Assembly: GCF_000771405.1 (NCBI RefSeq)
Contig: NZ_JDUI01000013.1
Span: 1 to 64,000 of the forward strand
Direction: 5' to 3'
DNA: 64,000 nt
Origin: Bifidobacterium pullorum DSM 20433
GTDB taxonomy: Bacteria; Actinomycetota; Actinomycetes; Actinomycetales; Bifidobacteriaceae
Shown here: positions 1 to 64,000 of the stretch, in pieces
How the letters are laid out: the number at the start of each line of letters is the position of its first letter
Position numbering within the stretch: position 1 is the first letter of the stretch
The notes under the pieces: model-generated
Database searches by the model: none
Told to the model about the DNA's origin: nothing
The model's input: the letters and a program-made list of their open reading frames with translations, nothing else
Position numbers and translations under genes: made by a program

Positions 1-100
1 CGAACGTCGCGTTCTTGTTCAGATGCGTCTCCGGATCCATGGGCGACCATGGATGGGGAGCAGGGGCGCTCCTGTGCTGATTCATAGGTGCCGTCGTCAT
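1..100 (-). CDS. Start of an unidentified protein, cut by the window edge
   Basis: The minus strand has an ATG at 100-98 preceded by a strong AAAGGAG ribosome binding site at 111-117. The frame then stays open to base 1 (33 codons, beginning MTTAPMNQHRSAPAPHPW). The first 33 residues are polar and proline-rich, with no domain signature, so no function is offered. It is divergent from dnaE, and the roughly 170 bases between the two starts must hold both promoters. The ribosome site and open frame are the only support; the coding call is probable, the product unknown. Confidence 0.5.
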   Translation of the reverse strand, partial: MTTAPMNQHRSAPAPHPWSPMDPETHLNKNATF

Positions 101-268
101 CGTGACCAACTCCTTTCCGTTCTGCCGCATGCCTGCGGTCGTGGCGCTGTATGGTGCGCACTATTGTTGGCTCACACACGCGGAATCGGTACATATCTAC
201 CATCGGTGCGTGTCGGGTGGAGACTGGAGAAACACCCAACGTGGACCTACTGAGGTAAGGTGGAACCT

Positions 269-3200
269 ATGGCTGGATCAGGTAGTGACTTCGTGCAACT
301 GCACAACCATACGCATTACTCGTTGCTGGATGGTGCGTCCAAGATTCCCGATCTGGTGCGGCGTACCAAGGAACTGGGTATGACGGCTGTCGGCATCGCT
401 GACCATGGCAACATGCACGGTGCGTATGAGATGTGGAGCGAAGCCGTCAAGGTCGGCGTCAAGCCGATCATCGGCATCGAGGCCTACACCACGCCGGAGA
501 CGGCGCGTCAGGACAAATCCCGCGTGCACTGGGGCACCGAGGCGCAGCGTTCCGATGACGTCTCCGGTGGCGGTCTGATCGCCCATCTGACGTTGTGGGC
601 GGAAACCGATGAGGGTCTTAAGAACCTGATGAAGGCATCGTCCGTGGCCAACCTGGAAGGCCGCGTGATGCGCTATCCGCGTATGGACTCCGACGTGCTC
701 TCCACGTACTCCAAGGGCGTGATCTGCGGCTCCGGCTGCCCGTCGGGCATCATCCAGACCCGTCTGCGCCTGGGCCAGTTCGACGAGGCCTTGCGATACG
801 CCGGTGAGCTGCAGGACATCTACGGCCGCGACAGCTTCTACATCGAGTTGATGGACCACGGCCTGAAGATCGAGACCCAGGTGACCAATGAGTTGCTGGA
901 GATCGCCAAGAAGCTCAACGCGCCGCTGCTGGCCACGAACGACTCCCACTACGTGCTGGAGGAGGATCGTGGCGCACAGGACGCCATGCTGTGCATCAAC
1001 TCCGGTTCTCGGCTGGACGATCCGGACCGTTTCAAATTCGACGGATCCGGCTACTATCTGAAATCCGCCGAGGAGATGCGCGCGTTGTTCAAGGACCTGC
1101 CCGAGGCCTGCGACAACACCCTTGAAGTGGCGGAACGCTGCAATATCATGTTCGACGATGGCGAGGACGGCGCCTTCATGCCGCAGTTCCCCTGCCCCGA
1201 GGGATGGGATGAGACCTCCCTGTTCCTCAAGCAGGTCGAGGAAGGCCTGGAGACGCGATATAAGGGCAATGTGCCGCTGGACGTGTTGAAGCAAGCCGAC
1301 TACGAATGCGGCGTGATTTGTCAGATGCAGTTCTGCGGCTACTTCCTGGTCGTGGCGGATTACATCAACTGGGCCAAGAACAACGGCGTGATGGTCGGCC
1401 CCGGCCGTGGCTCCGCCGCAGGTTCGATGGTGGCCTATGCGATGGGTATCACCGAACTCGACCCGTTGCAGCATGGTCTGATCTTCGAACGCTTCCTGAA
1501 CCCCGAACGTGTGTCCCTGCCGGATATCGACACCGATTTCGATCCGGAAGGCCGCATGCGGGTGCTGGACTACGTGGCCGACAAGTACGGTCATGACAAG
1601 GTGGCCCAGTGCGTGATCTACGGCACCATCAAAACCAAGCAGGCGCTGAAGGACTCGGCCCGCATCATGGGGTACGAGTTCTCCGTCGGCGAGCATGTGA
1701 CCAAGGCGCTCCCGCCGAGCAAGAACGGCAAGGACGCCAGCCTCAAGGAGATCTTCGACCCGACATCGAAGCGGTACGCGGAGGCCCGCGAGTTCCGCGA
1801 GATGTACGAGTCCGAAACGGATGCGCATCGCATCATCGATGAGGCCAAGGGCATCGAAGGGCTGATTCGTCAGACCGGTGTGCATGCCTGCGCCACCATC
1901 ATGGGCTCCGAACCGATCACCGACACGTCACCGTTGCTGGAACGCACCGACGGCACGGTCACCACCACCTTCGAATACCACACCTGTGAAACGCTGGGCC
2001 TGGTCAAGATGGACTTCCTGGGCCTGTCCAACCTCACGGTCATCCGGGATACGCTGCGCAACATCGAACGCAACGGCAAGCCGGCCATCGACTACCGAGA
2101 GATCCCGCTGGACGACAAGGAGACCTACCAGCTGCTGTCGCGCGGCGATACGCTCGGCGTCTTCCAGCTCGATTCCGACGGCATGCGCTCGCTGCTCAAG
2201 AGCCTCAAGCCGGATAACTTCAATGACATCTCGGCACTGATCGCCCTATACCGACCGGGCCCGATGGATGTCGATTCGCACAACAACTACGCCAAGCGCA
2301 AGAACGGCCTGCAGAAGATCACGCCGATTCATCCGGAAGTGGCCGAGGCTCTGGCACCGGTGCTCGACGAAACCTATGGCCTGATCGTGTATCAGGAGCA
2401 GGTGCAGTCATCCGCGCGTATCCTGGCCGGCTATTCGCTCGGCCGAGCCGACGTGCTGCGTCGAGCGATGGGCAAGAAGAAGCCCGAGGTGCTGGCCAAG
2501 GAGCAGGTGCCGTTCTTCGCGGGCATGAAGGAGCACGGCTATTCCGAGGAGGCGGCCCAGGCCGTCTGGGACATCTTCGTGCCGTTCGCTGGCTACGCGT
2601 TCAACAAGTCGCACTCGGCCGCCTACGGTCTGATCTCCTATTGGACCGCGTATCTGAAAACCCACTATCCGGTGGAGTTCATGGCGGCCCTGCTGCAGAA
2701 CGAACGCACCAACAAGGACAAGACGGCGCTGTACCTCGGTGAGGCGCGGCGTATGGGCATCCAGGTGCTGCCGCCCGACGTCAACGAATCGGTGCTGGAG
2801 TACTCCGCCGTCGGCGACGTCGTCCGTTTCGGTCTGGGCGCGATCCGCAACGTCGGCGATCAGCCGGTGGCCGACATCATCGCCGAACGCAGCGGCCCGC
2901 GGGGCAAGTTCGTCAACTTCATGGACTTCATCCGTCGCGTACCGTTGAGCGCGTTGAACCGGCGTCTGGTCGAATCCCTGATCAAGGCCGGCGCCTTCGA
3001 CTCCATCGACCCGAACCGCAGGGCGCTGTACCAGATTCATGAGGCGGCCATCGACTCGGTGGTCGGGCTCAAGCGCAAGCAGGCGGAGGGTCAGTTCGAC
3101 CTGTTCTCCGATGTCGACGGTGGCGATGCCGAGGACATGGGTGATGCCGGTGTCACCGTGCCGGACGTGGAGGAGTGGGACAAGAAGACCAAGCTCAACT

Positions 3201-3823
3201 TCGAGCGCGAGATGCTGGGCCTGTATGTGTCCGACCATCCCCTGAGCGGCATGCAGGCCGTGCTTGCCAGTCTGCGGGAGATGTCGATCGCGCATCTGAT
3301 CGACCGCGCTAAGACCATGCCCGACCGCATGCAGGTCACCATCGCGGGCCTCGTGACCGGCGTGGACCGGCGCGTGTCCAAGAAGGGCAACGCGTGGGCC
3401 ATCGTCACGATCGAGGACATGGAAAGCTCGATCCAGTGCATGTTCTTCGGCAAGGTGTACGAGGCGGCGGCCGCCGATCTGGCCATTGACACCGTGGTGC
3501 GCATCCGCGGCATGGTGGAGGTGCGTGACGAGAGTGTGAGCCTGCGCGCCACCGAGATGGACGTGCCGACGTTGGAGGCGGTGGACGAACGTCCGCTCGT
3601 CATCACGCTGCCGCAGGTGGCGCTCAACCGCGTCCACGTCATGCAGCTGGGGCAGATCCTGACCAACCACCCCGGCTACTGCGAGGTCAAGCTCGCCATC
3701 GTGGACGACAAGGGCAACGCGCAGGTGCTGACCTTCGGCGACCGGTTCCGTGTCAAGCGCGACACCTCGCTGTTCGCCGAGATCAAGATCCTCTTCGGCC
3801 CCAGCTGTTTGCCTGCAGCCTGA
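269..3823 (+). CDS. dnaE: DNA polymerase III alpha subunit (DnaE)
   Basis: Replicative polymerase catalytic subunit of about 1184 residues, the usual DnaE length. The N-terminal PHP domain opens with LHNHTHYSLLDG (residues about 11-22). The polymerase palm carries the acidic motif PDIDTDFD near residue 418. A C-terminal OB-fold segment (about 1020-1060, VTIAGLVTGV onward) is typical of DnaE1. I chose the ATG at 269 because the GAGGTAAGG sequence at 252-260 is well spaced for it; an in-frame GTG at 260 lies inside that site and would add three residues. There is no partner gene in the same direction immediately upstream. A long antisense frame over the same bases is a codon-bias shadow. Identification is secure. 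Confidence 0.98.
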   Translation: MAGSGSDFVQLHNHTHYSLLDGASKIPDLVRRTKELGMTAVGIADHGNMHGAYEMWSEAVKVGVKPIIGIEAYTTPETARQDKSRVHWGTEAQRSDDVSGGGLIAHLTLWAETDEGLKNLMKASSVANLEGRVMRYPRMDSDVLSTYSKGVICGSGCPSGIIQTRLRLGQFDEALRYAGELQDIYGRDSFYIELMDHGLKIETQVTNELLEIAKKLNAPLLATNDSHYVLEEDRGAQDAMLCINSGSRLDDPDRFKFDGSGYYLKSAEEMRALFKDLPEACDNTLEVAERCNIMFDDGEDGAFMPQFPCPEGWDETSLFLKQVEEGLETRYKGNVPLDVLKQADYECGVICQMQFCGYFLVVADYINWAKNNGVMVGPGRGSAAGSMVAYAMGITELDPLQHGLIFERFLNPERVSLPDIDTDFDPEGRMRVLDYVADKYGHDKVAQCVIYGTIKTKQALKDSARIMGYEFSVGEHVTKALPPSKNGKDASLKEIFDPTSKRYAEAREFREMYESETDAHRIIDEAKGIEGLIRQTGVHACATIMGSEPITDTSPLLERTDGTVTTTFEYHTCETLGLVKMDFLGLSNLTVIRDTLRNIERNGKPAIDYREIPLDDKETYQLLSRGDTLGVFQLDSDGMRSLLKSLKPDNFNDISALIALYRPGPMDVDSHNNYAKRKNGLQKITPIHPEVAEALAPVLDETYGLIVYQEQVQSSARILAGYSLGRADVLRRAMGKKKPEVLAKEQVPFFAGMKEHGYSEEAAQAVWDIFVPFAGYAFNKSHSAAYGLISYWTAYLKTHYPVEFMAALLQNERTNKDKTALYLGEARRMGIQVLPPDVNESVLEYSAVGDVVRFGLGAIRNVGDQPVADIIAERSGPRGKFVNFMDFIRRVPLSALNRRLVESLIKAGAFDSIDPNRRALYQIHEAAIDSVVGLKRKQAEGQFDLFSDVDGGDAEDMGDAGVTVPDVEEWDKKTKLNFEREMLGLYVSDHPLSGMQAVLASLREMSIAHLIDRAKTMPDRMQVTIAGLVTGVDRRVSKKGNAWAIVTIEDMESSIQCMFFGKVYEAAAADLAIDTVVRIRGMVEVRDESVSLRATEMDVPTLEAVDERPLVITLPQVALNRVHVMQLGQILTNHPGYCEVKLAIVDDKGNAQVLTFGDRFRVKRDTSLFAEIKILFGPSCLPAA

Positions 3824-3932
3824 CGGCATACGCTGACGGGGCGTCGAACGCGTGCGGTCCGGCGCCCCGGCGTTCCGACCCGAGCGCTCGCAGGGCCGAG
3901 GCGATGGCGTGTCGGTTCATCGCCGGCGATAT

Positions 3933-3952
3933 TATCTAACATGTATTAGATA
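3933..3952. promoter_or_regulatory. Palindromic operator candidate upstream of the DUF1349 gene
   Basis: Two perfect 7-base arms, TATCTAA at 3933-3939 and TTAGATA at 3946-3952, flank a 6-base AT-rich centre. The AT-rich stretch stands out from the surrounding G+C-rich sequence and lies 53-72 bases before the ATG of the next gene, where a -10 region would be expected. The spacing and length fit a dimeric MarR- or TetR-type repressor, but no such regulator gene is nearby and the binder is unknown. Confidence 0.45.
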
Positions 3953-4004
3953 TGCATCGCCGTCGCGGATGATGGCATGGTGCAGCCATACGAAAGGAGC
4001 CGAC

Positions 4005-4595
4005 ATGGAATTCCAGTGGATCAATGAGTCAACGGTGACCGAGCAGGACGGTGTGATCAGCATCTTTGCCCCGGAGCACACCGATTTCTTCTGCAACAGC
4101 GGTGCGGAGGCGGAGGAGGGCGACGCGGTGCCCGACTCGCTGTGCAACGCGCCGTTCTACTACACCGAGGTCGAAGGCGATTTCGTGCTGCGCGTCAAGG
4201 TGTCGCACGATTTCAAGCAGACCTATGACTCCTGTTCGATCATGGTGTTCAAGGACCTGACCCACTGGGCCAAGGCATGCTTCGAACTGACCGACTTCGG
4301 CACCCGCGCCATGGTTAGCGTGGTGACCAAGGACGTCTCCGACGACGCCAATGGCCCCAACGTGGACGCCGATGCGGTCTGGCTGCAGATGTGCCGCAAG
4401 GGTGACGCCTTCGCCTTCCACTATGCGCTGGACGGCGAGCATTTCTACATGATGCGCTTCTTCACGCTCGACGCCGGCAGGGTGGCCAAGGTCGGTCTGC
4501 TGGCGCAGGCGCCGACCGGCAAGGGCGGCGAACGCCGCTACGAGCACCTGTCGATCGAACACCGTACCGTGGCCAACATCCGCATGGGGGAGTGA
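4005..4595 (+). CDS. DUF1349 family (YesU-like, concanavalin-like fold) protein
   Basis: A 196-residue soluble protein with no signal peptide or membrane segment. The pattern of beta-strand motifs (FCNSGAEAEEGD near residue 28, then FYYTEVEGDFVLRVKVS, SIMVFKDLTHWAKACFE and MMRFF) matches the DUF1349 family, which has a concanavalin A-like sandwich and is often annotated as 'regulation of enolase protein 1' or YesU. Its biochemical role is unknown; related folds bind carbohydrates. The start at 4005 has an AAAGGAG site at 3993-3999, whereas upstream in-frame starts have none. It stands alone between dnaE and the convergent ABC genes, behind a palindromic operator candidate, which suggests separate regulated expression. 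Confidence 0.85.
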   Translation: MEFQWINESTVTEQDGVISIFAPEHTDFFCNSGAEAEEGDAVPDSLCNAPFYYTEVEGDFVLRVKVSHDFKQTYDSCSIMVFKDLTHWAKACFELTDFGTRAMVSVVTKDVSDDANGPNVDADAVWLQMCRKGDAFAFHYALDGEHFYMMRFFTLDAGRVAKVGLLAQAPTGKGGERRYEHLSIEHRTVANIRMGE

Positions 4596-4692
4596 CGACA
4601 ATCTCTCATCGCAAAGGAGGTCGGCGCCGCATATGCAGCGCCGCCCCCTTACGCGTATGTAATGCGTGTCTGTGAAGCGTACGACCGCCCGG

Positions 4693-5436
4693 TCACCGCC
4701 GTTTCGGCAGGGTGAAGACCTCGTCGGACTGTTCGGCGACCTGCGGGCTGTGGGTCACGATGATGACACATTTGCCCTCGTCGTGCGCCAGCGAACGGAA
4801 GATCGCCATGATGTCGTTCTGCGTGGCCATGTCGAGGTTACCGGTCGGCTCGTCGGCGAGGATGATCCCCGGGTTGTAGCTCAGTGCCCGGGCAATCGCC
4901 ACGCGCTGCTGCTCGCCGCCGGACAGGTGCAGGATGCGTTCGTTCATATACTCCTTGGGCAGACGCACCCGTTCCAGCAGCCGTGCGACGATGTCGCGCT
5001 TCGGCTGATCGAAGCGTACGCCGCTGGCCTCCATCGACAGCGTGATGTTCTCCGCCACGGTCAACGCCGGCAGCAGATTGAAACTCTGGAAGATCACGCC
5101 GACGTCATGGCTGCGGTACCGGTAGCGGTCGAGTTTGGCCAGATCTGCGCCTCGGTACAGGATACGACCCGTTGTGGGGGTCGTCAGTCCGGACAGCAGT
5201 GACAATGTGGTGGTCTTGCCGCTGCCGGACGGTCCGACGATCGCAGTGACCGTGCACTCGTGGAATTCCCGGCTCAGATCACGGATGATCGGTCGCCCGC
5301 CCTTGGCGTAGGCGTAGTGGACATGGTCCATGGTCAGGATGGGGACGCTGGGTTCCGCAGTCGTGCGTTCGTCAGTCCGTGGCGAAGCGGCGGGGGAGTT
5401 CGCGGTGGCCGGTGATTGGATGGTGGGGGCGTTCAT
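4693..5436 (-). CDS. ABC transporter ATP-binding protein, MacB/LolD-like
   Basis: ATPase of 247 residues. Walker A is GPSGSGKT (68-75), the Q-loop region is VIFQSFNLLPALT (115-127), the signature is LSGGEQQRV (171-179) and Walker B is IILADEP followed by TGNLD (191-202). The TGNLD and FQSFNLLP motifs mark the LolD/MacB/FtsE-type subclass, whose partners are FtsX-like permeases. The first 30 or so residues are a low-complexity Pro/Ala/Thr tail. The ATG at 5436 has an AAGGAG site; the longer frame above it does not. It follows the permease gene with a 44-base gap on the same strand, so the two form one transporter. The substrate is not evident: such pairs export lipoproteins, peptides or drugs, or act as mechanotransmitters. 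Confidence 0.93.
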   Translation of the reverse strand: MNAPTIQSPATANSPAASPRTDERTTAEPSVPILTMDHVHYAYAKGGRPIIRDLSREFHECTVTAIVGPSGSGKTTTLSLLSGLTTPTTGRILYRGADLAKLDRYRYRSHDVGVIFQSFNLLPALTVAENITLSMEASGVRFDQPKRDIVARLLERVRLPKEYMNERILHLSGGEQQRVAIARALSYNPGIILADEPTGNLDMATQNDIMAIFRSLAHDEGKCVIIVTHSPQVAEQSDEVFTLPKRR

Positions 5437-5480
5437 GAAAGACTCCTTCTGTGGTCCGATTCTGTGTTCCAACGGATGGG

Positions 5481-7103
5481 CTATGAGCGGTCGGCGAGGA
5501 TGCGCAACGGTTCGTATCGGACGATGGAGGTGAGGCCGGCCAGCGACGACAGCAGCGTCAGCGCCAGTCCGATCAGCACGAGCTGGCCGATGACGGTCGG
5601 GTTCACCGTGGCGTTGATCTCGTCGATGTAGTCGACGGCCTGCTGGAACCCTCCGCCGAAGCCACCGGTGGGCGGCGCCTCCACGCCGGCGAAGTCCTCC
5701 ATGTTCAGGTCCCCCATATCCGGCAGTCCCGGAATGTCGGCCTCGCGTCCGAACTGCGATTGCACGCTCTCGCTCTGCGACTGCTGCTGCGAGACCTGAT
5801 CGGCGAGCAGCTGGTTGGTGACGGGCACCGATGCGGCCGCGCCGGCGGCTACGCCCAGCGCGATGCCGATCATCGTCACGATGAGCAGCTCGAGTACGAA
5901 CTGCGCGGCGACCTTGGCCTTGCGGATGCCGATGGCGAGCAGCACGCCCACCTCATACCGGCGCTCGCGGATGTTGAACAGGTTGATCACGATCAGCACG
6001 GCCGCGCCCACGGCCAGGATGATCAGCAGCATCGTCAGCGCGAACGAGGACAGGTTCTCCAGCGGCACCAGGCTGGACTCGTACTGCTCGACGTCCGTCG
6101 AGGACACGACGTACCCATCGTCGAGCCCCTCCCGCTGCACCTCGTCGGCGAAGGTTTCGTAATCCTCGGCGCTGGACAGCACATAGGTGTAGGACAGTTG
6201 CGAGCCCGCCGCGTCGGAGCCGTCCGAGGAGGCCAATCCCAGCGCCTCGAGGGTGGCGACGGACGTGTAGATGGCGTTGTCCGGATCCATGCCGGCGCCC
6301 ATCATGCTGCCCATGCCGTTGTTCTGCGTGGCGGTGTTGTCGTAGATGCCGACGATTGTCAATGTGTAGGTGGTGGATTCGTCGTCTGGGTCGGTGAGCG
6401 TGATCTCGTCGCCCACCTCAAGGCCGTTGAAGCTGGCGAGCGCCGTGGTGATGATCGCGTCGCCGGCGTCGGCTTCGTCATAGCCGAAGACCTGGCCGTC
6501 CTGCATCGTGAACGATCCGTTCGCCGCGTTCGCCACGGCGGTGTCGGAGGAGAACCCGGTCAGCAGGAAGTCGCCGGATTGGAACGAGAAATCACCGCCC
6601 ATGCCGCCCATGCCTCCGGGGAATCCGGGCGTGCCGCTTGCGGCGTCGGCTGACTCGGTGCCCGAATCGTCGGACGATTCGGACTGTTCCGAGGATGACG
6701 TTTCCACGGGCTGCAGCTCGTCGGAGCCGTTCAGCGAAGCCTGTTCGGTGTAGTAGGTGGAGACGGGGACGCTGGCGATATCGGCGTAGTGGTCGTATTG
6801 TTCCAGCGTCAGCGAGTCCACGGCGATCGCGTCGCGCAGTTCGTCGAAGTCGGGCGTTCCCGACATCGTGCCGTCCGCCATGTCCTCGGTGTCCATGTTC
6901 TGGATCAGCGAATCGCGGTCCACGCCGATGGTGGCGGTCACCGTGGTGGAGGCGAGCCCCTCGTCCCGGGCGGTCTGCGCCGCGTCCCTGATGGAGAGCG
7001 CGATGGTGGCCGCCGCGGCGATGACGGCCACGATGACGGCGATGAGGATGTTGCGCACCTTGTTGCGCAGGATGGAACGCCATGCGTTGCGGAGTATGAA
7101 CAT
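5481..7103 (-). CDS. FtsX-like ABC transporter permease with large extracellular loop
   Basis: Permease of 540 residues with MacB topology: one N-terminal membrane segment (about 15-37), a large extracellular region (about 40-345), and three more membrane segments (about 350-376, 394-421, 504-528). The segment after the second helix (NIRERRYEVGVLLAIG) is the conserved FtsX/MacB coupling region. The extracellular part is acidic and contains Ser/Glu/Asp-rich stretches plus Met/Gly-rich ones (GGMGGMGG, MGSMMGAGM). A second loop (about 425-500) holds GFGGGF-type repeats. It is the first gene of a two-gene operon with the ATPase downstream. The ATG at 7103 has a CGAGGA site. The substrate is unknown. 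Confidence 0.9.
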   Translation of the reverse strand: MFILRNAWRSILRNKVRNILIAVIVAVIAAAATIALSIRDAAQTARDEGLASTTVTATIGVDRDSLIQNMDTEDMADGTMSGTPDFDELRDAIAVDSLTLEQYDHYADIASVPVSTYYTEQASLNGSDELQPVETSSSEQSESSDDSGTESADAASGTPGFPGGMGGMGGDFSFQSGDFLLTGFSSDTAVANAANGSFTMQDGQVFGYDEADAGDAIITTALASFNGLEVGDEITLTDPDDESTTYTLTIVGIYDNTATQNNGMGSMMGAGMDPDNAIYTSVATLEALGLASSDGSDAAGSQLSYTYVLSSAEDYETFADEVQREGLDDGYVVSSTDVEQYESSLVPLENLSSFALTMLLIILAVGAAVLIVINLFNIRERRYEVGVLLAIGIRKAKVAAQFVLELLIVTMIGIALGVAAGAAASVPVTNQLLADQVSQQQSQSESVQSQFGREADIPGLPDMGDLNMEDFAGVEAPPTGGFGGGFQQAVDYIDEINATVNPTVIGQLVLIGLALTLLSSLAGLTSIVRYEPLRILADRS

Positions 7104-7445
7104 GTTCGATCCTCGGTGTGTCGAAACGGTTGGTTGGTACGGGGCAGCGTTGCGCCTATGAACAGGTTGCGTCCGTCCGGTGGAAGGCGCCTGTCCGGAA
7201 CTCAGCCGTTAGCGGGGGATTCGGGAGTAGTTCGCTGAATGGTTTCTGGGAGAACGTTGAGAACCGAGAAAATCATCGATTGTTCACGGTCCGGTAACCG
7301 TTGTCCTGCGTTCCTCGAACCGGTTCGCTGATAGAACTGGGTTGTCCGTTGCGCGGCCCAGCCGACAGGGGCCGCGGTTCGATTCGATGATCCGACGGGT
7401 GCGGGCGCGATGTGCGCCCGGAAAGAGGGACACAAGGAGACCATT
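7104..7445. other. Divergent intergenic region with palindromes
   Basis: These 342 bases separate the minus-strand ABC operon from the phytase gene and must carry both promoters. A perfect 12-base palindrome, CGAACCGGTTCG, lies at 7316-7327. A second dyad, ACGGT-N6-ACCGT, lies at 7286-7301. Both could be operators; the first is not a LexA box because its half-sites GAAC and GTTC are two bases apart rather than four. No coding signal was found. Confidence 0.35.
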
Positions 7446-9386
7446 GTGAACAAGCAGTCGAAGATGCGTCGGGCGTTGGGCTCGGGCGTGGCCGGTGTGG
7501 CCGCCCTGGCGATGTTGGCGACGGGCACGGCCTATGCCGCGAACGGCACCTACTACAGCAGCAAGCAGCCGTACATCGCTCCCCAGCAGGCACTTGACAT
7601 GAGCTACTCCGCCGCGCCGGAGGGCTACACGATCACCTACACCGAGATGCTCGCCCGCCACGGTTCCCGCGGCCTGTCCAGCTACAAGTACGACGCGCTG
7701 CTGAAGCTGATGGGTCAGACCGCCTCCGAAGTGGACGGCTTCGTCAGCGAGGAGGCCGAACAGGCGTTCATGGCGAACGTGCAGGCCATCATCGATGCCA
7801 ACGTGGAGAACGGCTACGGCATGCTGACCGGCCAGGGCGCCACCCAGCACCAGGGCATCGGCTCACGCGCCTACCAGCGCAACAAGCAGCTGTTCGATCA
7901 GGCCGCCGCCGACGGCGGGAAGATCGAATACGAATCCTCCGGCGAGTCCCGCGCCACCGAATCCGGCGAGAACTTCAAGAAGGGATTCGATCAGGCCTCC
8001 GGCAGCGCACTGACGGACTCCTACGAAACTCCGACCGCCCCCGCCGGTGACGGCGATGCGGCCCCCTTCCAGAAGTCCCCGGACACCCTGTACTTCCACA
8101 AGACCGAAAACCCCGACGGTTCCGAGAAGACCGGCGAGGCGGCCGATATCGCGTCCCGGTATGAGACGTTCGTCGAGAACGACGAGACGATCGCCAACGC
8201 CGAGGACTACATCGAGGACGTCGACGCATCGGTCACGGTCTCCTACGACCTGCTCTCCCAGATCTTCACCGAGGACTTCCTGAAGAAGGTCGACGACGGC
8301 ACCTACTCCTGGTACAACACCACCACCGGAGCGGAGGACGCGGACGAGGACGGCCGCGACGACGTGACGGGCGAGGACATCCGCAACTGCGCCATCGCGG
8401 GTGATCCGGACGAGCTGATGGCCCAGTACGGCGAGGACATCTGCGGCGAGACCGGCAAGCACATCACCTCCGTGGTGGACGCCGCGATGGACCTGTACAA
8501 CCTGTACATCATCGCCGCCGACATGCAGGAAGAAAACACTGACGAGCACGCTTTCGACTTCGATCAGTACTTCACGAACATCAGCCCCGAGGAGGGCGAC
8601 GTCTTCGCCTGGATTCTCGACATGGAGGACTTCTACGAGAAGGGCCCGAGCTACGCCGGACAGAACGAGACCTACCGCATCGCCCAACCGCTGCTCGACG
8701 ACTTCTTCGATTCGATCGACGAGCGCGTGGCCGGTGGCGCGACCGCCGCGACCTTCCGTTTCGCGCACGCCGAAACCATCATGCCGTTCGCCGCGCTGAT
8801 CGGCGCGCCGGGCTCCACGCAGCAGGCCCCGGCCGTCGTCGATCCGCAGTCCGACGCCGACGTGTACAACTATCAGAACAACGAATGGCGCGGTGAGTCC
8901 GTGACCCCGATGGCGGCCAACATCCAGTGGGACGTGGCCACCCGGGACGGCATCGATCCGCAGACCGGCAAGGCCTACACCCCGCTGGTCCGCATGCTCT
9001 ACAACGAAGCCGAGGTTCCGTTCAATGCCTCCTGCACGCCGGTGGCCGAAGGCTCCACCTGGTACAAGGAGACCGAGCTGAAGAGCTGCCTGGGCTTGGA
9101 GGAGAAGCGTGTCCCGACGGACGAGGACCCGACCATCGCGGTCGATGCCGGTGCGTCGGAGGACCAGCAGCAGGGCGGTGATACGCAGACCGGCGATCAG
9201 AGCCAGAACCAGGCCGGTGGCGAAGGCTCCCCTGAATCCCCGGAGTCGGCCGAGGAATCCTCGGCCTCCGACCAGCCGAAGACGATCGCCAAGACGGGGG
9301 CGGCCATGATCGCCCCGGCCGCGGCCGCGGTGGTGCTGATCGCCGCCGGCGTCACGCTGGTGTTCGTCAGGCGAGCCAAGCGCTGA
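7446..9386 (+). CDS. Cell-wall-anchored histidine acid phosphatase, MINPP-type phytase
   Basis: Predicted extracellular inositol-polyphosphate phosphatase of 646 residues that would release phosphate from phytate. A signal peptide (about 1-31, cut after TAYA) precedes the active-site motif RHGSRG at 71-76. The distal proton-donor motif is HAE at 441-443 rather than the HD of classical phytases, which places it in the MINPP subgroup known from B. pseudocatenulatum and B. longum infantis. The C terminus has a Gly/Ser/Glu/Gln-rich wall-spanning stretch (about 570-612), an LPXTG-like IAKTGA at 614-619, a hydrophobic helix and a basic RRAKR end, typical of sortase substrates. The start is GTG at 7446 with AAGGAG at 7434-7439. 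It is a single gene with its own terminator. Confidence 0.93.
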   Translation: MNKQSKMRRALGSGVAGVAALAMLATGTAYAANGTYYSSKQPYIAPQQALDMSYSAAPEGYTITYTEMLARHGSRGLSSYKYDALLKLMGQTASEVDGFVSEEAEQAFMANVQAIIDANVENGYGMLTGQGATQHQGIGSRAYQRNKQLFDQAAADGGKIEYESSGESRATESGENFKKGFDQASGSALTDSYETPTAPAGDGDAAPFQKSPDTLYFHKTENPDGSEKTGEAADIASRYETFVENDETIANAEDYIEDVDASVTVSYDLLSQIFTEDFLKKVDDGTYSWYNTTTGAEDADEDGRDDVTGEDIRNCAIAGDPDELMAQYGEDICGETGKHITSVVDAAMDLYNLYIIAADMQEENTDEHAFDFDQYFTNISPEEGDVFAWILDMEDFYEKGPSYAGQNETYRIAQPLLDDFFDSIDERVAGGATAATFRFAHAETIMPFAALIGAPGSTQQAPAVVDPQSDADVYNYQNNEWRGESVTPMAANIQWDVATRDGIDPQTGKAYTPLVRMLYNEAEVPFNASCTPVAEGSTWYKETELKSCLGLEEKRVPTDEDPTIAVDAGASEDQQQGGDTQTGDQSQNQAGGEGSPESPESAEESSASDQPKTIAKTGAAMIAPAAAAVVLIAAGVTLVFVRRAKR

Positions 9387-9406
9387 GAGACGAGCTCCCG
9401 TCTGAA

Positions 9407-9439
9407 ACCGGGGCGTCCGGGTATTCCAGACGCCCCGGT
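9407..9439 (+). terminator. Hairpin terminator after the phytase gene
   Basis: A perfect 11-bp stem, ACCGGGGCGTC (9407-9417) with GACGCCCCGGT (9429-9439) and an 11-base loop, follows the stop codon by 20 bases. The tail is only weakly T-rich. Confidence 0.7.
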
Positions 9440-9450
9440 CTCATATCCGA

Positions 9451-9554
9451 CACGCCGGTGTGGTGGCAAAGCACCCCCAAAAGTTTGCCGACTTTGGCGG
9501 AATCTGGCCAAAGTCGGCAAACTTCCGGGGTAGGTTTGCCACCGCGCCGGCGTG
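9451..9554. repeat. 104-bp interrupted palindrome
   Basis: Two 48-base arms are separated by 8 bases (9499-9506). The inner 18 bases of each arm (9481-9498 and 9507-9524, core TTTGCCGACTTTGGC) are perfectly complementary. The outer 20 bases (9451-9470 and 9535-9554) match at 18 of 20, and the 10 bases between match only in part. The whole element could fold into a single long stem. It sits between the phytase terminator and hisD and carries no reading frame of its own. It looks like a non-autonomous palindromic repeat or small mobile element rather than an ordinary terminator; other copies in the genome would decide. Confidence 0.8.
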
Positions 9555-9664
9555 TCGCGTGTTGGGCCCGGGGAGGGCTGCCGGTGGCCTGGCCCCGGTC
9601 CGCCCCATCTCACGATTCGGCTGGCATAATCCCAAAAACGGCGCGGTTGTTACGATAGGCAACT

Positions 9665-11056
9665 ATGAATACCCCTACGATGCGAATCATTGATCTGCGA
9701 GGCAAGCGCCTCACCCGTGCCGAGATGCTGGCTGCCATGCCGCGTGCCGAGATGGGCACCGACGAGGCCACCGAACTGGTCCAGCCGATCCTCGATGACG
9801 TCAAGGCCCGCGGCGCCGCGGCGCTGCGCGACTTCGAGGAGAAGTTCGACCATGTGCGCCCCGAGCATCTGCGCGTGCCCGCCGAGGCGATGACCGCCGC
9901 GCTTGAGGAGCTCGACCCGGCCGTGCGCGCCTCCATTGAGGAGTCCGTGCGCCGTTCGCGCGCCGTCGCCGCATCGCAGGTCCCCGAGGATTTTCACACC
10001 GATCTGGCCCCCGGCGCCCGTGTGGCCGAACGCTGGATCCCCGTGCAGCGCGTCGGCCTGTACGTGCCGGGCGGCAAGGCCGTGTACCCGAGCTCGGTCA
10101 TCATGAACGCCGTGCCCGCCCAGGCCGCCGGCGTCGAATCCCTGGCCATCGCCACCCCGCCGAAGACGGCGGACGGCCTGCCGGACAAGACCATCCTGGC
10201 CACCTGCGCCATCCTCGGCGTGGATGAGGTGTACGCGGTCGGCGGCGCCCAGGCCATCGCCATGTTCGCCTACGGCGCCAGGGGCACCGAGCCGCAGGAC
10301 GGCGAGGTGCTGTGCGAGCCGGTCGATAAGATCACCGGCCCCGGCAACATCTTCGTGGCCACCGCCAAGCGCATGGTCTCCGGCATCGTCGGCATCGACG
10401 CGGTCGCCGGCCCCACCGAGATCGCCATCATCGCCGACGCCGGCGCGAACCCCGAATACCTGGCCGCCGACCTGATCGGCCAGGCCGAGCATGACGAACT
10501 CGCCGGCTCCGTCCTGATCACCGACAGCGAGGAGATCGCCACCAAGACCCAGGAGAGCCTGAACCGCCGCGTGCCGCGCACCAAGCACGCCGAACGCGTC
10601 GCCACCTCGCTGACCGGCCGCCAGTCCGGCATCATCCTGACCGACGGACTCGACCAGTCGATCGACGCGGCCAACGCATACGCCGCCGAACACCTGGAGA
10701 TCCAGACCGCCGACGCGGACGCCGTCGTCAAGCGCATCCGCAACGCGGGCGCCATCTTCCGCGGCCCGTATTCGCCGGTGCCGCTGGGCGACTACATGTC
10801 CGGCTCCAACCACGTGCTGCCCACTTCCGGCACCGCGCGTTTCGCCGCGGGCCTCGGCGTGCACACGTTCATGAAGCCGGTGGAGGTCATCGAATATGAC
10901 GAGGAGGGCCTCAAGGCGCTCGCCGCACGTATCAACACCTTCGCCGTCTCCGAGGATCTGCCCGGCCACGGCGAGTGCGTGCTCACCCGTTTCGTCGCCG
11001 ACCCGTACGACAAGGCGACGCTGGACCAGCAGGAAATCGAGGCGGGCCTCAAATGA
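9665..11056 (+). CDS. hisD: Histidinol dehydrogenase (HisD)
   Basis: Catalyses the last two steps of histidine synthesis, histidinol to histidine, with NAD. At 463 residues it is of family length (430-465). Family landmarks visible are VPGGKAVYPSSV, GPGNIFVATAKR, GPTEIAIIAD and the zinc-ligand segment LIGQAEHDELAGS, followed near the end by GLGVHTFMK and GHGECV. It is the first gene of the his operon and its stop overlaps the hisC start (ATGA). The ribosome site before the ATG at 9665 is weak. A short promoter region of about 110 bases lies between it and the palindromic repeat upstream. Confidence 0.98.
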   Translation: MNTPTMRIIDLRGKRLTRAEMLAAMPRAEMGTDEATELVQPILDDVKARGAAALRDFEEKFDHVRPEHLRVPAEAMTAALEELDPAVRASIEESVRRSRAVAASQVPEDFHTDLAPGARVAERWIPVQRVGLYVPGGKAVYPSSVIMNAVPAQAAGVESLAIATPPKTADGLPDKTILATCAILGVDEVYAVGGAQAIAMFAYGARGTEPQDGEVLCEPVDKITGPGNIFVATAKRMVSGIVGIDAVAGPTEIAIIADAGANPEYLAADLIGQAEHDELAGSVLITDSEEIATKTQESLNRRVPRTKHAERVATSLTGRQSGIILTDGLDQSIDAANAYAAEHLEIQTADADAVVKRIRNAGAIFRGPYSPVPLGDYMSGSNHVLPTSGTARFAAGLGVHTFMKPVEVIEYDEEGLKALAARINTFAVSEDLPGHGECVLTRFVADPYDKATLDQQEIEAGLK

Positions 11057-12213
11057 GCGAGTCGATCCCCGCAAGCCTGCCGCTGCGCAACGATCTGATC
11101 GGCGAGGAACCGTACGGCGCCCCGCAGCTCGACGTGCCGGTGTGCCTCAACGTCAACGAGAACCCGTACGCGCCCGACCCGGCCGTCTGCGATTCGATCG
11201 CCGCACGGGTGCGCGAAATCGCCCCCACGCTGAACCGGTATCCGGACCGTGAACACGTCGCACTGCGTCAGGCGTTCGCCGCGTATCTCAAGCGTGAATC
11301 CGGTGTGGAGCTGAGCGTCGACCAGCTGTGGGGTGCGAACGGTTCCAATGAGATCATGCTGCAGGTCTTCCAGGCGTTCGGCGGTCCCGGCCGCATCGCG
11401 CTGGGTTGCGACCCGACGTATTCGATGTACCCCGAGTACGCGCGCGACACGTTCACGACCTGGCAGGTCGCGCACCGCAACGAGGACTTCACGCTGAACG
11501 TCGAACGCACCATCGCCGCAATCGGGGAATTGCACCCGTCGATCGTCCTGCTGACCAGCCCGAACAATCCGACCGGCACCCCGCTGGACATGGGCGACCT
11601 CAAGCGGATTCTCGACGTCTGCGCAACCATGCCCGTGGCGGGCGCCGGCGAGGGCGTGCACCCGGTCGTGGTGGTGGACGAGGCGTACATCGAATTCCGC
11701 AACCCCGGCACCCCCTCGGCCGCCACGCTGATCGCCGAACACTCGAACCTGGCCGTCAGCCGCACGATGAGCAAGGCCTTCGCCTTCGCCGGCGCGCGAG
11801 TCGGCTACATGGCCGCGAGCAAGGGGATCATCGACTGCCTGCGCATCGTGCGCATGCCCTACCATCTGTCGGCCGTCACCCAGGCAGCCGCACTCGCCGC
11901 GTTCGAGCATACCGACGAACAGCTGAGCCGTGTCGATCATCTGCGCGAGACCCGCGAGCGGACCGCGGCCTGGCTCAAGACCCAGACCTACAAGGGGCAG
12001 CCGCTCGACGTGGCCGAATCGGCCTCGAACTTCCTGATGTTCGGCGGCCATTTCGACGATCGCGACCGCGTCTTCCGCGAACTGCTCGACCGCGGCGTGC
12101 TGATCCGCGTGGTCGGTCCCGACGGATGGATGCGCGTGTGCATGGGCACGGATGAGGAAATGGCCCGTTTCCGCGAGGCGCTCGCCGAAGTCCTCCGTAT
12201 AGTGGAAGCATGA
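11053..12213 (+). CDS. hisC: Histidinol-phosphate aminotransferase (HisC)
   Basis: PLP-dependent fold-type I aminotransferase of 386 residues. It makes histidinol phosphate from imidazole acetol phosphate. The PLP-binding lysine is K241 in SRTMSKAFAFAG. Other landmarks are LNVNENPYAP near the N terminus, ANGSNEIM, SPNNPTGTP and VVVDEAYIEF. The ATG at 11053 lies inside the hisD stop (ATGA), indicating translational coupling. HisC-like enzymes can also use aromatic substrates, but the operon position makes histidine synthesis the main role. Confidence 0.97.
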   Translation: MSESIPASLPLRNDLIGEEPYGAPQLDVPVCLNVNENPYAPDPAVCDSIAARVREIAPTLNRYPDREHVALRQAFAAYLKRESGVELSVDQLWGANGSNEIMLQVFQAFGGPGRIALGCDPTYSMYPEYARDTFTTWQVAHRNEDFTLNVERTIAAIGELHPSIVLLTSPNNPTGTPLDMGDLKRILDVCATMPVAGAGEGVHPVVVVDEAYIEFRNPGTPSAATLIAEHSNLAVSRTMSKAFAFAGARVGYMAASKGIIDCLRIVRMPYHLSAVTQAAALAAFEHTDEQLSRVDHLRETRERTAAWLKTQTYKGQPLDVAESASNFLMFGGHFDDRDRVFRELLDRGVLIRVVGPDGWMRVCMGTDEEMARFREALAEVLRIVEA

Positions 12214-12220
12214 GCGGTGG

Positions 12221-12240
12221 CCGGTCCGTATCGGGACCGG
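12221..12240 (+). terminator. Intra-operon hairpin between hisC and hisB
   Basis: A 7-bp perfect stem, CCGGTCC (12221-12227) with GGACCGG (12234-12240) and a 6-base loop, lies in the 61-base gap after hisC. It has no T tract, so it may stabilise or process the mRNA, or attenuate it, rather than stop transcription fully. Confidence 0.4.
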
Positions 12241-12274
12241 TCCGCTTGAACGGCGCAATGCATAAGGAGCAACG

Positions 12275-12874
12275 ATGGCACGTACCGCAACGATCGTGCG
12301 CGAAACCAGCGAGTCGCGCATCGAACTGACGCTGAACCTGGATGGCACAGGCAAGACGGATATCAACACCTCCGTGCCGTTCTACGACCATATGATGACC
12401 GCGCTCGGCAAGCATTCGCTGATCGATTTGACCATCCGCGCAACCGGCGACACCGACATCGATGTGCACCACACCGTGGAGGACACGGCCATCGTATTCG
12501 GCGAGGCGCTGCGTCAGGCCCTCGGCGACAAGCGCGGCATCCGCCGCTTCGCCGACGCCACCGTGCCGTTGGATGAGGCGCTCGCCAAGGCCGTGGTCGA
12601 CATCTCCGGACGCCCGTACGTGGTGTGCTCGGGCGAGCCCGAAGGATTCGAGTATGCGATGATCGGCGGGCATTTCACCGGTTCGCTGGTGCGACACGTC
12701 ATGGAATCGATCGCGCTGCACGCCGGCATCTGCCTGCATCTGCAACTGTTGGCGGGCCGTGACCCGCACCACATCGCGGAAGCGGAGTTCAAGGCCGTGG
12801 CCCGCGCCCTGCGTTTCGCCATCGAGCCCGATCCTCGTGTGGACGGCATCCCCAGCACCAAGGGGGCGCTGTGA
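12275..12874 (+). CDS. hisB: Imidazoleglycerol-phosphate dehydratase (HisB)
   Basis: Monofunctional dehydratase of 199 residues that converts imidazoleglycerol phosphate to imidazole acetol phosphate. The manganese-binding histidine clusters are visible: [12 protein letters not shown] near residue 66, and [18 protein letters not shown] near the C terminus. [16 protein letters not shown] near the N terminus is also diagnostic. It lacks the histidinol-phosphatase domain of the enterobacterial fusion. A clear AAGGAG precedes the ATG. Its stop TGA at 12872-12874 shares a base with the next ATG. Confidence 0.98.
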
Positions 12875-13611
12875 TGAGCGGGGGGAACGCCGACGGCCTC
12901 AACAACGACGGTTTCCCGAATGACGGGCCGTCGTTCAGCGACGAGGAGCTGGAGGCCGCGCTCGCCGGGTTCGAGGCGGAGTTCCGCAATGATACGGATG
13001 CTTCAGACATCGCGGACGCCGAATCGGGCGTAACCGCAGACGGCGGCGATGCGGCCACGGACGCCGGCGTGCCGTCCGACGGCATCGTGGTCCCCGACGA
13101 CGCCTCGGAGCTGACCGATTCCTTCGACGACGAGCTGCAGGGACTGCTGGGCAACAAGGCCAAATCGGCCATCATCGTCACCCAGCTGGCCTCCGCGGAT
13201 CTGCTCGCCGCGTTCTGCCAGCTTTCGGACGTCTCCGCCACCTGCCTGAACCATGCGCAGGGCGCGGTCGCCGTGTTGCGCAATCTCAACGGTGACGGCC
13301 CCGAAGCGGCCGCCCGCGACCTGACCACGGTGGTCTCCGGGATGCCTGTGGTCCTGGCCGTCAATCGCGCGGACAAACTCGAGGCGACGCTGTATCTCAA
13401 GGGACAGGCCGGGCAGGGATTCGCGCCTCCGCTCCTGTTCACCGAAACGCCGCCGTTCGTGGAGGATCTGATGCTGGGCATCGCCACAGTGGACGACGTG
13501 GTCGCCCAGGGGGTGAAGGCCGTGGATTCGGGCAGCCTGGACAGGGAGACCGCGTTGCAGGTGATCGCGGAACACACGCGTTTCGGACGGGGCGGTTCCC
13601 GGATTCAGTGA
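12874..13611 (+). CDS. Uncharacterised acidic protein encoded inside the his operon
   Basis: A 245-residue cytoplasmic protein I do not recognise. The first 90 or so residues are very acidic, rich in Asp, Gly and Ala, and probably disordered. The C-terminal part (about 95-245) alternates helices and strands: AIIVTQLASADLLAAFCQL, then GMPVVLAVNRADKLEATLYL and a helical tail ending HTRFGRGGSRIQ. NRAD recalls a GTPase NKxD motif, but no P-loop exists, so I do not call it a GTPase. The ATG overlaps the hisB stop, so it is translationally coupled to hisB, and hisH follows after 50 bases. A role tied to histidine synthesis is inference only. A GTG at 12871 is an equally possible start. Confidence 0.85.
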   Translation: MSGGNADGLNNDGFPNDGPSFSDEELEAALAGFEAEFRNDTDASDIADAESGVTADGGDAATDAGVPSDGIVVPDDASELTDSFDDELQGLLGNKAKSAIIVTQLASADLLAAFCQLSDVSATCLNHAQGAVAVLRNLNGDGPEAAARDLTTVVSGMPVVLAVNRADKLEATLYLKGQAGQGFAPPLLFTETPPFVEDLMLGIATVDDVVAQGVKAVDSGSLDRETALQVIAEHTRFGRGGSRIQ

Positions 13612-13661
13612 CGACAGGCGGCCATCTCGGCCGCGGGCATACGACGTGGAAAGGAGACGGC

Positions 13662-14309
13662 ATGACCTCGGTGGTGGTGTTCGACTACGGGTTCGGCAAT
13701 GTACGCTCGATGGTGCGGGCGCTGGCCGATCTTGACCTGGACGTGACGCTCACCTCGGACTACCGCCAATCGGTGGAGGCGGACGGTCTGGTGGTGCCGG
13801 GAGTCGGCGCGTTCGCCGCATGCATGGAGGGGCTGCGCCAGGTACGTGGCGACAGGGTGATCCGTGACCGTCTGGAGGACGGCCGGCCCGTGCTGGGCGT
13901 GTGCGTCGGCGAACAGGTGCTGTTCGATCAGGGCAGCGAACACGGCATCCCCGCCGAGGGACTCGGCCTGATCGGCGGCGTCGTGGGGGCACTGGACGCC
14001 GACGTGGTGCCGCATATGGGCTGGGACACCGTCGAGGTCGCCGAAGGCAGCACGCTGTTTGCCGGTCTGGAAGGCGAACGGTTCTACTACGTGCATTCGT
14101 ATGCGGCGATGGAGGCGACGCCCGTCGCGGATGATGTCGCGCCGGCCGCGATGCGCGGGATGGGGCAGCGGGTGAGTTGGTGCACCTACGGGCGCAGCCG
14201 CTTCGTCGCCGCCTACGAGCGCGGCCCGCTGTTCGCTACGCAGTTCCACCCCGAGAAATCCGCCGAAGCCGGCTCGCGCCTGCTGCGCAACTGGGTGGGC
14301 GTGCTGTAA
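13662..14309 (+). CDS. hisH: Imidazole glycerol phosphate synthase, glutaminase subunit (HisH)
   Basis: Class I glutamine amidotransferase of 215 residues that feeds ammonia to HisF. The nucleophile is C81 in GVCVGEQ, where most HisH have GICLGMQ. The catalytic His/Glu pair is H196 and E198 in ATQFHPEKS. The N terminus shows DYGFGNVRSM. The ATG at 13662 has an AAAGGAG site at 13650-13656; an upstream frame extension has none. The partner hisF is not in the window, so it must lie elsewhere in the genome. hisA follows after 39 bases. Confidence 0.96.
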   Translation: MTSVVVFDYGFGNVRSMVRALADLDLDVTLTSDYRQSVEADGLVVPGVGAFAACMEGLRQVRGDRVIRDRLEDGRPVLGVCVGEQVLFDQGSEHGIPAEGLGLIGGVVGALDADVVPHMGWDTVEVAEGSTLFAGLEGERFYYVHSYAAMEATPVADDVAPAAMRGMGQRVSWCTYGRSRFVAAYERGPLFATQFHPEKSAEAGSRLLRNWVGVL

Positions 14310-14348
14310 GCGGCTTCGCCCGCTCCACATAACGAAAGGAACACCATC

Positions 14349-15077
14349 ATGGCTTTGACACTGCTTCCCGCCGTCGATGTGCGTGACGGCAAGGCCGTGC
14401 GCCTGCGCCAGGGCGCCTCCGGTTCCGAAACCGACTACGGCTCGCCGTTGGAGGCCGCCCGCACGTGGGTGGAATGCGGCGCCGAATGGATTCATCTGGT
14501 CGATCTGGATGCCGCGTTCGGCACCGGTGACAACCGCGCCCAGCTCAGGGCGATCGTCGCGGAGCTGGGCGAGCGCGTGCACATCGAGATGAGCGGTGGC
14601 GTACGTGACGATGCCAGCCTTGAGGCGGCGCTGGAGGCCGGTGCCGCCCGCGTGAACATCGGCACCGCCGCATTGGAGAATCCGGAGTGGACCGCCGACG
14701 TGATCCGCCGCTATGGCGACCGCGTGGCCGTCGGCCTGGATGTGCGCGGCCATACGCTGGCCGCCCGTGGATGGGTCAAGGAGGGCGGCGACCTGTTCGA
14801 GACGATGGCGTTCCTCGATTCGGTCGGCTGCTCGCGGTATGTGGTCACCGATGTGGCCCGTGACGGCATGATGAGCGGACCGAACATCGACCTGCTGCGC
14901 GAGGTCGCCGAACGCACCGACGCCAAGGTCACGGCATCCGGCGGCATCTCCTCGCTCGACGATCTGAAGGCGATCAGGACGTTGGCGCCGCTTGGCGTGG
15001 ATTCCGCGATTCTCGGCAAATCCCTGTATTCGCGCGCCTTCACGCTTCAGGAGGCATTGGCCGTCGCCGCCGACTGA
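14349..15077 (+). CDS. hisA: Phosphoribosyl isomerase, HisA/PriA family
   Basis: TIM-barrel isomerase of 242 residues that catalyses the ProFAR to PRFAR step of histidine synthesis. Landmarks are [18 protein letters not shown] at the N terminus (catalytic Asp10), [14 protein letters not shown], the phosphate-binding loops SGGV and SGGIS, and TDVARDGM at 167-173. Actinobacterial members (PriA) are often bifunctional and also isomerise phosphoribosyl anthranilate in tryptophan synthesis; the sequence alone does not tell me whether this one is. It has a GAAAGGA site before the ATG. glnA follows after 64 bases. Confidence 0.95.
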
Positions 15078-15098
15078 CGGGGTGGACGCCATCGGCGC

Positions 15099-15108
15099 GT
15101 GTTAACAC
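15099..15108. promoter_or_regulatory. Palindrome in the hisA-glnA gap
   Basis: GTGTTAACAC is a perfect 10-base palindrome, followed by GATGTGACAC, in the 64 bases before glnA. Its position suits a promoter or operator giving glnA its own nitrogen control. The GTTAAC-N6-GACAC layout loosely recalls actinobacterial GlnR boxes, but this is a weak match. Confidence 0.3.
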
Positions 15109-15141
15109 GATGTGACACAAACTCGTGGGAAGATGATGCAT

Positions 15142-16479
15142 ATGGATAGACAGCAAGAGTTTGCGCTGCGCACCGTCGAGGAGCGCGATGTGCGTTTCAT
15201 CCGCCTGTGGTTCACCGATGTGCTGGGCACGCTGAAATCGGTGGCGATCGCACCCGCCGAGCTGGAGGCAGCGTTCGAGGAGGGCATCGGATTCGACGGT
15301 TCGGCCATCGAAGGCATGACCCGCGTCTCCGAGGACGATATGATCGTCAAACCGGATCCGTCCACGTTCCAGATCCTGCCGTGGCGCGGCGGCCCGCAGG
15401 GCACCGCCCGCATGTTCTGCGACGTGCTGACCCCGGACGGCGAGCCCTCGCTCGGCGACCCGCGCCATGTGCTCAAGCAGTCGCTGGCCAAGGCCAAGGA
15501 GAAGGGGTTCACGTTCTACGTGCATCCCGAGATCGAGTTCTACCTGTTCGAGAACCAGGAGGACTGGTCCAAGCCGCCGACCCCGATCGATTCGGGCGGA
15601 TACTTCGACCACGTGCCGCGCAGCTCCGGCATGGATTTCCGCCGCGCCACCGTGAACATGCTCGAACAGATGGGCATCTCCGTGGAATATTCGCACCACG
15701 AGGGCGGCCCCGGCCAGAACGAGATCGACCTGCGCTACGCCGACGCGCTCACCGCGGCGGACAACATCATGACCTTCCGCACCGTGGTCAAGGAGATCTC
15801 GCTGGAACGCGGCATCTACGCCAGCTTCATGCCCAAGCCGCTGGCCGACCAGCCCGGCTCCGGCATGCACACGCACCTGAGCCTGTTCGAGGGCGACGCG
15901 AACGCCTTCTACGAGGCCGGCCAGGAGTTCAACATGTCGCTGACGGCCCGCCAGTTCGCGGCCGGCATCCTGTACCATGCGGCGGAGATCTGCGCGATCA
16001 CCGACCAGTACGTCAACTCGTACAAGCGCCTGTGGGGCGGCAACGAGGCGCCGAGCTACATCTGCTGGGGGCACAACAACCGTTCCGCGCTGCTGCGTAT
16101 CCCGCAGTACAAGCCAGGCAAGGGCAATTCGGCGCGCATGGAGTTCCGCGCGCTCGACCCGGTGGCCAACCCGTACCTGGCGTACTCGGTGCTGCTGGCC
16201 GCCGGTCTGGACGGCATCGAACGGCAGCTGCCGCTCGGCGAGCCGACCAGTGACGACGTCTGGGAGCTGACTGATGCCGAACGGCGTGCGATGGGCATCC
16301 AGCCGCTGCCCGAGTCGCTGGACGAGGCGTTGAAGATCATGGAGAAGTCCGACTTCGTGGCCGGCGTGATCGGCGAGCACGCGTTCGAATACTTCCTGCG
16401 CAACAAGCGCCAGGAGTGGAACGAGTACAGCCATCAGGTCACCCCGTACGAGCTCAAGACCTACCTGCCGCGCCTGTAG
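15142..16479 (+). CDS. glnA: Type I glutamine synthetase (GlnA)
   Basis: ATP-dependent glutamine synthetase of 445 residues, the length of the shorter actinobacterial GlnA2-type enzymes. Motifs seen are GFDGSAIEGM near residue 50, PEIEFYLF (metal ligands), EGGPGQNEIDLRYAD, the GSGMHTHLSLF segment and RSALLRIP. The C terminus lacks the NLYDLPPE-type adenylylation tyrosine motif of the longer GSI-beta enzymes, which suggests no control by GlnE. The ATG at 15142 is chosen because GGGAAG at 15127-15132 is best spaced for it. It is the last gene after the his operon, linking glutamine supply to the glutamine-using HisH. Confidence 0.96.
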   Translation: MDRQQEFALRTVEERDVRFIRLWFTDVLGTLKSVAIAPAELEAAFEEGIGFDGSAIEGMTRVSEDDMIVKPDPSTFQILPWRGGPQGTARMFCDVLTPDGEPSLGDPRHVLKQSLAKAKEKGFTFYVHPEIEFYLFENQEDWSKPPTPIDSGGYFDHVPRSSGMDFRRATVNMLEQMGISVEYSHHEGGPGQNEIDLRYADALTAADNIMTFRTVVKEISLERGIYASFMPKPLADQPGSGMHTHLSLFEGDANAFYEAGQEFNMSLTARQFAAGILYHAAEICAITDQYVNSYKRLWGGNEAPSYICWGHNNRSALLRIPQYKPGKGNSARMEFRALDPVANPYLAYSVLLAAGLDGIERQLPLGEPTSDDVWELTDAERRAMGIQPLPESLDEALKIMEKSDFVAGVIGEHAFEYFLRNKRQEWNEYSHQVTPYELKTYLPRL

Positions 16480-16502
16480 CGTGTCGTCGATGGACCATTG
16501 CC

Positions 16503-16534
16503 GCGTCCCCGCCGGAGTTTTCCGACGGGGACGC
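16503..16534. terminator. Terminator between convergent glnA and DUF5067 genes
   Basis: A 14-bp stem with one mismatch, GCGTCCCCGCCGGA (16503-16516) and TCCGACGGGGACGC (16521-16534), with a GTTT loop. It lies 24 bases after the glnA stop and 36 bases before the end of the opposing gene, so it may serve both. Confidence 0.7.
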
Positions 16535-16569
16535 GCCGGCATTCGACGCCGAACGCCAGCGCACCGGCA

Positions 16570-18240
16570 TCATTCGAGTTCATACGAACGCTCCACCAGC
16601 GCGGTGTCGTCGTAGTCGACGATGCGCGCGTTCACCGTTCCCGTGGTGCGCGGCAGCTCGTAGGCGAGCGTGGCGGTGGTCTGCGCCCCGGGGAGCAGCG
16701 CGAGGTATTCGGAGCTCTCCTCATACCCCTCCACCGGCTCGCTCAGGTAGGCGTCCTCGAGTTCGGTGCCGTCAAGGAACGCCTGGATGTCGCCGAGCTG
16801 GGACAGCGACCGGATCTCATCGGAACGATTGATCCACCGAAAGGTGACGATGACCGTGTCGATGCCCTCATAGGTTGGCGTGCCACGCTGGATATCGTCG
16901 ATGCGTACCTCGGCGAGGGCGGTGTCATCCCAGTCGCGGATCGTGCTCATCCCCTCGGTGTCGGTGGGCGTGGGGATCTGCGGCAGTTCGGAGGAATCAA
17001 TCTGTTCGAACGGTGAGGTGGGTGTATCCTCGCCGATGGCGAAGGCCGACCTGATCGTGGCGGTGTCGCTATAGTCGGTGATGCGCACATCCAATGGCGT
17101 GGTGGTGTCGCGCAGCGCATAGGCCACGGTGATCGTCGATCGGCCTCCCGGCGGGATATCGTTGATTGATGACACGGGGTCGTAACCGGGCAGCAGGCTG
17201 GCGTCATCGCCGACATACAGGAAGGAATCCCGGAGCGCCACACCGTTCTGGAACACCTCGAGCTCACCGATCGAACCGAGTGACGTGGTGGCCGATCCCT
17301 CATTGGAGGCTTCGACCTCGACGATGACGGTACGGGCGTCGAAGTCGTCATGGATGCCCGCGTAGGCCCGGGCGATCGTGAACGACATGCGTTCGTCGTC
17401 GTATTCATCGATCAGCGTGCCGGTCCGTTCGAACGTCTCCGGTTCCTTTTCGGTGTAGTCGTAGTCGTCCTCGTCGTCCGCGGACCAGGAGAACGATCCC
17501 CGCGAGGTATCGGAGACGGTGTTGCGTTGCGCCATAACGACGCCGATGACAGCGGCCGCCACGACGATGATGGCGGTGACCGTAACGGTGACGATCACGG
17601 CGGCGGCACGATTGGACGTGGACGACCGTGCCGCCGTCGCGGCTGGCGGGCGCGATGCCGGAGACGTGGGACGGCCTGCGCCGTTGGCGGTCCGTGATTG
17701 TCGGGTGCGGATGGCGTGAATGAGATAGACGACCGCGCCGATGACGATCAGGACGCCGAGCGAGTTGCCGAGGAGCGAGGCGATGGCCAGCAGGAAGAGC
17801 ACGAAGCCCAGTTGTGCGGCCAACGGTTTCTTGGTTGGCTGGTCGGCGCGATTCGCCGCGTTCACCACCGGATTGGTGGTGGGACGTGTGGAACCTGCCG
17901 GCTGCGACGGTGGGATGTTCGGCTTCGGATATGCCGATGGGGGAGGCGTGGTGCTGGCCGAGGGCTTGGATGTCGGAACCGCTGCCGGTGCCGACGATGC
18001 TTTGGACGGTTGGCTCGTGGACGGTTGGCTCGCGTGGTAGTAGGCCTGCTCGATGCGCTCCTGCCTGCGGCGTTCGGCCCGTTTCTCCGCCTTGCGCTGG
18101 CGTTCCTCGCGTTGGTGTTGTTTGGCGTCGATCTTCGATTCACGGTCGACCACGGTACTGGGATCGATATAGTCCGGTGCCTGATCCACATCAAACGGGG
18201 AGATATAGTCATCGGTGTTGCGCTTGCCGAACAGACCCAT
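16570..18240 (-). CDS. Membrane protein with two extracellular DUF5067-like domains
   Basis: A 556-residue protein of unknown function. The order is: a cytoplasmic, charged segment (about 1-75), a Pro/Ser/Thr-rich linker (about 75-125), two hydrophobic stretches (about 138-170, LGFVLFLLAIASLLGNS onward, and about 208-235, VIVTVTVTAIIVVAAAV), then two copies of an immunoglobulin-like domain (about 265-395 and 425-556). Each copy has the pattern of a conserved aromatic-acid start, VIVxVE/VTFRW, an LG-x-I/L strand pair, and a final ARIVDYDDTA or VRITDYSDTA segment. The matching ends show that it is an internal duplication of the DUF5067 type. It has a GGGAGG site and ATG at 18240, and lies 67 bases downstream of a second envelope gene. 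Confidence 0.82.
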   Translation of the reverse strand: MGLFGKRNTDDYISPFDVDQAPDYIDPSTVVDRESKIDAKQHQREERQRKAEKRAERRRQERIEQAYYHASQPSTSQPSKASSAPAAVPTSKPSASTTPPPSAYPKPNIPPSQPAGSTRPTTNPVVNAANRADQPTKKPLAAQLGFVLFLLAIASLLGNSLGVLIVIGAVVYLIHAIRTRQSRTANGAGRPTSPASRPPAATAARSSTSNRAAAVIVTVTVTAIIVVAAAVIGVVMAQRNTVSDTSRGSFSWSADDEDDYDYTEKEPETFERTGTLIDEYDDERMSFTIARAYAGIHDDFDARTVIVEVEASNEGSATTSLGSIGELEVFQNGVALRDSFLYVGDDASLLPGYDPVSSINDIPPGGRSTITVAYALRDTTTPLDVRITDYSDTATIRSAFAIGEDTPTSPFEQIDSSELPQIPTPTDTEGMSTIRDWDDTALAEVRIDDIQRGTPTYEGIDTVIVTFRWINRSDEIRSLSQLGDIQAFLDGTELEDAYLSEPVEGYEESSEYLALLPGAQTTATLAYELPRTTGTVNARIVDYDDTALVERSYELE

Positions 18241-18307
18241 GGGTGCTGCCCTCCCTCATCGCCGGGCGGATACACTCCCAATTGTACGGGAAGGACGCGG
18301 GAACCAC

Positions 18308-19222
18308 TCACTGGCGCGGATCGCCGAACCAGTCGGAGTAGATCAGGGAGAAGTTGCGGTTGCCGTATGAGGAGCATGCGTCGCCTTCGCCGGAGCCGGC
18401 CTCCAGGGCGGCCCGATTCGGCTGGTAGGGCGTGTAGATGTACAGCAGTGCGGTCGCGTTGTTCTCGATGTAGACATCGCTGCCGCCGCAGGCCGGAACC
18501 GGGTTGTACTGCACATAGTTGAACCTGCCGGCGTGGTAGTTGTAGTCGTCGAAGTGGGCCAGATAGTAGCGGTAGCGGTGGGCGGCGCCGTAGACCTGAT
18601 TGAAGAATCCGGCGTAGGCGGGATCGCAGTTCGCGTCGTCGGGGCAGCTCAGTCCCATGGCGGCGCGGATCTGGAAGTCGGTGGGGTCCGCGGCCGTGAC
18701 CAGATGCTGCTCCTTCTGCAGCATCGTCAGCAGCACCTTCTGGCTGATGCCGCAGGCCCGGGCCGATTTGTCGATGATGGCGGACGCGCTCTCGCCGGTG
18801 GCGCCTTCGTAGACCTCGCACAATTCGTCGGCGGGCTGCGTTGCGGTGTCGAAGGCCATCGAGGCGAGCGCGCCGCCCTGCTGGTCGAGGAACGCCTGGA
18901 CCTCGGCCTGGCTCATGGCATCGGCGTTGAAGAACTGGCTGTCGGAGATGATGTTGCCCGGGTTGAACCCGTAGCGCTGCGCGGTCTCATCCTGCGCGGC
19001 GGTGGCGGCCGACACCTCCGCGCGCCACCGGATGAACATCGTGAGCCCGGCAACCACCCCGATGATGCAGATCAGAGTCACCAGAGGCACGGCGATCATG
19101 GTCAGCCGTTGCCTGAACCTCGCGCGTTTCCATGCGCGCAGCCACGTACGGGTGAGCGTGCGGCGCTTGGTTCGTCGAGCTGACGTCTTGGAACGTGTGC
19201 GGGAGGGTTTGCGTGTGGTCAT
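18308..19222 (-). CDS. Membrane-anchored secreted protein, possible muralytic (hemagglutinin-annotated) family
   Basis: A 304-residue protein: a very basic N terminus (Arg/Lys/Thr, 1-38), one membrane segment (about 42-65, LTMIAVPLVTLICIIGVVAGL), then an extracellular domain. The segment beginning NIISDSQFFNADAMSQAEVQ and the later LLTMLQKEQHLVTA belong to a family of actinobacterial secreted proteins often labelled 'hemagglutinin'. The LQKEQ glutamate and the alpha-helical layout resemble goose-lysozyme or lytic transglycosylase folds, so a peptidoglycan-cleaving role is plausible but not shown. Four or more cysteines suggest disulphides. It lies upstream of the DUF5067 gene in the same direction, so the two may form an envelope operon. 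Confidence 0.75.
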   Translation of the reverse strand: MTTRKPSRTRSKTSARRTKRRTLTRTWLRAWKRARFRQRLTMIAVPLVTLICIIGVVAGLTMFIRWRAEVSAATAAQDETAQRYGFNPGNIISDSQFFNADAMSQAEVQAFLDQQGGALASMAFDTATQPADELCEVYEGATGESASAIIDKSARACGISQKVLLTMLQKEQHLVTAADPTDFQIRAAMGLSCPDDANCDPAYAGFFNQVYGAAHRYRYYLAHFDDYNYHAGRFNYVQYNPVPACGGSDVYIENNATALLYIYTPYQPNRAALEAGSGEGDACSSYGNRNFSLIYSDWFGDPRQ

Positions 19223-19239
19223 CGTGCTCCAGGACGGTA

Positions 19240-19371
19240 TTCAGTAGGGGAATTTGGCGTTCAGTTGGGAACCGTGGACGGTCAAGGCGCGTCGAATCGC
19301 ATGGTATCGGAGACATGTCATGTCTATGATCGGAGCAGGTTTCCAACTGAACATGAACATCCCCTACTGAA
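19240..19371. repeat. 132-bp element with 32-bp terminal inverted repeats
   Basis: The left end (19240-19271) and right end (19340-19371) are inverted copies matching at 26 of 32 positions. They share the blocks TTCAGTAGGGGA and GTTCAGTTGG. The 68 bases between them have no reading frame and include an ACATGTCATGT dyad. The right end supplies the stop codon and last two codons of hrpA. No target-site duplication is visible. The architecture fits a small MITE-like element; a long-loop bidirectional terminator is the alternative. Confidence 0.65.
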
Positions 19372-22300
19372 GCGCCTTGCGGATACGTTGCAGGCTCACG
19401 GGGCCGGCGGTGCCGAGCTCCTGCGCCCAGAGCGAGACGTAGAACTCCTCGAGCATCCAACGGGCGGTGTCCGCCTGCTTGGTCAGTGATTCGTGCCGGG
19501 GCCCGGCCGGTTCGGCCTTGGCGCGGGCCGTCGCCGCGTCCACGAGCTGCCGGGCTTCGTCGGCCTCCCACGCCCAGCGCACATCACGGTTCTTATCGGC
19601 TTTGGCCTTGTTCAGGCGCAGCATGTCGGCCTGCAGATATGCGGCCAGGCGCGGCAGCGACGCCGGGGGCGTGGCGCCGATGAAACCTGGGTATACCAGC
19701 GTGGCGATATGTTCCCGGATCGACTGCAGCACCGAGAGCATCGGCAGATCGGCCGGTCCGGAGACCGCCTTATCGATCTCGGCGTAGCGTTTGAGCATCG
19801 TGATCACGTCATGGGCCACCGCATACACCGTGTCCTCGAACACCTGGGACACCTCCGCCACGGCTTCCGCCAGCGCGGCATCGTCCGGCAGCTGGTCGAT
19901 ATGCGGCAGCAGGCGTTTGACCGCAGCCAACTGCAGATCCTCGACCAGATCCTTGGTGGATTTGTATGGCGCGGAGGCCAGCATCAGGGCCTCCGCGCCC
20001 AGCCAACGCGAGGAGACCCGTTCGGAGGGCATCCGGAGGGCGTCCAACGCGCCGCGCCACAGCATGGTCTCACGTGATTCGGTGGTCGCCCCGGCCTTCT
20101 GCAACAGGTTCGCCCGTTCGACCAGCTTGCCTTGGTCGCCGGCCGCTTCCGCCCTGCGCCGCACCATCTGACGGGCCGAGGCCTCGGCCTCCTGCGCGAA
20201 CCGGCGCTGCAAGGCCACCAGGTCCTTGCCGGTGCCCAGCACCTTGACCCCTCCGCGATGGCGGCGCGGGCCGCGCGGGGTTCTGACCGGGGGCAGCGGC
20301 TGCTCCACGGCGTACGTCATCCGCAGATACGGGGTGAGTTTGTTCCAGAGTTCCGTCCCCAGCACTTCGGGATGGATCTGCGCGCCGACCGTGTGGATGG
20401 CCGCCTGGGTGAACACATGCGCGAAATCCGGCCAGGCCGCGCCCTGGGTACCGGAGACGACCTCCACCGGCGCATCCTCGGGCGGCAGATTCGGCTTCTG
20501 CCGGTCACCCGAACCAGGCAGGTCCGGGTAGTGATCGTCGATCCACAGGCGAATCTTGCGCGCCGTATACGGCGCGGGCACGAACTGCACGCGCAGCGCC
20601 TTCGGCAGCGCCTTGATCAGCCCCACGATCAGCTCGTCCAGCAGGCCGGGCACGCTCCAGGTGAACTGCTCGGGCGTCAGACGCGAGAGCGCCTTCAACG
20701 GGATGTGCACGGTCACGCCATCATCCTGCGCCTGCGGGTCGTACACGTAGCTCAGTCTCAGGTCGATCGGCATGCCATCGGTGCCGAGCGTATGCCACTG
20801 GTCCGGGTAGTCGGCCAGACTCACCGACTCCGTGTCGGCCAGACGCTCCACCTTCTCCGGGTCGAAGTCCAGGAGGTGCGGGTCGTCGTCATACGCGGTC
20901 TTCCACCACTTGCCCAGATCGGCCACCGACGTCACATCGTTGGGGATACGCGCGTTATAGAAGTCGAACAGGTCCTCGTCGCTCACCGTGCCGGCCAGCT
21001 GACGCGTACGGCTCGCATCCTCCGCGGCCTCCTCAAGCACCTCCAGATTGCGCTGCACGAACGCATCATGCTGGAACCGCTGCTGGATGTCGCCCTCGAC
21101 CAGGCCCTGTCGGATCAGGAAGTCGCGCGCCTCGGGCGGATTGATCCGTCCCCACTGCACGGTGCGGTCCTGCACGATCGGCAGGCCGTACAGCAGCACC
21201 TTCGCGCTGGCCACAGCCGAACCGCGCGAGCCGGACCAGTGCGGCTCCGCGTAGGTGGTGCGGGTCAGGCTGCCCGCCAACGGCTCGGCCCACGCCGGAT
21301 CGATCGAGGCCGAATACCGCGCCCACAGGCGGCTGGTCTCCACCAGTTCGGTGCTCATGACCCACGGCGGCGTGGACTTGGCCACGCTGGAGGCGGGGAA
21401 CAGCGCGAACCGCGTGCCGCGCGCGCCCTGATAGTCGTTCTTCGCCATCTTCTGGGCGCGCTTCATCGCCCGCGCCTTCGCCGCGCCCTTGAGGCCGGCG
21501 AAATCCGAGGCCTTCGGTTCGCGCAGCACCTGCATGCCCATCATCGAGAGCAGGCCGGCCAGCATGGAGGTGTGGATGCCCTGCGCGTCCCAGGAGCAGC
21601 ACAATGCGTGCGCCGCCTGCTGGTTGATCGGCAGCTGGCGGATTTTGAGGTCCGGGCGGGAGATCGGAATCGGCTCGCCCACCTTGAATTTGAACTCGCG
21701 ACACATCTCGGTCAGCTGCGTGACCAGATCCTTCCACTGGCGCATGCGCAGCCAGCTGAAATACTCGGTTTTGCAGATGCGGCGCAACGCCGAGTTGCTG
21801 GGATTGCCGTCCGCCTGGAACACGCGGTCCCAGATGTTCAGCGCGGTCAGGAAGTCGCTGGACGGGTCGGCGTAGCGGTTGTGGATGCGGTCGGCCTCCT
21901 CGCGGTTCTCCTCGGGGCGTTCGCGGGGGTCCTGCAGGCTCAGGAACGCCACCACCACCAGCACCGCGGCCAACGTGTTCGGCGTGGTCGAGCGCGCCGC
22001 CTCAATCACCATGCGCCCCAGGCGCACGTCGATCGGGATGCGGGCCAGCTGCCTGCCGATATGGGTCAGCGTCACGCCGCCCTGACGGCGCGCGATCGCC
22101 TTGAGTTCCACCAGCTCGTTGAAACCGTCGGAGACGGCCTTCATATCCGGCGGGTCGATGAATCCGAACGTGGTCACGTCCTCGGCGGTGCGGGCCACGC
22201 CTACGCTGAGCATGTGCAGCACCACCGCGCCCAGCGAGGTACGCAGGATCTCCGGCTCGGTGAACCGCGGCCGCGTCTCGTAGTCCTCGCGGCTGTACAG

Positions 22301-23500
22301 GCGGATGGCGATGCCGTCGGCCACACGGCCGCATCGGCCGGAACGCTGGTCGGCGCTCGCCTGGCTGATCGGCTCGATCGGCAGCCGCTGCACCTTGGCG
22401 GTTTTCGAATACCGGGAGATGCGGGCCGTGCCCGGGTCGACCACGTAGCGGATGCCCGGCACCGTCAGCGAGGTCTCTGCCACGTTCGTGGCGATGATGA
22501 TGCGCTGATGCGTGTGCGCCTCGAACACCCGATGCTGCTCCTTGGCGGACAGGCGCGCGAACAGCGGCACGATCTCGATGGCGTCCGGCCTGCGCATGTC
22601 GGAGGCTCGCGGGCCGTAATGGTGGCGCAACGCGGCCTCGAACTCGTGGATGTCGCGTTCGCCGGAGGCGAAGACCAGGATGTCGCGCGGGCCGGTCACA
22701 TGGCTGGAGTGGATCACCAGCTCGGCGCAGGCGCGGGCCACGGCGGTCGGCATGTCGATCGGGGTGTCGCGCTCGCGGCCGCGGCCCTCACGTTCGGAGG
22801 GGCTCGGTGCGGCCGAGAGCTCCGCGTATGCCTGCTCTCCGGGCATCGCGCCGGTTTCGAACCCGGGCACGGAACGCATCAGCGCGGGGGCGGTGCCCAG
22901 CGGCTCGTAGACGATCTGCACCGGATAGGTGCGTCCGGACACCTCGATGACCGGCACCGGCGCGTGCAGGGCGCGTTCGAAATGCTCCTGGAACTTGACC
23001 GAATCGATGGTGGCGGAGGTGATGACGAGTTTCAGGTCGCGGCGCCGGGGGAGCAGCGCCGTCAGATAGCCGAGCAGGAAGTCGATGTTGAGGCTGCGTT
23101 CGTGCGCCTCGTCGATGATGATCGTGTCGTAGCGGCTCAGCTGCGGATCGCGTTGGATCTGCGCGAGCAGGATGCCGTCGGTGACCACGCGCAGACGGGT
23201 GTTCGGGGAGCTTTCGTCGGTGAAGCGCACCTGGTAGCCGACCTCGTCGCCGAGCCTGACGTCCATCTCCGCGGCGATGCGTTCGGCGACGGTGCGTGCG
23301 GCCAAGCGGCGGGGCTGCGTGTGCACGATCTGGTGGCCGTGCGAACCGCGGCCGAGTTCGAGCAGGATCTTCGGCAGCTGCGTGGTCTTGCCGGAACCCG
23401 TCTGTCCGGAGACGATGACGACCTGCGAGGTGCGCACCGCCTGCGCGATCTGGTCCCTGGCCGCGCTGACCGGCAGCTCCTTCGGATACTCGAACCTCAT
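19364..23500 (-). CDS. hrpA: ATP-dependent RNA helicase HrpA
   Basis: DEAH-box helicase of 1378 residues, the full length of the bacterial HrpA family. Walker A is GQTGSGKT (32-39), motif II is DEAH (130-133), and motif VI appears as QRSGRCGR. These are followed by the helicase-associated and OB domains and the long C-terminal DUF3418 region ending AGPVSLQRIRKALQ. HrpA acts in mRNA processing and rescue of stalled ribosomes. I chose the ATG at 23500, which has GAGGA 9 bases upstream; an ATG at 23509 sits directly on that site. The stop codon lies within the inverted repeat of a 132-bp element, so the last residues may be element-derived. Confidence 0.96.
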   Translation of the reverse strand: MRFEYPKELPVSAARDQIAQAVRTSQVVIVSGQTGSGKTTQLPKILLELGRGSHGHQIVHTQPRRLAARTVAERIAAEMDVRLGDEVGYQVRFTDESSPNTRLRVVTDGILLAQIQRDPQLSRYDTIIIDEAHERSLNIDFLLGYLTALLPRRRDLKLVITSATIDSVKFQEHFERALHAPVPVIEVSGRTYPVQIVYEPLGTAPALMRSVPGFETGAMPGEQAYAELSAAPSPSEREGRGRERDTPIDMPTAVARACAELVIHSSHVTGPRDILVFASGERDIHEFEAALRHHYGPRASDMRRPDAIEIVPLFARLSAKEQHRVFEAHTHQRIIIATNVAETSLTVPGIRYVVDPGTARISRYSKTAKVQRLPIEPISQASADQRSGRCGRVADGIAIRLYSREDYETRPRFTEPEILRTSLGAVVLHMLSVGVARTAEDVTTFGFIDPPDMKAVSDGFNELVELKAIARRQGGVTLTHIGRQLARIPIDVRLGRMVIEAARSTTPNTLAAVLVVVAFLSLQDPRERPEENREEADRIHNRYADPSSDFLTALNIWDRVFQADGNPSNSALRRICKTEYFSWLRMRQWKDLVTQLTEMCREFKFKVGEPIPISRPDLKIRQLPINQQAAHALCCSWDAQGIHTSMLAGLLSMMGMQVLREPKASDFAGLKGAAKARAMKRAQKMAKNDYQGARGTRFALFPASSVAKSTPPWVMSTELVETSRLWARYSASIDPAWAEPLAGSLTRTTYAEPHWSGSRGSAVASAKVLLYGLPIVQDRTVQWGRINPPEARDFLIRQGLVEGDIQQRFQHDAFVQRNLEVLEEAAEDASRTRQLAGTVSDEDLFDFYNARIPNDVTSVADLGKWWKTAYDDDPHLLDFDPEKVERLADTESVSLADYPDQWHTLGTDGMPIDLRLSYVYDPQAQDDGVTVHIPLKALSRLTPEQFTWSVPGLLDELIVGLIKALPKALRVQFVPAPYTARKIRLWIDDHYPDLPGSGDRQKPNLPPEDAPVEVVSGTQGAAWPDFAHVFTQAAIHTVGAQIHPEVLGTELWNKLTPYLRMTYAVEQPLPPVRTPRGPRRHRGGVKVLGTGKDLVALQRRFAQEAEASARQMVRRRAEAAGDQGKLVERANLLQKAGATTESRETMLWRGALDALRMPSERVSSRWLGAEALMLASAPYKSTKDLVEDLQLAAVKRLLPHIDQLPDDAALAEAVAEVSQVFEDTVYAVAHDVITMLKRYAEIDKAVSGPADLPMLSVLQSIREHIATLVYPGFIGATPPASLPRLAAYLQADMLRLNKAKADKNRDVRWAWEADEARQLVDAATARAKAEPAGPRHESLTKQADTARWMLEEFYVSLWAQELGTAGPVSLQRIRKALQ

Positions 23501-23561
23501 AAACCCCATTCCTCGTGTCGCCTATTACCTCGTGCCGGATTCTCGCCGCCGGCGGCCGGCC

Positions 23562-24215
23562 TCATCCTTCCCGCAGAATCTCAATGATACGGAAGCCCTT
23601 GGAGCTGGCGTATTTGCTCACCGCGAACCCGTTGCCCAACGCTTCGGCCAGCCACGGAATCAGCGAATCGGCCCCCAGATTCCGCTGCACCACCAGATAC
23701 GCGGCGCCGCCGGCGTTGAGCCGTGGCAGCCAAGCCATCAGTAGCGTGTGCAGCGCCTCCTTACCGATGCGGATCGGCGGGTTCGACCAGATTACGTTGA
23801 ACTTCGGCTCGGCCGGCATCGGTTCGGCGCCGGACACATGCTGTTCGGCCAGAGGCGCGCCCTGTTCGTCGGTCTGCGCGATGCGGATGCGGTCGCAGCC
23901 GTTGCGCTTCGCGTTGCCGGCCGTCAGCTCCAGCGCCCGCTCGTTCACGTCCACCGCCCACACGTCGGCTTCGGGCGATTCCATCGCCATCGCCAACGCC
24001 ACGGGGCCCCAACCGCAGCCCAGATCCAGGAACGTGCCGTGTTCCGGCAGTTCAGGCGCGTGGCGCAGCAGCACCGAGGTCCCCAGATCAAGCCGGGAGC
24101 CGGAGAACACCCCGTTCGAGGTCTCCACGTCGGCCTCGAATCCACGCAGCGTCACGTGCAGCGTACGGCGCACATCCTGCGAGGCGGGCGTTGCCGAGAA
24201 ATACTGTTCGCTCAT
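23562..24215 (-). CDS. RsmC-like class I SAM-dependent methyltransferase
   Basis: A 217-residue methyltransferase. The SAM-binding motif I is DLGCGWG (64-70), the acidic end of strand 2 is AVDVNERAL (87-95), and the catalytic-type motif SNPPIR (144-149) marks the N2-guanine RsmC/RlmG/MTS family. It probably methylates a guanine of rRNA (16S G1207 in the RsmC case). It is about the size of the single-domain actinobacterial versions, lacking the N-terminal duplicated domain of E. coli RsmC. The ATG at 24215 is preferred because GAGGA lies 8 bases upstream. hrpA follows after 61 bases on the same strand, so the two may be co-transcribed. Confidence 0.9.
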   Translation of the reverse strand: MSEQYFSATPASQDVRRTLHVTLRGFEADVETSNGVFSGSRLDLGTSVLLRHAPELPEHGTFLDLGCGWGPVALAMAMESPEADVWAVDVNERALELTAGNAKRNGCDRIRIAQTDEQGAPLAEQHVSGAEPMPAEPKFNVIWSNPPIRIGKEALHTLLMAWLPRLNAGGAAYLVVQRNLGADSLIPWLAEALGNGFAVSKYASSKGFRIIEILREG

Positions 24216-24508
24216 GGTGCTCATCCTCATCTGATTGGCTCATGCGGTGGATGCAGGCCGTCTTCCGGAGGCCCCATCTCGTCGCGTTTGTCCACACGAT
24301 TGTACGCCGCACCCCTTCCGCGTGCGTTCCCGGTAGGCGGGTGCGTGAGGTGTACGTACTGCGGCGGTGTATCAAGGAGCCGATGCCGGGATAGTCGGTC
24401 ATAGGGCGGGTGGCGGACGCGGGAGCTGGGGTGCGCCGGGCGTTGTCGGTGTGGTTACGGATAATGAGACGTTGATTTGGACCATGGTTCGAAGACGATA
24501 GGTGGAAT
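24216..24508. other. Divergent intergenic region before hflX
   Basis: Nearly 300 bases between the divergent methyltransferase and hflX starts. A GATAAT at 24460-24465 is a possible -10 for hflX, with no convincing -35 at the right spacing. No gene, RNA or repeat is visible. Confidence 0.3.
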
Positions 24509-26089
24509 TTGACAGAATACAACGAACTGACAGCCGGGAACGGGTCGGAACCCGTGACTTCCGACGCCGTGCCGGTGCAGGACGTCCGGACGTCGGGGAC
24601 CGGTGCGGAAACGACGCGCGGCGAACACTCCGACGAACGGCGTGACGTGCTGTCTGAACAGTCGGAGGTGCTGCTCGACGATACGCAGCGGGGCGCGGGG
24701 TTCGCCGCCGATTCCGACGAGCTGTGGGAGGAACGCGAGGGGCGCAACGCGCTGCGTCATGTCGTCGGCCTGGGCGAGATGCAGGACGTCACCGAGGTCG
24801 AATACCGCAAGGTGCGTCTGGAGCGCGTCGTGCTGGTCGGCGTCTGGTCGAGCGCGGTGACCACGCAGGCGCAGGCGGAGGAATCGTTGCGCGAGCTTGC
24901 GGCACTCGCCGAAACCGCGGGCGCCGAGGTCTGCGACGGTCTGCTGCAGCACCGCTACCGTCCCGACGCGGCCACATACGTCGGTTCCGGCAAGGCCAAG
25001 GAAATCGCGGGCATCGTGGCGCGAGAGGAGGCCGACACGATCATCGTGGACGACGATCTGCCGCCGAGCCAGCGTCGTGCGTTGGAGGACGCCACCAAGG
25101 TCAAGGTCGTGGACCGCACGGCCGTGATCCTCGACATCTTCGCGCAGCATGCCACCAGTCGGGAGGGCAAGGCGCAGGTGGAACTCGCCCAACTGCAGTA
25201 CATGCTGCCTCGACTGCGCGGCTGGGGCGCCTCGCTGTCGCGGCAGGCCGGCGGTCGCGCCGCAGGCGCCGACGGCGGCATCGGATCGCGTGGTCCGGGT
25301 GAGACGAAGATCGAGATGGACCGCCGCGTGATCCGCAACCGCATCGCCCGTCTGCGCAAGCAGATCGCCCAGATGGCGCCGGCCCGCGACGTCAAGCGTG
25401 GCGCTCGCCGCCGGTATGGACTGCCCACGGTGGCCGTGGTCGGGTACACGAACGCCGGCAAATCCTCTCTGACCAACCGGCTGACCGGTTCCGCCGAACT
25501 CGTCGAGAACGCGCTGTTCGCCACGCTGGACACGGCCGTGCGCCGGGCTCGGGCCAAGGACGGACGGCTGTACGCGTATGTTGACACGGTCGGATTCGTC
25601 CGCCGCCTGCCCACGCAGCTCATCGAGGCGTTCAAATCCACGTTGGAGGAGGTGGGCGAGGCCGATCTGATCCTCCACGTCGTCGACGGATCGCATCCCG
25701 ATCCGTTCTCGCAGATCGACGCGGTCAACGAGGTGCTTTCCGACATCGAGGGGGTGGGGAACATCCCCGTCGTCATCGCCTTCAACAAGGCCGACATGAT
25801 GGACGAGGCCGCGCGTGAGCGCATCGGGGCGCTCGCGCCCGAGGCCCATATCGTCTCCGCCGCCACGGGCGAGGGCGTCGATGCGCTGCGCGCCCAGGTC
25901 GAGTCGATGCTGCCGACGCCGAACGTGCATGTTTCGGCGTTGCTGCCGTACTCGTCGGGCTCGTTGATTTCGCGTGTGCGCGAATACGGCAGGATCGACG
26001 GCATCGAATACCGTGAGGATGGCATCATGCTCGAGGCCCAGGTCGACGGCGTGCTCGCCGCGCGCATCGTGGATGAGTCGATTGGCTGA
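24509..26089 (+). CDS. hflX: Ribosome-associated GTPase HflX
   Basis: GTPase of 526 residues that splits stalled or hibernating ribosomes. The N-terminal HflX domain shows YVGSGKAKEIAGIV and DDDLPPSQRRALE. A Gly-rich linker (GGRAAGADGGIGSRGPGETKIE) leads to the G domain: G1 GYTNAGKS (312-319), G3 DTVGF (359-363) and G4 NKAD (426-429). The first 100 residues are an acidic extension common in actinobacterial HflX. The start is a TTG with AGGTGG just upstream; no better start is in frame before the conserved region. It is a single gene with a hairpin soon after the stop. Confidence 0.95.
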   Translation: MTEYNELTAGNGSEPVTSDAVPVQDVRTSGTGAETTRGEHSDERRDVLSEQSEVLLDDTQRGAGFAADSDELWEEREGRNALRHVVGLGEMQDVTEVEYRKVRLERVVLVGVWSSAVTTQAQAEESLRELAALAETAGAEVCDGLLQHRYRPDAATYVGSGKAKEIAGIVAREEADTIIVDDDLPPSQRRALEDATKVKVVDRTAVILDIFAQHATSREGKAQVELAQLQYMLPRLRGWGASLSRQAGGRAAGADGGIGSRGPGETKIEMDRRVIRNRIARLRKQIAQMAPARDVKRGARRRYGLPTVAVVGYTNAGKSSLTNRLTGSAELVENALFATLDTAVRRARAKDGRLYAYVDTVGFVRRLPTQLIEAFKSTLEEVGEADLILHVVDGSHPDPFSQIDAVNEVLSDIEGVGNIPVVIAFNKADMMDEAARERIGALAPEAHIVSAATGEGVDALRAQVESMLPTPNVHVSALLPYSSGSLISRVREYGRIDGIEYREDGIMLEAQVDGVLAARIVDESIG

Positions 26090-27265
<1,176 letters not shown>

Positions 27266-27287
27266 TAGGCCGTCCGTCAGCCGTTGT

Positions 27288-27322
27288 GCAGGAAGCCCCG
27301 ACGATATGTCGGGGCTTCCTGC
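27288..27322 (+). terminator. Terminator of ldh
   Basis: A perfect 15-bp stem, GCAGGAAGCCCCGAC (27288-27302) with GTCGGGGCTTCCTGC (27308-27322) and loop GATAT, starts 22 bases after the ldh stop. There is no T tract after it. Confidence 0.8.
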
Positions 27323-27416
27323 GTTGGGACGGGCATGTGTCGGGACGAGGTTCGGGTTGTACGCCACCGGTCCCTGTTGCGCGGCGGTCCGTCCGCGAGG
27401 CCTGCGGCCTTGATGG

Positions 27417-27560
27417 GCGTGTTGTCGCGGGAGGGCGACAACTCGCCGTTGGGGTTCTGGTTTGGTGTGCGTGTTGTCGCGTGGTGGCGACAACTCGCCG
27501 TGGGGGTGCTGGCTTAGTGTGCGTGTTGTCGCGGGGTGGTGACGACTCGCTGTGGGAGCG
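27417..27560. repeat. Direct repeats of 52 bp, each with a GTTGTCGC hairpin
   Basis: Copies lie at 27417-27468 and 27469-27520 (45 of 52 identical), with a third partial, degenerate copy at 27521-27560. Each full copy contains GTTGTCGC-N6-GCGACAAC, an 8-bp hairpin; in the third copy the right arm has decayed to GTGACGAC. They fill most of the gap between the ldh terminator and the CDF exporter promoter. Frames that run through them have no ribosome sites and are not called as genes. Confidence 0.8.
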
Positions 27561-27585
27561 AAGCGCGTTTCGTCTCGCGGCCTGC

Positions 27586-27662
27586 TTATTGAGAATGAGA
27601 AGCATGTTGAATTGGCTGTATGTCAACGAAATTCATTATCGATAAATTGTGATTCTCAATAA
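27586..27662 (+). promoter_or_regulatory. Inverted pair of 11-bp sites around the CDF exporter promoter
   Basis: TTATTGAGAAT at 27586-27596 and its exact reverse complement ATTCTCAATAA at 27652-27662 flank a 55-base AT-rich stretch. This stretch is the only AT-rich part of the region and is the likely promoter, ending 39 bases before the exporter ATG. The TGAGAAT half-site recalls Fur/Zur-type boxes (TGAnAATnATTnTCA), but neither site is a complete box. A metal-responsive regulator is inferred from the neighbouring gene only. Confidence 0.5.
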
Positions 27663-27701
27663 AGTGGTCTACGGTGGTGGCAGATTGGAAAGGAGTTTTG
27701 A

Positions 27702-28628
27702 ATGGCACATGTGCATGGGTCCTCGGCCGCGGGGGAGGGACACCAGCGGCGCCTGATGGCGACGCTGGCGTTGACGGGATCGGTGTTTGTGGCGGAGGTG
27801 GTCGGGGCGATCGTCACGGGGTCGTTGGCGCTGCTGGTGGACGCCGGCCATATGCTCACCGATATGTCCGTGCTGGCGGCATCGGCGATCACCGCGGTGC
27901 TGATGCGCCGCCGGCCGAATGACGTGCGCACGTGGGGCTGGTCCAGGCTGGAGGTCATCACGGCGGCGGAGGGGGCCACGGTGCTGCTGTTCGTGGGCGT
28001 GTACGCGTTGGTGGAGGCTGGCATGCGCCTGTTCGGCGGGCATGGCGACGACGTGCGCGATGTGCGTCTGCTGCTGTGCTTCGGCGTTCTGGGGTTGGCG
28101 GCGAATTGCGGATCGATGGTGGTTCTGGCGTCGAACCGTGAGGACAACATGAACATGAAGGCGGCGTTTCTGGAAGTGGTCAACGATGCGCTGGGCTCCA
28201 TTGCCGTGGTGGTGTCCGCCGTGGTGATGATGGCGACCGGCTGGTCCGGGTTCGATGCGGTGGCCGGTGGGGTGATCGCGCTGCTGATGATTCCCCGTGC
28301 CGTGCGGTTGCTGGTTTCGGCCGGGCGTGTGCTGCTGGAGGAGACGCCCGAGGGGTTGGATCTGGGCGAGGTGCGTCGTCATCTGGAGGAGGTTCCCCGT
28401 GTGGTGGCCGTGCATGACCTGCATGCCAGCACCGTGGCGACCGGTATGCCGGTCCTGTCGGCGCATGTGGTGGTGGAGCGTGATGTGACCATGCAACAGG
28501 CCGGGGAGGTGCTGGAGCGGATGCAGGATTGCCTGCGCGAGCATTTCCCGGTGTCGATCGGGCATACGACCTTCCAGCTGGAGCCGGAGGGGTATGATTC
28601 CCCGAGCTCCGTGCAGATGCATGAGTAG
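27702..28628 (+). CDS. Cation diffusion facilitator (CzcD/ZitB-like metal exporter)
   Basis: Inner-membrane divalent metal/proton antiporter of 308 residues with about six membrane segments. The CDF motifs are DAGHMLTDM in the second helix (His and Asp metal ligands, about residues 47-55) and the later helix around GWSGFDAVAGGVIAL. The C-terminal cytoplasmic ferredoxin-like domain starts around HDLHASTV. A short His-containing N terminus (MAHVHGSS) is usual for zinc exporters. It is most like CzcD/ZitB, so zinc (perhaps cobalt or cadmium) is the likely substrate. AAAGGAG precedes the ATG at 27702. It is a single gene. Confidence 0.93.
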   Translation: MAHVHGSSAAGEGHQRRLMATLALTGSVFVAEVVGAIVTGSLALLVDAGHMLTDMSVLAASAITAVLMRRRPNDVRTWGWSRLEVITAAEGATVLLFVGVYALVEAGMRLFGGHGDDVRDVRLLLCFGVLGLAANCGSMVVLASNREDNMNMKAAFLEVVNDALGSIAVVVSAVVMMATGWSGFDAVAGGVIALLMIPRAVRLLVSAGRVLLEETPEGLDLGEVRRHLEEVPRVVAVHDLHASTVATGMPVLSAHVVVERDVTMQQAGEVLERMQDCLREHFPVSIGHTTFQLEPEGYDSPSSVQMHE

Positions 28629-28772
28629 ATCGGCCCGGTGACCGTGCGCTCCGCGCCGCGGATGTCCTGTGCGATTGCGCGGCATCCGTGTGATCGCCGG
28701 CGTTTGCGGTTTGCACCGGCGCCGGCGTGATGATGCCTACCTCGCCAATGGCAGCCGTGCGGTTGCCGGCGC

Positions 28773-29480
28773 TTACAGCTTGCGCAGTACGGTGACGACC
28801 TTGCCCATGATCTCGGCGTGGGTGCCGTCGATGGGGGAGTAGGCGGGGTTGTGCGGGATGAGCCAGACGTGTCCGTTCTCCTTGCGGAAGGTCTTGACCG
28901 TGGCCTCGTCATCCAGCAGCGCGGCGACGATATCCCCGTTCTGCGCCGTGTGCTGTTCCCGGATGACCACGAAGTCGCCGTCGCAGATCGCCGCGTCGAT
29001 CATCGAATCCCCGTGCACTTCAAGCATGAACAGGTTTCCGGTACCGGTGAGCCGTTCCGGCAGACGCATGACGTCATCGACGTGCTGCTCGGCGGTGATG
29101 GGCACGCCCGCGGCGATGCGGCCGACCAGCGGGACGTCGCGCGATTCGATGATCGAGGCGCTGTCGCCCTGCTTCGCCGGGAAGGGAAGGACGGTTGCCG
29201 CCTGGGGAGAGGGGGGATCCTCCTCCACCAGCTCGATTGCCCGCCCCTTGTTGGCGTTCATGCGGATGAGGCCCTTATCCGCCAATGCCTGCAGCTGATG
29301 TTTGACCGATGAGGGGCTTTTCAGCCCGGAAGCCTCCCCGATCTCGCGGAAGGAGGGGGCGAAGCCGTGTTTCGAGACGTGGTCCCTGATGGCGTCCAGC
29401 ACCTTGCGCTGGCGGTCGGTCAGCGCCGAGGCGTCGGACTGGGTGTCCGTGGTCTTCGGGGGGAAGGGGACGGTGCTCAC
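28773..29480 (-). CDS. lexA: LexA, SOS repressor
   Basis: Self-cleaving repressor of the SOS response, 235 residues. The N-terminal winged helix includes SFREIGEASGLKSPSSVKHQL. The peptidase domain has the cleavage pair Ala124-Gly125 in RIAAGVP, the nucleophile Ser159 in GDSM and Lys196 in VKTFRK. The start is GTG at 29480 with AAAGGAG just upstream; the frame runs further upstream but without a ribosome site. It is divergent from a LysM membrane protein gene with four LexA boxes between them, so it represses itself. The arrangement lexA / LysM protein / nrdR is conserved in actinobacteria. Confidence 0.98.
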   Translation of the reverse strand: MSTVPFPPKTTDTQSDASALTDRQRKVLDAIRDHVSKHGFAPSFREIGEASGLKSPSSVKHQLQALADKGLIRMNANKGRAIELVEEDPPSPQAATVLPFPAKQGDSASIIESRDVPLVGRIAAGVPITAEQHVDDVMRLPERLTGTGNLFMLEVHGDSMIDAAICDGDFVVIREQHTAQNGDIVAALLDDEATVKTFRKENGHVWLIPHNPAYSPIDGTHAEIMGKVVTVLRKL

Positions 29481-29535
29481 GGCTGCTCCTTTCAGTGACG
29501 TTGCATTCAGCATAACGTGAAAACCATATGAAATC

Positions 29536-29616
29536 AAACATCTGTTCGAGTGTCGGGTTGCGCATGTCGAACATCTGTGCGAGAATCAGAACAGATGTTC
29601 GATAGAACATGTGTTC
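29536..29616. promoter_or_regulatory. Four LexA (SOS) boxes in the lexA-LysM divergent promoter
   Basis: Boxes of the Gram-positive type GAAC-N4-GTTC lie at 29536-29547 (AAACATCTGTTC), 29569-29580 (GAACATCTGTGC), 29589-29600 (GAACAGATGTTC) and 29605-29616 (GAACATGTGTTC). The last two are perfect; the first two each have one mismatch and lie nearer lexA. The fourth ends one base before the ribosome site of the LysM gene, which should give tight repression of that gene. Confidence 0.9.
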
Positions 29617-29635
29617 GAAAGGAATGGTGGTCGCG

Positions 29636-30022
29636 ATGCAGACGGGCGTTCGGACGATGGGCAGTGAAGCCGTGGCACGGCGAGGCGTCGCTGCCGGTGG
29701 CCGCACGGCGGCCGGGGTCGCGCGGCGGCGCGGCAGGACGCGCCTGACCGTCCGCGGGCGCGTCGTGGTGGCCGTGCTTTCGGCGCTGCTGGCGTGGGCG
29801 TGCTTCGGGTTGGTGGGCACCTGTGAAGCCCGTTCCGATATGGGTGCCACCGCAGTCAGCTCGTACACGGTCCGTCCGGGGGATACCTTGTGGTCGTACG
29901 CCGCCCGTATCACTCCGGCGGATGGCGATGTGTGGGAGACGGTGGCCGTTCTGGAGGAGTTGAACGATCTGCCGTCCTCCGAGTTGACTGTCGGTCAGCG
30001 CCTGATCGTCCCGGTGTGGTAG
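29636..30022 (+). CDS. LysM-domain membrane protein, probable SOS cell-division inhibitor (YneA-like)
   Basis: A small protein of about 128 residues: an Arg-rich cytoplasmic tail (1-42), one membrane helix (about 43-62, [18 protein letters not shown]), and an extracellular LysM domain (about 76-127, [14 protein letters not shown] to [12 protein letters not shown]) that should bind peptidoglycan. Bacillus YneA has the same layout, is encoded next to lexA and stops division during DNA damage; Corynebacterium DivS is a functional analogue. Here too it is divergent from lexA behind LexA boxes, so the role is a well-supported inference. The start is chosen by spacing from AAAGGA at 29618-29623; an ATG at 29624 touches that site. 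nrdR follows after 40 bases. Confidence 0.85.
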
Positions 30023-30062
30023 CGACACGCCAGAATCTAGAGGTACGGGGTATTCTGGGGCC

Positions 30063-30518
30063 ATGCATTGCCCGTTTTGCCAGAACCCCGATACCAGGGT
30101 CATCGATACCCGCATCAGCGATGACGGCCATTCGATTCGGCGTCGCCGTGAATGTACCCAATGCGGAAAGCGGTTCACCACCGTGGAATCGACGATGCTG
30201 TTGGTGATGAAGACATCGGGCAACATCGAACCGTTCGACCGCAACAAGGTGATCTCCGGCGTGCGAAAGGCCTGCCAGGGCAGGCCGATCAGGGAGGAGG
30301 ATCTCAAGGCGCTGGGGCAGCGTGTGGAGGAGGACCTGCGCGCGAGGGGATTGGCCCAGGTCAAATCCGAGGACGTGGGCAAGGCCATTCTCGAACCGTT
30401 GCGCGAGCTGGACGTCGTGGCATACCTGCGATTCGCCAGCGTATACCAGAACTTTGAGAGCCTCGAGGATTTCCAGAACGCCATCGACGGGCTCAAAGAC
30501 GTGGATACGCAGGCCTGA
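30063..30518 (+). CDS. nrdR: NrdR, ribonucleotide reductase repressor
   Basis: ATP-cone regulator of 151 residues that represses ribonucleotide reductase genes. The zinc ribbon is formed by MHCPFCQ (C3, C6) and [10 protein letters not shown] (C31, C34). The ATP-cone spans about residues 49-140 ([18 protein letters not shown] onward). It is near the usual length of 150-155. It probably shares the SOS-controlled transcript of the LysM gene upstream, which would link dNTP supply to DNA damage. Confidence 0.98.
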
Positions 30519-30599
30519 ACCGTGGCCGTACGCGGGCTTGAACCGCAACGGTTTGCCGAACCATGACGTTATACGGGCCTGCCGAAGGCCGGATATGCG

Positions 30600-30638
30600 G
30601 AACCGCCGTTCCCGGGTTGGTGCCGGGGACGGCGGTTC
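30600..30638. terminator. Bidirectional terminator between nrdR and serA
   Basis: A 16-bp stem with one mismatch, GAACCGCCGTTCCCGG (30600-30615) and CCGGGGACGGCGGTTC (30623-30638), with a 7-base loop, followed by TCTCGTT on the plus strand. It lies between convergent genes. Confidence 0.85.
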
Positions 30639-30656
30639 TCTCGTTCCACGGGGGAT

Positions 30657-31856
30657 TCAGCGAATCACGCGGGTACGGATTGTGCCTTGGATGGCGGCGA
30701 TCGCGTCCATCGTGGCGTCGTCCGGTACCTGGGAGACGTCGGTGACCACGTAGCCGAGCGAGCCCTGGGTGCCCAGCGACTGCGCGGAGATGTTGATGTT
30801 GGCGTCGCCCAGCACGTTGTTCATATCGGCCAGCACGCCGGGCAGATTGGCGTGCAGATGGATGACGCGCGCGGCGCCCGCGCAATCGCCCAGCGCCAGC
30901 TGGGGGAAATTCACCGACAGCGACGTGGACCCTCTGAACCAGTAGTCCTCCAGCCGCTGCGTGACAAAATGGCCGATGGACTCCTGGGCCTCAAGCGTCG
31001 AGCCGCCGATATGCGGCGTCAGCACCATGTTGTCCATATCGGCCAGCGGCGTTATGAACGGGTCGCCGGTCTTCTTGGGCTCAACCGGCCAGACGTCCAC
31101 GGCCGCGCCGGACAGGTGCCCGGAATCCAGATGACGCTTCAATGCATCCAGATCGGCCACGAACCCGCGTGAGCAGTTGATGAAGATGGCGTCCTGCTTC
31201 ATGGCGGCGAACTGGTTCTCGCCGAAGAACCCGGTGTTGGACTTGCGCCCGTCCACGTGGAGCGTCACGGCGTCGGAGGCCTCCAGCAGCTCGTCAAGGG
31301 TGTCGCAGCGGTGGGCGTTGCCCAGGGCCAGTTTCTCGTCGATGTCGTAGAACAGCACGCGCATGCCCAGCGCCTCGGCCAGTACCGACAGCTGCGAGCC
31401 GATATTGCCATAGCCCACGATACCGAGCGTCTTGCCGCGCACCTCGTGCGACCCGGAGGCCGACTTGTCCCACAGGCCATGCTTGAGATGATGCGTGTGG
31501 GCGGGCACGCGCCGCATCAGGCAGATGATGTCGCAGATCACCAGTTCCACCACGGACCGGGTGTTGGAATACGGCGCGTTGAACACGGCCACGCCGTGAG
31601 CGCCGGCATAGTCCAGGTCGACCTGGTTGGTGCCGATGCAGTAGCAGCCGATCGCCGACAGACCGGGGCGGGCGTCGATGACGCGGGGCGTCACCATGGT
31701 CTTCGACCGGATGCCGAGTAGGTCGACGCCGTCGAGCGCGTCGATGAGCTCATCCTCATTCAACGCGCCCTTCATCGTCATGACGTCGAAGCCGCGTTTG
31801 CGCAGCGATTCGGCCGCAAACGGGTGAATATTCTCCAATAACAGTGCTTGAGGCAT
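30657..31856 (-). CDS. serA: D-3-phosphoglycerate dehydrogenase (SerA)
   Basis: First enzyme of serine synthesis, oxidising 3-phosphoglycerate with NAD; 399 residues, the E. coli-type length. The Rossmann motif is GYGNIGS (about 153-159). The active-site segment PHIGGSTLEAQ holds the catalytic His, and NCSRGF and VDVWPVEP are family landmarks. A C-terminal ACT domain (about 325-399, VIHLHANLPGVLADMNNVL onward) should bind serine for feedback inhibition. The gene starts 9 bases after the helD stop on the same strand, so the two are probably co-transcribed. The ribosome site (GGGGA) is unusually close to the ATG. Confidence 0.96.
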   Translation of the reverse strand: MPQALLLENIHPFAAESLRKRGFDVMTMKGALNEDELIDALDGVDLLGIRSKTMVTPRVIDARPGLSAIGCYCIGTNQVDLDYAGAHGVAVFNAPYSNTRSVVELVICDIICLMRRVPAHTHHLKHGLWDKSASGSHEVRGKTLGIVGYGNIGSQLSVLAEALGMRVLFYDIDEKLALGNAHRCDTLDELLEASDAVTLHVDGRKSNTGFFGENQFAAMKQDAIFINCSRGFVADLDALKRHLDSGHLSGAAVDVWPVEPKKTGDPFITPLADMDNMVLTPHIGGSTLEAQESIGHFVTQRLEDYWFRGSTSLSVNFPQLALGDCAGAARVIHLHANLPGVLADMNNVLGDANINISAQSLGTQGSLGYVVTDVSQVPDDATMDAIAAIQGTIRTRVIR

Positions 31857-31865
31857 ATCCCCATG

Positions 31866-34145
31866 CTATAGCGGCAGCTCCGATTCGTCCTCGTTTGTCC
31901 GCAGTATAAGCAGGCGCTGCGTCGGGCGGGTCATCGCCACGTACAGGTCCGCCGCGGCCGTCAGGCGCGAGGGCGCCTCCTGGTCGATCGCGGCGGGCTG
32001 GACGACCACCACCGCGTCGTATTCCAGGCCCTTGACGTCCTGAGTGGTGCACACGCCGACCTGTTCGTCCCACACGTTCTGCGAGTCGAGTCGTGCGAAC
32101 TCCTGCGTGCTGAGCGTATCCCGCAACGCCAGCCGTACGGTCTGCCGGAAGCCGTCCAGCTGGCGTTGCGGCGCGATCACCGCCACGCGGCCGGTTCCGT
32201 CGGAGGAGACGAACCGCCGGACCAGGTCGGCCACCTGCCGGGCCAGTGCGTCATGCAACGCGGCCTCGTTCTCGACGCACACCCGTTCGACCGATTCGGG
32301 CATCGTGCGTACGGCGTGCACGGTGGAGATGTACAGTCCTTCGGCCTCGGCGAAGCGCGATGCCAGATCCGAGACCTCCTGCGGATTGCGGTAGTTGATC
32401 GTCAGCTCGTTGAGGTCCCAGTTGCCTTCGCCGAACAGGCTGTTCATCGTCCGTTCCCAGTGATGGGTGCCGCCCAGCGCCGAGGTCTGGGCCACGTCGC
32501 CAACGATCGTGAACGAGCGCGAGGGGCAGCGGCGGATCAGCATGCGCCAGTCCATGGCGGTGAGTTCCTGGGCCTCGTCGACCACGATATGCCCGTAGGT
32601 CCATTCGCGGTCGGCGGCCGCGCGCTGTGCGGTGAGCTCGGCGTCCATGCCGTTGATCTGGTCCACGAGCATCTGCGAGGTCACAATGCCCGAACCGATG
32701 CCGGCCTGGGCGAGCGTATCCCTGGCGTACTGCTCCTCCTCGGCGCGCTGGGCGTCGAGCGCGGCCTGCCGTGCGGCCTGCCGCGGGTCGGGTCCCAGCA
32801 GTTCCATGGCCTCGTCCAGCAGTGGGATGTCGGACTGCGTCAACGCGGAGTCCTTGTCCCGGGTCAGCGCATCGATGTCCTCGTCGGTCAGCCACGGGGC
32901 GAAGCGGCGCAGCTGCAGGGGCTTGGAGAACAACTGGTCGATCAGCCACGGCCCGGTCATCGGCAGCCACGCCAGATTGAGCGTGCGGCGGATGACGTCG
33001 TTCATCCGCAGCTGCTGCATGACGTCGTTGAGCTCCGGCTGCTCGGGGGTGTAGTCCAGCTGTTCGACGTACCGCGTGCGTAAGGCCTCCAGCATGCTGC
33101 GCACGAAGGTCTCCCGCGCCTTGTTATGGGGCTGGCGCGTGCGGCGGGCGTCCGCGATGGCTTGCTCGACGTCGGCCGCGCGCATCGGGACCGCGAAGCC
33201 GTTGATGCGGATGGTCGGCAGGTCGCGCGGCACGCGTTCACGTGCGGCGACGGCGTTGGCGATGGCCTTGGCCATCCGCGATTCGCCCTTGAGCTGCGCG
33301 GCGTGGGGGGAGTCGGTGGCGGTGGCGTTGAAGCCGGGGATCAGGTCGGCGATGGTGCGGCTGACCACGCCGGTTTCGCCCAGCGAGGGCAGGACCTGGT
33401 CGATGTAGTGCAGGAACGCCGGGCTGGGGCCCACGACCAGTACGCCCGAACGGTCCAACATGCTGCGGTGCGTGTACAGCAGGTAGGCGGCGCGGTGCAG
33501 CGCCACGGCCGTCTTGCCGGTGCCGGGGCCGCCCTGCACCACGACGGCGTGGCCGAGCTCCGAGCGGATGATGCGGTCCTGCTCCGCCTGGATGGTGGCC
33601 ACGATGTCGGTCATCTTGCCGGTGCGGCGCGAGCTCAGCGACGCCAGCAGCGCGCCTTCGCCGGTCAGCGTGCCGGCGGACGAGGCCTTGCCCACCTGTT
33701 CGGAATGCACGTCGAGCACCTCGTCCTCGACGCCGACGACCTCGCGGAAGTTCAGCGTGATATGGCGACGCATCACGATGTCGCCATGGTTGGAGGGGGT
33801 CGCCTCATAGAAGGGGCGGGCCGCCTCGGCGCGCCAGTCGGTCAGGATCGGCTCGTGCGCCTCGCTGGACAGGCCGATGCGCCCGATGTACCGGCGCTCG
33901 CCGGCGGTGTTGTCCAACCGGCCGAAGATCAGCCGGTCCTCCACGGCGCGCAGCTGGGCCAGTCGGTCCTCATACATGGTGGCGAACGAATCGCGTTCGG
34001 TGCGCTGGGTGGGTGAACCGTGCGATCCGGCGGCGCGCACGGCGTTGAGCCGCGCCCTGACCTGTGCGCGCAGATCGTCCAGGCGGCCGTAGGCGCGGTC
34101 TACGGCATGCTGTTCCTCCTGCAGCTGTTCGGCATAACCCGACAT
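31866..34145 (-). CDS. HelD-like SF1 helicase, RNA polymerase-associated
   Basis: UvrD-related ATPase of 759 residues. A coiled-coil N terminus (about 1-110) precedes the P-loop GGPGTGKTA near residue 205, then VDEAQELTAMDW (motif II), TIVGDVAQTSALGG (motif III) and, near the end, GLEYDAVVVVQP and YVAMTRPTQRLLIL (motifs V and VI). This N-terminal extension and domain split match HelD, which binds RNA polymerase, clears stalled complexes and in some actinobacteria protects against rifamycins (HelR). UvrD/Rep repair helicases lack this N terminus. The ATG at 34145 has AAGGGA 8-9 bases upstream. serA follows directly. Confidence 0.88.
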   Translation of the reverse strand: MSGYAEQLQEEQHAVDRAYGRLDDLRAQVRARLNAVRAAGSHGSPTQRTERDSFATMYEDRLAQLRAVEDRLIFGRLDNTAGERRYIGRIGLSSEAHEPILTDWRAEAARPFYEATPSNHGDIVMRRHITLNFREVVGVEDEVLDVHSEQVGKASSAGTLTGEGALLASLSSRRTGKMTDIVATIQAEQDRIIRSELGHAVVVQGGPGTGKTAVALHRAAYLLYTHRSMLDRSGVLVVGPSPAFLHYIDQVLPSLGETGVVSRTIADLIPGFNATATDSPHAAQLKGESRMAKAIANAVAARERVPRDLPTIRINGFAVPMRAADVEQAIADARRTRQPHNKARETFVRSMLEALRTRYVEQLDYTPEQPELNDVMQQLRMNDVIRRTLNLAWLPMTGPWLIDQLFSKPLQLRRFAPWLTDEDIDALTRDKDSALTQSDIPLLDEAMELLGPDPRQAARQAALDAQRAEEEQYARDTLAQAGIGSGIVTSQMLVDQINGMDAELTAQRAAADREWTYGHIVVDEAQELTAMDWRMLIRRCPSRSFTIVGDVAQTSALGGTHHWERTMNSLFGEGNWDLNELTINYRNPQEVSDLASRFAEAEGLYISTVHAVRTMPESVERVCVENEAALHDALARQVADLVRRFVSSDGTGRVAVIAPQRQLDGFRQTVRLALRDTLSTQEFARLDSQNVWDEQVGVCTTQDVKGLEYDAVVVVQPAAIDQEAPSRLTAAADLYVAMTRPTQRLLILRTNEDESELPL

Positions 34146-34298
34146 ACGTGGTGTCCCTTCATCCAAAACTCAGGCACTCCAGTGTACTGCAAGGCCGCTA
34201 CGAGACCGTTCCCGGCCGGTCGCGGACGCCCGACGGGACGTCGGCGATGAGGACAAGTTGGGGAAATCGGTGGAAAAGGGTAAGTGTTTTGTGGATAA

Positions 34299-34338
34299 GT
34301 GGGGTTTCGTGGAGCATGGTGGGGTAAAGTGGTGGGGC
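34299..34338 (+). promoter_or_regulatory. MraZ-binding boxes with 10-bp period
   Basis: Four successive 10-base units begin GTGGGG (34299), GTGGAG (34309), GTGGGG (34319) and GTGGTG (34329). MraZ is known to bind short GTGG-type repeats spaced by about one helical turn upstream of its own gene. An off-phase GTGGAT at 34291 precedes them. They lie 52-91 bases before the mraZ ATG, so the whole dcw operon is probably autoregulated by MraZ. Confidence 0.85.
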
Positions 34339-34389
34339 GGCCCAGGTCGAAGTGTATCCACATGTCTGTCGGTAAGGAGGTGGGCTGGC

Positions 34390-34896
34390 ATGAACGAATC
34401 ACAAGTGCAGCCCCAGCCCCCGGCGGACGGGGAGGGACTGGACGAGCTGCGGCTGCCGCCGTTGCTGTTGGGCACGTTCACCCCGAAGATCGACGCCAAG
34501 GGGCGCATGGCGCTCCCCGCGAAATTCCGCGGCATGCTCGGTCGGGGCGTGGTGCTGGCCCGGGGTCAGGAGCGGTGCGTCTATCTGCTGCCGATCGGGG
34601 AGTTCCGGCGCATGGCCATGCAGGTCCAGCGCGCGTCGGTGGGGGACAAGGCCACCCGCGACTATCTGCGTGTGTTCCTGTCCGGGGCGTGCGACGAGGT
34701 TCCGGACAAGCAGGGGCGTGTGCTGGTCCCGCAGCTGTTGCGCGACTACGCCGATCTGGGCGAGGACATCGTGGTGATCGGCGTGGGCACCAGGGCGGAG
34801 ATCTGGAACAGGACGGCATGGCAGCGCTACCTGGGCGAGAAGGAACAGGGGTACTCCGATATCGAGAACGACGTATTACCGGCGGTGGAATTCTGA
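34390..34896 (+). CDS. mraZ: MraZ transcriptional regulator
   Basis: Two-domain SpoVT/AbrB-type (swapped-hairpin) DNA-binding protein of 168 residues that controls the dcw operon. The first DXXXR repeat is FTPKIDAKGRMALPAKFR (about 31-48) and the second is SGACDEVPDKQGRVLVPQLL (about 101-120), both typical of MraZ. It carries an N-terminal acidic/proline extension of about 25 residues. The ATG at 34390 follows TAAGGAGG by 9 bases. The stop overlaps the rsmH start by one base (TGATG). Confidence 0.97.
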   Translation: MNESQVQPQPPADGEGLDELRLPPLLLGTFTPKIDAKGRMALPAKFRGMLGRGVVLARGQERCVYLLPIGEFRRMAMQVQRASVGDKATRDYLRVFLSGACDEVPDKQGRVLVPQLLRDYADLGEDIVVIGVGTRAEIWNRTAWQRYLGEKEQGYSDIENDVLPAVEF

Positions 34897-35918
34897 TGAA
34901 CGATTACGCAACCATCCATCAACCCGTACTGCTGGAGCAGTGCGTGGACCTGGTCGCCCCGGCGCTGGACCATGCCGGCGCCGTGGCGGTGGACTGCACG
35001 CTGGGTCTGGCGGGCCATACCATCGCGTTCCTGAAGGCTGCGCCCCAGGCGAGGCTGATCGGCATCGACCGTGACGCCGAGGCCCTGGCGCTCGCCACCG
35101 AACGCGTGCGGCGGGAGGGGCTGGCGGACCGGTTCATCCCGGTGCACGCGGCGTTCGACGCGTTCACCGCGGTGCTGGACGAGCAGGGCATCGACGGCGT
35201 GGACGCGGTGTTCATGGATCTGGGACTGTCGAGCCTGCAGATCGACGAGACGGAGCGCGGCTTCTCCTACAGCCACGACGCCCCGCTGGACATGAGGATG
35301 GACACGAGCCAGCCGCTGACGGCGGAACGCGTTCTGGCGCAGTACGACGCCGAGTCGTTGGCCCGTATCTTCCGCACATACGGGGAGGAGCGCTACGCCC
35401 GTCAGATCGCGCGGGAGATCTGCCGCAGGCGCGATCAGGAGCCGATTACGACGTCCGCGCAGCTGAACCGTCTGGTCGATGAGGTGATCCCGCAGGCGCA
35501 CCGGCCCGCGGGCAACCCCGCCAAGCGCGTGTTCCAGGCGCTGCGCATCGAGGTGAACGGCGAGTTGGAGAAGCTGGCCGCCACGCTTCCGCAGATCGCG
35601 AACCGGCTCAACGTGGGCGGCCGCCTGGTCGTCGAGTCGTATCACTCGTTGGAGGACAAAACCGTCAAGTCGTTCATGGCCCAGGGGCTGGTGGCGGATG
35701 TGCCGCCGGGGCTACCGATGATTCCCGAGGACGCGCAGCCGTTCTTCCGCGAGCTGACCCGTGGGGCGGTCAAGGCCGATGAGGCCGAGGTGGCACGCAA
35801 TCCGCGGTCGGCGTCGGTGCGTCTGCGCGGCATCGAGCTGACGCGTCCGGTTCCCGAACGGTGGCGTCGCCGGTTCTCGTCCGGCGGCGCGTCCCAACGA
35901 CGCAGAAGGGGGAGATGA
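34896..35918 (+). CDS. rsmH: 16S rRNA m4C1402 methyltransferase (RsmH/MraW)
   Basis: SAM-dependent rRNA methyltransferase of 340 residues. Landmarks are HQPVLLEQCVDLV at the N terminus, DCTLGLAGHT (SAM motif I), IGIDRDAEAL, DLGLSSLQID, GFSYSHDAPLDMRMD and VESYHSLEDKTVK. Its ATG overlaps the mraZ stop. The open frame continues upstream through mraZ in another reading frame, but that extension is an artefact and not a fusion. The next gene overlaps by 4 bases (ATGA). Confidence 0.98.
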   Translation: MNDYATIHQPVLLEQCVDLVAPALDHAGAVAVDCTLGLAGHTIAFLKAAPQARLIGIDRDAEALALATERVRREGLADRFIPVHAAFDAFTAVLDEQGIDGVDAVFMDLGLSSLQIDETERGFSYSHDAPLDMRMDTSQPLTAERVLAQYDAESLARIFRTYGEERYARQIAREICRRRDQEPITTSAQLNRLVDEVIPQAHRPAGNPAKRVFQALRIEVNGELEKLAATLPQIANRLNVGGRLVVESYHSLEDKTVKSFMAQGLVADVPPGLPMIPEDAQPFFRELTRGAVKADEAEVARNPRSASVRLRGIELTRPVPERWRRRFSSGGASQRRRRGR

Positions 35919-36376
35919 GCATGGCCGCACAGGTTCGCAGCGTCCATTCGTCGCCGGCGCCCGCCGGACGGCCGGAACGCCACGCCGACGTCCCGTCGCG
36001 CCCGCAGCTGCGCGTCGTCGGTGGCGGCCGCGCCACCGCGGGCAAGGCGGTGCGCGGATTCCGCCGTTTGCTGGAGTGGACGCGTACCCGCACCACGCCG
36101 TTGTTCCATATCACCGTCGCCGTGGTGTTTCTGGTGGGCACGCTGTTGGGGGCGTTGGCCCTGCGCACGCAGATGGTGGAGATCGCCTTCGAGTCCAGCC
36201 AGGTCGAGTCGCGCATCGAACGACTGTCGCAGGACGTGGAGGACGCGCAGACCCAACTTGACCTGCTCAAGGCCTCCCTGCCGGAACGTGCCCAGGAGAT
36301 GGGCATGGTGCCGCAGGAGGGGTCGATCACGATCGATCTGAACGGCTACAACACCAGTGAAGGCGGAACGCAATGA
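35915..36376 (+). CDS. ftsL: FtsL-like cell-division membrane protein
   Basis: A 153-residue bitopic protein placed between rsmH and ftsI, the normal ftsL position. A Pro/Arg-rich cytoplasmic tail (about 1-60) precedes one membrane helix (about 66-86, ITVAVVFLVGTLLGALAL) and an extracellular coiled coil (about 90-130, VESRIERLSQDVEDAQTQLD) ending with a proline-containing tail. This layout, not sequence identity, supports FtsL, which with FtsB and FtsQ activates FtsW/FtsI. It overlaps rsmH and ftsI by 4 bases each. FtsL is too divergent for a stronger statement. Confidence 0.85.
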   Translation: MSMAAQVRSVHSSPAPAGRPERHADVPSRPQLRVVGGGRATAGKAVRGFRRLLEWTRTRTTPLFHITVAVVFLVGTLLGALALRTQMVEIAFESSQVESRIERLSQDVEDAQTQLDLLKASLPERAQEMGMVPQEGSITIDLNGYNTSEGGTQ

Positions 36377-38184
36377 AACGTGGACGTATCCGGGCATCCG
36401 GACTGGGGCAATTCGCCAACCGGTGCATCGCCATCGGTGTGGTGCTGGCCTTCATGGCCGTGCTGTGCCTGGGCAAGCTCATCGGCGTGCAGCTGCTGGA
36501 GGGTCGCGCCACCGCGCAGGCGGCCACGCAAAGCCGCACCATCACGGTGCCGATCCGGGCGAAGCGCGGCCGGATCCTGGACACCAACGGCAATGTGCTG
36601 GCGCAGAGCGTGGAACGCTACAACCTGATCGGCGACCCGCTGGCCGCTTCGACGTTCGTGCCGGTGGCCTGCGACTCCGCGGAGGAGAAGTCGCTCGGCT
36701 ACTGCCATCAGATCGACGGACAGCCGGTGGGCGCCACCGGTGCCGCCGCCGTCGCCCGCCTGCTCGCCACGGTGCTGGATGACGTCGATCCGCTGGAACT
36801 GGGGGCCCAGCTGGACGGTACGGGACGCTACCTGGTGCTTCGGCGTGACCTGACGCCGGAGGTCAAGCGCAAGATCGACGACCTGCATCTGGCCGGTGTG
36901 GTGTACTGCGAGCTGAGCAGCGACCGCATCTACTCGACCGGCACCCAGCTGGGGGCGCTGCTGGGCGGCGTGGACAACGACGGCGTGGGCGTCAACGGCA
37001 TCGAGCAGATGATGGACGAGAGCCTGACCGGCACCGACGGCTATGAGGTGTACCAGCGCGGCAACGGCGGCGAGGAGATCCCCGGCACCCTGACGGATTC
37101 GCAGGAGGCCGTGGACGGCAGCGACGTCAGGCTCACCATCGACCAGGACGTCGATTGGTACGTCAAGAAGGTGCTGATGGACGGCGTTGAGGAATTCGAC
37201 GCCTCATGGGCGATCGCCGTGGTGATGGACCTGCAGACCAATGAGATCGTGGCGCTGGAGGACACCGACCAGATCGAGGCGGGCAGCGACGACGCCAAGC
37301 TGAACGGTTCCCGGGCGGTCGGCGAGACGTTCGAACCCGGCTCGATCGGCAAGGTCATCACGATGGCCGGCCTGTTGCAGACGGGGTTGCACAAGGCCAC
37401 CGACCAGTTCATCGTGCCGTACAGCTTCACCAAGGACGGCCAGGAGTTCCATGACGCCACGGGGCACGGCGACGAGCATTGGACGCTGGCCGGCATCCTG
37501 CAGAACTCGTCGAACGTCGGCACGGTCATGGCCAGCGAGAACTACAGCAACGAGCAGCGCTACGAGTTCCTGACCAAGTTCGGCGTCGGCCAGCCCACCG
37601 GGCTGAACCTGCCCGGCGAATCCAACGGCATGCTGGCCTCGGCGGATTCATGGGACGGCCGCACCCGGGACACGGTGCTCTTCGGTCAGGGCTACACCGT
37701 GAACGCGCTGCAGCTGACCAACATCGTGGCGACGATCGCCAACGGCGGCGTGCGGCACCAGCAGTCGCTGATCAAGTCGATCACCGACGGGCAGGGGCGC
37801 AGCACCTCGCCGGACAAGGGCGAGGCCGTGCGCGTGGTCGATGAGCAGGTGGCCGCGGACGTGCTCAACGCCATGGAATCGGTGGCCGAGGAATACGACA
37901 ACGTCGCCAAGGTGGACGGCTATCGCGTGGCGTCGAAGACCGGCACCGCCGAGGTGGCGGGCGCGGACGGCCGATTGACGTCGATTGTGTGCGACTGGTC
38001 GGGCATCATTCCCGCCGACAACCCGCGTTTCGTGGTCACCGTGGTGATCAAGGACCCGCAGAAGGGTGGTTTCGGCGGTCTGACGGCCGGCCCGCTGTTC
38101 GCCAGGATTGGTGAATTCCTTATGCAGAAATACGAGGTGCCGGCCTCCGAGCCGCGGACCGATGCTATTCCGGTGGATTGGTGA
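36373..38184 (+). CDS. ftsI: Septal transpeptidase FtsI (class B PBP)
   Basis: Class B penicillin-binding protein of 603 residues that cross-links septal peptidoglycan. A short cytoplasmic tail and one membrane helix (about 17-38) precede the PBP dimerisation domain (RAKRGRILDTNGNVLA about 61-76). Transpeptidase motifs are SIGK at 324-327 (catalytic Ser324), SSN at 379-381 and KTG at 522-524. It ends after the transpeptidase domain, with no PASTA repeats. It overlaps ftsL by 4 bases and works with FtsW, encoded further along the same cluster. Confidence 0.97.
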   Translation: MKRGRIRASGLGQFANRCIAIGVVLAFMAVLCLGKLIGVQLLEGRATAQAATQSRTITVPIRAKRGRILDTNGNVLAQSVERYNLIGDPLAASTFVPVACDSAEEKSLGYCHQIDGQPVGATGAAAVARLLATVLDDVDPLELGAQLDGTGRYLVLRRDLTPEVKRKIDDLHLAGVVYCELSSDRIYSTGTQLGALLGGVDNDGVGVNGIEQMMDESLTGTDGYEVYQRGNGGEEIPGTLTDSQEAVDGSDVRLTIDQDVDWYVKKVLMDGVEEFDASWAIAVVMDLQTNEIVALEDTDQIEAGSDDAKLNGSRAVGETFEPGSIGKVITMAGLLQTGLHKATDQFIVPYSFTKDGQEFHDATGHGDEHWTLAGILQNSSNVGTVMASENYSNEQRYEFLTKFGVGQPTGLNLPGESNGMLASADSWDGRTRDTVLFGQGYTVNALQLTNIVATIANGGVRHQQSLIKSITDGQGRSTSPDKGEAVRVVDEQVAADVLNAMESVAEEYDNVAKVDGYRVASKTGTAEVAGADGRLTSIVCDWSGIIPADNPRFVVTVVIKDPQKGGFGGLTAGPLFARIGEFLMQKYEVPASEPRTDAIPVDW

Positions 38185-38208
38185 TCACTGTAAGGAGAGG
38201 CGGGGCCG

Positions 38209-39093
38209 ATGAGCATGGTGAGCGGTTCGGGCGCGTGCCGGATGACCTTGGCGGATCTGGCGTCGCGGTACGGCTTCGAATTGGTGCCCCGGTTCGCGCA
38301 GGGGGTGACGGTGACGTCGCTGGCCGATGACGTGGATTCGGTGATTCCCGGTTCGCTGTATGTGCCGTCGGGCGCGGTGAACATGGAGCGTCTGGAGCGT
38401 GCCGTGGCGCGGGGCGCCTACGCGGCGTTGGTGCCGCGCGCGTTGCGCGGCGCCGGCGAGCGGCTGTCGATTCCGCTGCTGCTGGGGGATTATCGGGATG
38501 GGCAGGTGGCGGCCATGGCCGATGCGCTGACGGGCGCGCCCGCGCAGGCGCTGGCGATGTTCGCCTGTCTGGGGCGCGACGCCTCGTCGAGCGAACGCAT
38601 CGCCCGGCAGCTGGGGGAGTTCCTGCATATGCTGGGCAATCCGGTGGGGGTGCTCTGCGCCTCCGATACGCAGTCGCTGGACCGGTACGTCGATATGCGG
38701 TTCCCGTTGGGCGTGCTGGACGTGCGCAGGACACTGTCGGTGTGTCTCGAGGACGGGGCCTCCGCCATGGTGATTGCGTTGGACGACGACACGGTGCGCC
38801 ACGGCGCGTTGTGCGCGGCCGACATCGATGTGCTGGGCATCGAGGCCGATACCGATGCCGAGCGGGACGTGATGGATGAGCGCGCCCGCCGGATGTACGG
38901 ATATGTGATGGACGAACGCGGGCGGGTGGTTGGACGCACCGCGGAATCCGACGCCTTCGCTCGGCAGGCGGCCGACATCGAGGGCGGAGAGTCGTGGCAG
39001 ACGCTGTCCCTGGTCATCGCGATGGCGATGGCCGCGGGCGTGCGCCGGTCCAATATCAGGAGCGCCTTGCGCGTGTCCCGGGAATTGTCCTGA
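38209..39093 (+). CDS. Degenerate MurE-like protein without ATP-binding site
   Basis: A 294-residue protein sitting exactly where murE lies in dcw clusters, between ftsI and murF. Its N-terminal part (about 11-75: TLADLASRYGFELVP, VTVTSLADDVDSVIPGSLYVP, then RAVARGAYAALVP) follows the MurE N-terminal domain pattern. The next part lines up with the MurE central domain, but the P-loop GTNGKTT is replaced around residues 116-125 by ACLGRDASSS, and no TNL or SSHxL motif is left intact. The C-terminal ligase domain is missing; real MurE has about 480-530 residues. It therefore cannot be a normal ligase. AGGAGAGG precedes the ATG. The reading frame is intact, so it seems retained rather than decaying. 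The homology is my own alignment by eye. Confidence 0.7.
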   Translation: MSMVSGSGACRMTLADLASRYGFELVPRFAQGVTVTSLADDVDSVIPGSLYVPSGAVNMERLERAVARGAYAALVPRALRGAGERLSIPLLLGDYRDGQVAAMADALTGAPAQALAMFACLGRDASSSERIARQLGEFLHMLGNPVGVLCASDTQSLDRYVDMRFPLGVLDVRRTLSVCLEDGASAMVIALDDDTVRHGALCAADIDVLGIEADTDAERDVMDERARRMYGYVMDERGRVVGRTAESDAFARQAADIEGGESWQTLSLVIAMAMAAGVRRSNIRSALRVSRELS

Positions 39094-39114
39094 ACCGGTA
39101 TGAGAGGAGCGGGT

Positions 39115-40614
39115 ATGGAAACCGAATCGACCATGATGCCGATGACGGTGCAGGAGGTCGCTGATGCGGTCGGTGGACGTCTGACGGTATCGGCCGGTGC
39201 GGCTGCCGACGCCGACACGGTGGTGACCTGCGCGGTCAGCGACTCGCGGCAGGTCCGCCCCGGAGCGGTGTTCGTAGCGATCGCCGGAGAGCGTGTGGAC
39301 GGTCATGATTTCGTGGGCACCGCCGGCGAGGCGGGTGCCGCCGTGGCCCTGGTGAACCATGAGGTGGACGCCCCGACGGCGCAGATCGTCGTCGACGACA
39401 CGGTGGCCGCCCTGGGCGCCCTAGCGCGGCGCAACATCGAACTGCGGCGCGCTGCGGGCGATCCGTTCACGATCGTCGGCATCACCGGCTCGGTGGGCAA
39501 GACCACGACCAAGGACATGCTGTCCGCGTTGCTGGGGGACATGGGACAGACGGTGGCGCCGGTCGGCTCGTTCAACAACGAGATCGGGCTGCCGCTGACC
39601 GCGCTGAAGGTCGGCGAGCGCACCCGGTTCCTGGTGGCGGAGATGGGCGCCAACCACGTCGGCGAGATCGCGCGGCTGACCACCGTGGCGCCGCCGGACA
39701 TCGCCGTCGTGCTGAAGGTGGGCGTGGCCCATCTGGGCGAGTTCGGCTCGGTGGAGCGCATCCTCGAGGCCAAAAGCGAGATCGTGCGCGGGCTTGTGCC
39801 CGGCGGTCTGACGATTCTCAACGCCGACGACGAGCATGTGGTCACGATGGGCGCGATCGCCCCGGGCGAGGTGCTGTGGTTCGGCGTGGACGCCGCGGCC
39901 GCACGCGACGGTGGCTGCTCGGCCCAGAACATCGACGTGGACGGCTTCGACCGTCCCCGGTTCACGCTGGTCACCCCGGATGGAGCGCGCACGCCGGTGC
40001 GGCTGGGCATCTGCGGGCGGCACAACGTGATGAACGCGTTGGCCGCGGCCTCGGTGGCGTACCGACTGGGCATGGCGCCCGAGCGGATTGGTACGGTGCT
40101 GGGCGGGCTGACCCGCATCAGCCCGCATCGCATGGCGGTGTCCACCGTCGAACGCGGCGGGGCGGCGTTCACGCTGATCGACGATTCGTTCAACGCCAAC
40201 CCGGATTCGATGCGCGCCGGCCTTGACGGATTGCGCTCCTGGGGCGACGGGGAGCACACGCGTCCGTTCCGCATCGCCGTACTGGGCGCGATGCTGGAGC
40301 TGGGCGAGAACGAGACCGAACTGCATCGCGGCGTGGGTGAGTACGCCGTCGGCAGCGGGGTGGACGCCGTCGTGGCGGTCGGCCGCGCGCAGGATCCGCA
40401 TGTTGATGCGCTGGCCGAAGCGGTCGCGGACGGGGCAAAGCGGGCCGCTGCCGAGTCCGGACAGGATGGCGTCTCGATAGACTGGGTGCATGACACCGAC
40501 CAGGCCGATGCGGTGGTCACCCGTTTGGCGCGCGATCATGCGGACACCGTGGTGTTGCTGAAGGGATCGCATGTCTCCGGGTTGAGCGCATTGGCCGAAC
40601 GATGGACGGTCTGA
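39115..40614 (+). CDS. murF: UDP-MurNAc-tripeptide--D-Ala-D-Ala ligase (MurF)
   Basis: ATP-dependent ligase of 499 residues that adds D-Ala-D-Ala to the peptidoglycan precursor. The N-terminal Mur domain shows CAVSDSRQVRPGAVFVAI. The P-loop is GITGSVGKT (122-130), followed by NNEIGLPLT, EMGANHVGEI and the C-terminal DDSFNANPDSM. The SVGKTTTKD pattern separates MurF from MurC, D and E. The ATG at 39115 has GAGAGGAG just upstream; the ATG at 39100 lies before that site. It is the only complete tripeptide-region ligase here, since the MurE slot upstream is degenerate. Confidence 0.97.
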   Translation: METESTMMPMTVQEVADAVGGRLTVSAGAAADADTVVTCAVSDSRQVRPGAVFVAIAGERVDGHDFVGTAGEAGAAVALVNHEVDAPTAQIVVDDTVAALGALARRNIELRRAAGDPFTIVGITGSVGKTTTKDMLSALLGDMGQTVAPVGSFNNEIGLPLTALKVGERTRFLVAEMGANHVGEIARLTTVAPPDIAVVLKVGVAHLGEFGSVERILEAKSEIVRGLVPGGLTILNADDEHVVTMGAIAPGEVLWFGVDAAAARDGGCSAQNIDVDGFDRPRFTLVTPDGARTPVRLGICGRHNVMNALAAASVAYRLGMAPERIGTVLGGLTRISPHRMAVSTVERGGAAFTLIDDSFNANPDSMRAGLDGLRSWGDGEHTRPFRIAVLGAMLELGENETELHRGVGEYAVGSGVDAVVAVGRAQDPHVDALAEAVADGAKRAAAESGQDGVSIDWVHDTDQADAVVTRLARDHADTVVLLKGSHVSGLSALAERWTV

Positions 40615-40654
40615 AGGCACGAATGAGGTACACGACGCGAATGGAGCATCGCAG

Positions 40655-41755
40655 GTGATTGCAGTCATTATCGGAATCTTGGTTTCACTGGTGGTCATGA
40701 TCGTGGGCACGCCGCTGCTGATCCGTCTGGTGCACAGGCTGCACTACGGGCAGTACATCCGGCAGGATGGTCCCCAGAGCCATCAGGTCAAGCGTGGCAC
40801 GCCGACGTTGGGCGGCGTGGTCATCAACCTGGCCATTGTGCTGGGGTGGCTGGCCTCCGCCATCTACCGGCTTGTCGTGTTCGGGCATCCGATCTCGATG
40901 TCGGCGGTGCTGGTGCTGTTCGCGATGGTCTCGATGGGCATCCTCGGGTTCATTGACGATTTCGCCAAGGTGCGCAAGAAGCAGAACGAGGGCCTGTCGG
41001 TGATGGGCAAATTCATCGGACAGTTCATCTTCGCCACGCTGTATGCGGTGTTGGCGCTCATCATTCCCACCCGTTCGGGCTTCCCGAGCGCGCAGGCTGG
41101 CATGAGCTTCATCGAGGAGCCGTTCTTCAGCTTCGAATTCGCGGGCAAGGTGGTGGCGATCATCCTGTTCGTTATCTGGGTGAACTTCCTGATGACCGCG
41201 TGGACGAACGCCGTCAACCTGAGCGACGGTCTCGACGGCCTGTGCACCGGTTCGTCGATGATCGCGTTCACCGGCTACGGGCTGATCGCCTTCTGGGAAA
41301 GCTACCATCTCAAGGGCGCCGGCCATGAGGGATTCGAGTACGCGGTCTCCGACCCGCTGGATCTGACCATCATCGCGTTGTGCGCGGCGGTGGCCTGCTT
41401 CGGCTTCCTGTGGTTCAACTCGAACCCCGCCACGATCTTCATGGGCGACACCGGCTCGCTGGCGCTCGGCGGACTGTTCGCGGCGATGTCCATCGCCACC
41501 CACACCGAGTTCCTGGCCATCATCATCGGCGGCCTGTACGTCATCGAGGCGATGTCCGATGTCATCCAGGTCGGTTCGTTCAAGCTCACCGGCAAACGCG
41601 TGTTCAGGATGGCGCCCATCCACCATCATTTCGAGATGCTGGGATGGACCGAAAGCAAGGTTGTCGTGCGTTTCTGGATGGTCGAACTGATCTTCGTGCT
41701 GATCGGCCTGGTGGTGTTCTACGGCGACTGGGTCGCCCGTTCCGGCCTGGTGTGA
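40655..41755 (+). CDS. mraY: Phospho-MurNAc-pentapeptide transferase (MraY)
   Basis: Integral membrane enzyme of 366 residues with about ten membrane helices. It transfers phospho-MurNAc-pentapeptide to undecaprenyl phosphate to give lipid I. Motifs are [26 protein letters not shown] (acidic pair), [24 protein letters not shown] and [13 protein letters not shown]. The start is GTG at 40655 with GGAG 8 bases upstream. It lies between murF (40-base gap) and murD (32-base gap). Confidence 0.98.
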
Positions 41756-41787
41756 CCGGTATCGAGGATGAACGGAGGATGCAAGAT

Positions 41788-43230
41788 ATGAATCAGACGG
41801 TGGATTGGTCCACGAAGACCGTGGTCGTGGCGGGACTGGGCGTGTCCGGACGCGGCGTGGTGGAGGTACTGACCGGACGCGCCGGCAGGGTGATCGCCGT
41901 GGACGAGCACAAGCCGGAGGCCGACCTGCACTCGTTCGACGACCTGGACTGGGATGCCGTCGACCTGATGGTCACCTCGCCGGTGTTCCCGCCGAACACC
42001 CCGTTCATCCTTGAGGCGCAGCGCCGCGGCATCCCTGTGATCAGCGAAGTGGAGCTGGCATGGCTGCTGCGTGCGGACTCGTCGCGCACCGGCCGTCCCG
42101 CGCCGTGGATCGGCATCACCGGCACCAACGGCAAGACTTCGACCACGGAGATGACCGCGGCCATGCTCCAGGCCTGCGGCTGGGACGCCCCCGCGGTCGG
42201 CAACATCGGCAAGGCCGTCTCCCACGCCGCGGTCGAGCCGGAGCATGACGCGCTGTGCGTGGAACTGAGCTCGTTCCAGCTGCATTTCACGGATTCCCTG
42301 GCCTTGGACTGCGCGGTGATCACCAACCTGGCCGCCGACCACCTGGACTGGCATGGCGGCATGGAACGGTACGCGGCCGACAAGGCGAAGGTGTTCCACG
42401 GGGTCACGCGCGCGCTGGTCTACAACGCCGACGACGCCCGCGTCACCGATCTGGCGGAGCACGCCGAACCGGCGGAGGGGTGCCGGAAGGTCGGTTTCAC
42501 GTTGCATGAGCCCGTCGCCGGACAGATCGGCGTGCGTGACGGCTGGATCGTGGACATGAGCGGCGTGGCGGGCGACCCGGTCGGACAGGCGCGGCGCATC
42601 GCCCCAATCCTGGAGTTCCCGCACCTGTGCGAGCCGGACGGCACGGTGTACCCGCATCTGCTGGCCGACGCGCTGGCCGCGCTGGCGTTGGTGCTGGGCA
42701 TGGGCGTCGACTGCGCGACCGCGGTGGATGCGCTGCAGCGGTTCTCCCCGGGCGGGCACCGCATCCAGACCGTGGCCGTATTGCACGGTCCGCAGGGGGA
42801 CGTCCGTTTCGTCGATGATTCCAAGGCGACCAACGCCCATGCGGCGGCGGCGTCGCTGAGCAGCTTCGGGGCCAAGAGCGTGGTGTGGATCGCCGGTGGG
42901 TTGGCCAAGGGAGGCCGGTTCGAACAGCTGATCGCCGATCAGGCCCAGCGGATCAAGGCGGCCGTCGTCATCGGCGTCGACCAGCAGCCGATGCTGGAGG
43001 CGTTCGCCGCAAGCGCCCCCGACATCCCGCTCACCGTCATCGACCCGGCGGACAAGGCAACCGTGATGGCTCGAGCCGTCGAGGCGGCGGGCGCGTTCGC
43101 CCGGCCCGGCGACGTGGTGCTGATGGCGCCGGCCTGCGCGTCGATGGACCAGTTCGTCTCCTATGCCGACCGCGGCGACAGGTTCGCCGAACAGGCCCGG
43201 CTGTGGGTGGCTGCCCATGCCCAAGCCTAG
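41788..43230 (+). CDS. murD: UDP-MurNAc-L-Ala--D-Glu ligase (MurD)
   Basis: Cytoplasmic ligase of 480 residues that adds D-glutamate. The N-terminal nucleotide-binding domain begins [15 protein letters not shown]. The P-loop is GITGTNGKT (109-117). Further landmarks are [38 protein letters not shown] and ending [13 protein letters not shown]. The ATG at 41788 is best spaced from CGGAGG at 41773-41778; an ATG at 41779 touches that site. The frame extends upstream into mraY in another frame, which is not a fusion. It overlaps ftsW by 14 bases. Confidence 0.97.
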
Positions 43231-44485
43231 GCAGACGCGGTCCACCGTCACCGCGGGTTCCGGAAAATCGACTCGTCCGGGCCAGTCGCGGACGGTGCGG
43301 GTGCCCAAGCATGACGGGGCGGAGGACTTCCACCGGCACACCGGATGGCGGAGCCTGCTCAACCCGTTGTGGTGCTATCACGGTTTCCGTGTGGCGGTGC
43401 TGGTGCTCACCTGCTTCGGCGTGATTATGGTGTTCTCCAGCTCCTCCGTGGACATGGTGTCGCAGGGGGCGTCCCCGTGGCGTCAGGCGTTGAACCAGGG
43501 CGTCTATTGCGTCATCGGCCTGGCACTGGCGCTGCTGACCATGCACATGCCCTGCCGTCTGTACCGGAAGCTGGGGCCGGCGGCCATCGGCGTCGCGATG
43601 CTGCTGCAGGCGCTGACCCTGACGCCGTTGGGCATCACCCAGTACGGCAATACCGGATGGATCGGCATCGAAGGCGTCTTCACCCTCCAGCCGGCGGAGG
43701 TCATGAAGCTTGCGCTGTGCATCTGGATGCCCTCCGCGCTGATCGTGGCGCGCAAACGGTCGCAGGAGCGGGGCGTGCTCGCCTATCTGGGGCCGGGCCT
43801 CGTCTATCTGGCGTGTCTGGCGTTGGTGATGCTGGGCAAGGACATGGGTACGGGCATGATCATCGTGGCGATCGGCGTCGTCGCGTTCCTCATCGGAGGG
43901 TTCCCGCTCAAGTGGATGGCCCTCGGCGTGGGGGTGATCGGTGCGGCCGCGGCGGCGTTCGTCATCTCGAGCCCGAACCGTCTGAACCGTGTGCTCGCCG
44001 CCTACACGGCCTGCTCCGGAACCAACACGCAGGGCGTGTGCTACCAGTCCATCCACGCGCGCTACGCCATCGCATCTGGCGGCCTGCTGGGCGTCGGCAT
44101 CGGCAATTCCCGCGAGAAGTGGAACTATCTGCCCGCCGCCCACAACGACTTCATCTTCGCGATCATCTGCGAGGAGACCGGGTTCATTGGCGGCGCGCTG
44201 GTCATTCTGCTGTTTGTCGTCATCGGATGGTGCCTGCTGGCCATGGCGCTGCAGTCCCGCAACCGGTACGCGTCGATGGTGCTGGTATGCGTGGCCTGCT
44301 GGCTGGTCGGACAGGGGTTGGTCAACATCGCCGTCGTGGTGGGGCTGCTGCCGGTGATGGGCGTGCCGATGCCGTTCGTCTCCGCCGGAGGCTCGTCATT
44401 GATCATGTGTCTGGGCGCGGCGGGAGTCGCGGCGAGCATGATGCGCGACAACCCGCAGGTCGGCGCCGAGCGCGTCACCGTCTGA
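43217..44485 (+). CDS. ftsW: FtsW, septal peptidoglycan polymerase (SEDS family)
   Basis: Polytopic SEDS glycosyltransferase of 422 residues that polymerises lipid II at the septum with FtsI. A basic cytoplasmic N terminus (about 1-50) precedes about ten membrane helices. Family features are [27 protein letters not shown], the extracellular [40 protein letters not shown] and [17 protein letters not shown]. It starts inside the end of murD, and murG begins 86 bases later. Bracketing by murD and murG argues for FtsW rather than RodA. Confidence 0.97.
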
Positions 44486-44571
44486 GCCTGCGGGCGGGCC
44501 GGCGGTGTGCGGGGCAGGATCGGGGCGTGAATGTCGGCGTGGGACTTCCCCGTGGACTAAGCTCATATGCT

Positions 44572-45744
44572 ATGAGTAACGGAATCACGCGTATCGTGTT
44601 GGCCGGCGGTGGCACGGCCGGTCATGTCAACCCGCTGCTGGCGGTGGCCGATGCCATCAGGAAGGCCCTGCCGGATGCCGAAATCGGCGTGGTCGGCACT
44701 GCGGTGGGGTTGGAGCACGATCTTGTGCCGCAGGCCGGATACGAGCTGGAGACCATCGAGAAGGTGCCGTTCCCCCGGCGTCCCGGCATGGCCGCGCTGC
44801 GGTTCCCCGCGCAATGGAAGCGCGAGACGGGCAAGACCAAGGAGATTTTGGAACGCCGGCAGGCGCAGGCCGTGGTCGGCTTCGGCGGCTATACCTCCGC
44901 GCCGGTGTACGCGTCGGCCCATGCGCTGGGCATCCCGATCCTCATCCATGAACAGAACGCCAGGGCCGGCATGGCCAACAAGCTGGGGGCCCGGTGGGCG
45001 GATTACATCGGCACCGCGTATGACGAGACCGGGCTCAAGCCCCGCCGCGGCGCGCGCATCGAACGGGTGGGACTGCCGCTGCGTCCGGCGATCGCCGATC
45101 TGTGCCGCGCCATGGAACACGACCGTGCCGCGGCCCGGCGGGAGGGCGCCGCGCGTCTGGGGGTCGACCCCGGCCGTCCGATCGTGGTGGTGACCGGCGG
45201 TTCGTTGGGCGCCGCCAACGTCAACCGGGCGATGGCGGCCTCCGCGTCGGCGTTGCTCGCCCACGCGCAGGTCATCCATCTGACGGGCAAGGGCAAGGCG
45301 GACGAGGTGCGCGAGCTGGTTTCGGTCAGCGCCTCGGACGGGGCCGTCGCCGGGTTGGGTGAGGAGAGCCTCGGCACGGGCGACTATCATGTGGCCGAAT
45401 ATCTGGAGCGCATCGATTGGGCGTTCGCCTGCGCCGACCTGGTGGTCTGCCGGTCCGGCGCCGGCACGGTCAGCGAACTGACGGCGCTGGGCGTGCCCGC
45501 GGTGTATGTGCCGCTGCCGATCGGCAACGGCGAGCAGCGGTTCAACGCGGAGCCTGTGGTGCGTTCCGGCGGCGGCCTGATGGTCCCGGACCGCGAATTC
45601 ACCAAGGAATGGGTCGTCGACCATGTCCCGGACCTGCTCGCCGACCACGGGACGCTGGAGGGGTACGCCGAGGCCGCATGGCGGTACGGCATCCGTGACG
45701 CCGCCGAGACGATGGCGGCCCGCGTGCTTGAGATGATCGACTGA
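44572..45744 (+). CDS. murG: UDP-GlcNAc transferase making lipid II (MurG)
   Basis: Peripheral membrane glycosyltransferase of 390 residues that adds GlcNAc to lipid I. The N-terminal G-loop is GGGTAGHV (12-19), the second is [32 protein letters not shown] and [24 protein letters not shown] are diagnostic of MurG. The ribosome site is weak, and the upstream frame through ftsW is open but in the wrong frame for a fusion. It includes an acidic insert around residues 250-270 ([18 protein letters not shown]) that is longer than in E. coli. Confidence 0.97.
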
Positions 45745-45788
45745 ACCGGGATACGGGAATACCGGAAACGTTAGGGAAGGAGCGGACA

Positions 45789-47351
45789 GTGTCCGAACCA
45801 ATCGCAACCACCGCAATCACGCTTGACCCCACGGTCGCGGCGTTCGATGCCGACGATCGCGTGGATCGGCTCGGACGGACGCATTTCATCGGCATCGGCG
45901 GGGCGGGCATGAGCGTGCTGGCCGAGATGCTGCACGAGCAGGGGGTGAGCGTCGACGGTTCCGATCGCGAGCCGAGCGCCAAAACCGAACGCCTGCAGTC
46001 GCTCGGGATTCCGGTGCAGTTCGGGCAGCGGGCCGAGAACGTCGCCGGGGCCGCGACGGTCGTGTACTCCAGCGCCATCAAGCCCGACAACCCGGAGATC
46101 GTGGCCGCGCACTCGGCCGGTGCCCGCATCGTGCACCGCAGCGATATCCTGGCGTTGCTGATGGCGGCCAAACGCGCCGTCACCGTGGCCGGCGCCCACG
46201 GCAAGACCACCACCAGCTCGCTGCTGGCCCATATCCTGGTGCAGGGCGGTACCGGCGAACTGGCCGACCCGAGCTATGCCATCGGCGGGTCGATCCAGTC
46301 GGCGGACGGCGTGAACCGTGACGGCGGCCATGCCGGCCGCGGTTCGGTGCTTGTGGCGGAGGCCGACGAATCCGACGGCAGCTTCCGCAAATACCATCCG
46401 GACATCGCCATCGTGACCAACGCGGAGCCGGACCACCTCGACCACTACGGCACGGGGGAGCGGTACCATGCGGCGTTCGTCGACCATGTCGGCCACGCCC
46501 GCGGCTCGGTCGTCATGTGCGCCGACGACGAAGGCTGCCTGACGGTGCTGCGCGCGCTGGATCCCGATACCGCCGCGCGGACGGTCGTGTACACCACGCA
46601 GGACCCCACTGCATTGGGCGAGCTGAACGGCGCCGCCGTCGTGCGGATCGAATCGGAACAGGAGAGCGCCGGCGACGGCCACGAGCGGTTCGTGCTGCGC
46701 ATCCCCGCCTCGCTCGCCTCCGACGAGCGGGAGAACGTCGTGCCGGTGGAGCTGTCCATCCCCGGCCTGCATAACGCGCGGAACGCGGCCGCGGCGATCA
46801 TCGCGGCCGGCCTGCTGGGCATGCCGTATGAGGACGCCGCGCATGCCGCGACGTCGTTCCTGGGCGCCGCCAGGCGTTTCCAGATCTGCGGCGCCGTCGA
46901 CGGCGTGACCGTCATCGACGACTACGCGCACCATCCCACGGAGATCGCCGCGCTGCTGGACGCCACACGTCGTCGGTACCCGCGCTCCCGGATCCATGTG
47001 CTGTTCCAGCCTCACCTGTTCTCCCGGACCAAGTTCTTCGCGCGTCAGTTCGCCGAGGCGCTGTCCAAGGCCGATGACGTGATCGTCTCCGGCATCTTCC
47101 CCGCGCGCGAACGGCAGGAGGATTTTCCCACGGTGTCGGCGGCGACGATCGTCGAGGCGGCGAAGGCCTGCGCAACGGGGCGGACCCCGCACATCGAGGC
47201 GGTCGAGGACATGCGCGAGGGGGCGGCGGCGCTGGCCGGCCGGGCTCAGGCCGGTGACGTGGTGCTGACGGTGGGCGCCGGCGACGTCAACCGGATGGAT
47301 GCGGAGCTGCTGCGCCTGCTTGAGGCGCGCGACGGCGGTATGACGCGATGA
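45789..47351 (+). CDS. murC: UDP-MurNAc--L-alanine ligase (MurC)
   Basis: ATP-dependent ligase of 520 residues that adds L-alanine, the first stem-peptide residue. The N-terminal domain has HFIGIGGAGMSVLAEML. The P-loop is GAHGKT (135-140) with TTTSSLLAHIL after it. Others are EADESDGSF, TNAEPDHLDHYG and DDYAHHPTEIAALL. The start is GTG at 45789 after GAAGGAG. ftsQ begins in its stop codon (ATGA). The order murG-murC-ftsQ is common in actinobacteria. Confidence 0.98.
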   Translation: MSEPIATTAITLDPTVAAFDADDRVDRLGRTHFIGIGGAGMSVLAEMLHEQGVSVDGSDREPSAKTERLQSLGIPVQFGQRAENVAGAATVVYSSAIKPDNPEIVAAHSAGARIVHRSDILALLMAAKRAVTVAGAHGKTTTSSLLAHILVQGGTGELADPSYAIGGSIQSADGVNRDGGHAGRGSVLVAEADESDGSFRKYHPDIAIVTNAEPDHLDHYGTGERYHAAFVDHVGHARGSVVMCADDEGCLTVLRALDPDTAARTVVYTTQDPTALGELNGAAVVRIESEQESAGDGHERFVLRIPASLASDERENVVPVELSIPGLHNARNAAAAIIAAGLLGMPYEDAAHAATSFLGAARRFQICGAVDGVTVIDDYAHHPTEIAALLDATRRRYPRSRIHVLFQPHLFSRTKFFARQFAEALSKADDVIVSGIFPARERQEDFPTVSAATIVEAAKACATGRTPHIEAVEDMREGAAALAGRAQAGDVVLTVGAGDVNRMDAELLRLLEARDGGMTR

Positions 47352-48328
47352 CGGGACGGCGCGTCGTCTCGGGGTCGTCGCATGCCGACGAGAAGCCGCC
47401 GTCACGGACCGTGGCGCAGGGACGCACGGTGCGCTCGGCGGAATCGTCCCCGGAACGCCAACGGCATTCCGACCCGGGACAGTTCGTCGACGCCAGGCGG
47501 CTTGACGGCGAGGACGTGGTCGCCCGGACGCTGGAGCAGACCAAGGGGCCGCTGGGCATCGCGACCCGGCCGAAGGTCGTTGATTTCCGCGCGCGCCTCC
47601 GGGAACGTCGCAAGGCGAACGTCCGTGTCATCGCGATGCGTATCGCGGCGGCCGCCGCCGCGGTGTGCGCGTTGGTGGCGATGGTGTGGCTGCTGTTCTT
47701 CTCACCGGTGTTCCGGCTGGAAACCGGGGCGATCAGCGTGTCGGGCGGCAACGAATGGGTCAGCGACGAGCAGATCATGGGCATCGCGGGCGGCGAGGCC
47801 GGCAAGTCGCTGTTCCTGGTGTCCAGCGACGAGGTCATCGACCGGCTGGACGACATTCCGGGCGTGACCGAGGCGAAGGTCGTCAAACGGTTCCCGAATC
47901 ATCTGGAGGTGACGGTGCAGGCGCAGCGGCCCGCGGCGATGCTGCGGACCTCCGACGAATCGATGACCGCGGTCGACAGCCAGGGGCGGGTGCTCAACTC
48001 CGTGCAGGGCGCGTCCGTGGAAGGCATCCCGGTGGTGGACGTGGACGACGTGGACGAGGCGCTGTCGACCAAGGCCGTGCAGGAGACGCTGACGGTGCTG
48101 GGCAGTCTGGACGAGTGGCTGCGCCAGCGCATCTCCTCGGTGAGCGCGCAGACCCAGGATTCGATCACCACGGCGCTGGACGGCGGCGACTACACCATCA
48201 TCTGGGGCGACTCCTCGGACCTGAAACTGAAGAAGGCTGTGGTCGACAAGATCATCAACGACCCCAACGTCATCGGCGACAAGCACCAGGTGGACGTCTC
48301 CGCGCCGCTGCGCCCCATCATCAAGTAG
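47348..48328 (+). CDS. ftsQ: Cell-division protein FtsQ
   Basis: Bitopic division protein of 326 residues. A long basic/polar cytoplasmic part (about 1-95) precedes one membrane helix (about 97-118, IAAAAAAVCALVAMVWLLFF). An extracellular POTRA domain (about 125-195, ETGAISVSGGNEWVSDEQIMG to LEVTVQAQRPAAML) and the FtsQ C-terminal domain follow, ending DVSAPLRPIIK. It links FtsL/FtsB to the divisome. It is the last gene of the cluster: neither ftsA nor ftsZ follows. Its 3' end overlaps the convergent dtd gene by 8 bases. Confidence 0.95.
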   Translation: MTGRRVVSGSSHADEKPPSRTVAQGRTVRSAESSPERQRHSDPGQFVDARRLDGEDVVARTLEQTKGPLGIATRPKVVDFRARLRERRKANVRVIAMRIAAAAAAVCALVAMVWLLFFSPVFRLETGAISVSGGNEWVSDEQIMGIAGGEAGKSLFLVSSDEVIDRLDDIPGVTEAKVVKRFPNHLEVTVQAQRPAAMLRTSDESMTAVDSQGRVLNSVQGASVEGIPVVDVDDVDEALSTKAVQETLTVLGSLDEWLRQRISSVSAQTQDSITTALDGGDYTIIWGDSSDLKLKKAVVDKIINDPNVIGDKHQVDVSAPLRPIIK

Positions 48329-48815
48329 CGAATCGGGGCCGGGTCATCACCGCCGTATCGATCGGGATGGTCACCGGGCCGTCGTTGGTCAGCGACACCC
48401 GCATATGGGCGGCGAACCGGCCCTCCCTGACGGTCAGGCCGTGCCCGCGCAACGCCTCGTCGAAGCGCAGCCAGACGTCCCGCGCATGGTCGGGCTGGCC
48501 GGCCCCGACGAAACTGGGGCGGTTGCCCTTGCGGATGTCGGCGAACAACGTGAACTGGGAGATGGACAGTACCTCGCCGCCTACGTCCAGGATCGACCGG
48601 TTCATCCTGCCCTCGTCATCCTCGAAAATCCGCATATTGGCGACCTTGCGGGCCGCCCAGTCGATCTGGGCATCGCCGTCGTCGTCGCTGACGGCCACCA
48701 GCAATACCAGCCCACGGCCGATCGTCTGCGGCTCGAACGATGGATCCGGCGCCCCCGTGGACTCGTCGATCACATCCACGCCGGCTGAACTGACCCGTTG
48801 CACCACGATTCTCAT
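48321..48815 (-). CDS. dtd: D-aminoacyl-tRNA deacylase (Dtd)
   Basis: Proofreading enzyme of 164 residues that hydrolyses D-aminoacyl-tRNA. The two active-site cross-subunit motifs are present: LSISQFTLFAD (about 86-96) and LTNDGPVTI (about 145-153), with MRIVVQRVSSAGV at the N terminus. It carries an insert near residue 20 (STGAPDPSFEP). It is convergent with ftsQ, and the last 8 bases of each gene overlap tail to tail. It is monocistronic. Confidence 0.97.
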   Translation of the reverse strand: MRIVVQRVSSAGVDVIDESTGAPDPSFEPQTIGRGLVLLVAVSDDDGDAQIDWAARKVANMRIFEDDEGRMNRSILDVGGEVLSISQFTLFADIRKGNRPSFVGAGQPDHARDVWLRFDEALRGHGLTVREGRFAAHMRVSLTNDGPVTIPIDTAVMTRPRFAT

Positions 48816-48832
48816 ATCGGCCCATCATAACG

Positions 48833-48860
48833 AACGCCCCGGTCGTGTGACCGGGGCGTT
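48833..48860 (-). terminator. Terminator of the AGE-family gene
   Basis: A perfect 12-bp stem, AACGCCCCGGTC (48833-48844) with GACCGGGGCGTT (48849-48860) and a 4-base loop, lies 33 bases after the stop of the minus-strand gene at 48894. It also lies just upstream of dtd. Confidence 0.75.
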
Positions 48861-48893
48861 TGCGGTAATCGGAGGAAAGGAGGAAGAAGAGGA

Positions 48894-50147
48894 TCAGTGG
48901 GTCTCGGCGGCCTGCTTCAGGGCGGGGGCCACGGAGACGGCCGGGGTCAGACGCGGGATGAACGTGCACTGCAGCGCATGGTACAGATCGGACTTGCCGG
49001 GCCACACGGTGCCGATGACGTGGTTGTCCTTGTCCAGCTGGTGGAACCATGAGCCGTGCTCGTGGTCGATGAGATACTCATCGATGTACTGCCAGAATGT
49101 GGCGTACCAGTCCTTGTACTCCTGCTTGCCGGTCACGGTGGCCAGCACGGCGGAGGTGTTCACGGATTCGGCGAGGGTCCAGTGCATGCGGTCGGTGACC
49201 ACCGGGCGGCCCTCCCAATCGGTGGTGTAGGCCAGGCCGATCGTGCCGTCGGTGTTCCACGCATCCTCGAGCGCGCGGGCGAACAGATGCTCGGCGGCGT
49301 CGATCAGCGCGGCCTTCTGCTCATCGGAGCGGTCGCAGCTGGTGGCGAACTGGGTGATCAGGCGGGCCCACTCGATGCCGTGGCCGGGGGTGGCGCCGTA
49401 CGGCTTGAACTGGTCGTCGGGCTTGCTGCGGTTGAATTCGAGGTCCGGGGCCCAATCGGCGGTGAAATGCTCGGGGATGCGCCAGGAGTTATGCGAGGCC
49501 CAGTCGACGACATGGTCGACAATGCGGCCGGCACGGGTGCGGTAGGTCTCGTCTCCGGTCACGTCGGCCACGGCGAGGAACGCCTCGACCGTGTGCATGT
49601 TGGCGTTGATGCCGCGGTACGGGTCCAGTTCGGTGAACTCGGTGTTCCAGGTGTCCACGGCCAGACCGTGCTCCTCATCCCAGAAGCGCGCGTTGTAGGT
49701 GTCGAGCGCCTCGGCGAGCAGCTCCTTGGCGCCGGGGCGGCCGATCAGGGTGGCCGAGGTGGCGGCGAGGATCACGAAGGCGTGCGTGTAGCAGACCTTG
49801 CCCGGCTCGGGGGTGCCGTCGACGGCGACGGACGGGTGCCAGCCGCCGTTCACGTCGTCATGCAGCGGGCCGCGCAGGCCGTCGAGGGCCTTGTCCACCA
49901 GCTCCTCGGCACCGGGCTCGCCGTGGATGGCGCCCAGGGAATAGACGTGCGCCATGCGGCAGGTGATCCAGGTCTGGATGCCCTGCGAGGGGTCGGGTTC
50001 GCCATGCTCGTCCAGCCAGTACGAGCCGCCGTTCGGGGCGGGGAAGCGATGTCCGAAGGCCAGGAGCTCGTTGCTTTCGGATTCAAGCAGGTCATGGTTC
50101 TCCGGGGAGCCGAACACATAGGATTCGAGTGAGTATGCGGTGGTCAT
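48894..50147 (-). CDS. AGE-family sugar epimerase/isomerase, possible mannose isomerase
   Basis: Cytoplasmic (alpha/alpha)6-barrel enzyme of 417 residues from the N-acylglucosamine 2-epimerase superfamily. Family residues are seen in RMAHVYSLGAI (about 94-104), NMHTVEAFLA, TPGHGIEWARL (about 262-272) and DRMHWTLAESV. Members include GlcNAc 2-epimerase, cellobiose epimerase and YihS-type mannose/fructose isomerases. GHGIEWA and the near fructokinase favour the YihS group, which converts mannose to fructose; this is inference. The ATG at 50147 has GGAAGGA upstream. Repeated TTAA(C/T)-N3-GTTAA sites lie upstream, the same motif as before the nearby ROK repressor gene. Confidence 0.87.
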   Translation of the reverse strand: MTTAYSLESYVFGSPENHDLLESESNELLAFGHRFPAPNGGSYWLDEHGEPDPSQGIQTWITCRMAHVYSLGAIHGEPGAEELVDKALDGLRGPLHDDVNGGWHPSVAVDGTPEPGKVCYTHAFVILAATSATLIGRPGAKELLAEALDTYNARFWDEEHGLAVDTWNTEFTELDPYRGINANMHTVEAFLAVADVTGDETYRTRAGRIVDHVVDWASHNSWRIPEHFTADWAPDLEFNRSKPDDQFKPYGATPGHGIEWARLITQFATSCDRSDEQKAALIDAAEHLFARALEDAWNTDGTIGLAYTTDWEGRPVVTDRMHWTLAESVNTSAVLATVTGKQEYKDWYATFWQYIDEYLIDHEHGSWFHQLDKDNHVIGTVWPGKSDLYHALQCTFIPRLTPAVSVAPALKQAAETH

Positions 50148-50194
50148 CGGTGGATGGTCCTTCCGTGGAAACGTCGACAGCGACGGTAACTGCG

Positions 50195-50215
50195 TTAATG
50201 CGTTAATCATGTTAA
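50195..50215 (-). promoter_or_regulatory. Operator candidates upstream of the AGE-family gene
   Basis: TTAATGCGTTAA (50195-50206) and TTAATCATGTTAA (50203-50215) overlap in an AT-rich stretch 48-68 bases before the start codon. The second matches TTAA(C/T)-N3-GTTAA, which also occurs at 53460-53472 before the ROK repressor. An AAGCGCTT palindrome follows at about 50221. The remaining bases up to the ssrA terminator (50230-50447) show nothing further. Confidence 0.55.
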
Positions 50216-50447
50216 TACTAAAGCGCTTAAGACACGCCGGGGTGGTGATGTGTGAGGTGCGGTGGACGTATACGAGCGTACATGGGCGTATGGCGGCATA
50301 CACCTATCCACCATGGGTTCCCCGTTAAGCATCTGGTGCGACTCATATCCGCCACCTTAAGACCATTCCAAAACACCTCAAATCGGCTGTGAAACCGGAA
50401 ACCGGTAACTTGGCGCTATGGTCTGCAAGGTTGGTATATCAACGAAA

Positions 50448-50476
50448 AACCCGGCATGTCAGCGACATGCCGGGTT
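50448..50476 (-). terminator. Rho-independent terminator of ssrA
   Basis: Read on the minus strand, a perfect 13-bp stem (AACCCGGCATGTC with its complement, 3-base loop) is followed by GTTTTTCG. It starts 8 bases after the tmRNA 3' end. Confidence 0.93.
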
Positions 50477-50483
50477 GGATATG

Positions 50484-50878
50484 TGGAGCTGCGGGGAATC
50501 GAACCCCGGTCCGGTGACCGTACCCACAATCTTCTACGTGCGTAGTCCGCTGGCCTTGCGGCTATTGTTCTGCCTCCACCTATATCGCGGACAACCGGTG
50601 GCAGGCCTATCTACAGTTCAAGTCCCTCAGACGCCCTGTGGCTCGGCGAACGAGGCAAGTCTCCTTAACGACGCCCGAACTCTTCCCGGAGACGCAGAAG
50701 AGCGGACGGAGCGACTGCTCGCTGGATTAATCCTGGCGCGAAGCTCAGGCAGCGAGAGCGAACTCAGTGCGGTTAGATTTAGCACTTATTGTTTCGCGGG
50801 GGACATCCACGAGCGGACCCCGCATTCTCGGCACGCTTCCCTGCAGCGAACAGGTCACCGTCGAAACCGATCAGCCCC
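50484..50878 (-). ncRNA. ssrA: Transfer-messenger RNA (tmRNA)
   Basis: One-piece tmRNA of 395 bases. Its 5' end GGGGCTG (50878 downward) pairs with CAGCTCC at the 3' end to form the tRNA-like acceptor stem, with one G-U pair, and CCA is encoded (50484-50486). The T-arm is GGTTCGATTCC near the 3' end. The tag frame at 50783-50745 reads AKSNRTEFALAA then a stop. It rescues stalled ribosomes together with SmpB and marks the incomplete proteins for proteolysis. The tag sequence is the strongest sign that the window is bifidobacterial. Several frames crossing this gene are meaningless. Confidence 0.97.
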
Positions 50879-50885
50879 TTGTTCA

Positions 50886-50914
50886 GTTATCAAACCTTGC
50901 CGGCTCATGGCCGG
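50886..50914 (-). promoter_or_regulatory. Probable ssrA promoter region
   Basis: On the minus strand a GATAAC (50891-50886) lies about 8 bases before the mature 5' end and is a plausible -10. A dyad CCGGC-CATGA-GCCGG (50914-50900) occupies the -22 to -36 region, where no good -35 is visible. Confidence 0.4.
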
Positions 50915-50972
50915 ACTTTCCACAATAACCCCGTCGCCGGAGGAATGCAACTCGATGCGCTCCCAGTGAACC

Positions 50973-51161
50973 GGCCCTTCTGGTGCAGCTGCTTGGTGCT
51001 GCTGCGTCAGAAGGTTCAGTTGGTGCATGCGATCTGGCCCTTTTGGTGCAGCTGCTTGGTGCTGCTGCGACAGAAGGTTCAGTTGGAGCACATGATCTGG
51101 CCCTTCTGACGCAGTGGCTTGGCGCTACTGCACCAGAAGGGCCAGTTGGGCTGCGGCCAGA
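50973..51161. repeat. Three tandem copies of a 63-bp repeat
   Basis: Copies start at 50973, 51036 and 51099. The first two match at 57 of 63 positions, the third is diverged. Each unit has a 7-base inverted pair (CCTTCTG or a variant, and CAGAAGG) around a GCAGCTGCTTGGTGCTGC core and could form a hairpin. The period is a multiple of three, so frames stay open on both strands (for example a minus-strand 21-residue peptide repeat), but nothing else supports translation. The array fills the gap between ssrA and the end of the fructokinase gene; the last 78 bases (51162-51239) show only GC-rich, imperfect CGGCC repeats. Confidence 0.85.
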
Positions 51162-51239
51162 TGCGCTGCGGCCGGCCGGGCTACGGCCTCCCAGGCTATG
51201 GCCGGCGAGGCCGCAGGCGGCGTGCGGCGCGTCTGGCGA

Positions 51240-52142
51240 TCACTCGCCGTTGATGATCTGGCAGTAGTCCGGGATGCCTTCCTCGGGATAGGCCGGCCAT
51301 GCGCCCTCCTGCGTGCAGACGAATGCGGAGGTGTTGACGGCCGCGCGGTGCGCCTCCTTCAGGGTGGCGCCGTTGAGCAGCTTGCCGGTGAAGGTGCCGG
51401 AGAAGGAGTCGCCGGCACCCACGGTGTCGGCCACCTCGACCCGCGGCGTGTTGATCGTGGAGGTCTCGCCGGTCTTCGACATGATGGTGCTGAACGAGGC
51501 GCCACCGGTCAGGATGACGTAATCGAGGTCGAACGTGTCGAGGAACCAGCGGCAGGCGTTGTCGTCGGAGGTGCCGCGGATGTCGAACATGTCGCGCAGC
51601 AGGAACAGCTCGTCGTCGTTGATCTTGAACACGGTGGCCTGTCCGAGCAGCTCCTCGATGAGCTCCTTGGAGTAGTGGTCGCCGCGCAGGTTGATGTCGA
51701 AGAACTTCATCGCGCCCTTCTTGGCGTGCTTGAGCAGCTCGATGATCGTGTCATGCGATTCGGGGGAGCGCAGGCCCAGCGTGCCGAAGCAGATGGCATC
51801 GGCCTTCTCGACGACCTCGATGAGCTGGCGCGTGTATAGGATGTGGTCCCAGGCCACGTTCTTGACGATCGTGTATTCGGGGATGCCGTTCTTGAGCGCC
51901 ACGTCCACGGTTCCGGTGGGCCAGGCGTTGCGCTGGACCATCGAGTTGATGCCCGCGGCCTCGGTGGCGGCGAGCAGTTCGTCGCCGAGCTCGTCCTCGC
52001 CGACCGCGCTGATGGCCACGCCTTCGGCGCCGTTCATGGAGGCGTGGTAGATGAAGTTGACCGGAGCGCCGCCGGCGCGCTTGCCGGTGGGGAGCATATC
52101 CCACAGCAGTTCGCCGAGGGAGAGCACGATGGGCTTGGTCAT
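51240..52142 (-). CDS. frk: Fructokinase, PfkB family
   Basis: ATP-dependent sugar kinase of 300 residues. The first PfkB region is GGAPVNFIYHASMNGAEG (about 24-41), and the second is DTVGAGDSFSGTF (about 240-252), where Asp247 is the catalytic base. GELLWDMLPTG at the N terminus is typical of bacterial fructokinases. B. longum Frk is known to be needed for growth on fructose, where it makes fructose-6-phosphate for the bifid shunt. It is downstream of a ROK repressor gene on the same strand (62-base gap), so the repressor probably controls it. The ATG follows AAGGAACC. Confidence 0.95.
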   Translation of the reverse strand: MTKPIVLSLGELLWDMLPTGKRAGGAPVNFIYHASMNGAEGVAISAVGEDELGDELLAATEAAGINSMVQRNAWPTGTVDVALKNGIPEYTIVKNVAWDHILYTRQLIEVVEKADAICFGTLGLRSPESHDTIIELLKHAKKGAMKFFDINLRGDHYSKELIEELLGQATVFKINDDELFLLRDMFDIRGTSDDNACRWFLDTFDLDYVILTGGASFSTIMSKTGETSTINTPRVEVADTVGAGDSFSGTFTGKLLNGATLKEAHRAAVNTSAFVCTQEGAWPAYPEEGIPDYCQIINGE

Positions 52143-52204
52143 GGATGGTTCCTTTCCTTGGTTGGTTGATTGATTGATGGGGTGGAAGATGCTGATGCCG
52201 CCGG

Positions 52205-53404
52205 TCAGGTGATGTCGAAGAACATCGAGGGGTGGTCCAGGAACTGGGTGATGGCCACGGCCGCGGCGCCGGTGACGGTCGCGTCCGCCGGCAGCGTCGA
52301 CAGTCGGATGTCGGTGGCTTCGGCCACTTCGGGGGTGACCCGGCGTCGCACGATGTCCTTGACGACGTCGAGCAGGTGCTGTCCCGCACCGGCGACGATG
52401 TCGCCGAGGATGACGCGGGAGGGATTGGCCATGTTGCAGATGGTCACGCAGCCGTAACCGATGTACCGGCCGGCCTCGTCCACGATGGCCAGGGCCTGGC
52501 GGTCGCCGTTGTCCGCGAGCGCGAACAGCGCGTTGCAGGCCTGGCGATGGGTCATGTCGGCGCTGTCCGCGATGATGCCGGCCGCGTTGACGCGTTCGTG
52601 GATGGCGACGGCGGAGCAGTATCGTTCCAGGCAGCCGACGTTGCCGCAGTCGCAGGGCAGTCCGTTGACGTCCACGCTGGTGTGTCCGAGTTCGGTGGCG
52701 GTGCCCTGTGCGCCGTTGACGAGCCGGCCGTGGTCGATGACGCCGAGGCCCACGCCTTCGCCGAGCAGATAGTAGGCGAGGTTCTCGCTCTGCCCGTCCG
52801 GGGAGAACAGGTGCTGCGCCAGCACGCCGGCGCGGGCGTCCTGCTCCACGAACACCGGGACCCGGAATGCGCCGGCGAATTCCTGCTGGAAGTTGATGGT
52901 GCGCCAGCCCTGCATCGAGGAGACGACGGCGGTGTAGCCGACCTCGCGCAGATATGGTCCGGGGACGGCCATGCCGACGGCGATGATTGCGGGGTCGGCG
53001 TCGAGCAGGTCGTGGATTTTGCCGTGGATGGCCTGGATGGTCTGGGCGATGGTGTCGTCGCTGACGGTGGGCAGGTCCTCGAGGGACAGCGTGGCGCCGG
53101 CGAGGTCGAACACGCCGATCTGGACCAGGGTGCGTGCGAATTTGACGCCGATGACGTGGAACCGGGAGCCGTCGAGGTGCAGGCCGATGGAGCGGCGGTT
53201 CTTGCGTCCCTCCATGTCGCCGGTTTCCTCGATGATGCCGGCTTCGATGAGTCTTGCGGTGATCTTGGTGATGGCCGCGGGGGTGAGGGACAGCGCCTTG
53301 GCGATCTGCGCGCGCGAGCAGATGCCGTGGTGATAGAGGTGCTGGAGGATGCGGGAGCGGTTGGATTCCGATACCGAGGCCTGTGATGTGGCTTGGCTGG
53401 GCAT
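52205..53404 (-). CDS. ROK-family transcriptional repressor
   Basis: Regulator of 399 residues. The N-terminal helix-turn-helix spans about 15-55 (HHGICSRAQIAKALSLTPAA onward). The ROK sugar-kinase-like domain has the zinc motif CDCGNVGCLERYC, ELGHTSVD and MAVPGPY. It lacks a clean N-terminal ATP-binding DxGGT (here GVKFARTLVQIG), which marks regulators rather than kinases. It probably binds sugar or sugar-phosphate and releases DNA. It is first in an operon with frk. The ATG at 53404 has AAAGGAGGT. A TTAAC-N3-GTTAA site lies upstream, which suggests autoregulation. Confidence 0.93.
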   Translation of the reverse strand: MPSQATSQASVSESNRSRILQHLYHHGICSRAQIAKALSLTPAAITKITARLIEAGIIEETGDMEGRKNRRSIGLHLDGSRFHVIGVKFARTLVQIGVFDLAGATLSLEDLPTVSDDTIAQTIQAIHGKIHDLLDADPAIIAVGMAVPGPYLREVGYTAVVSSMQGWRTINFQQEFAGAFRVPVFVEQDARAGVLAQHLFSPDGQSENLAYYLLGEGVGLGVIDHGRLVNGAQGTATELGHTSVDVNGLPCDCGNVGCLERYCSAVAIHERVNAAGIIADSADMTHRQACNALFALADNGDRQALAIVDEAGRYIGYGCVTICNMANPSRVILGDIVAGAGQHLLDVVKDIVRRRVTPEVAEATDIRLSTLPADATVTGAAAVAITQFLDHPSMFFDIT

Positions 53405-53459
53405 GGGCACCTCCTTTGGGTCCATCGTTTCCTTCGTCGGCTTCAACGTTGTTTATATA

Positions 53460-53472
53460 TTAACACGGTTAA
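53460..53472. promoter_or_regulatory. Operator candidate of the ROK-frk operon
   Basis: TTAAC-ACG-GTTAA, a perfect 5-base dyad, lies in an AT-rich stretch about 56 bases before the ROK start and is flanked by TATATA, a likely -10 (minus strand). It matches the TTAAT-CAT-GTTAA site upstream of the AGE-family gene. Confidence 0.6.
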
Positions 53473-53608
53473 TGCAGTGTGTCAATCGTTTCTCATGCGT
53501 ATCGGCGTGGGACGTCGATTCCTGGTGCGGTGGCGGCGTGGTACGCATTCGGGGATGGTAGCGTGGTGCCGTAGGCGCATGACAGTCACGAGAGTCAAAG
53601 GAGATACC

Positions 53609-54340
53609 ATGACCGTGGAGATTGCCGTCCAGGACATCGACGGGGCCAGGGTGGCGTTGGACGAGGGAGCCGATCGCATCGAACTGTGCGTCGCATTGGG
53701 CGCCACGGGGGGCCTGACCCCGAGTTTCGCGCTGATCCAGGCGTGTGCGCATGTCGGGCTGCCGCACGGCGTGCAGGTGCTTGTCCGGCCGCGGGCCGGT
53801 TCGTTCGTGTTCGATGAATCGGAGAAGGTGGTGCAGCTGGGCGACGTGAGATCGGCGATCCTGGCCGGCGCGAGCGGCGTGGTCGTGGGCGGGCTGCGCG
53901 AGGACGGGACGATTGACGTGCCGTTCGCGACCGATCTGATCGAATGCGCGCGTGATGAGGGGCGGCGCTGCAACCGAAACGTGCAGGTGACCTTCCACCG
54001 TGCGTTCGATATGGTGCCCGACCAGTTCGCCGCGTTGGACACGTTGATCGAACTGGGATACACGCGCGTGCTCACTTCGGGCGGGGCGCCCACGGTGCCG
54101 CAGGGGCTGGATCGGCTGCGCGACCTGGTGCGCCATGCGTCGGGGCGCATCGAGATCCAGGCCGGCGGCGGCGTGACCCCGGAATCCATCGGCGCGATCC
54201 GCGCCGCGGGGGTCAATGCAATCCACCTGTCCGCCAAGACCCTGGTTCCCGCGTCAGGTGGCCCCGGTGGCGGCGGCGCCGCACCGCTGGAACGCACCGA
54301 CCGGCAGATCGTCCGGGCGGCGGTGCAGGCCGCGCGTTGA
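53609..54340 (+). CDS. cutC: CutC family protein
   Basis: TIM-barrel protein of 243 residues. Landmarks are EIAVQDIDGARVALDEGADRIELC at the N terminus, TGGLTPS, VLVRPRAGSFVF, GVVVGGLREDG, TFHRAFDM, RVLTSGGAPT and AGGGV. CutC was linked to copper tolerance in E. coli, but its reaction is not established. Near the C terminus a Gly/Pro-rich insert (PASGGPGGGGAAPLERTDR, about 217-235) is longer than usual. AAAGGAG precedes the ATG at 53609. It is divergent from the ROK-frk operon and convergent with the second ROK gene. Confidence 0.94.
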   Translation: MTVEIAVQDIDGARVALDEGADRIELCVALGATGGLTPSFALIQACAHVGLPHGVQVLVRPRAGSFVFDESEKVVQLGDVRSAILAGASGVVVGGLREDGTIDVPFATDLIECARDEGRRCNRNVQVTFHRAFDMVPDQFAALDTLIELGYTRVLTSGGAPTVPQGLDRLRDLVRHASGRIEIQAGGGVTPESIGAIRAAGVNAIHLSAKTLVPASGGPGGGGAAPLERTDRQIVRAAVQAAR

Positions 54341-54366
54341 CCACGCGTCATCCGGTGTCGATGGCA

Positions 54367-54394
54367 ACGGCCGGGTCCGTTCGGGCCCGGCCGT
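54367..54394. terminator. Hairpin between convergent cutC and ROK genes
   Basis: A 12-bp stem with one T-G wobble, ACGGCCGGGTCC (54367-54378) and GGGCCCGGCCGT (54383-54394), loop GTTC. It lies 26 bases after cutC and 43 bases before the end of the opposite gene. Confidence 0.7.
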
Positions 54395-54437
54395 GTCGTA
54401 GTTCCGGGCCGTCTCGCCTGTCGGTCCGGCGGGGCCT

Positions 54438-55562
54438 TCAGACCCGGTGCAGATGGTCGCGCAGCACGGCGATCGTCTCCCCGCGCAGGGCGATGTCGCC
54501 GCCGAGCTGGCAGCGCCGGATGCCGGTGCGCGTACGGAACGACGACATGGTCGTCTCGTCCAGATGCCGTTGCGCGGCGGCGATGAGGTCGGTGTTGATG
54601 ATGTCCGGCGGTCCGTAGACGCAGACGTCGGAGATGTCGAGCATGCCCACGGGCATGGCGAGCGCCTCTGCCAGATGGAGTCCCGCCTGTCCGAGGATCC
54701 GGCCGCGGGATTCGGGATGCTCCCGCAGCCGTTCGCCGAGCGTCGGCGCGGCGATGAGCCGTTCCAGGCAGCCTCGTTTGCCGCAGGGGCACTCCGGTCC
54801 CTGCGGGTCGATGGAGATGTGTCCGATCTCGCCGCCCGCATTGTTCTCGCCCATGACGGGGACGTCGTTGATCAGCACGGCGGTGCCGATGCCGCGGCGC
54901 ATCCAGACGAACAGCAGGTTGGGGCCTCCCTGGCCGAAGCACCGTTCGGCCAGCATGCCGCTGGTCGCGTCGTTGTCGACGCTGACCGGCACGCCGAGCC
55001 GTTGTTCCAACGGACCGCGCAGGTCCACGTCCTGCCAGCCCAGCACGGTCGAACGGCGCACGATGCCATCGGCCACGACGCCGGGGGCCGCCACGCCGAC
55101 GCCGATGACGCCGTCGGCTCGCGCCATCAGCCGTTCGGCCAGCTCGGCGATGTCCTCGATGGTGATGGCGTTGGCCGCCCCCAACGAGAGTTCGGCCCGC
55201 TCCACGATGACGCCGAGCAGGTTGGTGATCGCACCTTGGATGAAATGCGATTGCGACAGGTCGATGCTGATGACGTGCAGCCGCTCGGGGTCCACGCCGA
55301 GCAGCGTGCCGCGCTTGCCCTTGCCGGTGTTGTGCGCCAGCCCGCCCTCGCGGATCAGCCCCTCGTCCAGCATGCCGCCGACCACATCGGACACGGCGAC
55401 GCGGGAGAGCCCGGTGCGACGCCCGATCTGCGCGCGGGAGAGTTCGGTGTCGGGAAACAGCAGGCCGAAGATCAACGCGCGGTTGTTGCGTCGCACGTCG
55501 GCCGGTTCGGCTTTGGCCGTCTGCCCGGGCGCACCGGGGACGGACAGGATGGAGGGGATCAC
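54438..55562 (-). CDS. Second ROK-family transcriptional repressor (NagC/NagR-like)
   Basis: Regulator of 374 residues. The helix-turn-helix is LSRAQIGRRTGLSRVAVSDV (about 41-60). The ROK domain has GVGVAAPGV, VDNDATSGMLAERCFG, GGEIGHISIDP and the zinc motif CPCGKRGCLE. Its N-terminal nucleotide site is altered (ISIDLSQSH), as in regulators. The GTG start at 55562 overlaps the stop of the large upstream gene (GTGA) and has GGGGAG ahead, so it is translationally coupled. Its place beside nagK, nagB and nagA suggests control of amino-sugar use, in the manner of NagC; this is inference. Confidence 0.9.
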   Translation of the reverse strand: MIPSILSVPGAPGQTAKAEPADVRRNNRALIFGLLFPDTELSRAQIGRRTGLSRVAVSDVVGGMLDEGLIREGGLAHNTGKGKRGTLLGVDPERLHVISIDLSQSHFIQGAITNLLGVIVERAELSLGAANAITIEDIAELAERLMARADGVIGVGVAAPGVVADGIVRRSTVLGWQDVDLRGPLEQRLGVPVSVDNDATSGMLAERCFGQGGPNLLFVWMRRGIGTAVLINDVPVMGENNAGGEIGHISIDPQGPECPCGKRGCLERLIAAPTLGERLREHPESRGRILGQAGLHLAEALAMPVGMLDISDVCVYGPPDIINTDLIAAAQRHLDETTMSSFRTRTGIRRCQLGGDIALRGETIAVLRDHLHRV

Positions 55563-58207
55563 GATCGGCTCCCCGTCAGCCTGTTCAGCCGCATCGCCAA
55601 CGCCACCGAACCCACGTTGTAGCCGCTGCACGCGTAGACGCCGGTGGTGGGCCCGCCGTCGGCGGCGGGATGCACGGCGATGATCAGCGGCATCTTGTCC
55701 GGGTCGACGAAGGTGATGCGCGCCAGACGCGATGCGGTGGCCTCGTCGCAACGCCACAGCTCGAACGGTCGCGGCAGCCGGTCCATCATCCGCATGATCG
55801 GGTCGCTGGCGGGCGTCTGCGCGGGGCTGAGCGCCAGGATCGGCTCGACCTCGGTGTCCGCATGCTCCGTCAGGAACTCGCGAAGTTCGTCAAGCACATG
55901 GATGCTGGGTTCCGAACCGTTCGCGTCGAGGATGAACAGCACCGCGCGCCGGTCGCCCACCATCGCATCCAGCGGCGTGGCGGTGCCGTCGGGCGCGGTG
56001 AACGGCAGGTTCTCCAGCGGCAGGCGCTCCAGCAGATCGCTCTCGTCCGGCGTGCGCCAGCGCAGCCGCAGCGCGCAACCGTCCGGCGTGACTGTGAAGC
56101 CGTGCACCGCGGCCATCTGGTTGCCGTTCGGCAGGCGCACGGTGGTGATCGCCCTGTAGTCGCCGGGCTCGAGCATGACCCGCATCCCGTCGCCGTCCCA
56201 TGGCAGCTCGGACAGGTCCAGGGAGACGTAATCCATGCCTCGCGGCGTGCGCTGCAACTGCCCGAGGGACCAATCCACCTGGTAACGGGGGACGTCCTCT
56301 CGTCCCTCGGCCGTGATGGTGCACGGCGCCATGGCGGCAACCGGGGCCTGCACGTCGGTCGCGGCGCCGGACTGCACGGTGACGAAACGCGATCCATCGA
56401 AATACTGCGGACGGAAGCCCTCGGGATCCAGCCGCGCGGGGATGCCCAACACGCGGCAGATGGCGACGAACGCGATCCTGCGATGCGCGGCGTCGCCCAG
56501 ACCGCTGATCCACAGCGCGCTCGCGCTCGCGCAGGGGGCGTCGTCGTCGACGTCACGGACGCCGTTGTTGAGCCGCGCCCACAATTGCGCGGGATCCCGC
56601 CGGAACCGGGCCGTGAGGTCCGCGCCCACAAGGTCCTGCAGGAGGCGGTGGTCGGCGGTCAGCTCCTCGTTGAGCACACGCGGGTTCAACACGCAGTCGC
56701 GCCACAGGCCGGCGGCGCGCTCTCCGTCGAGCCGCGCCAGCGGGCCGGACATCGCGTAGTCGCGGATCCGGGCGGCCGCCTGCAGCGTATCCTCCAGCAC
56801 GTCGTATCCGGTATCGCACAGGTCCTTGTCGGCCAGGGCCTGCAGCAGCGTCAGACGGTCGGGGTAGTCGTCCTGGTCCAGGAACCGGGCGAGGGTCGGC
56901 CAGTTGCCGCCGGCATGGCGCAGCAGCGCGTCCACGGCGGCGTGACCCCGCGCCGACTGCGCGGCGAAGCCGTCCAGCCGTGCCACCCTCATGGCCTCGG
57001 CCTGCAGCGCCCGTTGCGTGCCGGTGGCGCGTTCCTCGTCGCTCAGCGCGGCGCTGCGCGACTCCCCGGCCGCCGGCGCATGCAGGGTCAACGCCGTCCA
57101 ATCCTCCGGCAGGCGGGGATCGGGGTCCTGCCCGGGGTGGAGCGGGGCCCCCAGCACGACCGTGGCCTGGTCGGTGGCGGCGGTGTCGACCAGCGTCTGC
57201 CCGAACAGGTCCGCCGTCGAGGCGTGGACGAGCAGCGAGCCGCGGCCCACCTGCAGTTCGGCGCGCCCCTGCGCATCGGTGCGCAGCCGGGCGATCGGCG
57301 TGAACTCCGCCATGTTGAGCAGCTCGAAACTGATCGCGGCGTCCGCGGCGGGGGTCCCGTCGGGGTGCGTCACCGTGACGGACAGGCGGGTGACGGGGGC
57401 GTAGGCGTCGGTGAGGTTCTCCAGCAGCGCGTCATCCTGCTCCCCGGCGGAGGCGCCGACGTCGACGGTGCCGGTGGAGTAGTCGCAGAACACGCGGGCG
57501 TGCACGAGCATGGCGCGGGCCGAGGCGCGGTCGAACCAGCCGCGGTCCAGCTGCTCCTCGGGCTCGCAGGCGCCCATGAACCGCCACACGCCGTCGACCA
57601 TCGCCTCGACCCAGGCGTGGTTGTCGTCGCAGTGGGCCCAGCGCGGCGTGTAGACCTGTCGCGCGGGCACGCCGATGGCCCGCAGCGCGGTCACCAGCAG
57701 CGTGGACTCCTCGCCGCAGCGGCCGATGCCGCGGTTCAGCGCGCCCATCGGGCTGAGCGTGCGCCCGTCGGTGGGCGCGTAGGTGACGTGTTCGGCGCAC
57801 CAGTAGTTGGTTTCGACAACCGCCCGTTCCATATCCAGCCCGGCGATGCGCGCGTCCAGCTCGCCGGCGATCGCGGGGCGGCAGGGCTCCAGCCGTTCGT
57901 TGTTGATGCGTGGCCAGAAGACGTAGTGGATGAAGACGTCTTCGGGCAGCGCGGCGGTCCAGGGGCGCGTGCGCCGCAGCATCAGCGCGTGGTCGGCGTA
58001 TCCCCGCAGCGTTTCCGGGCTGCGGTCCAGGATGTCGGTGAGCGGCAGGGTGCCGATCATCAGCTCCATCAGGGCTCGCTGGTCGGCGTCGAGGTCCGGC
58101 AGCATCGCGTCGGCGGGGATCGTCCGTCCGTCGAGCGCCGTGATCCGGTCCTGATGGCATCGATGCGCGTACTCATGCAGCGCGGGGGAGATCAAGGGGG
58201 TGAGCAT
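55559..58207 (-). CDS. Large multi-domain transglutaminase-like protein
   Basis: Protein of 882 residues with no signal peptide. An N-terminal transglutaminase-fold domain (about 130-225) has an intact Cys164 (GRCGEE), His197 (DNHAWVE) and Asp205 triad. Around 260-350 is a beta-sandwich like carboxypeptidase regulatory domains. After a helical region, a second transglutaminase-like segment (about 595-650, IAFVAICRVLGIPARLDPEGF) has lost the cysteine. The final 130 residues look like a thioredoxin fold without cysteines (VLFILDANGSEPSIHVLDELR). Such enzymes hydrolyse amide bonds as proteases or PNGase-like deglycosidases. The substrate is unknown. The ATG at 58207 has AAGGA. It is divergent from nagK and coupled to the ROK gene downstream. 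Confidence 0.8.
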   Translation of the reverse strand: MLTPLISPALHEYAHRCHQDRITALDGRTIPADAMLPDLDADQRALMELMIGTLPLTDILDRSPETLRGYADHALMLRRTRPWTAALPEDVFIHYVFWPRINNERLEPCRPAIAGELDARIAGLDMERAVVETNYWCAEHVTYAPTDGRTLSPMGALNRGIGRCGEESTLLVTALRAIGVPARQVYTPRWAHCDDNHAWVEAMVDGVWRFMGACEPEEQLDRGWFDRASARAMLVHARVFCDYSTGTVDVGASAGEQDDALLENLTDAYAPVTRLSVTVTHPDGTPAADAAISFELLNMAEFTPIARLRTDAQGRAELQVGRGSLLVHASTADLFGQTLVDTAATDQATVVLGAPLHPGQDPDPRLPEDWTALTLHAPAAGESRSAALSDEERATGTQRALQAEAMRVARLDGFAAQSARGHAAVDALLRHAGGNWPTLARFLDQDDYPDRLTLLQALADKDLCDTGYDVLEDTLQAAARIRDYAMSGPLARLDGERAAGLWRDCVLNPRVLNEELTADHRLLQDLVGADLTARFRRDPAQLWARLNNGVRDVDDDAPCASASALWISGLGDAAHRRIAFVAICRVLGIPARLDPEGFRPQYFDGSRFVTVQSGAATDVQAPVAAMAPCTITAEGREDVPRYQVDWSLGQLQRTPRGMDYVSLDLSELPWDGDGMRVMLEPGDYRAITTVRLPNGNQMAAVHGFTVTPDGCALRLRWRTPDESDLLERLPLENLPFTAPDGTATPLDAMVGDRRAVLFILDANGSEPSIHVLDELREFLTEHADTEVEPILALSPAQTPASDPIMRMMDRLPRPFELWRCDEATASRLARITFVDPDKMPLIIAVHPAADGGPTTGVYACSGYNVGSVALAMRLNRLTGSRS

Positions 58208-58410
58208 GGCCATGTCCTTGTGGTGGTTGATGGGTGGTGGTCGGTCGGATACTGGAATACTGTACGACGGACCATGCCTTATATGCCCATGTGGCGTCGC
58301 AGGTGGTAGTCTGCCTAATGACGCATATGCCGTGCGGGCGATGACGGTTCACGGCGGTGCGTGCGGAAGAAGACACCATCGGCAAGGAAATCTGATTGGG
58401 AGGAACCACT

Positions 58411-59301
58411 ATGCATGAATACGTTGGCATCGACATCGGCGGTACCAAGATCGAGGCCGTCCTCGTGGACGAGCGCAACACCGTGCTCAACTCCTGCCGC
58501 ATCCCGGCTCGTCCGGGGGCGCAGAACGTGTTGGACGACGTCATCGGCATCACGCGCCGTCTCGGCGGCGACCCGGTGGCGGTGGGCGTGGGGCTGCCCG
58601 GCCAGGTCGATTCCGTCACCGGTGTGGTGCGCGACATCGTGAATCTGGACATCGTCAAGCTCGAGCTGGGGCGCGAGGCTGGCAAGGCCCTGGGCGTGCC
58701 GGTGCAGGTTGAGAACGATGTCAACGCCGCCGCGCTGGGCGCCGTGGCGTTGATCGACGACCAGGTGTCGGCGGGGGACACGGTGGTGTTCCTGAATTTC
58801 GGCACCGGTCTGGCCGCCGGCGTGGTGCGCGACGGCCACGTGGAGCGCGGCTACAGCGGCTCCTACGGCGAGATCGGCCATCTGCCGGTCGACCCGAACA
58901 AGTTCCTGTGCAACTGCGGCCAGCGCGGCTGCCTGGAGACCGTCACCTCGGGCGGCTCCGTGGCCAAGCTGTGGCCGGGGCAGCCGCCGCTGCCCGATCT
59001 GATCGAGAAGGCGAAGGCCGGCGACCCTCGCGCCATCGAGGTGTTCTCCATCGTGCAGCATGGCCTGGCGGACACGGTTCAGGTGGTCGGGCAGGCGTAT
59101 GACCCCAAGCTGATCGTCATGGGCGGAGGCATGGCCAAGACCGGCCGTCCGCTGCTCGACATGATCGTCGAGGAGCTGCGCCGCCGTGAGGAGACCAGCC
59201 ACTTCATCACCTCGCTGCACCTGCCCGAGCGCCTGCGTCTGGCGCCGGTCGAGCAGCCGATTGGCGCCATCGGCGCCGCGCTGGCCGCTCCGCGCGGCTG
59301 A
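58411..59301 (+). CDS. ROK-family sugar kinase, probable GlcNAc kinase
   Basis: ATP-dependent hexose kinase of 296 residues. The phosphate-1 motif is DIGGTKIE (8-15), then GVGLPGQVD, ENDVNAAALG (catalytic Asp), GTGLAAGVV, GEIGHLPVD and the zinc motif CNCGQRGCLE. The intact ATP site marks it as a kinase rather than a repressor. Its place before nagB and nagA makes GlcNAc or glucosamine the likely substrate, though ROK kinases of this type can also use glucose or mannose. GGGAGGA precedes the ATG at 58411. A terminator follows, so nagB has its own promoter. Confidence 0.88.
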   Translation: MHEYVGIDIGGTKIEAVLVDERNTVLNSCRIPARPGAQNVLDDVIGITRRLGGDPVAVGVGLPGQVDSVTGVVRDIVNLDIVKLELGREAGKALGVPVQVENDVNAAALGAVALIDDQVSAGDTVVFLNFGTGLAAGVVRDGHVERGYSGSYGEIGHLPVDPNKFLCNCGQRGCLETVTSGGSVAKLWPGQPPLPDLIEKAKAGDPRAIEVFSIVQHGLADTVQVVGQAYDPKLIVMGGGMAKTGRPLLDMIVEELRRREETSHFITSLHLPERLRLAPVEQPIGAIGAALAAPRG

Positions 59302-59320
59302 GCGCGCCGGTGACCTCCCG

Positions 59321-59353
59321 AGGGCCGCCTCCGCCGGATGGCGGGGCGGCCCT
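59321..59353 (+). terminator. Terminator after the ROK kinase
   Basis: A GC-rich stem (AGGGCCGCC with GCGGCCCT, extended by CCGCC and GGCGG with a one-base bulge), loop GGAT, followed by TCTGTTT. Confidence 0.8.
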
Positions 59354-59445
59354 TCTGTTTCCGGATGCGCGGGCATGGGTCGCGACGCCATGCCCGCGTG
59401 GCGTGTCCGGGGTGGAGGACGCGTATCATGATTTATGACAAGGAA

Positions 59446-59464
59446 GTTAACGATTTGGCTTAAC
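59446..59464 (+). promoter_or_regulatory. Operator candidate upstream of nagB
   Basis: GTTAA (59446-59450) and TTAAC (59460-59464) are inverted arms nine bases apart, 35-53 bases before the nagB start, in the AT-rich stretch that should hold its promoter. The arms resemble the TTAA-type sites seen near frk but the spacing differs, so a different ROK repressor is possible. Confidence 0.35.
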
Positions 59465-59498
59465 AGTCAAGTCGCAATCCGATAGAAGGTAAGGAAAC

Positions 59499-60311
59499 AT
59501 GCCGGAAATCATCATTGTTAAGAACGAAGCCGAAGCTGGTGACATCTACGCGCGTTGCGTGGCGGACCTCATCAAGTCCAAGCCGAATGCGGTGCTGGGC
59601 CTGGCCACCGGTTCCAGCCCGCTGGCCGCCTACCAGGCGCTGGCCAAGGTCATCGAAGCCGAGGGCATCGACGTCAGCCAGGTGCAGGGGTTCGCGCTCG
59701 ACGAGTATCTGGGGCTGCCGCTGGACCATCCGGAGTCCTATCACGCCACCATCAACCGCACCGTCACCGTTCCGCTGGGACTTGACCCCGCCAAGGTGCA
59801 CGTCCCCGGCGACGCGCTGGACGGTTGCCCGCTGGAGGACGGCGAGCGCATCGCCGGCGCCGGTGAGGCCTACGACGAGGCGATCGCCGCCGCCGGCGGC
59901 GTGGACGTGCAGATCCTCGGCATCGGCGCGGACGGGCATGTCGGATTCAACGAGCCCGGTTCGTCGCTGGCGTCCGGCACCCGCGTCAAGACGTTGGTGC
60001 AGCGGACCCGCGAGGACAACGCCCGGTTCTTCGACGGGGACATCGATCAGGTGCCCACCCACTGCATCACGCAGGGCATCGGCACGATCATGCGCGCCCG
60101 TCACCTGGTGCTGCTGGCGTTCGGCGAGGGCAAGGCCGAGGCGATCCGCCAGACCTGCGAGGGCGGTGTCTCCGCGTTCTGCCCGGCCAGCGCGCTGCAG
60201 CTGCACCCGCACGCCACGATCATCGTGGACGAGGCGGCCGCCTCCAAGCTGGAGCATAAGGACTACTATGAGTATGCCTACGCCCACAAGCCGGCGTGGC
60301 AGGGCATCTGA
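59499..60311 (+). CDS. nagB: Glucosamine-6-phosphate deaminase (NagB)
   Basis: Isomerase/deaminase of 270 residues, the family length, converting glucosamine-6-phosphate to fructose-6-phosphate and ammonia. Landmarks are LGLATGSSPLAAYQAL (phosphate loop), FALDEYLGLP (catalytic Asp) and GIGADGHVGFNEPGSS (catalytic His and Glu). AAGGTAAGGA precedes the ATG at 59499. nagA follows 39 bases later, forming the nagBA unit. In bifidobacteria the product feeds the bifid shunt. Confidence 0.98.
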   Translation: MPEIIIVKNEAEAGDIYARCVADLIKSKPNAVLGLATGSSPLAAYQALAKVIEAEGIDVSQVQGFALDEYLGLPLDHPESYHATINRTVTVPLGLDPAKVHVPGDALDGCPLEDGERIAGAGEAYDEAIAAAGGVDVQILGIGADGHVGFNEPGSSLASGTRVKTLVQRTREDNARFFDGDIDQVPTHCITQGIGTIMRARHLVLLAFGEGKAEAIRQTCEGGVSAFCPASALQLHPHATIIVDEAAASKLEHKDYYEYAYAHKPAWQGI

Positions 60312-60350
60312 GCGGATCGGCGCGGATCCGGATTTCCCGAAGGAGCGGAT

Positions 60351-61607
60351 ATGGACCAGAACAGAATGGATATCGTCAGGCGTGTCACGGACGCCGTCGC
60401 GGGCGAACCGGAACGTATCGCCATCAGGGGCGCCCGCAAGGTGGACGCCCGCGGCGTGCTGGAGCATTGCTGGGTGACGTCGGCCAACGGCGTCATCACC
60501 GCCACCGGAACCAGTGATGAGGAGTTCGAACACGCCTGCCGCACCATCGCGATCGATCCCGCGGACGAGTCCTCGATCATCGAGGCCGACGGCCGTCTGC
60601 TCATCCCCGGATACGTCGACATCCACGCCCACGGTTCGTGGGAGCGCTCGTTCGACGATGGTCCCGAGGGCATCGACATCGCCCGCGCCGGCCATGCGGT
60701 GCACGGCACGACCCGGCAGGTGTGCTCGCTGATCACCAACCCGATCGACGTGATGTGCGAGAACCTGCGCAATGTGCGCGCCGCGATGGATCGCCGTCCG
60801 GACGTGCTGGGCTCGCATCTGGAGGGGCCGTTCCTCGCGCTCGCCCGCAAGGGCGCGCACGATCCGGAGTGCCTCAAGGACCCGGTGCCCGAGCTGGTGG
60901 ACGAGTTGCTGGACGCCGCCGACGGCAGCCTGCGCCAGATCACCATCGCGCCGGAGCTGCCGCACGGCATCGGCGCGATCAGACAGTTCGCCGCCGCGGG
61001 CGTGGTGCCCGCCGTCGGCCACTGCGACGCCGACTATGCCATGGCCAAGCGCGGCTTCGACGCGGGCGCCGGCATCGTGACCCACATGTTCAACGCGATG
61101 AACGGCCTGCATCACCGCGAGCCCGGCCCGATCCCGGCGGCGGTCGAGGACCCGCGCGTGACGATCGAGATCATCAACGACGGCTTCCACGTGCAGGACC
61201 CGATGGTCCGGCTGGGCTTCGGCTTCGCGCCGCACCGCACGGCGTTCGTCACCGACGCGATGGCCGCCACCGACTGCCCGGACGGCCCGTACAAGCTCGG
61301 CGCGCTGGACGTGAACGTGGTCGACGGGCATGCCCGCCTGGTCTCCAACGGCGCGATCGCCGGCTCGACGCTGCTGCTGGAGGTGGCTGTGCGTCGCGCG
61401 GTCACCGTGCTCGGCATCTCCGCGGTGGATGCGGTGGAGGCCGCGACGCTGACGCCGGCGCGGACGTTCGGCTATGACCGTCCCAATCCGGTGACGGGAG
61501 CGCCGCTGGGCCTGGTGGCCCCGGGATACGCCGCCGACCTGCTGCTGACCGACCCGGCGACCTGGACCGTCGGCGAGGTGTGGTGCGCCGGCCGCAAGCT
61601 GCGCTAG
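60351..61607 (+). CDS. nagA: N-acetylglucosamine-6-phosphate deacetylase (NagA)
   Basis: Amidohydrolase-fold enzyme of 418 residues that removes acetate from GlcNAc-6-phosphate before NagB. Metal and catalytic residues lie in GYVDIHAHGSWERSF (HxH), SHLEGPFLALARKGAH, VGHCDADYAMA, THMFNAMNGLHHREPG and VTDAMAATDC (catalytic Asp). The first 35 residues are a family-typical beta-sandwich start. AAGGAG precedes the ATG. A strong terminator closes the nagBA operon. Confidence 0.97.
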   Translation: MDQNRMDIVRRVTDAVAGEPERIAIRGARKVDARGVLEHCWVTSANGVITATGTSDEEFEHACRTIAIDPADESSIIEADGRLLIPGYVDIHAHGSWERSFDDGPEGIDIARAGHAVHGTTRQVCSLITNPIDVMCENLRNVRAAMDRRPDVLGSHLEGPFLALARKGAHDPECLKDPVPELVDELLDAADGSLRQITIAPELPHGIGAIRQFAAAGVVPAVGHCDADYAMAKRGFDAGAGIVTHMFNAMNGLHHREPGPIPAAVEDPRVTIEIINDGFHVQDPMVRLGFGFAPHRTAFVTDAMAATDCPDGPYKLGALDVNVVDGHARLVSNGAIAGSTLLLEVAVRRAVTVLGISAVDAVEAATLTPARTFGYDRPNPVTGAPLGLVAPGYAADLLLTDPATWTVGEVWCAGRKLR

Positions 61608-61641
61608 GCTGTCGTTCGGTGCCGGCCGTCGCCGGCGTGAT

Positions 61642-61693
61642 GTCCGCATGATGAGACCGATATGGGATCGAGTCTCATCATGCGGACTTTTTT
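61642..61693 (+). terminator. Strong rho-independent terminator of nagBA
   Basis: A perfect 16-bp stem, GTCCGCATGATGAGAC (61642-61657) with GTCTCATCATGCGGAC (61672-61687), a 14-base loop, followed at once by six T residues. Confidence 0.96.
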
Positions 61694-61902
61694 CAAATTG
61701 GCGTTCGATGGGCCAAAAGGTTGGAAAATGGCGGTTCCTGCGTGGTCTGATCGGGTCGTGCGGCATGGAAACGAGGGGATTGGGGCGCTCCGGGGTAACG
61801 TGCGGCGTTTACGGTTTTGTGGTTAACGGGCACCGTTGGACGCACGCCAAAAGCGCGCGGAGGCCACCGGTGCCGATTGCCGAAAAGAAGAGAGGATTCA
61901 TC

Positions 61903-63531
61903 GTGAATCGCAAGAAGATCATGGCCGTCGTGGCTTCCGTGGCCGCGGTGGCATCGCTCGCGGCCTGCGGCGTGAAGGATGAGGCCGCCCCGGCCGCCGG
62001 CGCGGATACCATCACCATCGGCACCACCGATAAGATCGTCAGCCTCGATCCGGCCGGATCGTACGACAACGGCTCCTACGCCGTGCAGATCCAGGTGTTC
62101 CCGTTCCTGTACGCCCAGGACTACAACACCTCCGAACTGAGCCCGGACATCGCCGCCGACGACGGCACCTGGAGCGAGGACGGCACCCAGTTCACCGTCA
62201 AGCTCAAGGAGGGCCTGAAGTTCGCCAACGGCAACGACCTGACCTCCTCCGACGTCAAGTTCTCGTTCGACCGCATCAAGACGATCGACGATCCGAACGG
62301 CCCGGTGTCGCTGCTGGCCAACATCGAGTCCATCGAGACCCCGGACGACACCACCGTGGTGTTCAACTCGGCGGTGCCCAATGACGTGACGCTCAAGCAG
62401 GTGCTCTCCAGCCCCGCCGGCCCGATCGTCGACGAGGACGTGTTCAGCGCGGACTCGCTCACCGACCCCGCCACCATCGTCGATGGCAACGCCTTCGCCG
62501 GCCCGTACACGCTGACCTCCTTCACGCTCAACGAGAACGTGTCCTATGCCAAGAACGACAGCTATGAAGGTCTGACCCCGGCCGAGAACGACACCGTGCA
62601 GGTCAAGTACTACGCCGACGCCTCCAACCTCAAGATGGACATCGAGCAGGGCACGATCGACGTGGCGTTCCGCTCGCTGACCGCCACCGACATCGAGGAC
62701 CTCTCCAAGAACGACGAGGTCAAGATCGTCGACGGTCCCGGCGGCGAGGAGCGCTTCCTGTCCTTCAACTTCAAGATCCAGCCGTACGGCGAATCCCAGC
62801 CCGACGCCGATGCGGACAAGGCCAAGGCCGTGCGCCAGGCCGTGGCCGCGCTGATCGACCGCCAGGAGCTGTCCGACCGCGTCTACAAGGGCACCTACAC
62901 CCCGATGTACTCCTACATCCCGGATGGTCTGGACGGCCATGAGGACACCCTGAAGGAGGCCTATGGCGACGGCGAGGGCAACCCGGACGCCGACCAGGCC
63001 GCGCAGATCCTCGCCGACGCCGGCGTCGAGACCCCGGTCGAACTGAACCTGCAGTACAACGGCGACCACTACGGCTCCAGCTCCGCCGATGAGTACGCGG
63101 CCATCAAGTCGCAGCTCGAGGCCGACGGCCTGTTCACCGTGGACCTGCAGCAGACCGAATGGACCCAGTACAGCGAGCAGCGCCTGGTCACCGACGAGTC
63201 CGACGGCTCCTACCCGGCCTACCAGCTCGGCTGGTTCCCGGACTATTCGGATCCGGACAACTACCTGTCCCCGTTCTTCCGTGAAGGCAACTTCGTCATG
63301 AACGGCTACTCGAACGAGGAAGTCAACACGCTGATCGTCAACCAGGCCGGCGAGCAGGATCACGACAAGCGCATGGAGATGCTCGGCCAGATCCAGGACA
63401 TCGTGACCGATGAAGTGCCGACCATCCCGCTGCTGCAGGGCGCCCAGACCGCGGTGACCCGCACCAACATCGACGGTGTCGTGCTCGACGCGTCGTTCCG
63501 CTTCCGCTACTCCTCGGTGACCAAGTCCTGA
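61903..63531 (+). CDS. oppA: Oligopeptide-type ABC transporter substrate-binding lipoprotein
   Basis: Extracellular solute-binding protein (SBP family 5) of 542 residues. A lipoprotein signal (1-21) ends in SLAAC with the lipid-modified Cys22. The mature part has the family-5 pattern LSPDIAADDGTWSEDGTQFTV, FANGNDLTSSDVKFSFDRI and, near the end, YQLGWFPDYSDPDNYLSPFF. The last motif is typical of peptide binders. The start is GTG at 61903 after AAGAGAGGA. The 200 bases before it hold the promoter. A permease of the same system follows. The ligand may be peptides or amino-sugar-containing muropeptides; the neighbouring nag genes only suggest the latter. Confidence 0.93.
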   Translation: MNRKKIMAVVASVAAVASLAACGVKDEAAPAAGADTITIGTTDKIVSLDPAGSYDNGSYAVQIQVFPFLYAQDYNTSELSPDIAADDGTWSEDGTQFTVKLKEGLKFANGNDLTSSDVKFSFDRIKTIDDPNGPVSLLANIESIETPDDTTVVFNSAVPNDVTLKQVLSSPAGPIVDEDVFSADSLTDPATIVDGNAFAGPYTLTSFTLNENVSYAKNDSYEGLTPAENDTVQVKYYADASNLKMDIEQGTIDVAFRSLTATDIEDLSKNDEVKIVDGPGGEERFLSFNFKIQPYGESQPDADADKAKAVRQAVAALIDRQELSDRVYKGTYTPMYSYIPDGLDGHEDTLKEAYGDGEGNPDADQAAQILADAGVETPVELNLQYNGDHYGSSSADEYAAIKSQLEADGLFTVDLQQTEWTQYSEQRLVTDESDGSYPAYQLGWFPDYSDPDNYLSPFFREGNFVMNGYSNEEVNTLIVNQAGEQDHDKRMEMLGQIQDIVTDEVPTIPLLQGAQTAVTRTNIDGVVLDASFRFRYSSVTKS

Positions 63532-63562
63532 GTCGGTCGCGGCAAGCCTGACCATCCCTGAC

Positions 63563-63594
63563 CGCCGGTCCCGTCCTCTGTGTCGGGGCCGGCG
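63563..63594 (+). terminator. Intercistronic hairpin after oppA
   Basis: An 11-bp stem (CGCCGGTCCCG with CGGGGCCGGCG, one wobble pair) and a 10-base loop, without a T tract. Such hairpins between a binding protein and its permeases commonly protect the upstream message or weaken readthrough, giving more binding protein. Confidence 0.55.
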
Positions 63595-63688
63595 TCACCG
63601 TTCATCATCCGGCATCCTGGCGGGCGCATCCCGCACGGAACCGGACGCATTCCCGATATCCATCATCCGCCTGTTAAGGAGTTCTTGC

Positions 63689-64000
63689 GTGTCCAACAGC
63701 AGTACGCAGGCCGGAACGGAGTCCCCCGCGCCGCAAGGTGCGCAGCAACCGGCCAAAGCCAGGAAGAACAGGCTGTCCGGGGGATTCTTCCGATTCGTCA
63801 TCACCCGTTTCCTGCTCATCATCCCCACGGTGTTCATCCTCGTCACCGTCGTGTTCTTCGTCATGCGCGCCACCGGCGACCCGATCACCGCGGCGCAGGG
63901 CGGCCGTCTCAGCCCGGAGGAGCTGCAGCGGCGCATCCACGAGGCCGGCTACGACAGGCCGCTCATCGTGCAGTACGTCGACTATCTCGGCGACCTGCTG
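63689..64000 (+). CDS. Oligopeptide ABC transporter permease (DppB/OppB family), 5' part
   Basis: The first 104 codons of a permease, cut by the window end. The start is GTG at 63689 with AAGGAG at 63676-63681. A polar N-terminal tail of about 30 residues is followed by RFVITRFLLIIPTVFILV, the first membrane helix of DppB/OppB permeases. The characteristic extracellular pattern LSPEELQRRIHEAGYDRPLI then VQYVDYLGDLL follows. It is the second gene of the opp operon after oppA; DppC and ATPase genes are expected beyond the window. Confidence 0.92.
   Translation, partial: MSNSSTQAGTESPAPQGAQQPAKARKNRLSGGFFRFVITRFLLIIPTVFILVTVVFFVMRATGDPITAAQGGRLSPEELQRRIHEAGYDRPLIVQYVDYLGDLL

Follow-up and report, generated by a model that had tools for sequence, protein, structure and literature searches.

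What keeps a MurE-like protein in the murE slot of a dcw cluster after its ATP-binding loop has gone? The question is raised by an open reading frame of Bifidobacterium pullorum DSM 20433, which lies in the 64,000-nucleotide stretch analysed here (the window). Its 294-residue product, which occupies the murE slot, is called the slot protein in the following (Table 1). A preliminary description, made from the DNA letters alone, had taken it for a retained MurE remnant that may serve as a structural or regulatory divisome component.

The slot protein gene is an intact native gene

The frame starts with ATG, runs through 294 codons and is intact. Both of its neighbours, ftsI and murF, were named by NCBIfam models, and this confirmed its location in the murE slot. 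The GC contents at codon positions 1, 2 and 3 were 0.695, 0.505 and 0.868. The codon frequencies correlated with those of ftsI, murF and mraY taken together at r = 0.77 in frame, compared with 0.04 in the +1 frame and 0.32 for antisense. The fit of both measures suggested that this is a native gene. The intact frame, good ribosome site and normal codon use ascribed to it at the outset were all confirmed.

Table 1. Features of the slot protein gene and its neighbours in the window
Feature	Position	Strand	Basis
ftsI, directly upstream of the slot protein gene	36373..38184	+	NCBIfam, family level only
Ribosome-binding site AAGGAGAG, 9 nt upstream of the ATG	38192..38199	+	read from sequence
Slot protein gene (dead-by-sequence, C-terminally truncated MurE homologue, 294 aa)	38209..39093	+	ORF, profiles, fold
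N-terminal tail of the slot protein, about 10 residues, mean pLDDT 55	38209..38238	+	model and alignment
MurE-type N-terminal domain, PGxxxHGA loop lost, DSR altered (domain boundary approximate)	38239..38532	+	model, alignment
MurE-type central (Rossmann-like) domain lacking the ATP site; no C-terminal ligase domain after its end	38533..39090	+	model
Site of the lost P-loop, now ACLGRDASSS	38563..38592	+	alignment to MurE
New motif LHMLGNP, residues 139–145, before strand 2	38623..38643	+	alignment, 60 members
EDG turn, residues 181–183, before strand 3	38749..38757	+	alignment, 60 members
murF, downstream of the slot protein gene; alternative in-frame ATG at 39100	39115..40614	+	NCBIfam, above cut-off

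The slot protein descends from the MurE of the same slot

Pfam, NCBIfam and PHROGs contain no family that covers the slot protein. As a single sequence, the window's protein had no match in Pfam and nothing in PHROGs. In NCBIfam it matched only the MurE/MurF model NF008896 at E 0.024, with one unrelated weak match, and it stays below the NCBIfam and Pfam cut-offs for MurE ligase. When 60 members were scanned singly against Pfam, no Mur family was found; 11 other families appeared, each in 1–2 members (best E 0.0098).

A profile of the 60 members was then compared with PDB sequences. A MurE-MurF structure was matched at 2e-15, and 12 more Mur-ligase or PAP11 sequences were found at E <1e-3, along with one insignificant unrelated match. 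By hhalign, the slot protein aligned with 28 MurE proteins from other families of the order at E 6.6e-21 over 290 columns. At 23 of these 28 loci the gene is flanked by ftsI upstream and murF downstream, two (L195 and L197) have ftsI only, and three (L207, L218 and L219) have neither within 1.5 kb. The 23 verified in-slot MurE aligned nearly end to end with the slot protein (E 1.2e-20, 288 columns). The E-values were 2.6e-11 for eight other MurE (from genera g33 and g39 and genome G209), 1.9e-7 for MurF and 9e-6 for 23 functional bifidobacterial MurE. The best fit of the in-slot MurE profile is what one would expect of a slot protein derived from the former MurE of this slot.

We also considered that the slot protein is a copy of the genome's own MurE. 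This origin was rejected on the much better fit of the in-slot MurE profile (1.2e-20 versus 9e-6).

The structure predicted by AlphaFold2 from the family alignment alone, with no templates, had a pLDDT of 91.8 and a pTM of 0.87. It has the Mur-ligase fold and not an unrelated one. Foldseek placed MurE of M. tuberculosis at the top (3.3e-13). VIA-align gave Z 21.7 to mycobacterial MurE (2xja) over 272 residues, with residues 5–291 of the model lying on residues 27–373 of MurE. By this alignment of the predicted model, the slot protein ends where the central domain of MurE ends. Of the three domains of a Mur ligase only the N-terminal and central ones are present, and the C-terminal ligase domain is gone, as the preliminary description had stated. 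Consistent with the MurE pattern noticed there, profile and fold similarity to MurE place the slot protein in the Mur-ligase fold superfamily by descent. It shares with MurE (UDP-MurNAc-tripeptide synthetase) of Actinomycetales dcw clusters the same slot, the fold of these two domains and the sequence profile.

Catalytic and substrate-binding residues of MurE have been lost

The P-loop motif GxxxxGK[ST] was found in 0 of 121 orthologues of the slot protein, compared with TGT[NK]GK[TS] in 28/28 MurE of the order; all 28 loci were used in the conservation counts for MurE. The columns of TGTNGKT are replaced in the slot protein, with the P-loop lysine kept in 9/121 and one structural glycine of the loop in 110/121. 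The exchange of the ATP-binding loop for ACLGRDASSS, first read from the window, was therefore borne out in the family.

The glutamate, DHL motif and lysine in the central domain of MurE have catalytic roles. Glutamate E215 was kept in one of the 121 orthologues and R225 in none. From the DHL motif, D242 was kept in one and H243 in none, and K257 was kept in nine. The PGxxxHGA loop and the DSR signature of MurE bind UDP or UDP-MurNAc. The column of the loop histidine holds mostly D (83/121) and the next one is a gap in 115/121, while the S and R of DSR are replaced in most of the orthologues.

The slot protein has neither the P-loop, nor the central-domain Glu/DHL/Lys set, nor the UDP-MurNAc loops of a MurE ligase. 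Loss of catalytic residues in a conserved protein marks it, by sequence, as a pseudoenzyme. That it would be catalytically dead is well supported by the alignments and the predicted model. Binding of UDP-MurNAc peptides, which had been proposed as one role of a scaffold, is disfavoured in the manner of MurE because the PGxxxHGA loop is lost and DSR is changed. Compared with MurE, the slot protein is without the P-loop, most other catalytic residues, the UDP loop and the C-terminal domain, and it has motifs that are newly conserved.

The slot protein is retained under strong purifying selection

Matches were found in 64 of 99 relatives, 61 of them in the genus (own genome included) and three outside. 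The three outside are frames of 536–559 aa between ftsI and murF, i.e. full MurE. In the family Bifidobacteriaceae, 177/189 genomes had a match at E ≤0.001. The slot protein is present in all 161 family genomes with ≥90% completeness and ≤5% contamination, and the 12 family genomes that had no match at E 0.001 are all 57–89% complete. Among the matches listed at E ≤0.001 for the relatives and the family genomes, no internal stop was seen when the frames were checked for decay. In the best 80 of 109 matches, the named carriers included species of Bifidobacterium, Gardnerella and Bombiscardovia.

The 121 orthologues, extracted from 121 genomes, are all open and have lengths of 280–414 aa. The length variation among the printed rows is largely due to an insert near residue 215, to which L081 adds one near residue 58. 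In L068, L087, L090 and L098 the insert near residue 215 is long, hydrophilic, and serine- and acid-rich. The gene is followed by murF in 121/121 loci and preceded by ftsI in 114/121, and the seven exceptions all belong to genus g41. When the A1 profile was used on 396 genomes of the order, with at most six candidates scored per genome, 45 had a match at 1e-20, 35 of them in the family. The 10 matches outside the family are all frames of at least 536 aa, taken as full MurE, and no truncated slot protein was found there.

The dN/dS of the slot protein had a median of 0.094 and a range of 0.031–0.186 in 29 close pairs. The pairs were hand-picked (30 in all) among the fetched loci, share genomes and are not independent; L150–L151, with a dS of 0.004, was left out of the medians. 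For the neighbours, trimmed to the region that aligns with the proteins of the window, the medians were 0.131 (murF) and 0.079 (ftsI, 26 pairs). The value of the slot protein was below that of murF in 23/29 pairs and below that of ftsI in 8/26. The slot protein is under strong purifying selection, about as strict as that on the adjoining working genes and not stronger than that on ftsI. A protein that is dead by sequence yet guarded like its working neighbours probably has a new, non-enzymatic job in making the cell wall. The gene is indeed retained, as had been supposed from its frame, and the descent from MurE implied by the word remnant stands. The word does too little justice to a family that is fixed and constrained and in which new positions have become conserved.

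A complete MurE is encoded at another locus

The preliminary description had reasoned that a real MurE must be encoded elsewhere. We found a complete one on another contig of the same genome (G000:C12:256111-257670). It scored 767.5 bits with NF001129, a model named for diaminopimelate ligase (cut-off 762). With the L-lysine ligase model NF010628 it reached 402 bits, short of the cut-off (536). The residue at this position of the stem peptide is lysine or ornithine in bifidobacteria. Downstream of the relocated MurE come an ORF judged ATP-grasp-like by eye, whose best NCBIfam match (E 1.4e-8) is a carbamoyl-phosphate-synthase-like model, and an amino acid racemase above its NCBIfam cut-off.

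Directly before the complete MurE there is a broken second copy (L041 6279-7047 = G000:C12:255278-256046). Its 239 aa are followed by a short stretch in a different frame, which aligns with the distal end of the MurE profile. Among the matches listed, 15/189 family genomes have two adjacent MurE matches at 1e-50, which suggests that a tandem MurE pair is widespread and that one copy is broken in the window's genome. The functional MurE of the family has DDPN or DDPD in 17 of 23 sampled and no such motif in the other six. In G014, a single-contig genome, the MurE match is split over two frames of 258 and 330 codons (G014:C1:1414198-1415600), which is either a sequencing error or a split gene.

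A separate MurE match was found in 175/177 carriers of the slot protein, 161 of them at 1e-50 and 14 more at 8.6e-39 or better. The two exceptions are G149, which is 78% complete and in which the sole match of the MurE search is the MurF-like gene adjoining the slot protein, and G210, which is 82% complete. This co-occurrence would fit a pseudo-subunit that pairs with the relocated active MurE and tunes it, although it is weak evidence because any walled bacterium needs MurE. Genome G209 (87% complete) speaks against such pairing. Besides the slot protein, it has a single MurE match at E ≤1e-50, a canonical MurE of the DNPR type. We consider the pairing unlikely. The DNPR-type gene (L165 4187-5779, G209:C4) encodes a protein 33% identical by BLASTP to the MurE of the window's genome. 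Either a switch to another amino acid at the third stem position or replacement by horizontal transfer may account for it.

Conservation of the central domain has moved away from the old active site

In the LHMLGNP motif, L139, H, G, N and P are invariant in 60 members, whereas in the same columns of MurE H and N were not seen and P is rare. The E and G of the EDG turn are also invariant in the 60 members and common in MurE, and D182 is newly conserved. Over the 121 orthologues, the new positions H140, N144, P145 and Y71 reach 100% (rounded), R159 98% and D182 94%, whereas E181, G183, G143 and D207 occur often in MurE as well (79–86%). The N-terminal tail is conserved despite its low model confidence, with S2, E6 and R11 at ≥90% in 70 relatives; residue 6 is G in the window's own protein.

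We then divided the central domain by a mechanical midpoint rule into a top, the side after the strands with the old active site, and a bottom, the side before the strands. At 90% conservation, the slot protein has 17 bottom and 7 top positions and MurE has 5 bottom and 14 top, a comparison of pattern and not of amount since the two sets differ in breadth. The shift gave a Fisher p of 0.006 at this threshold, 0.017 at 80% and 0.0002 at 95%. These results suggest that the constraint on the central domain may have moved from catalysis to the opposite surface. Some of the conserved bottom positions may be turns that stabilise the fold, and a conserved position is in itself no proof of contact with a neighbour.

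Some of the new positions lie on the top side. In the family, S156, R159, T195 and a serine at 154, where the protein of the window has T, are conserved at ≥92%; none of the 28 MurE has these residues in the corresponding columns. S156, R159 and T195 could mean a new ligand site, and the slot protein would then be a sensor that binds a small molecule at the old active-site side and regulates precursor synthesis. The UDP loop and the ATP loop are gone, however, and most of the conserved central-domain positions are on the other side, so a sensor also appears improbable to us.

The slot protein probably arose once

In two MurF trees, 34/34 sampled carriers fell on one side of a branch with supports of 100/99 and 100/97. 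Genera g33 and g39, whose murE slot is empty or unlinked, fell on the other side. The trees are unrooted by themselves and were drawn with midpoint roots. The first (100/99) included three MurE outgroup rows, L195, L197 and L207; the rebuilt one (100/97) left out these rows and two very long family rows, L188 and L189. The simplest reading is one origin, with no observed loss in near-complete genomes.

In G111 (g33), all four g39 genomes (G204–G207) and G226 (g45), murF comes directly after ftsI and the murE slot is empty. No ftsI was found within 1.5 kb before murF in G108 and G110, and no clear dcw murF in G109, G199 and G203. The loci with empty or unlinked slots are L178–L180, L183–L185, L189 and L191. 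The MurE of g33 and g39 is of a type different from that of bifidobacteria. Since g33, g39 and g45, all represented by incomplete genomes, have Mur genes without the slot protein, peptidoglycan itself does not appear to require it.

The slot protein is kept in genomes with no detectable FtsI and FtsW

The genomes of genus g41 are reduced to 0.6–0.9 Mb. In G212 and G215, the dcw block consists of rsmH, the slot protein gene, murF, mraY, murD, murG and murC (names by NCBIfam; murG and ftsW slightly below cut-offs). It has no room for ftsL/ftsI and ftsW at the positions that they hold in the window. The loci L331, L332 and L333 (G212 and G215) belong to this reduced-genome group, without detectable FtsI and FtsW. 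In six of seven g41 loci rsmH lies directly upstream of the slot protein gene, and the seventh is at a contig end.

Each of the six g41 genomes searched has one SEDS protein and two transpeptidases, a class-B-sized PBP beside the SEDS protein and a larger one. A second SEDS-PBP pair was found in none of the six, and FtsI and FtsW were not detected. The G212 pair shares synteny with the RodA-PbpA locus in the genome of the window, and its SEDS protein is 46% identical to the RodA encoded there and 26% to FtsW. In three g41 pairs, the dN/dS of the slot protein was 0.046–0.101.

The position of ftsI directly upstream in most loci would suit a divisome component that works with FtsI/FtsW at the septum. 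The g41 genomes disfavour this reading, because they keep a constrained slot protein, between rsmH and murF, where FtsI and FtsW were not found. The division role proposed in the preliminary description was thus not borne out, and we regard it as rather unlikely. FtsZ is still present in g41, so other contacts with the division machinery could persist. The job of the slot protein seems independent of FtsI or FtsW, and the gene stays with the cytoplasmic Mur genes.

A putative adaptor of cytoplasmic precursor synthesis

That the slot protein is a pseudoenzyme we regard as nearly certain. We give about an even chance to a non-catalytic role in cytoplasmic precursor synthesis, most likely as an adaptor among Mur proteins. 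The handover of the reaction to a second MurE, encoded at a different locus, would date to an ancestor of the main Bifidobacteriaceae clade. The in-slot MurE could then have lost the ATP site, the other catalytic residues, the UDP-binding loop and the C-terminal domain, while keeping the N-terminal and central domains and the position before murF. What is left would now act without catalysis in the synthesis of cytoplasmic peptidoglycan precursors. As an adaptor it may have kept or reworked the old MurE contacts with MurF and other Mur proteins, and it may hold together the relocated MurE, MurF or MurG/MraY. The constant linkage to murF (121/121) and the conserved non-catalytic side would fit such a putative Mur-complex scaffold, and the scaffold for Mur ligases suggested in the preliminary description is compatible with these results. 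The fuller version, in which a dedicated Mur-ligase pseudoenzyme has been fixed since the main-clade ancestor and organises or gates cytoplasmic precursor synthesis as a scaffold after the relocation of MurE, is tentative, with a little less than an even chance.

Two known systems provide precedents that favour an adaptor of cytoplasmic Mur proteins. In Bordetella pertussis, a MurE-MurF fusion is reported to bind MurG, and a cytoplasmic Mur complex has been proposed (PMC6420597). There MurE lies beside MurF, as at the slot protein locus. In contrast, the Bordetella MurE is part of a bifunctional enzyme, whereas the slot protein is separate and dead by sequence, and its contact with MurF is presumed.

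The second is PAP11, a MurE-like subunit of the plant plastid-encoded RNA polymerase, in which the MurE fold serves in a complex outside peptidoglycan synthesis. PAP11 is reported to have the C-terminal domain, and most streptophytes keep many of the catalytic residues in it (PMC12681378). In contrast, the slot protein keeps neither. PAP11 was the top structural match of the predicted model by VIA-align (Z 21.9), a tie with the 21.7 of MurE, and this might suggest moonlighting outside the cell wall, as PAP11 does in plastid transcription. The contacts of PAP11 with the polymerase are reported to be made partly through the C-terminal domain (PMC12681378). This domain is absent from the slot protein, and the link to murF in every locus speaks for a role in the wall, which leaves moonlighting very unlikely.

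The slot protein bears on the question whether the Mur ligases form a physical complex. In this family catalysis has been separated from the rest of MurE, and the rest was kept. Bifidobacteria thus offer a direct test of whether MurE does anything beyond catalysis, and the slot protein would be a bacterial counterpart to plant PAP11. Our literature searches found no description of the gene, with subscription literature largely outside their coverage, and a term search of the main text of a B. breve transposon paper gave no word beginning with mur or fts (PMC5514069). The gene is specific to a lineage of commensals and Gardnerella and is unnamed in the family libraries searched. Plain decay into a pseudogene or mere operon spacer, which the losses of catalytic residues and of one domain and the varying length could bring to mind, is hardly credible and was rejected on the universal retention in near-complete genomes, without internal stops among the matches listed, and on the low dN/dS, which holds in genomes of 0.6–0.9 Mb as well.
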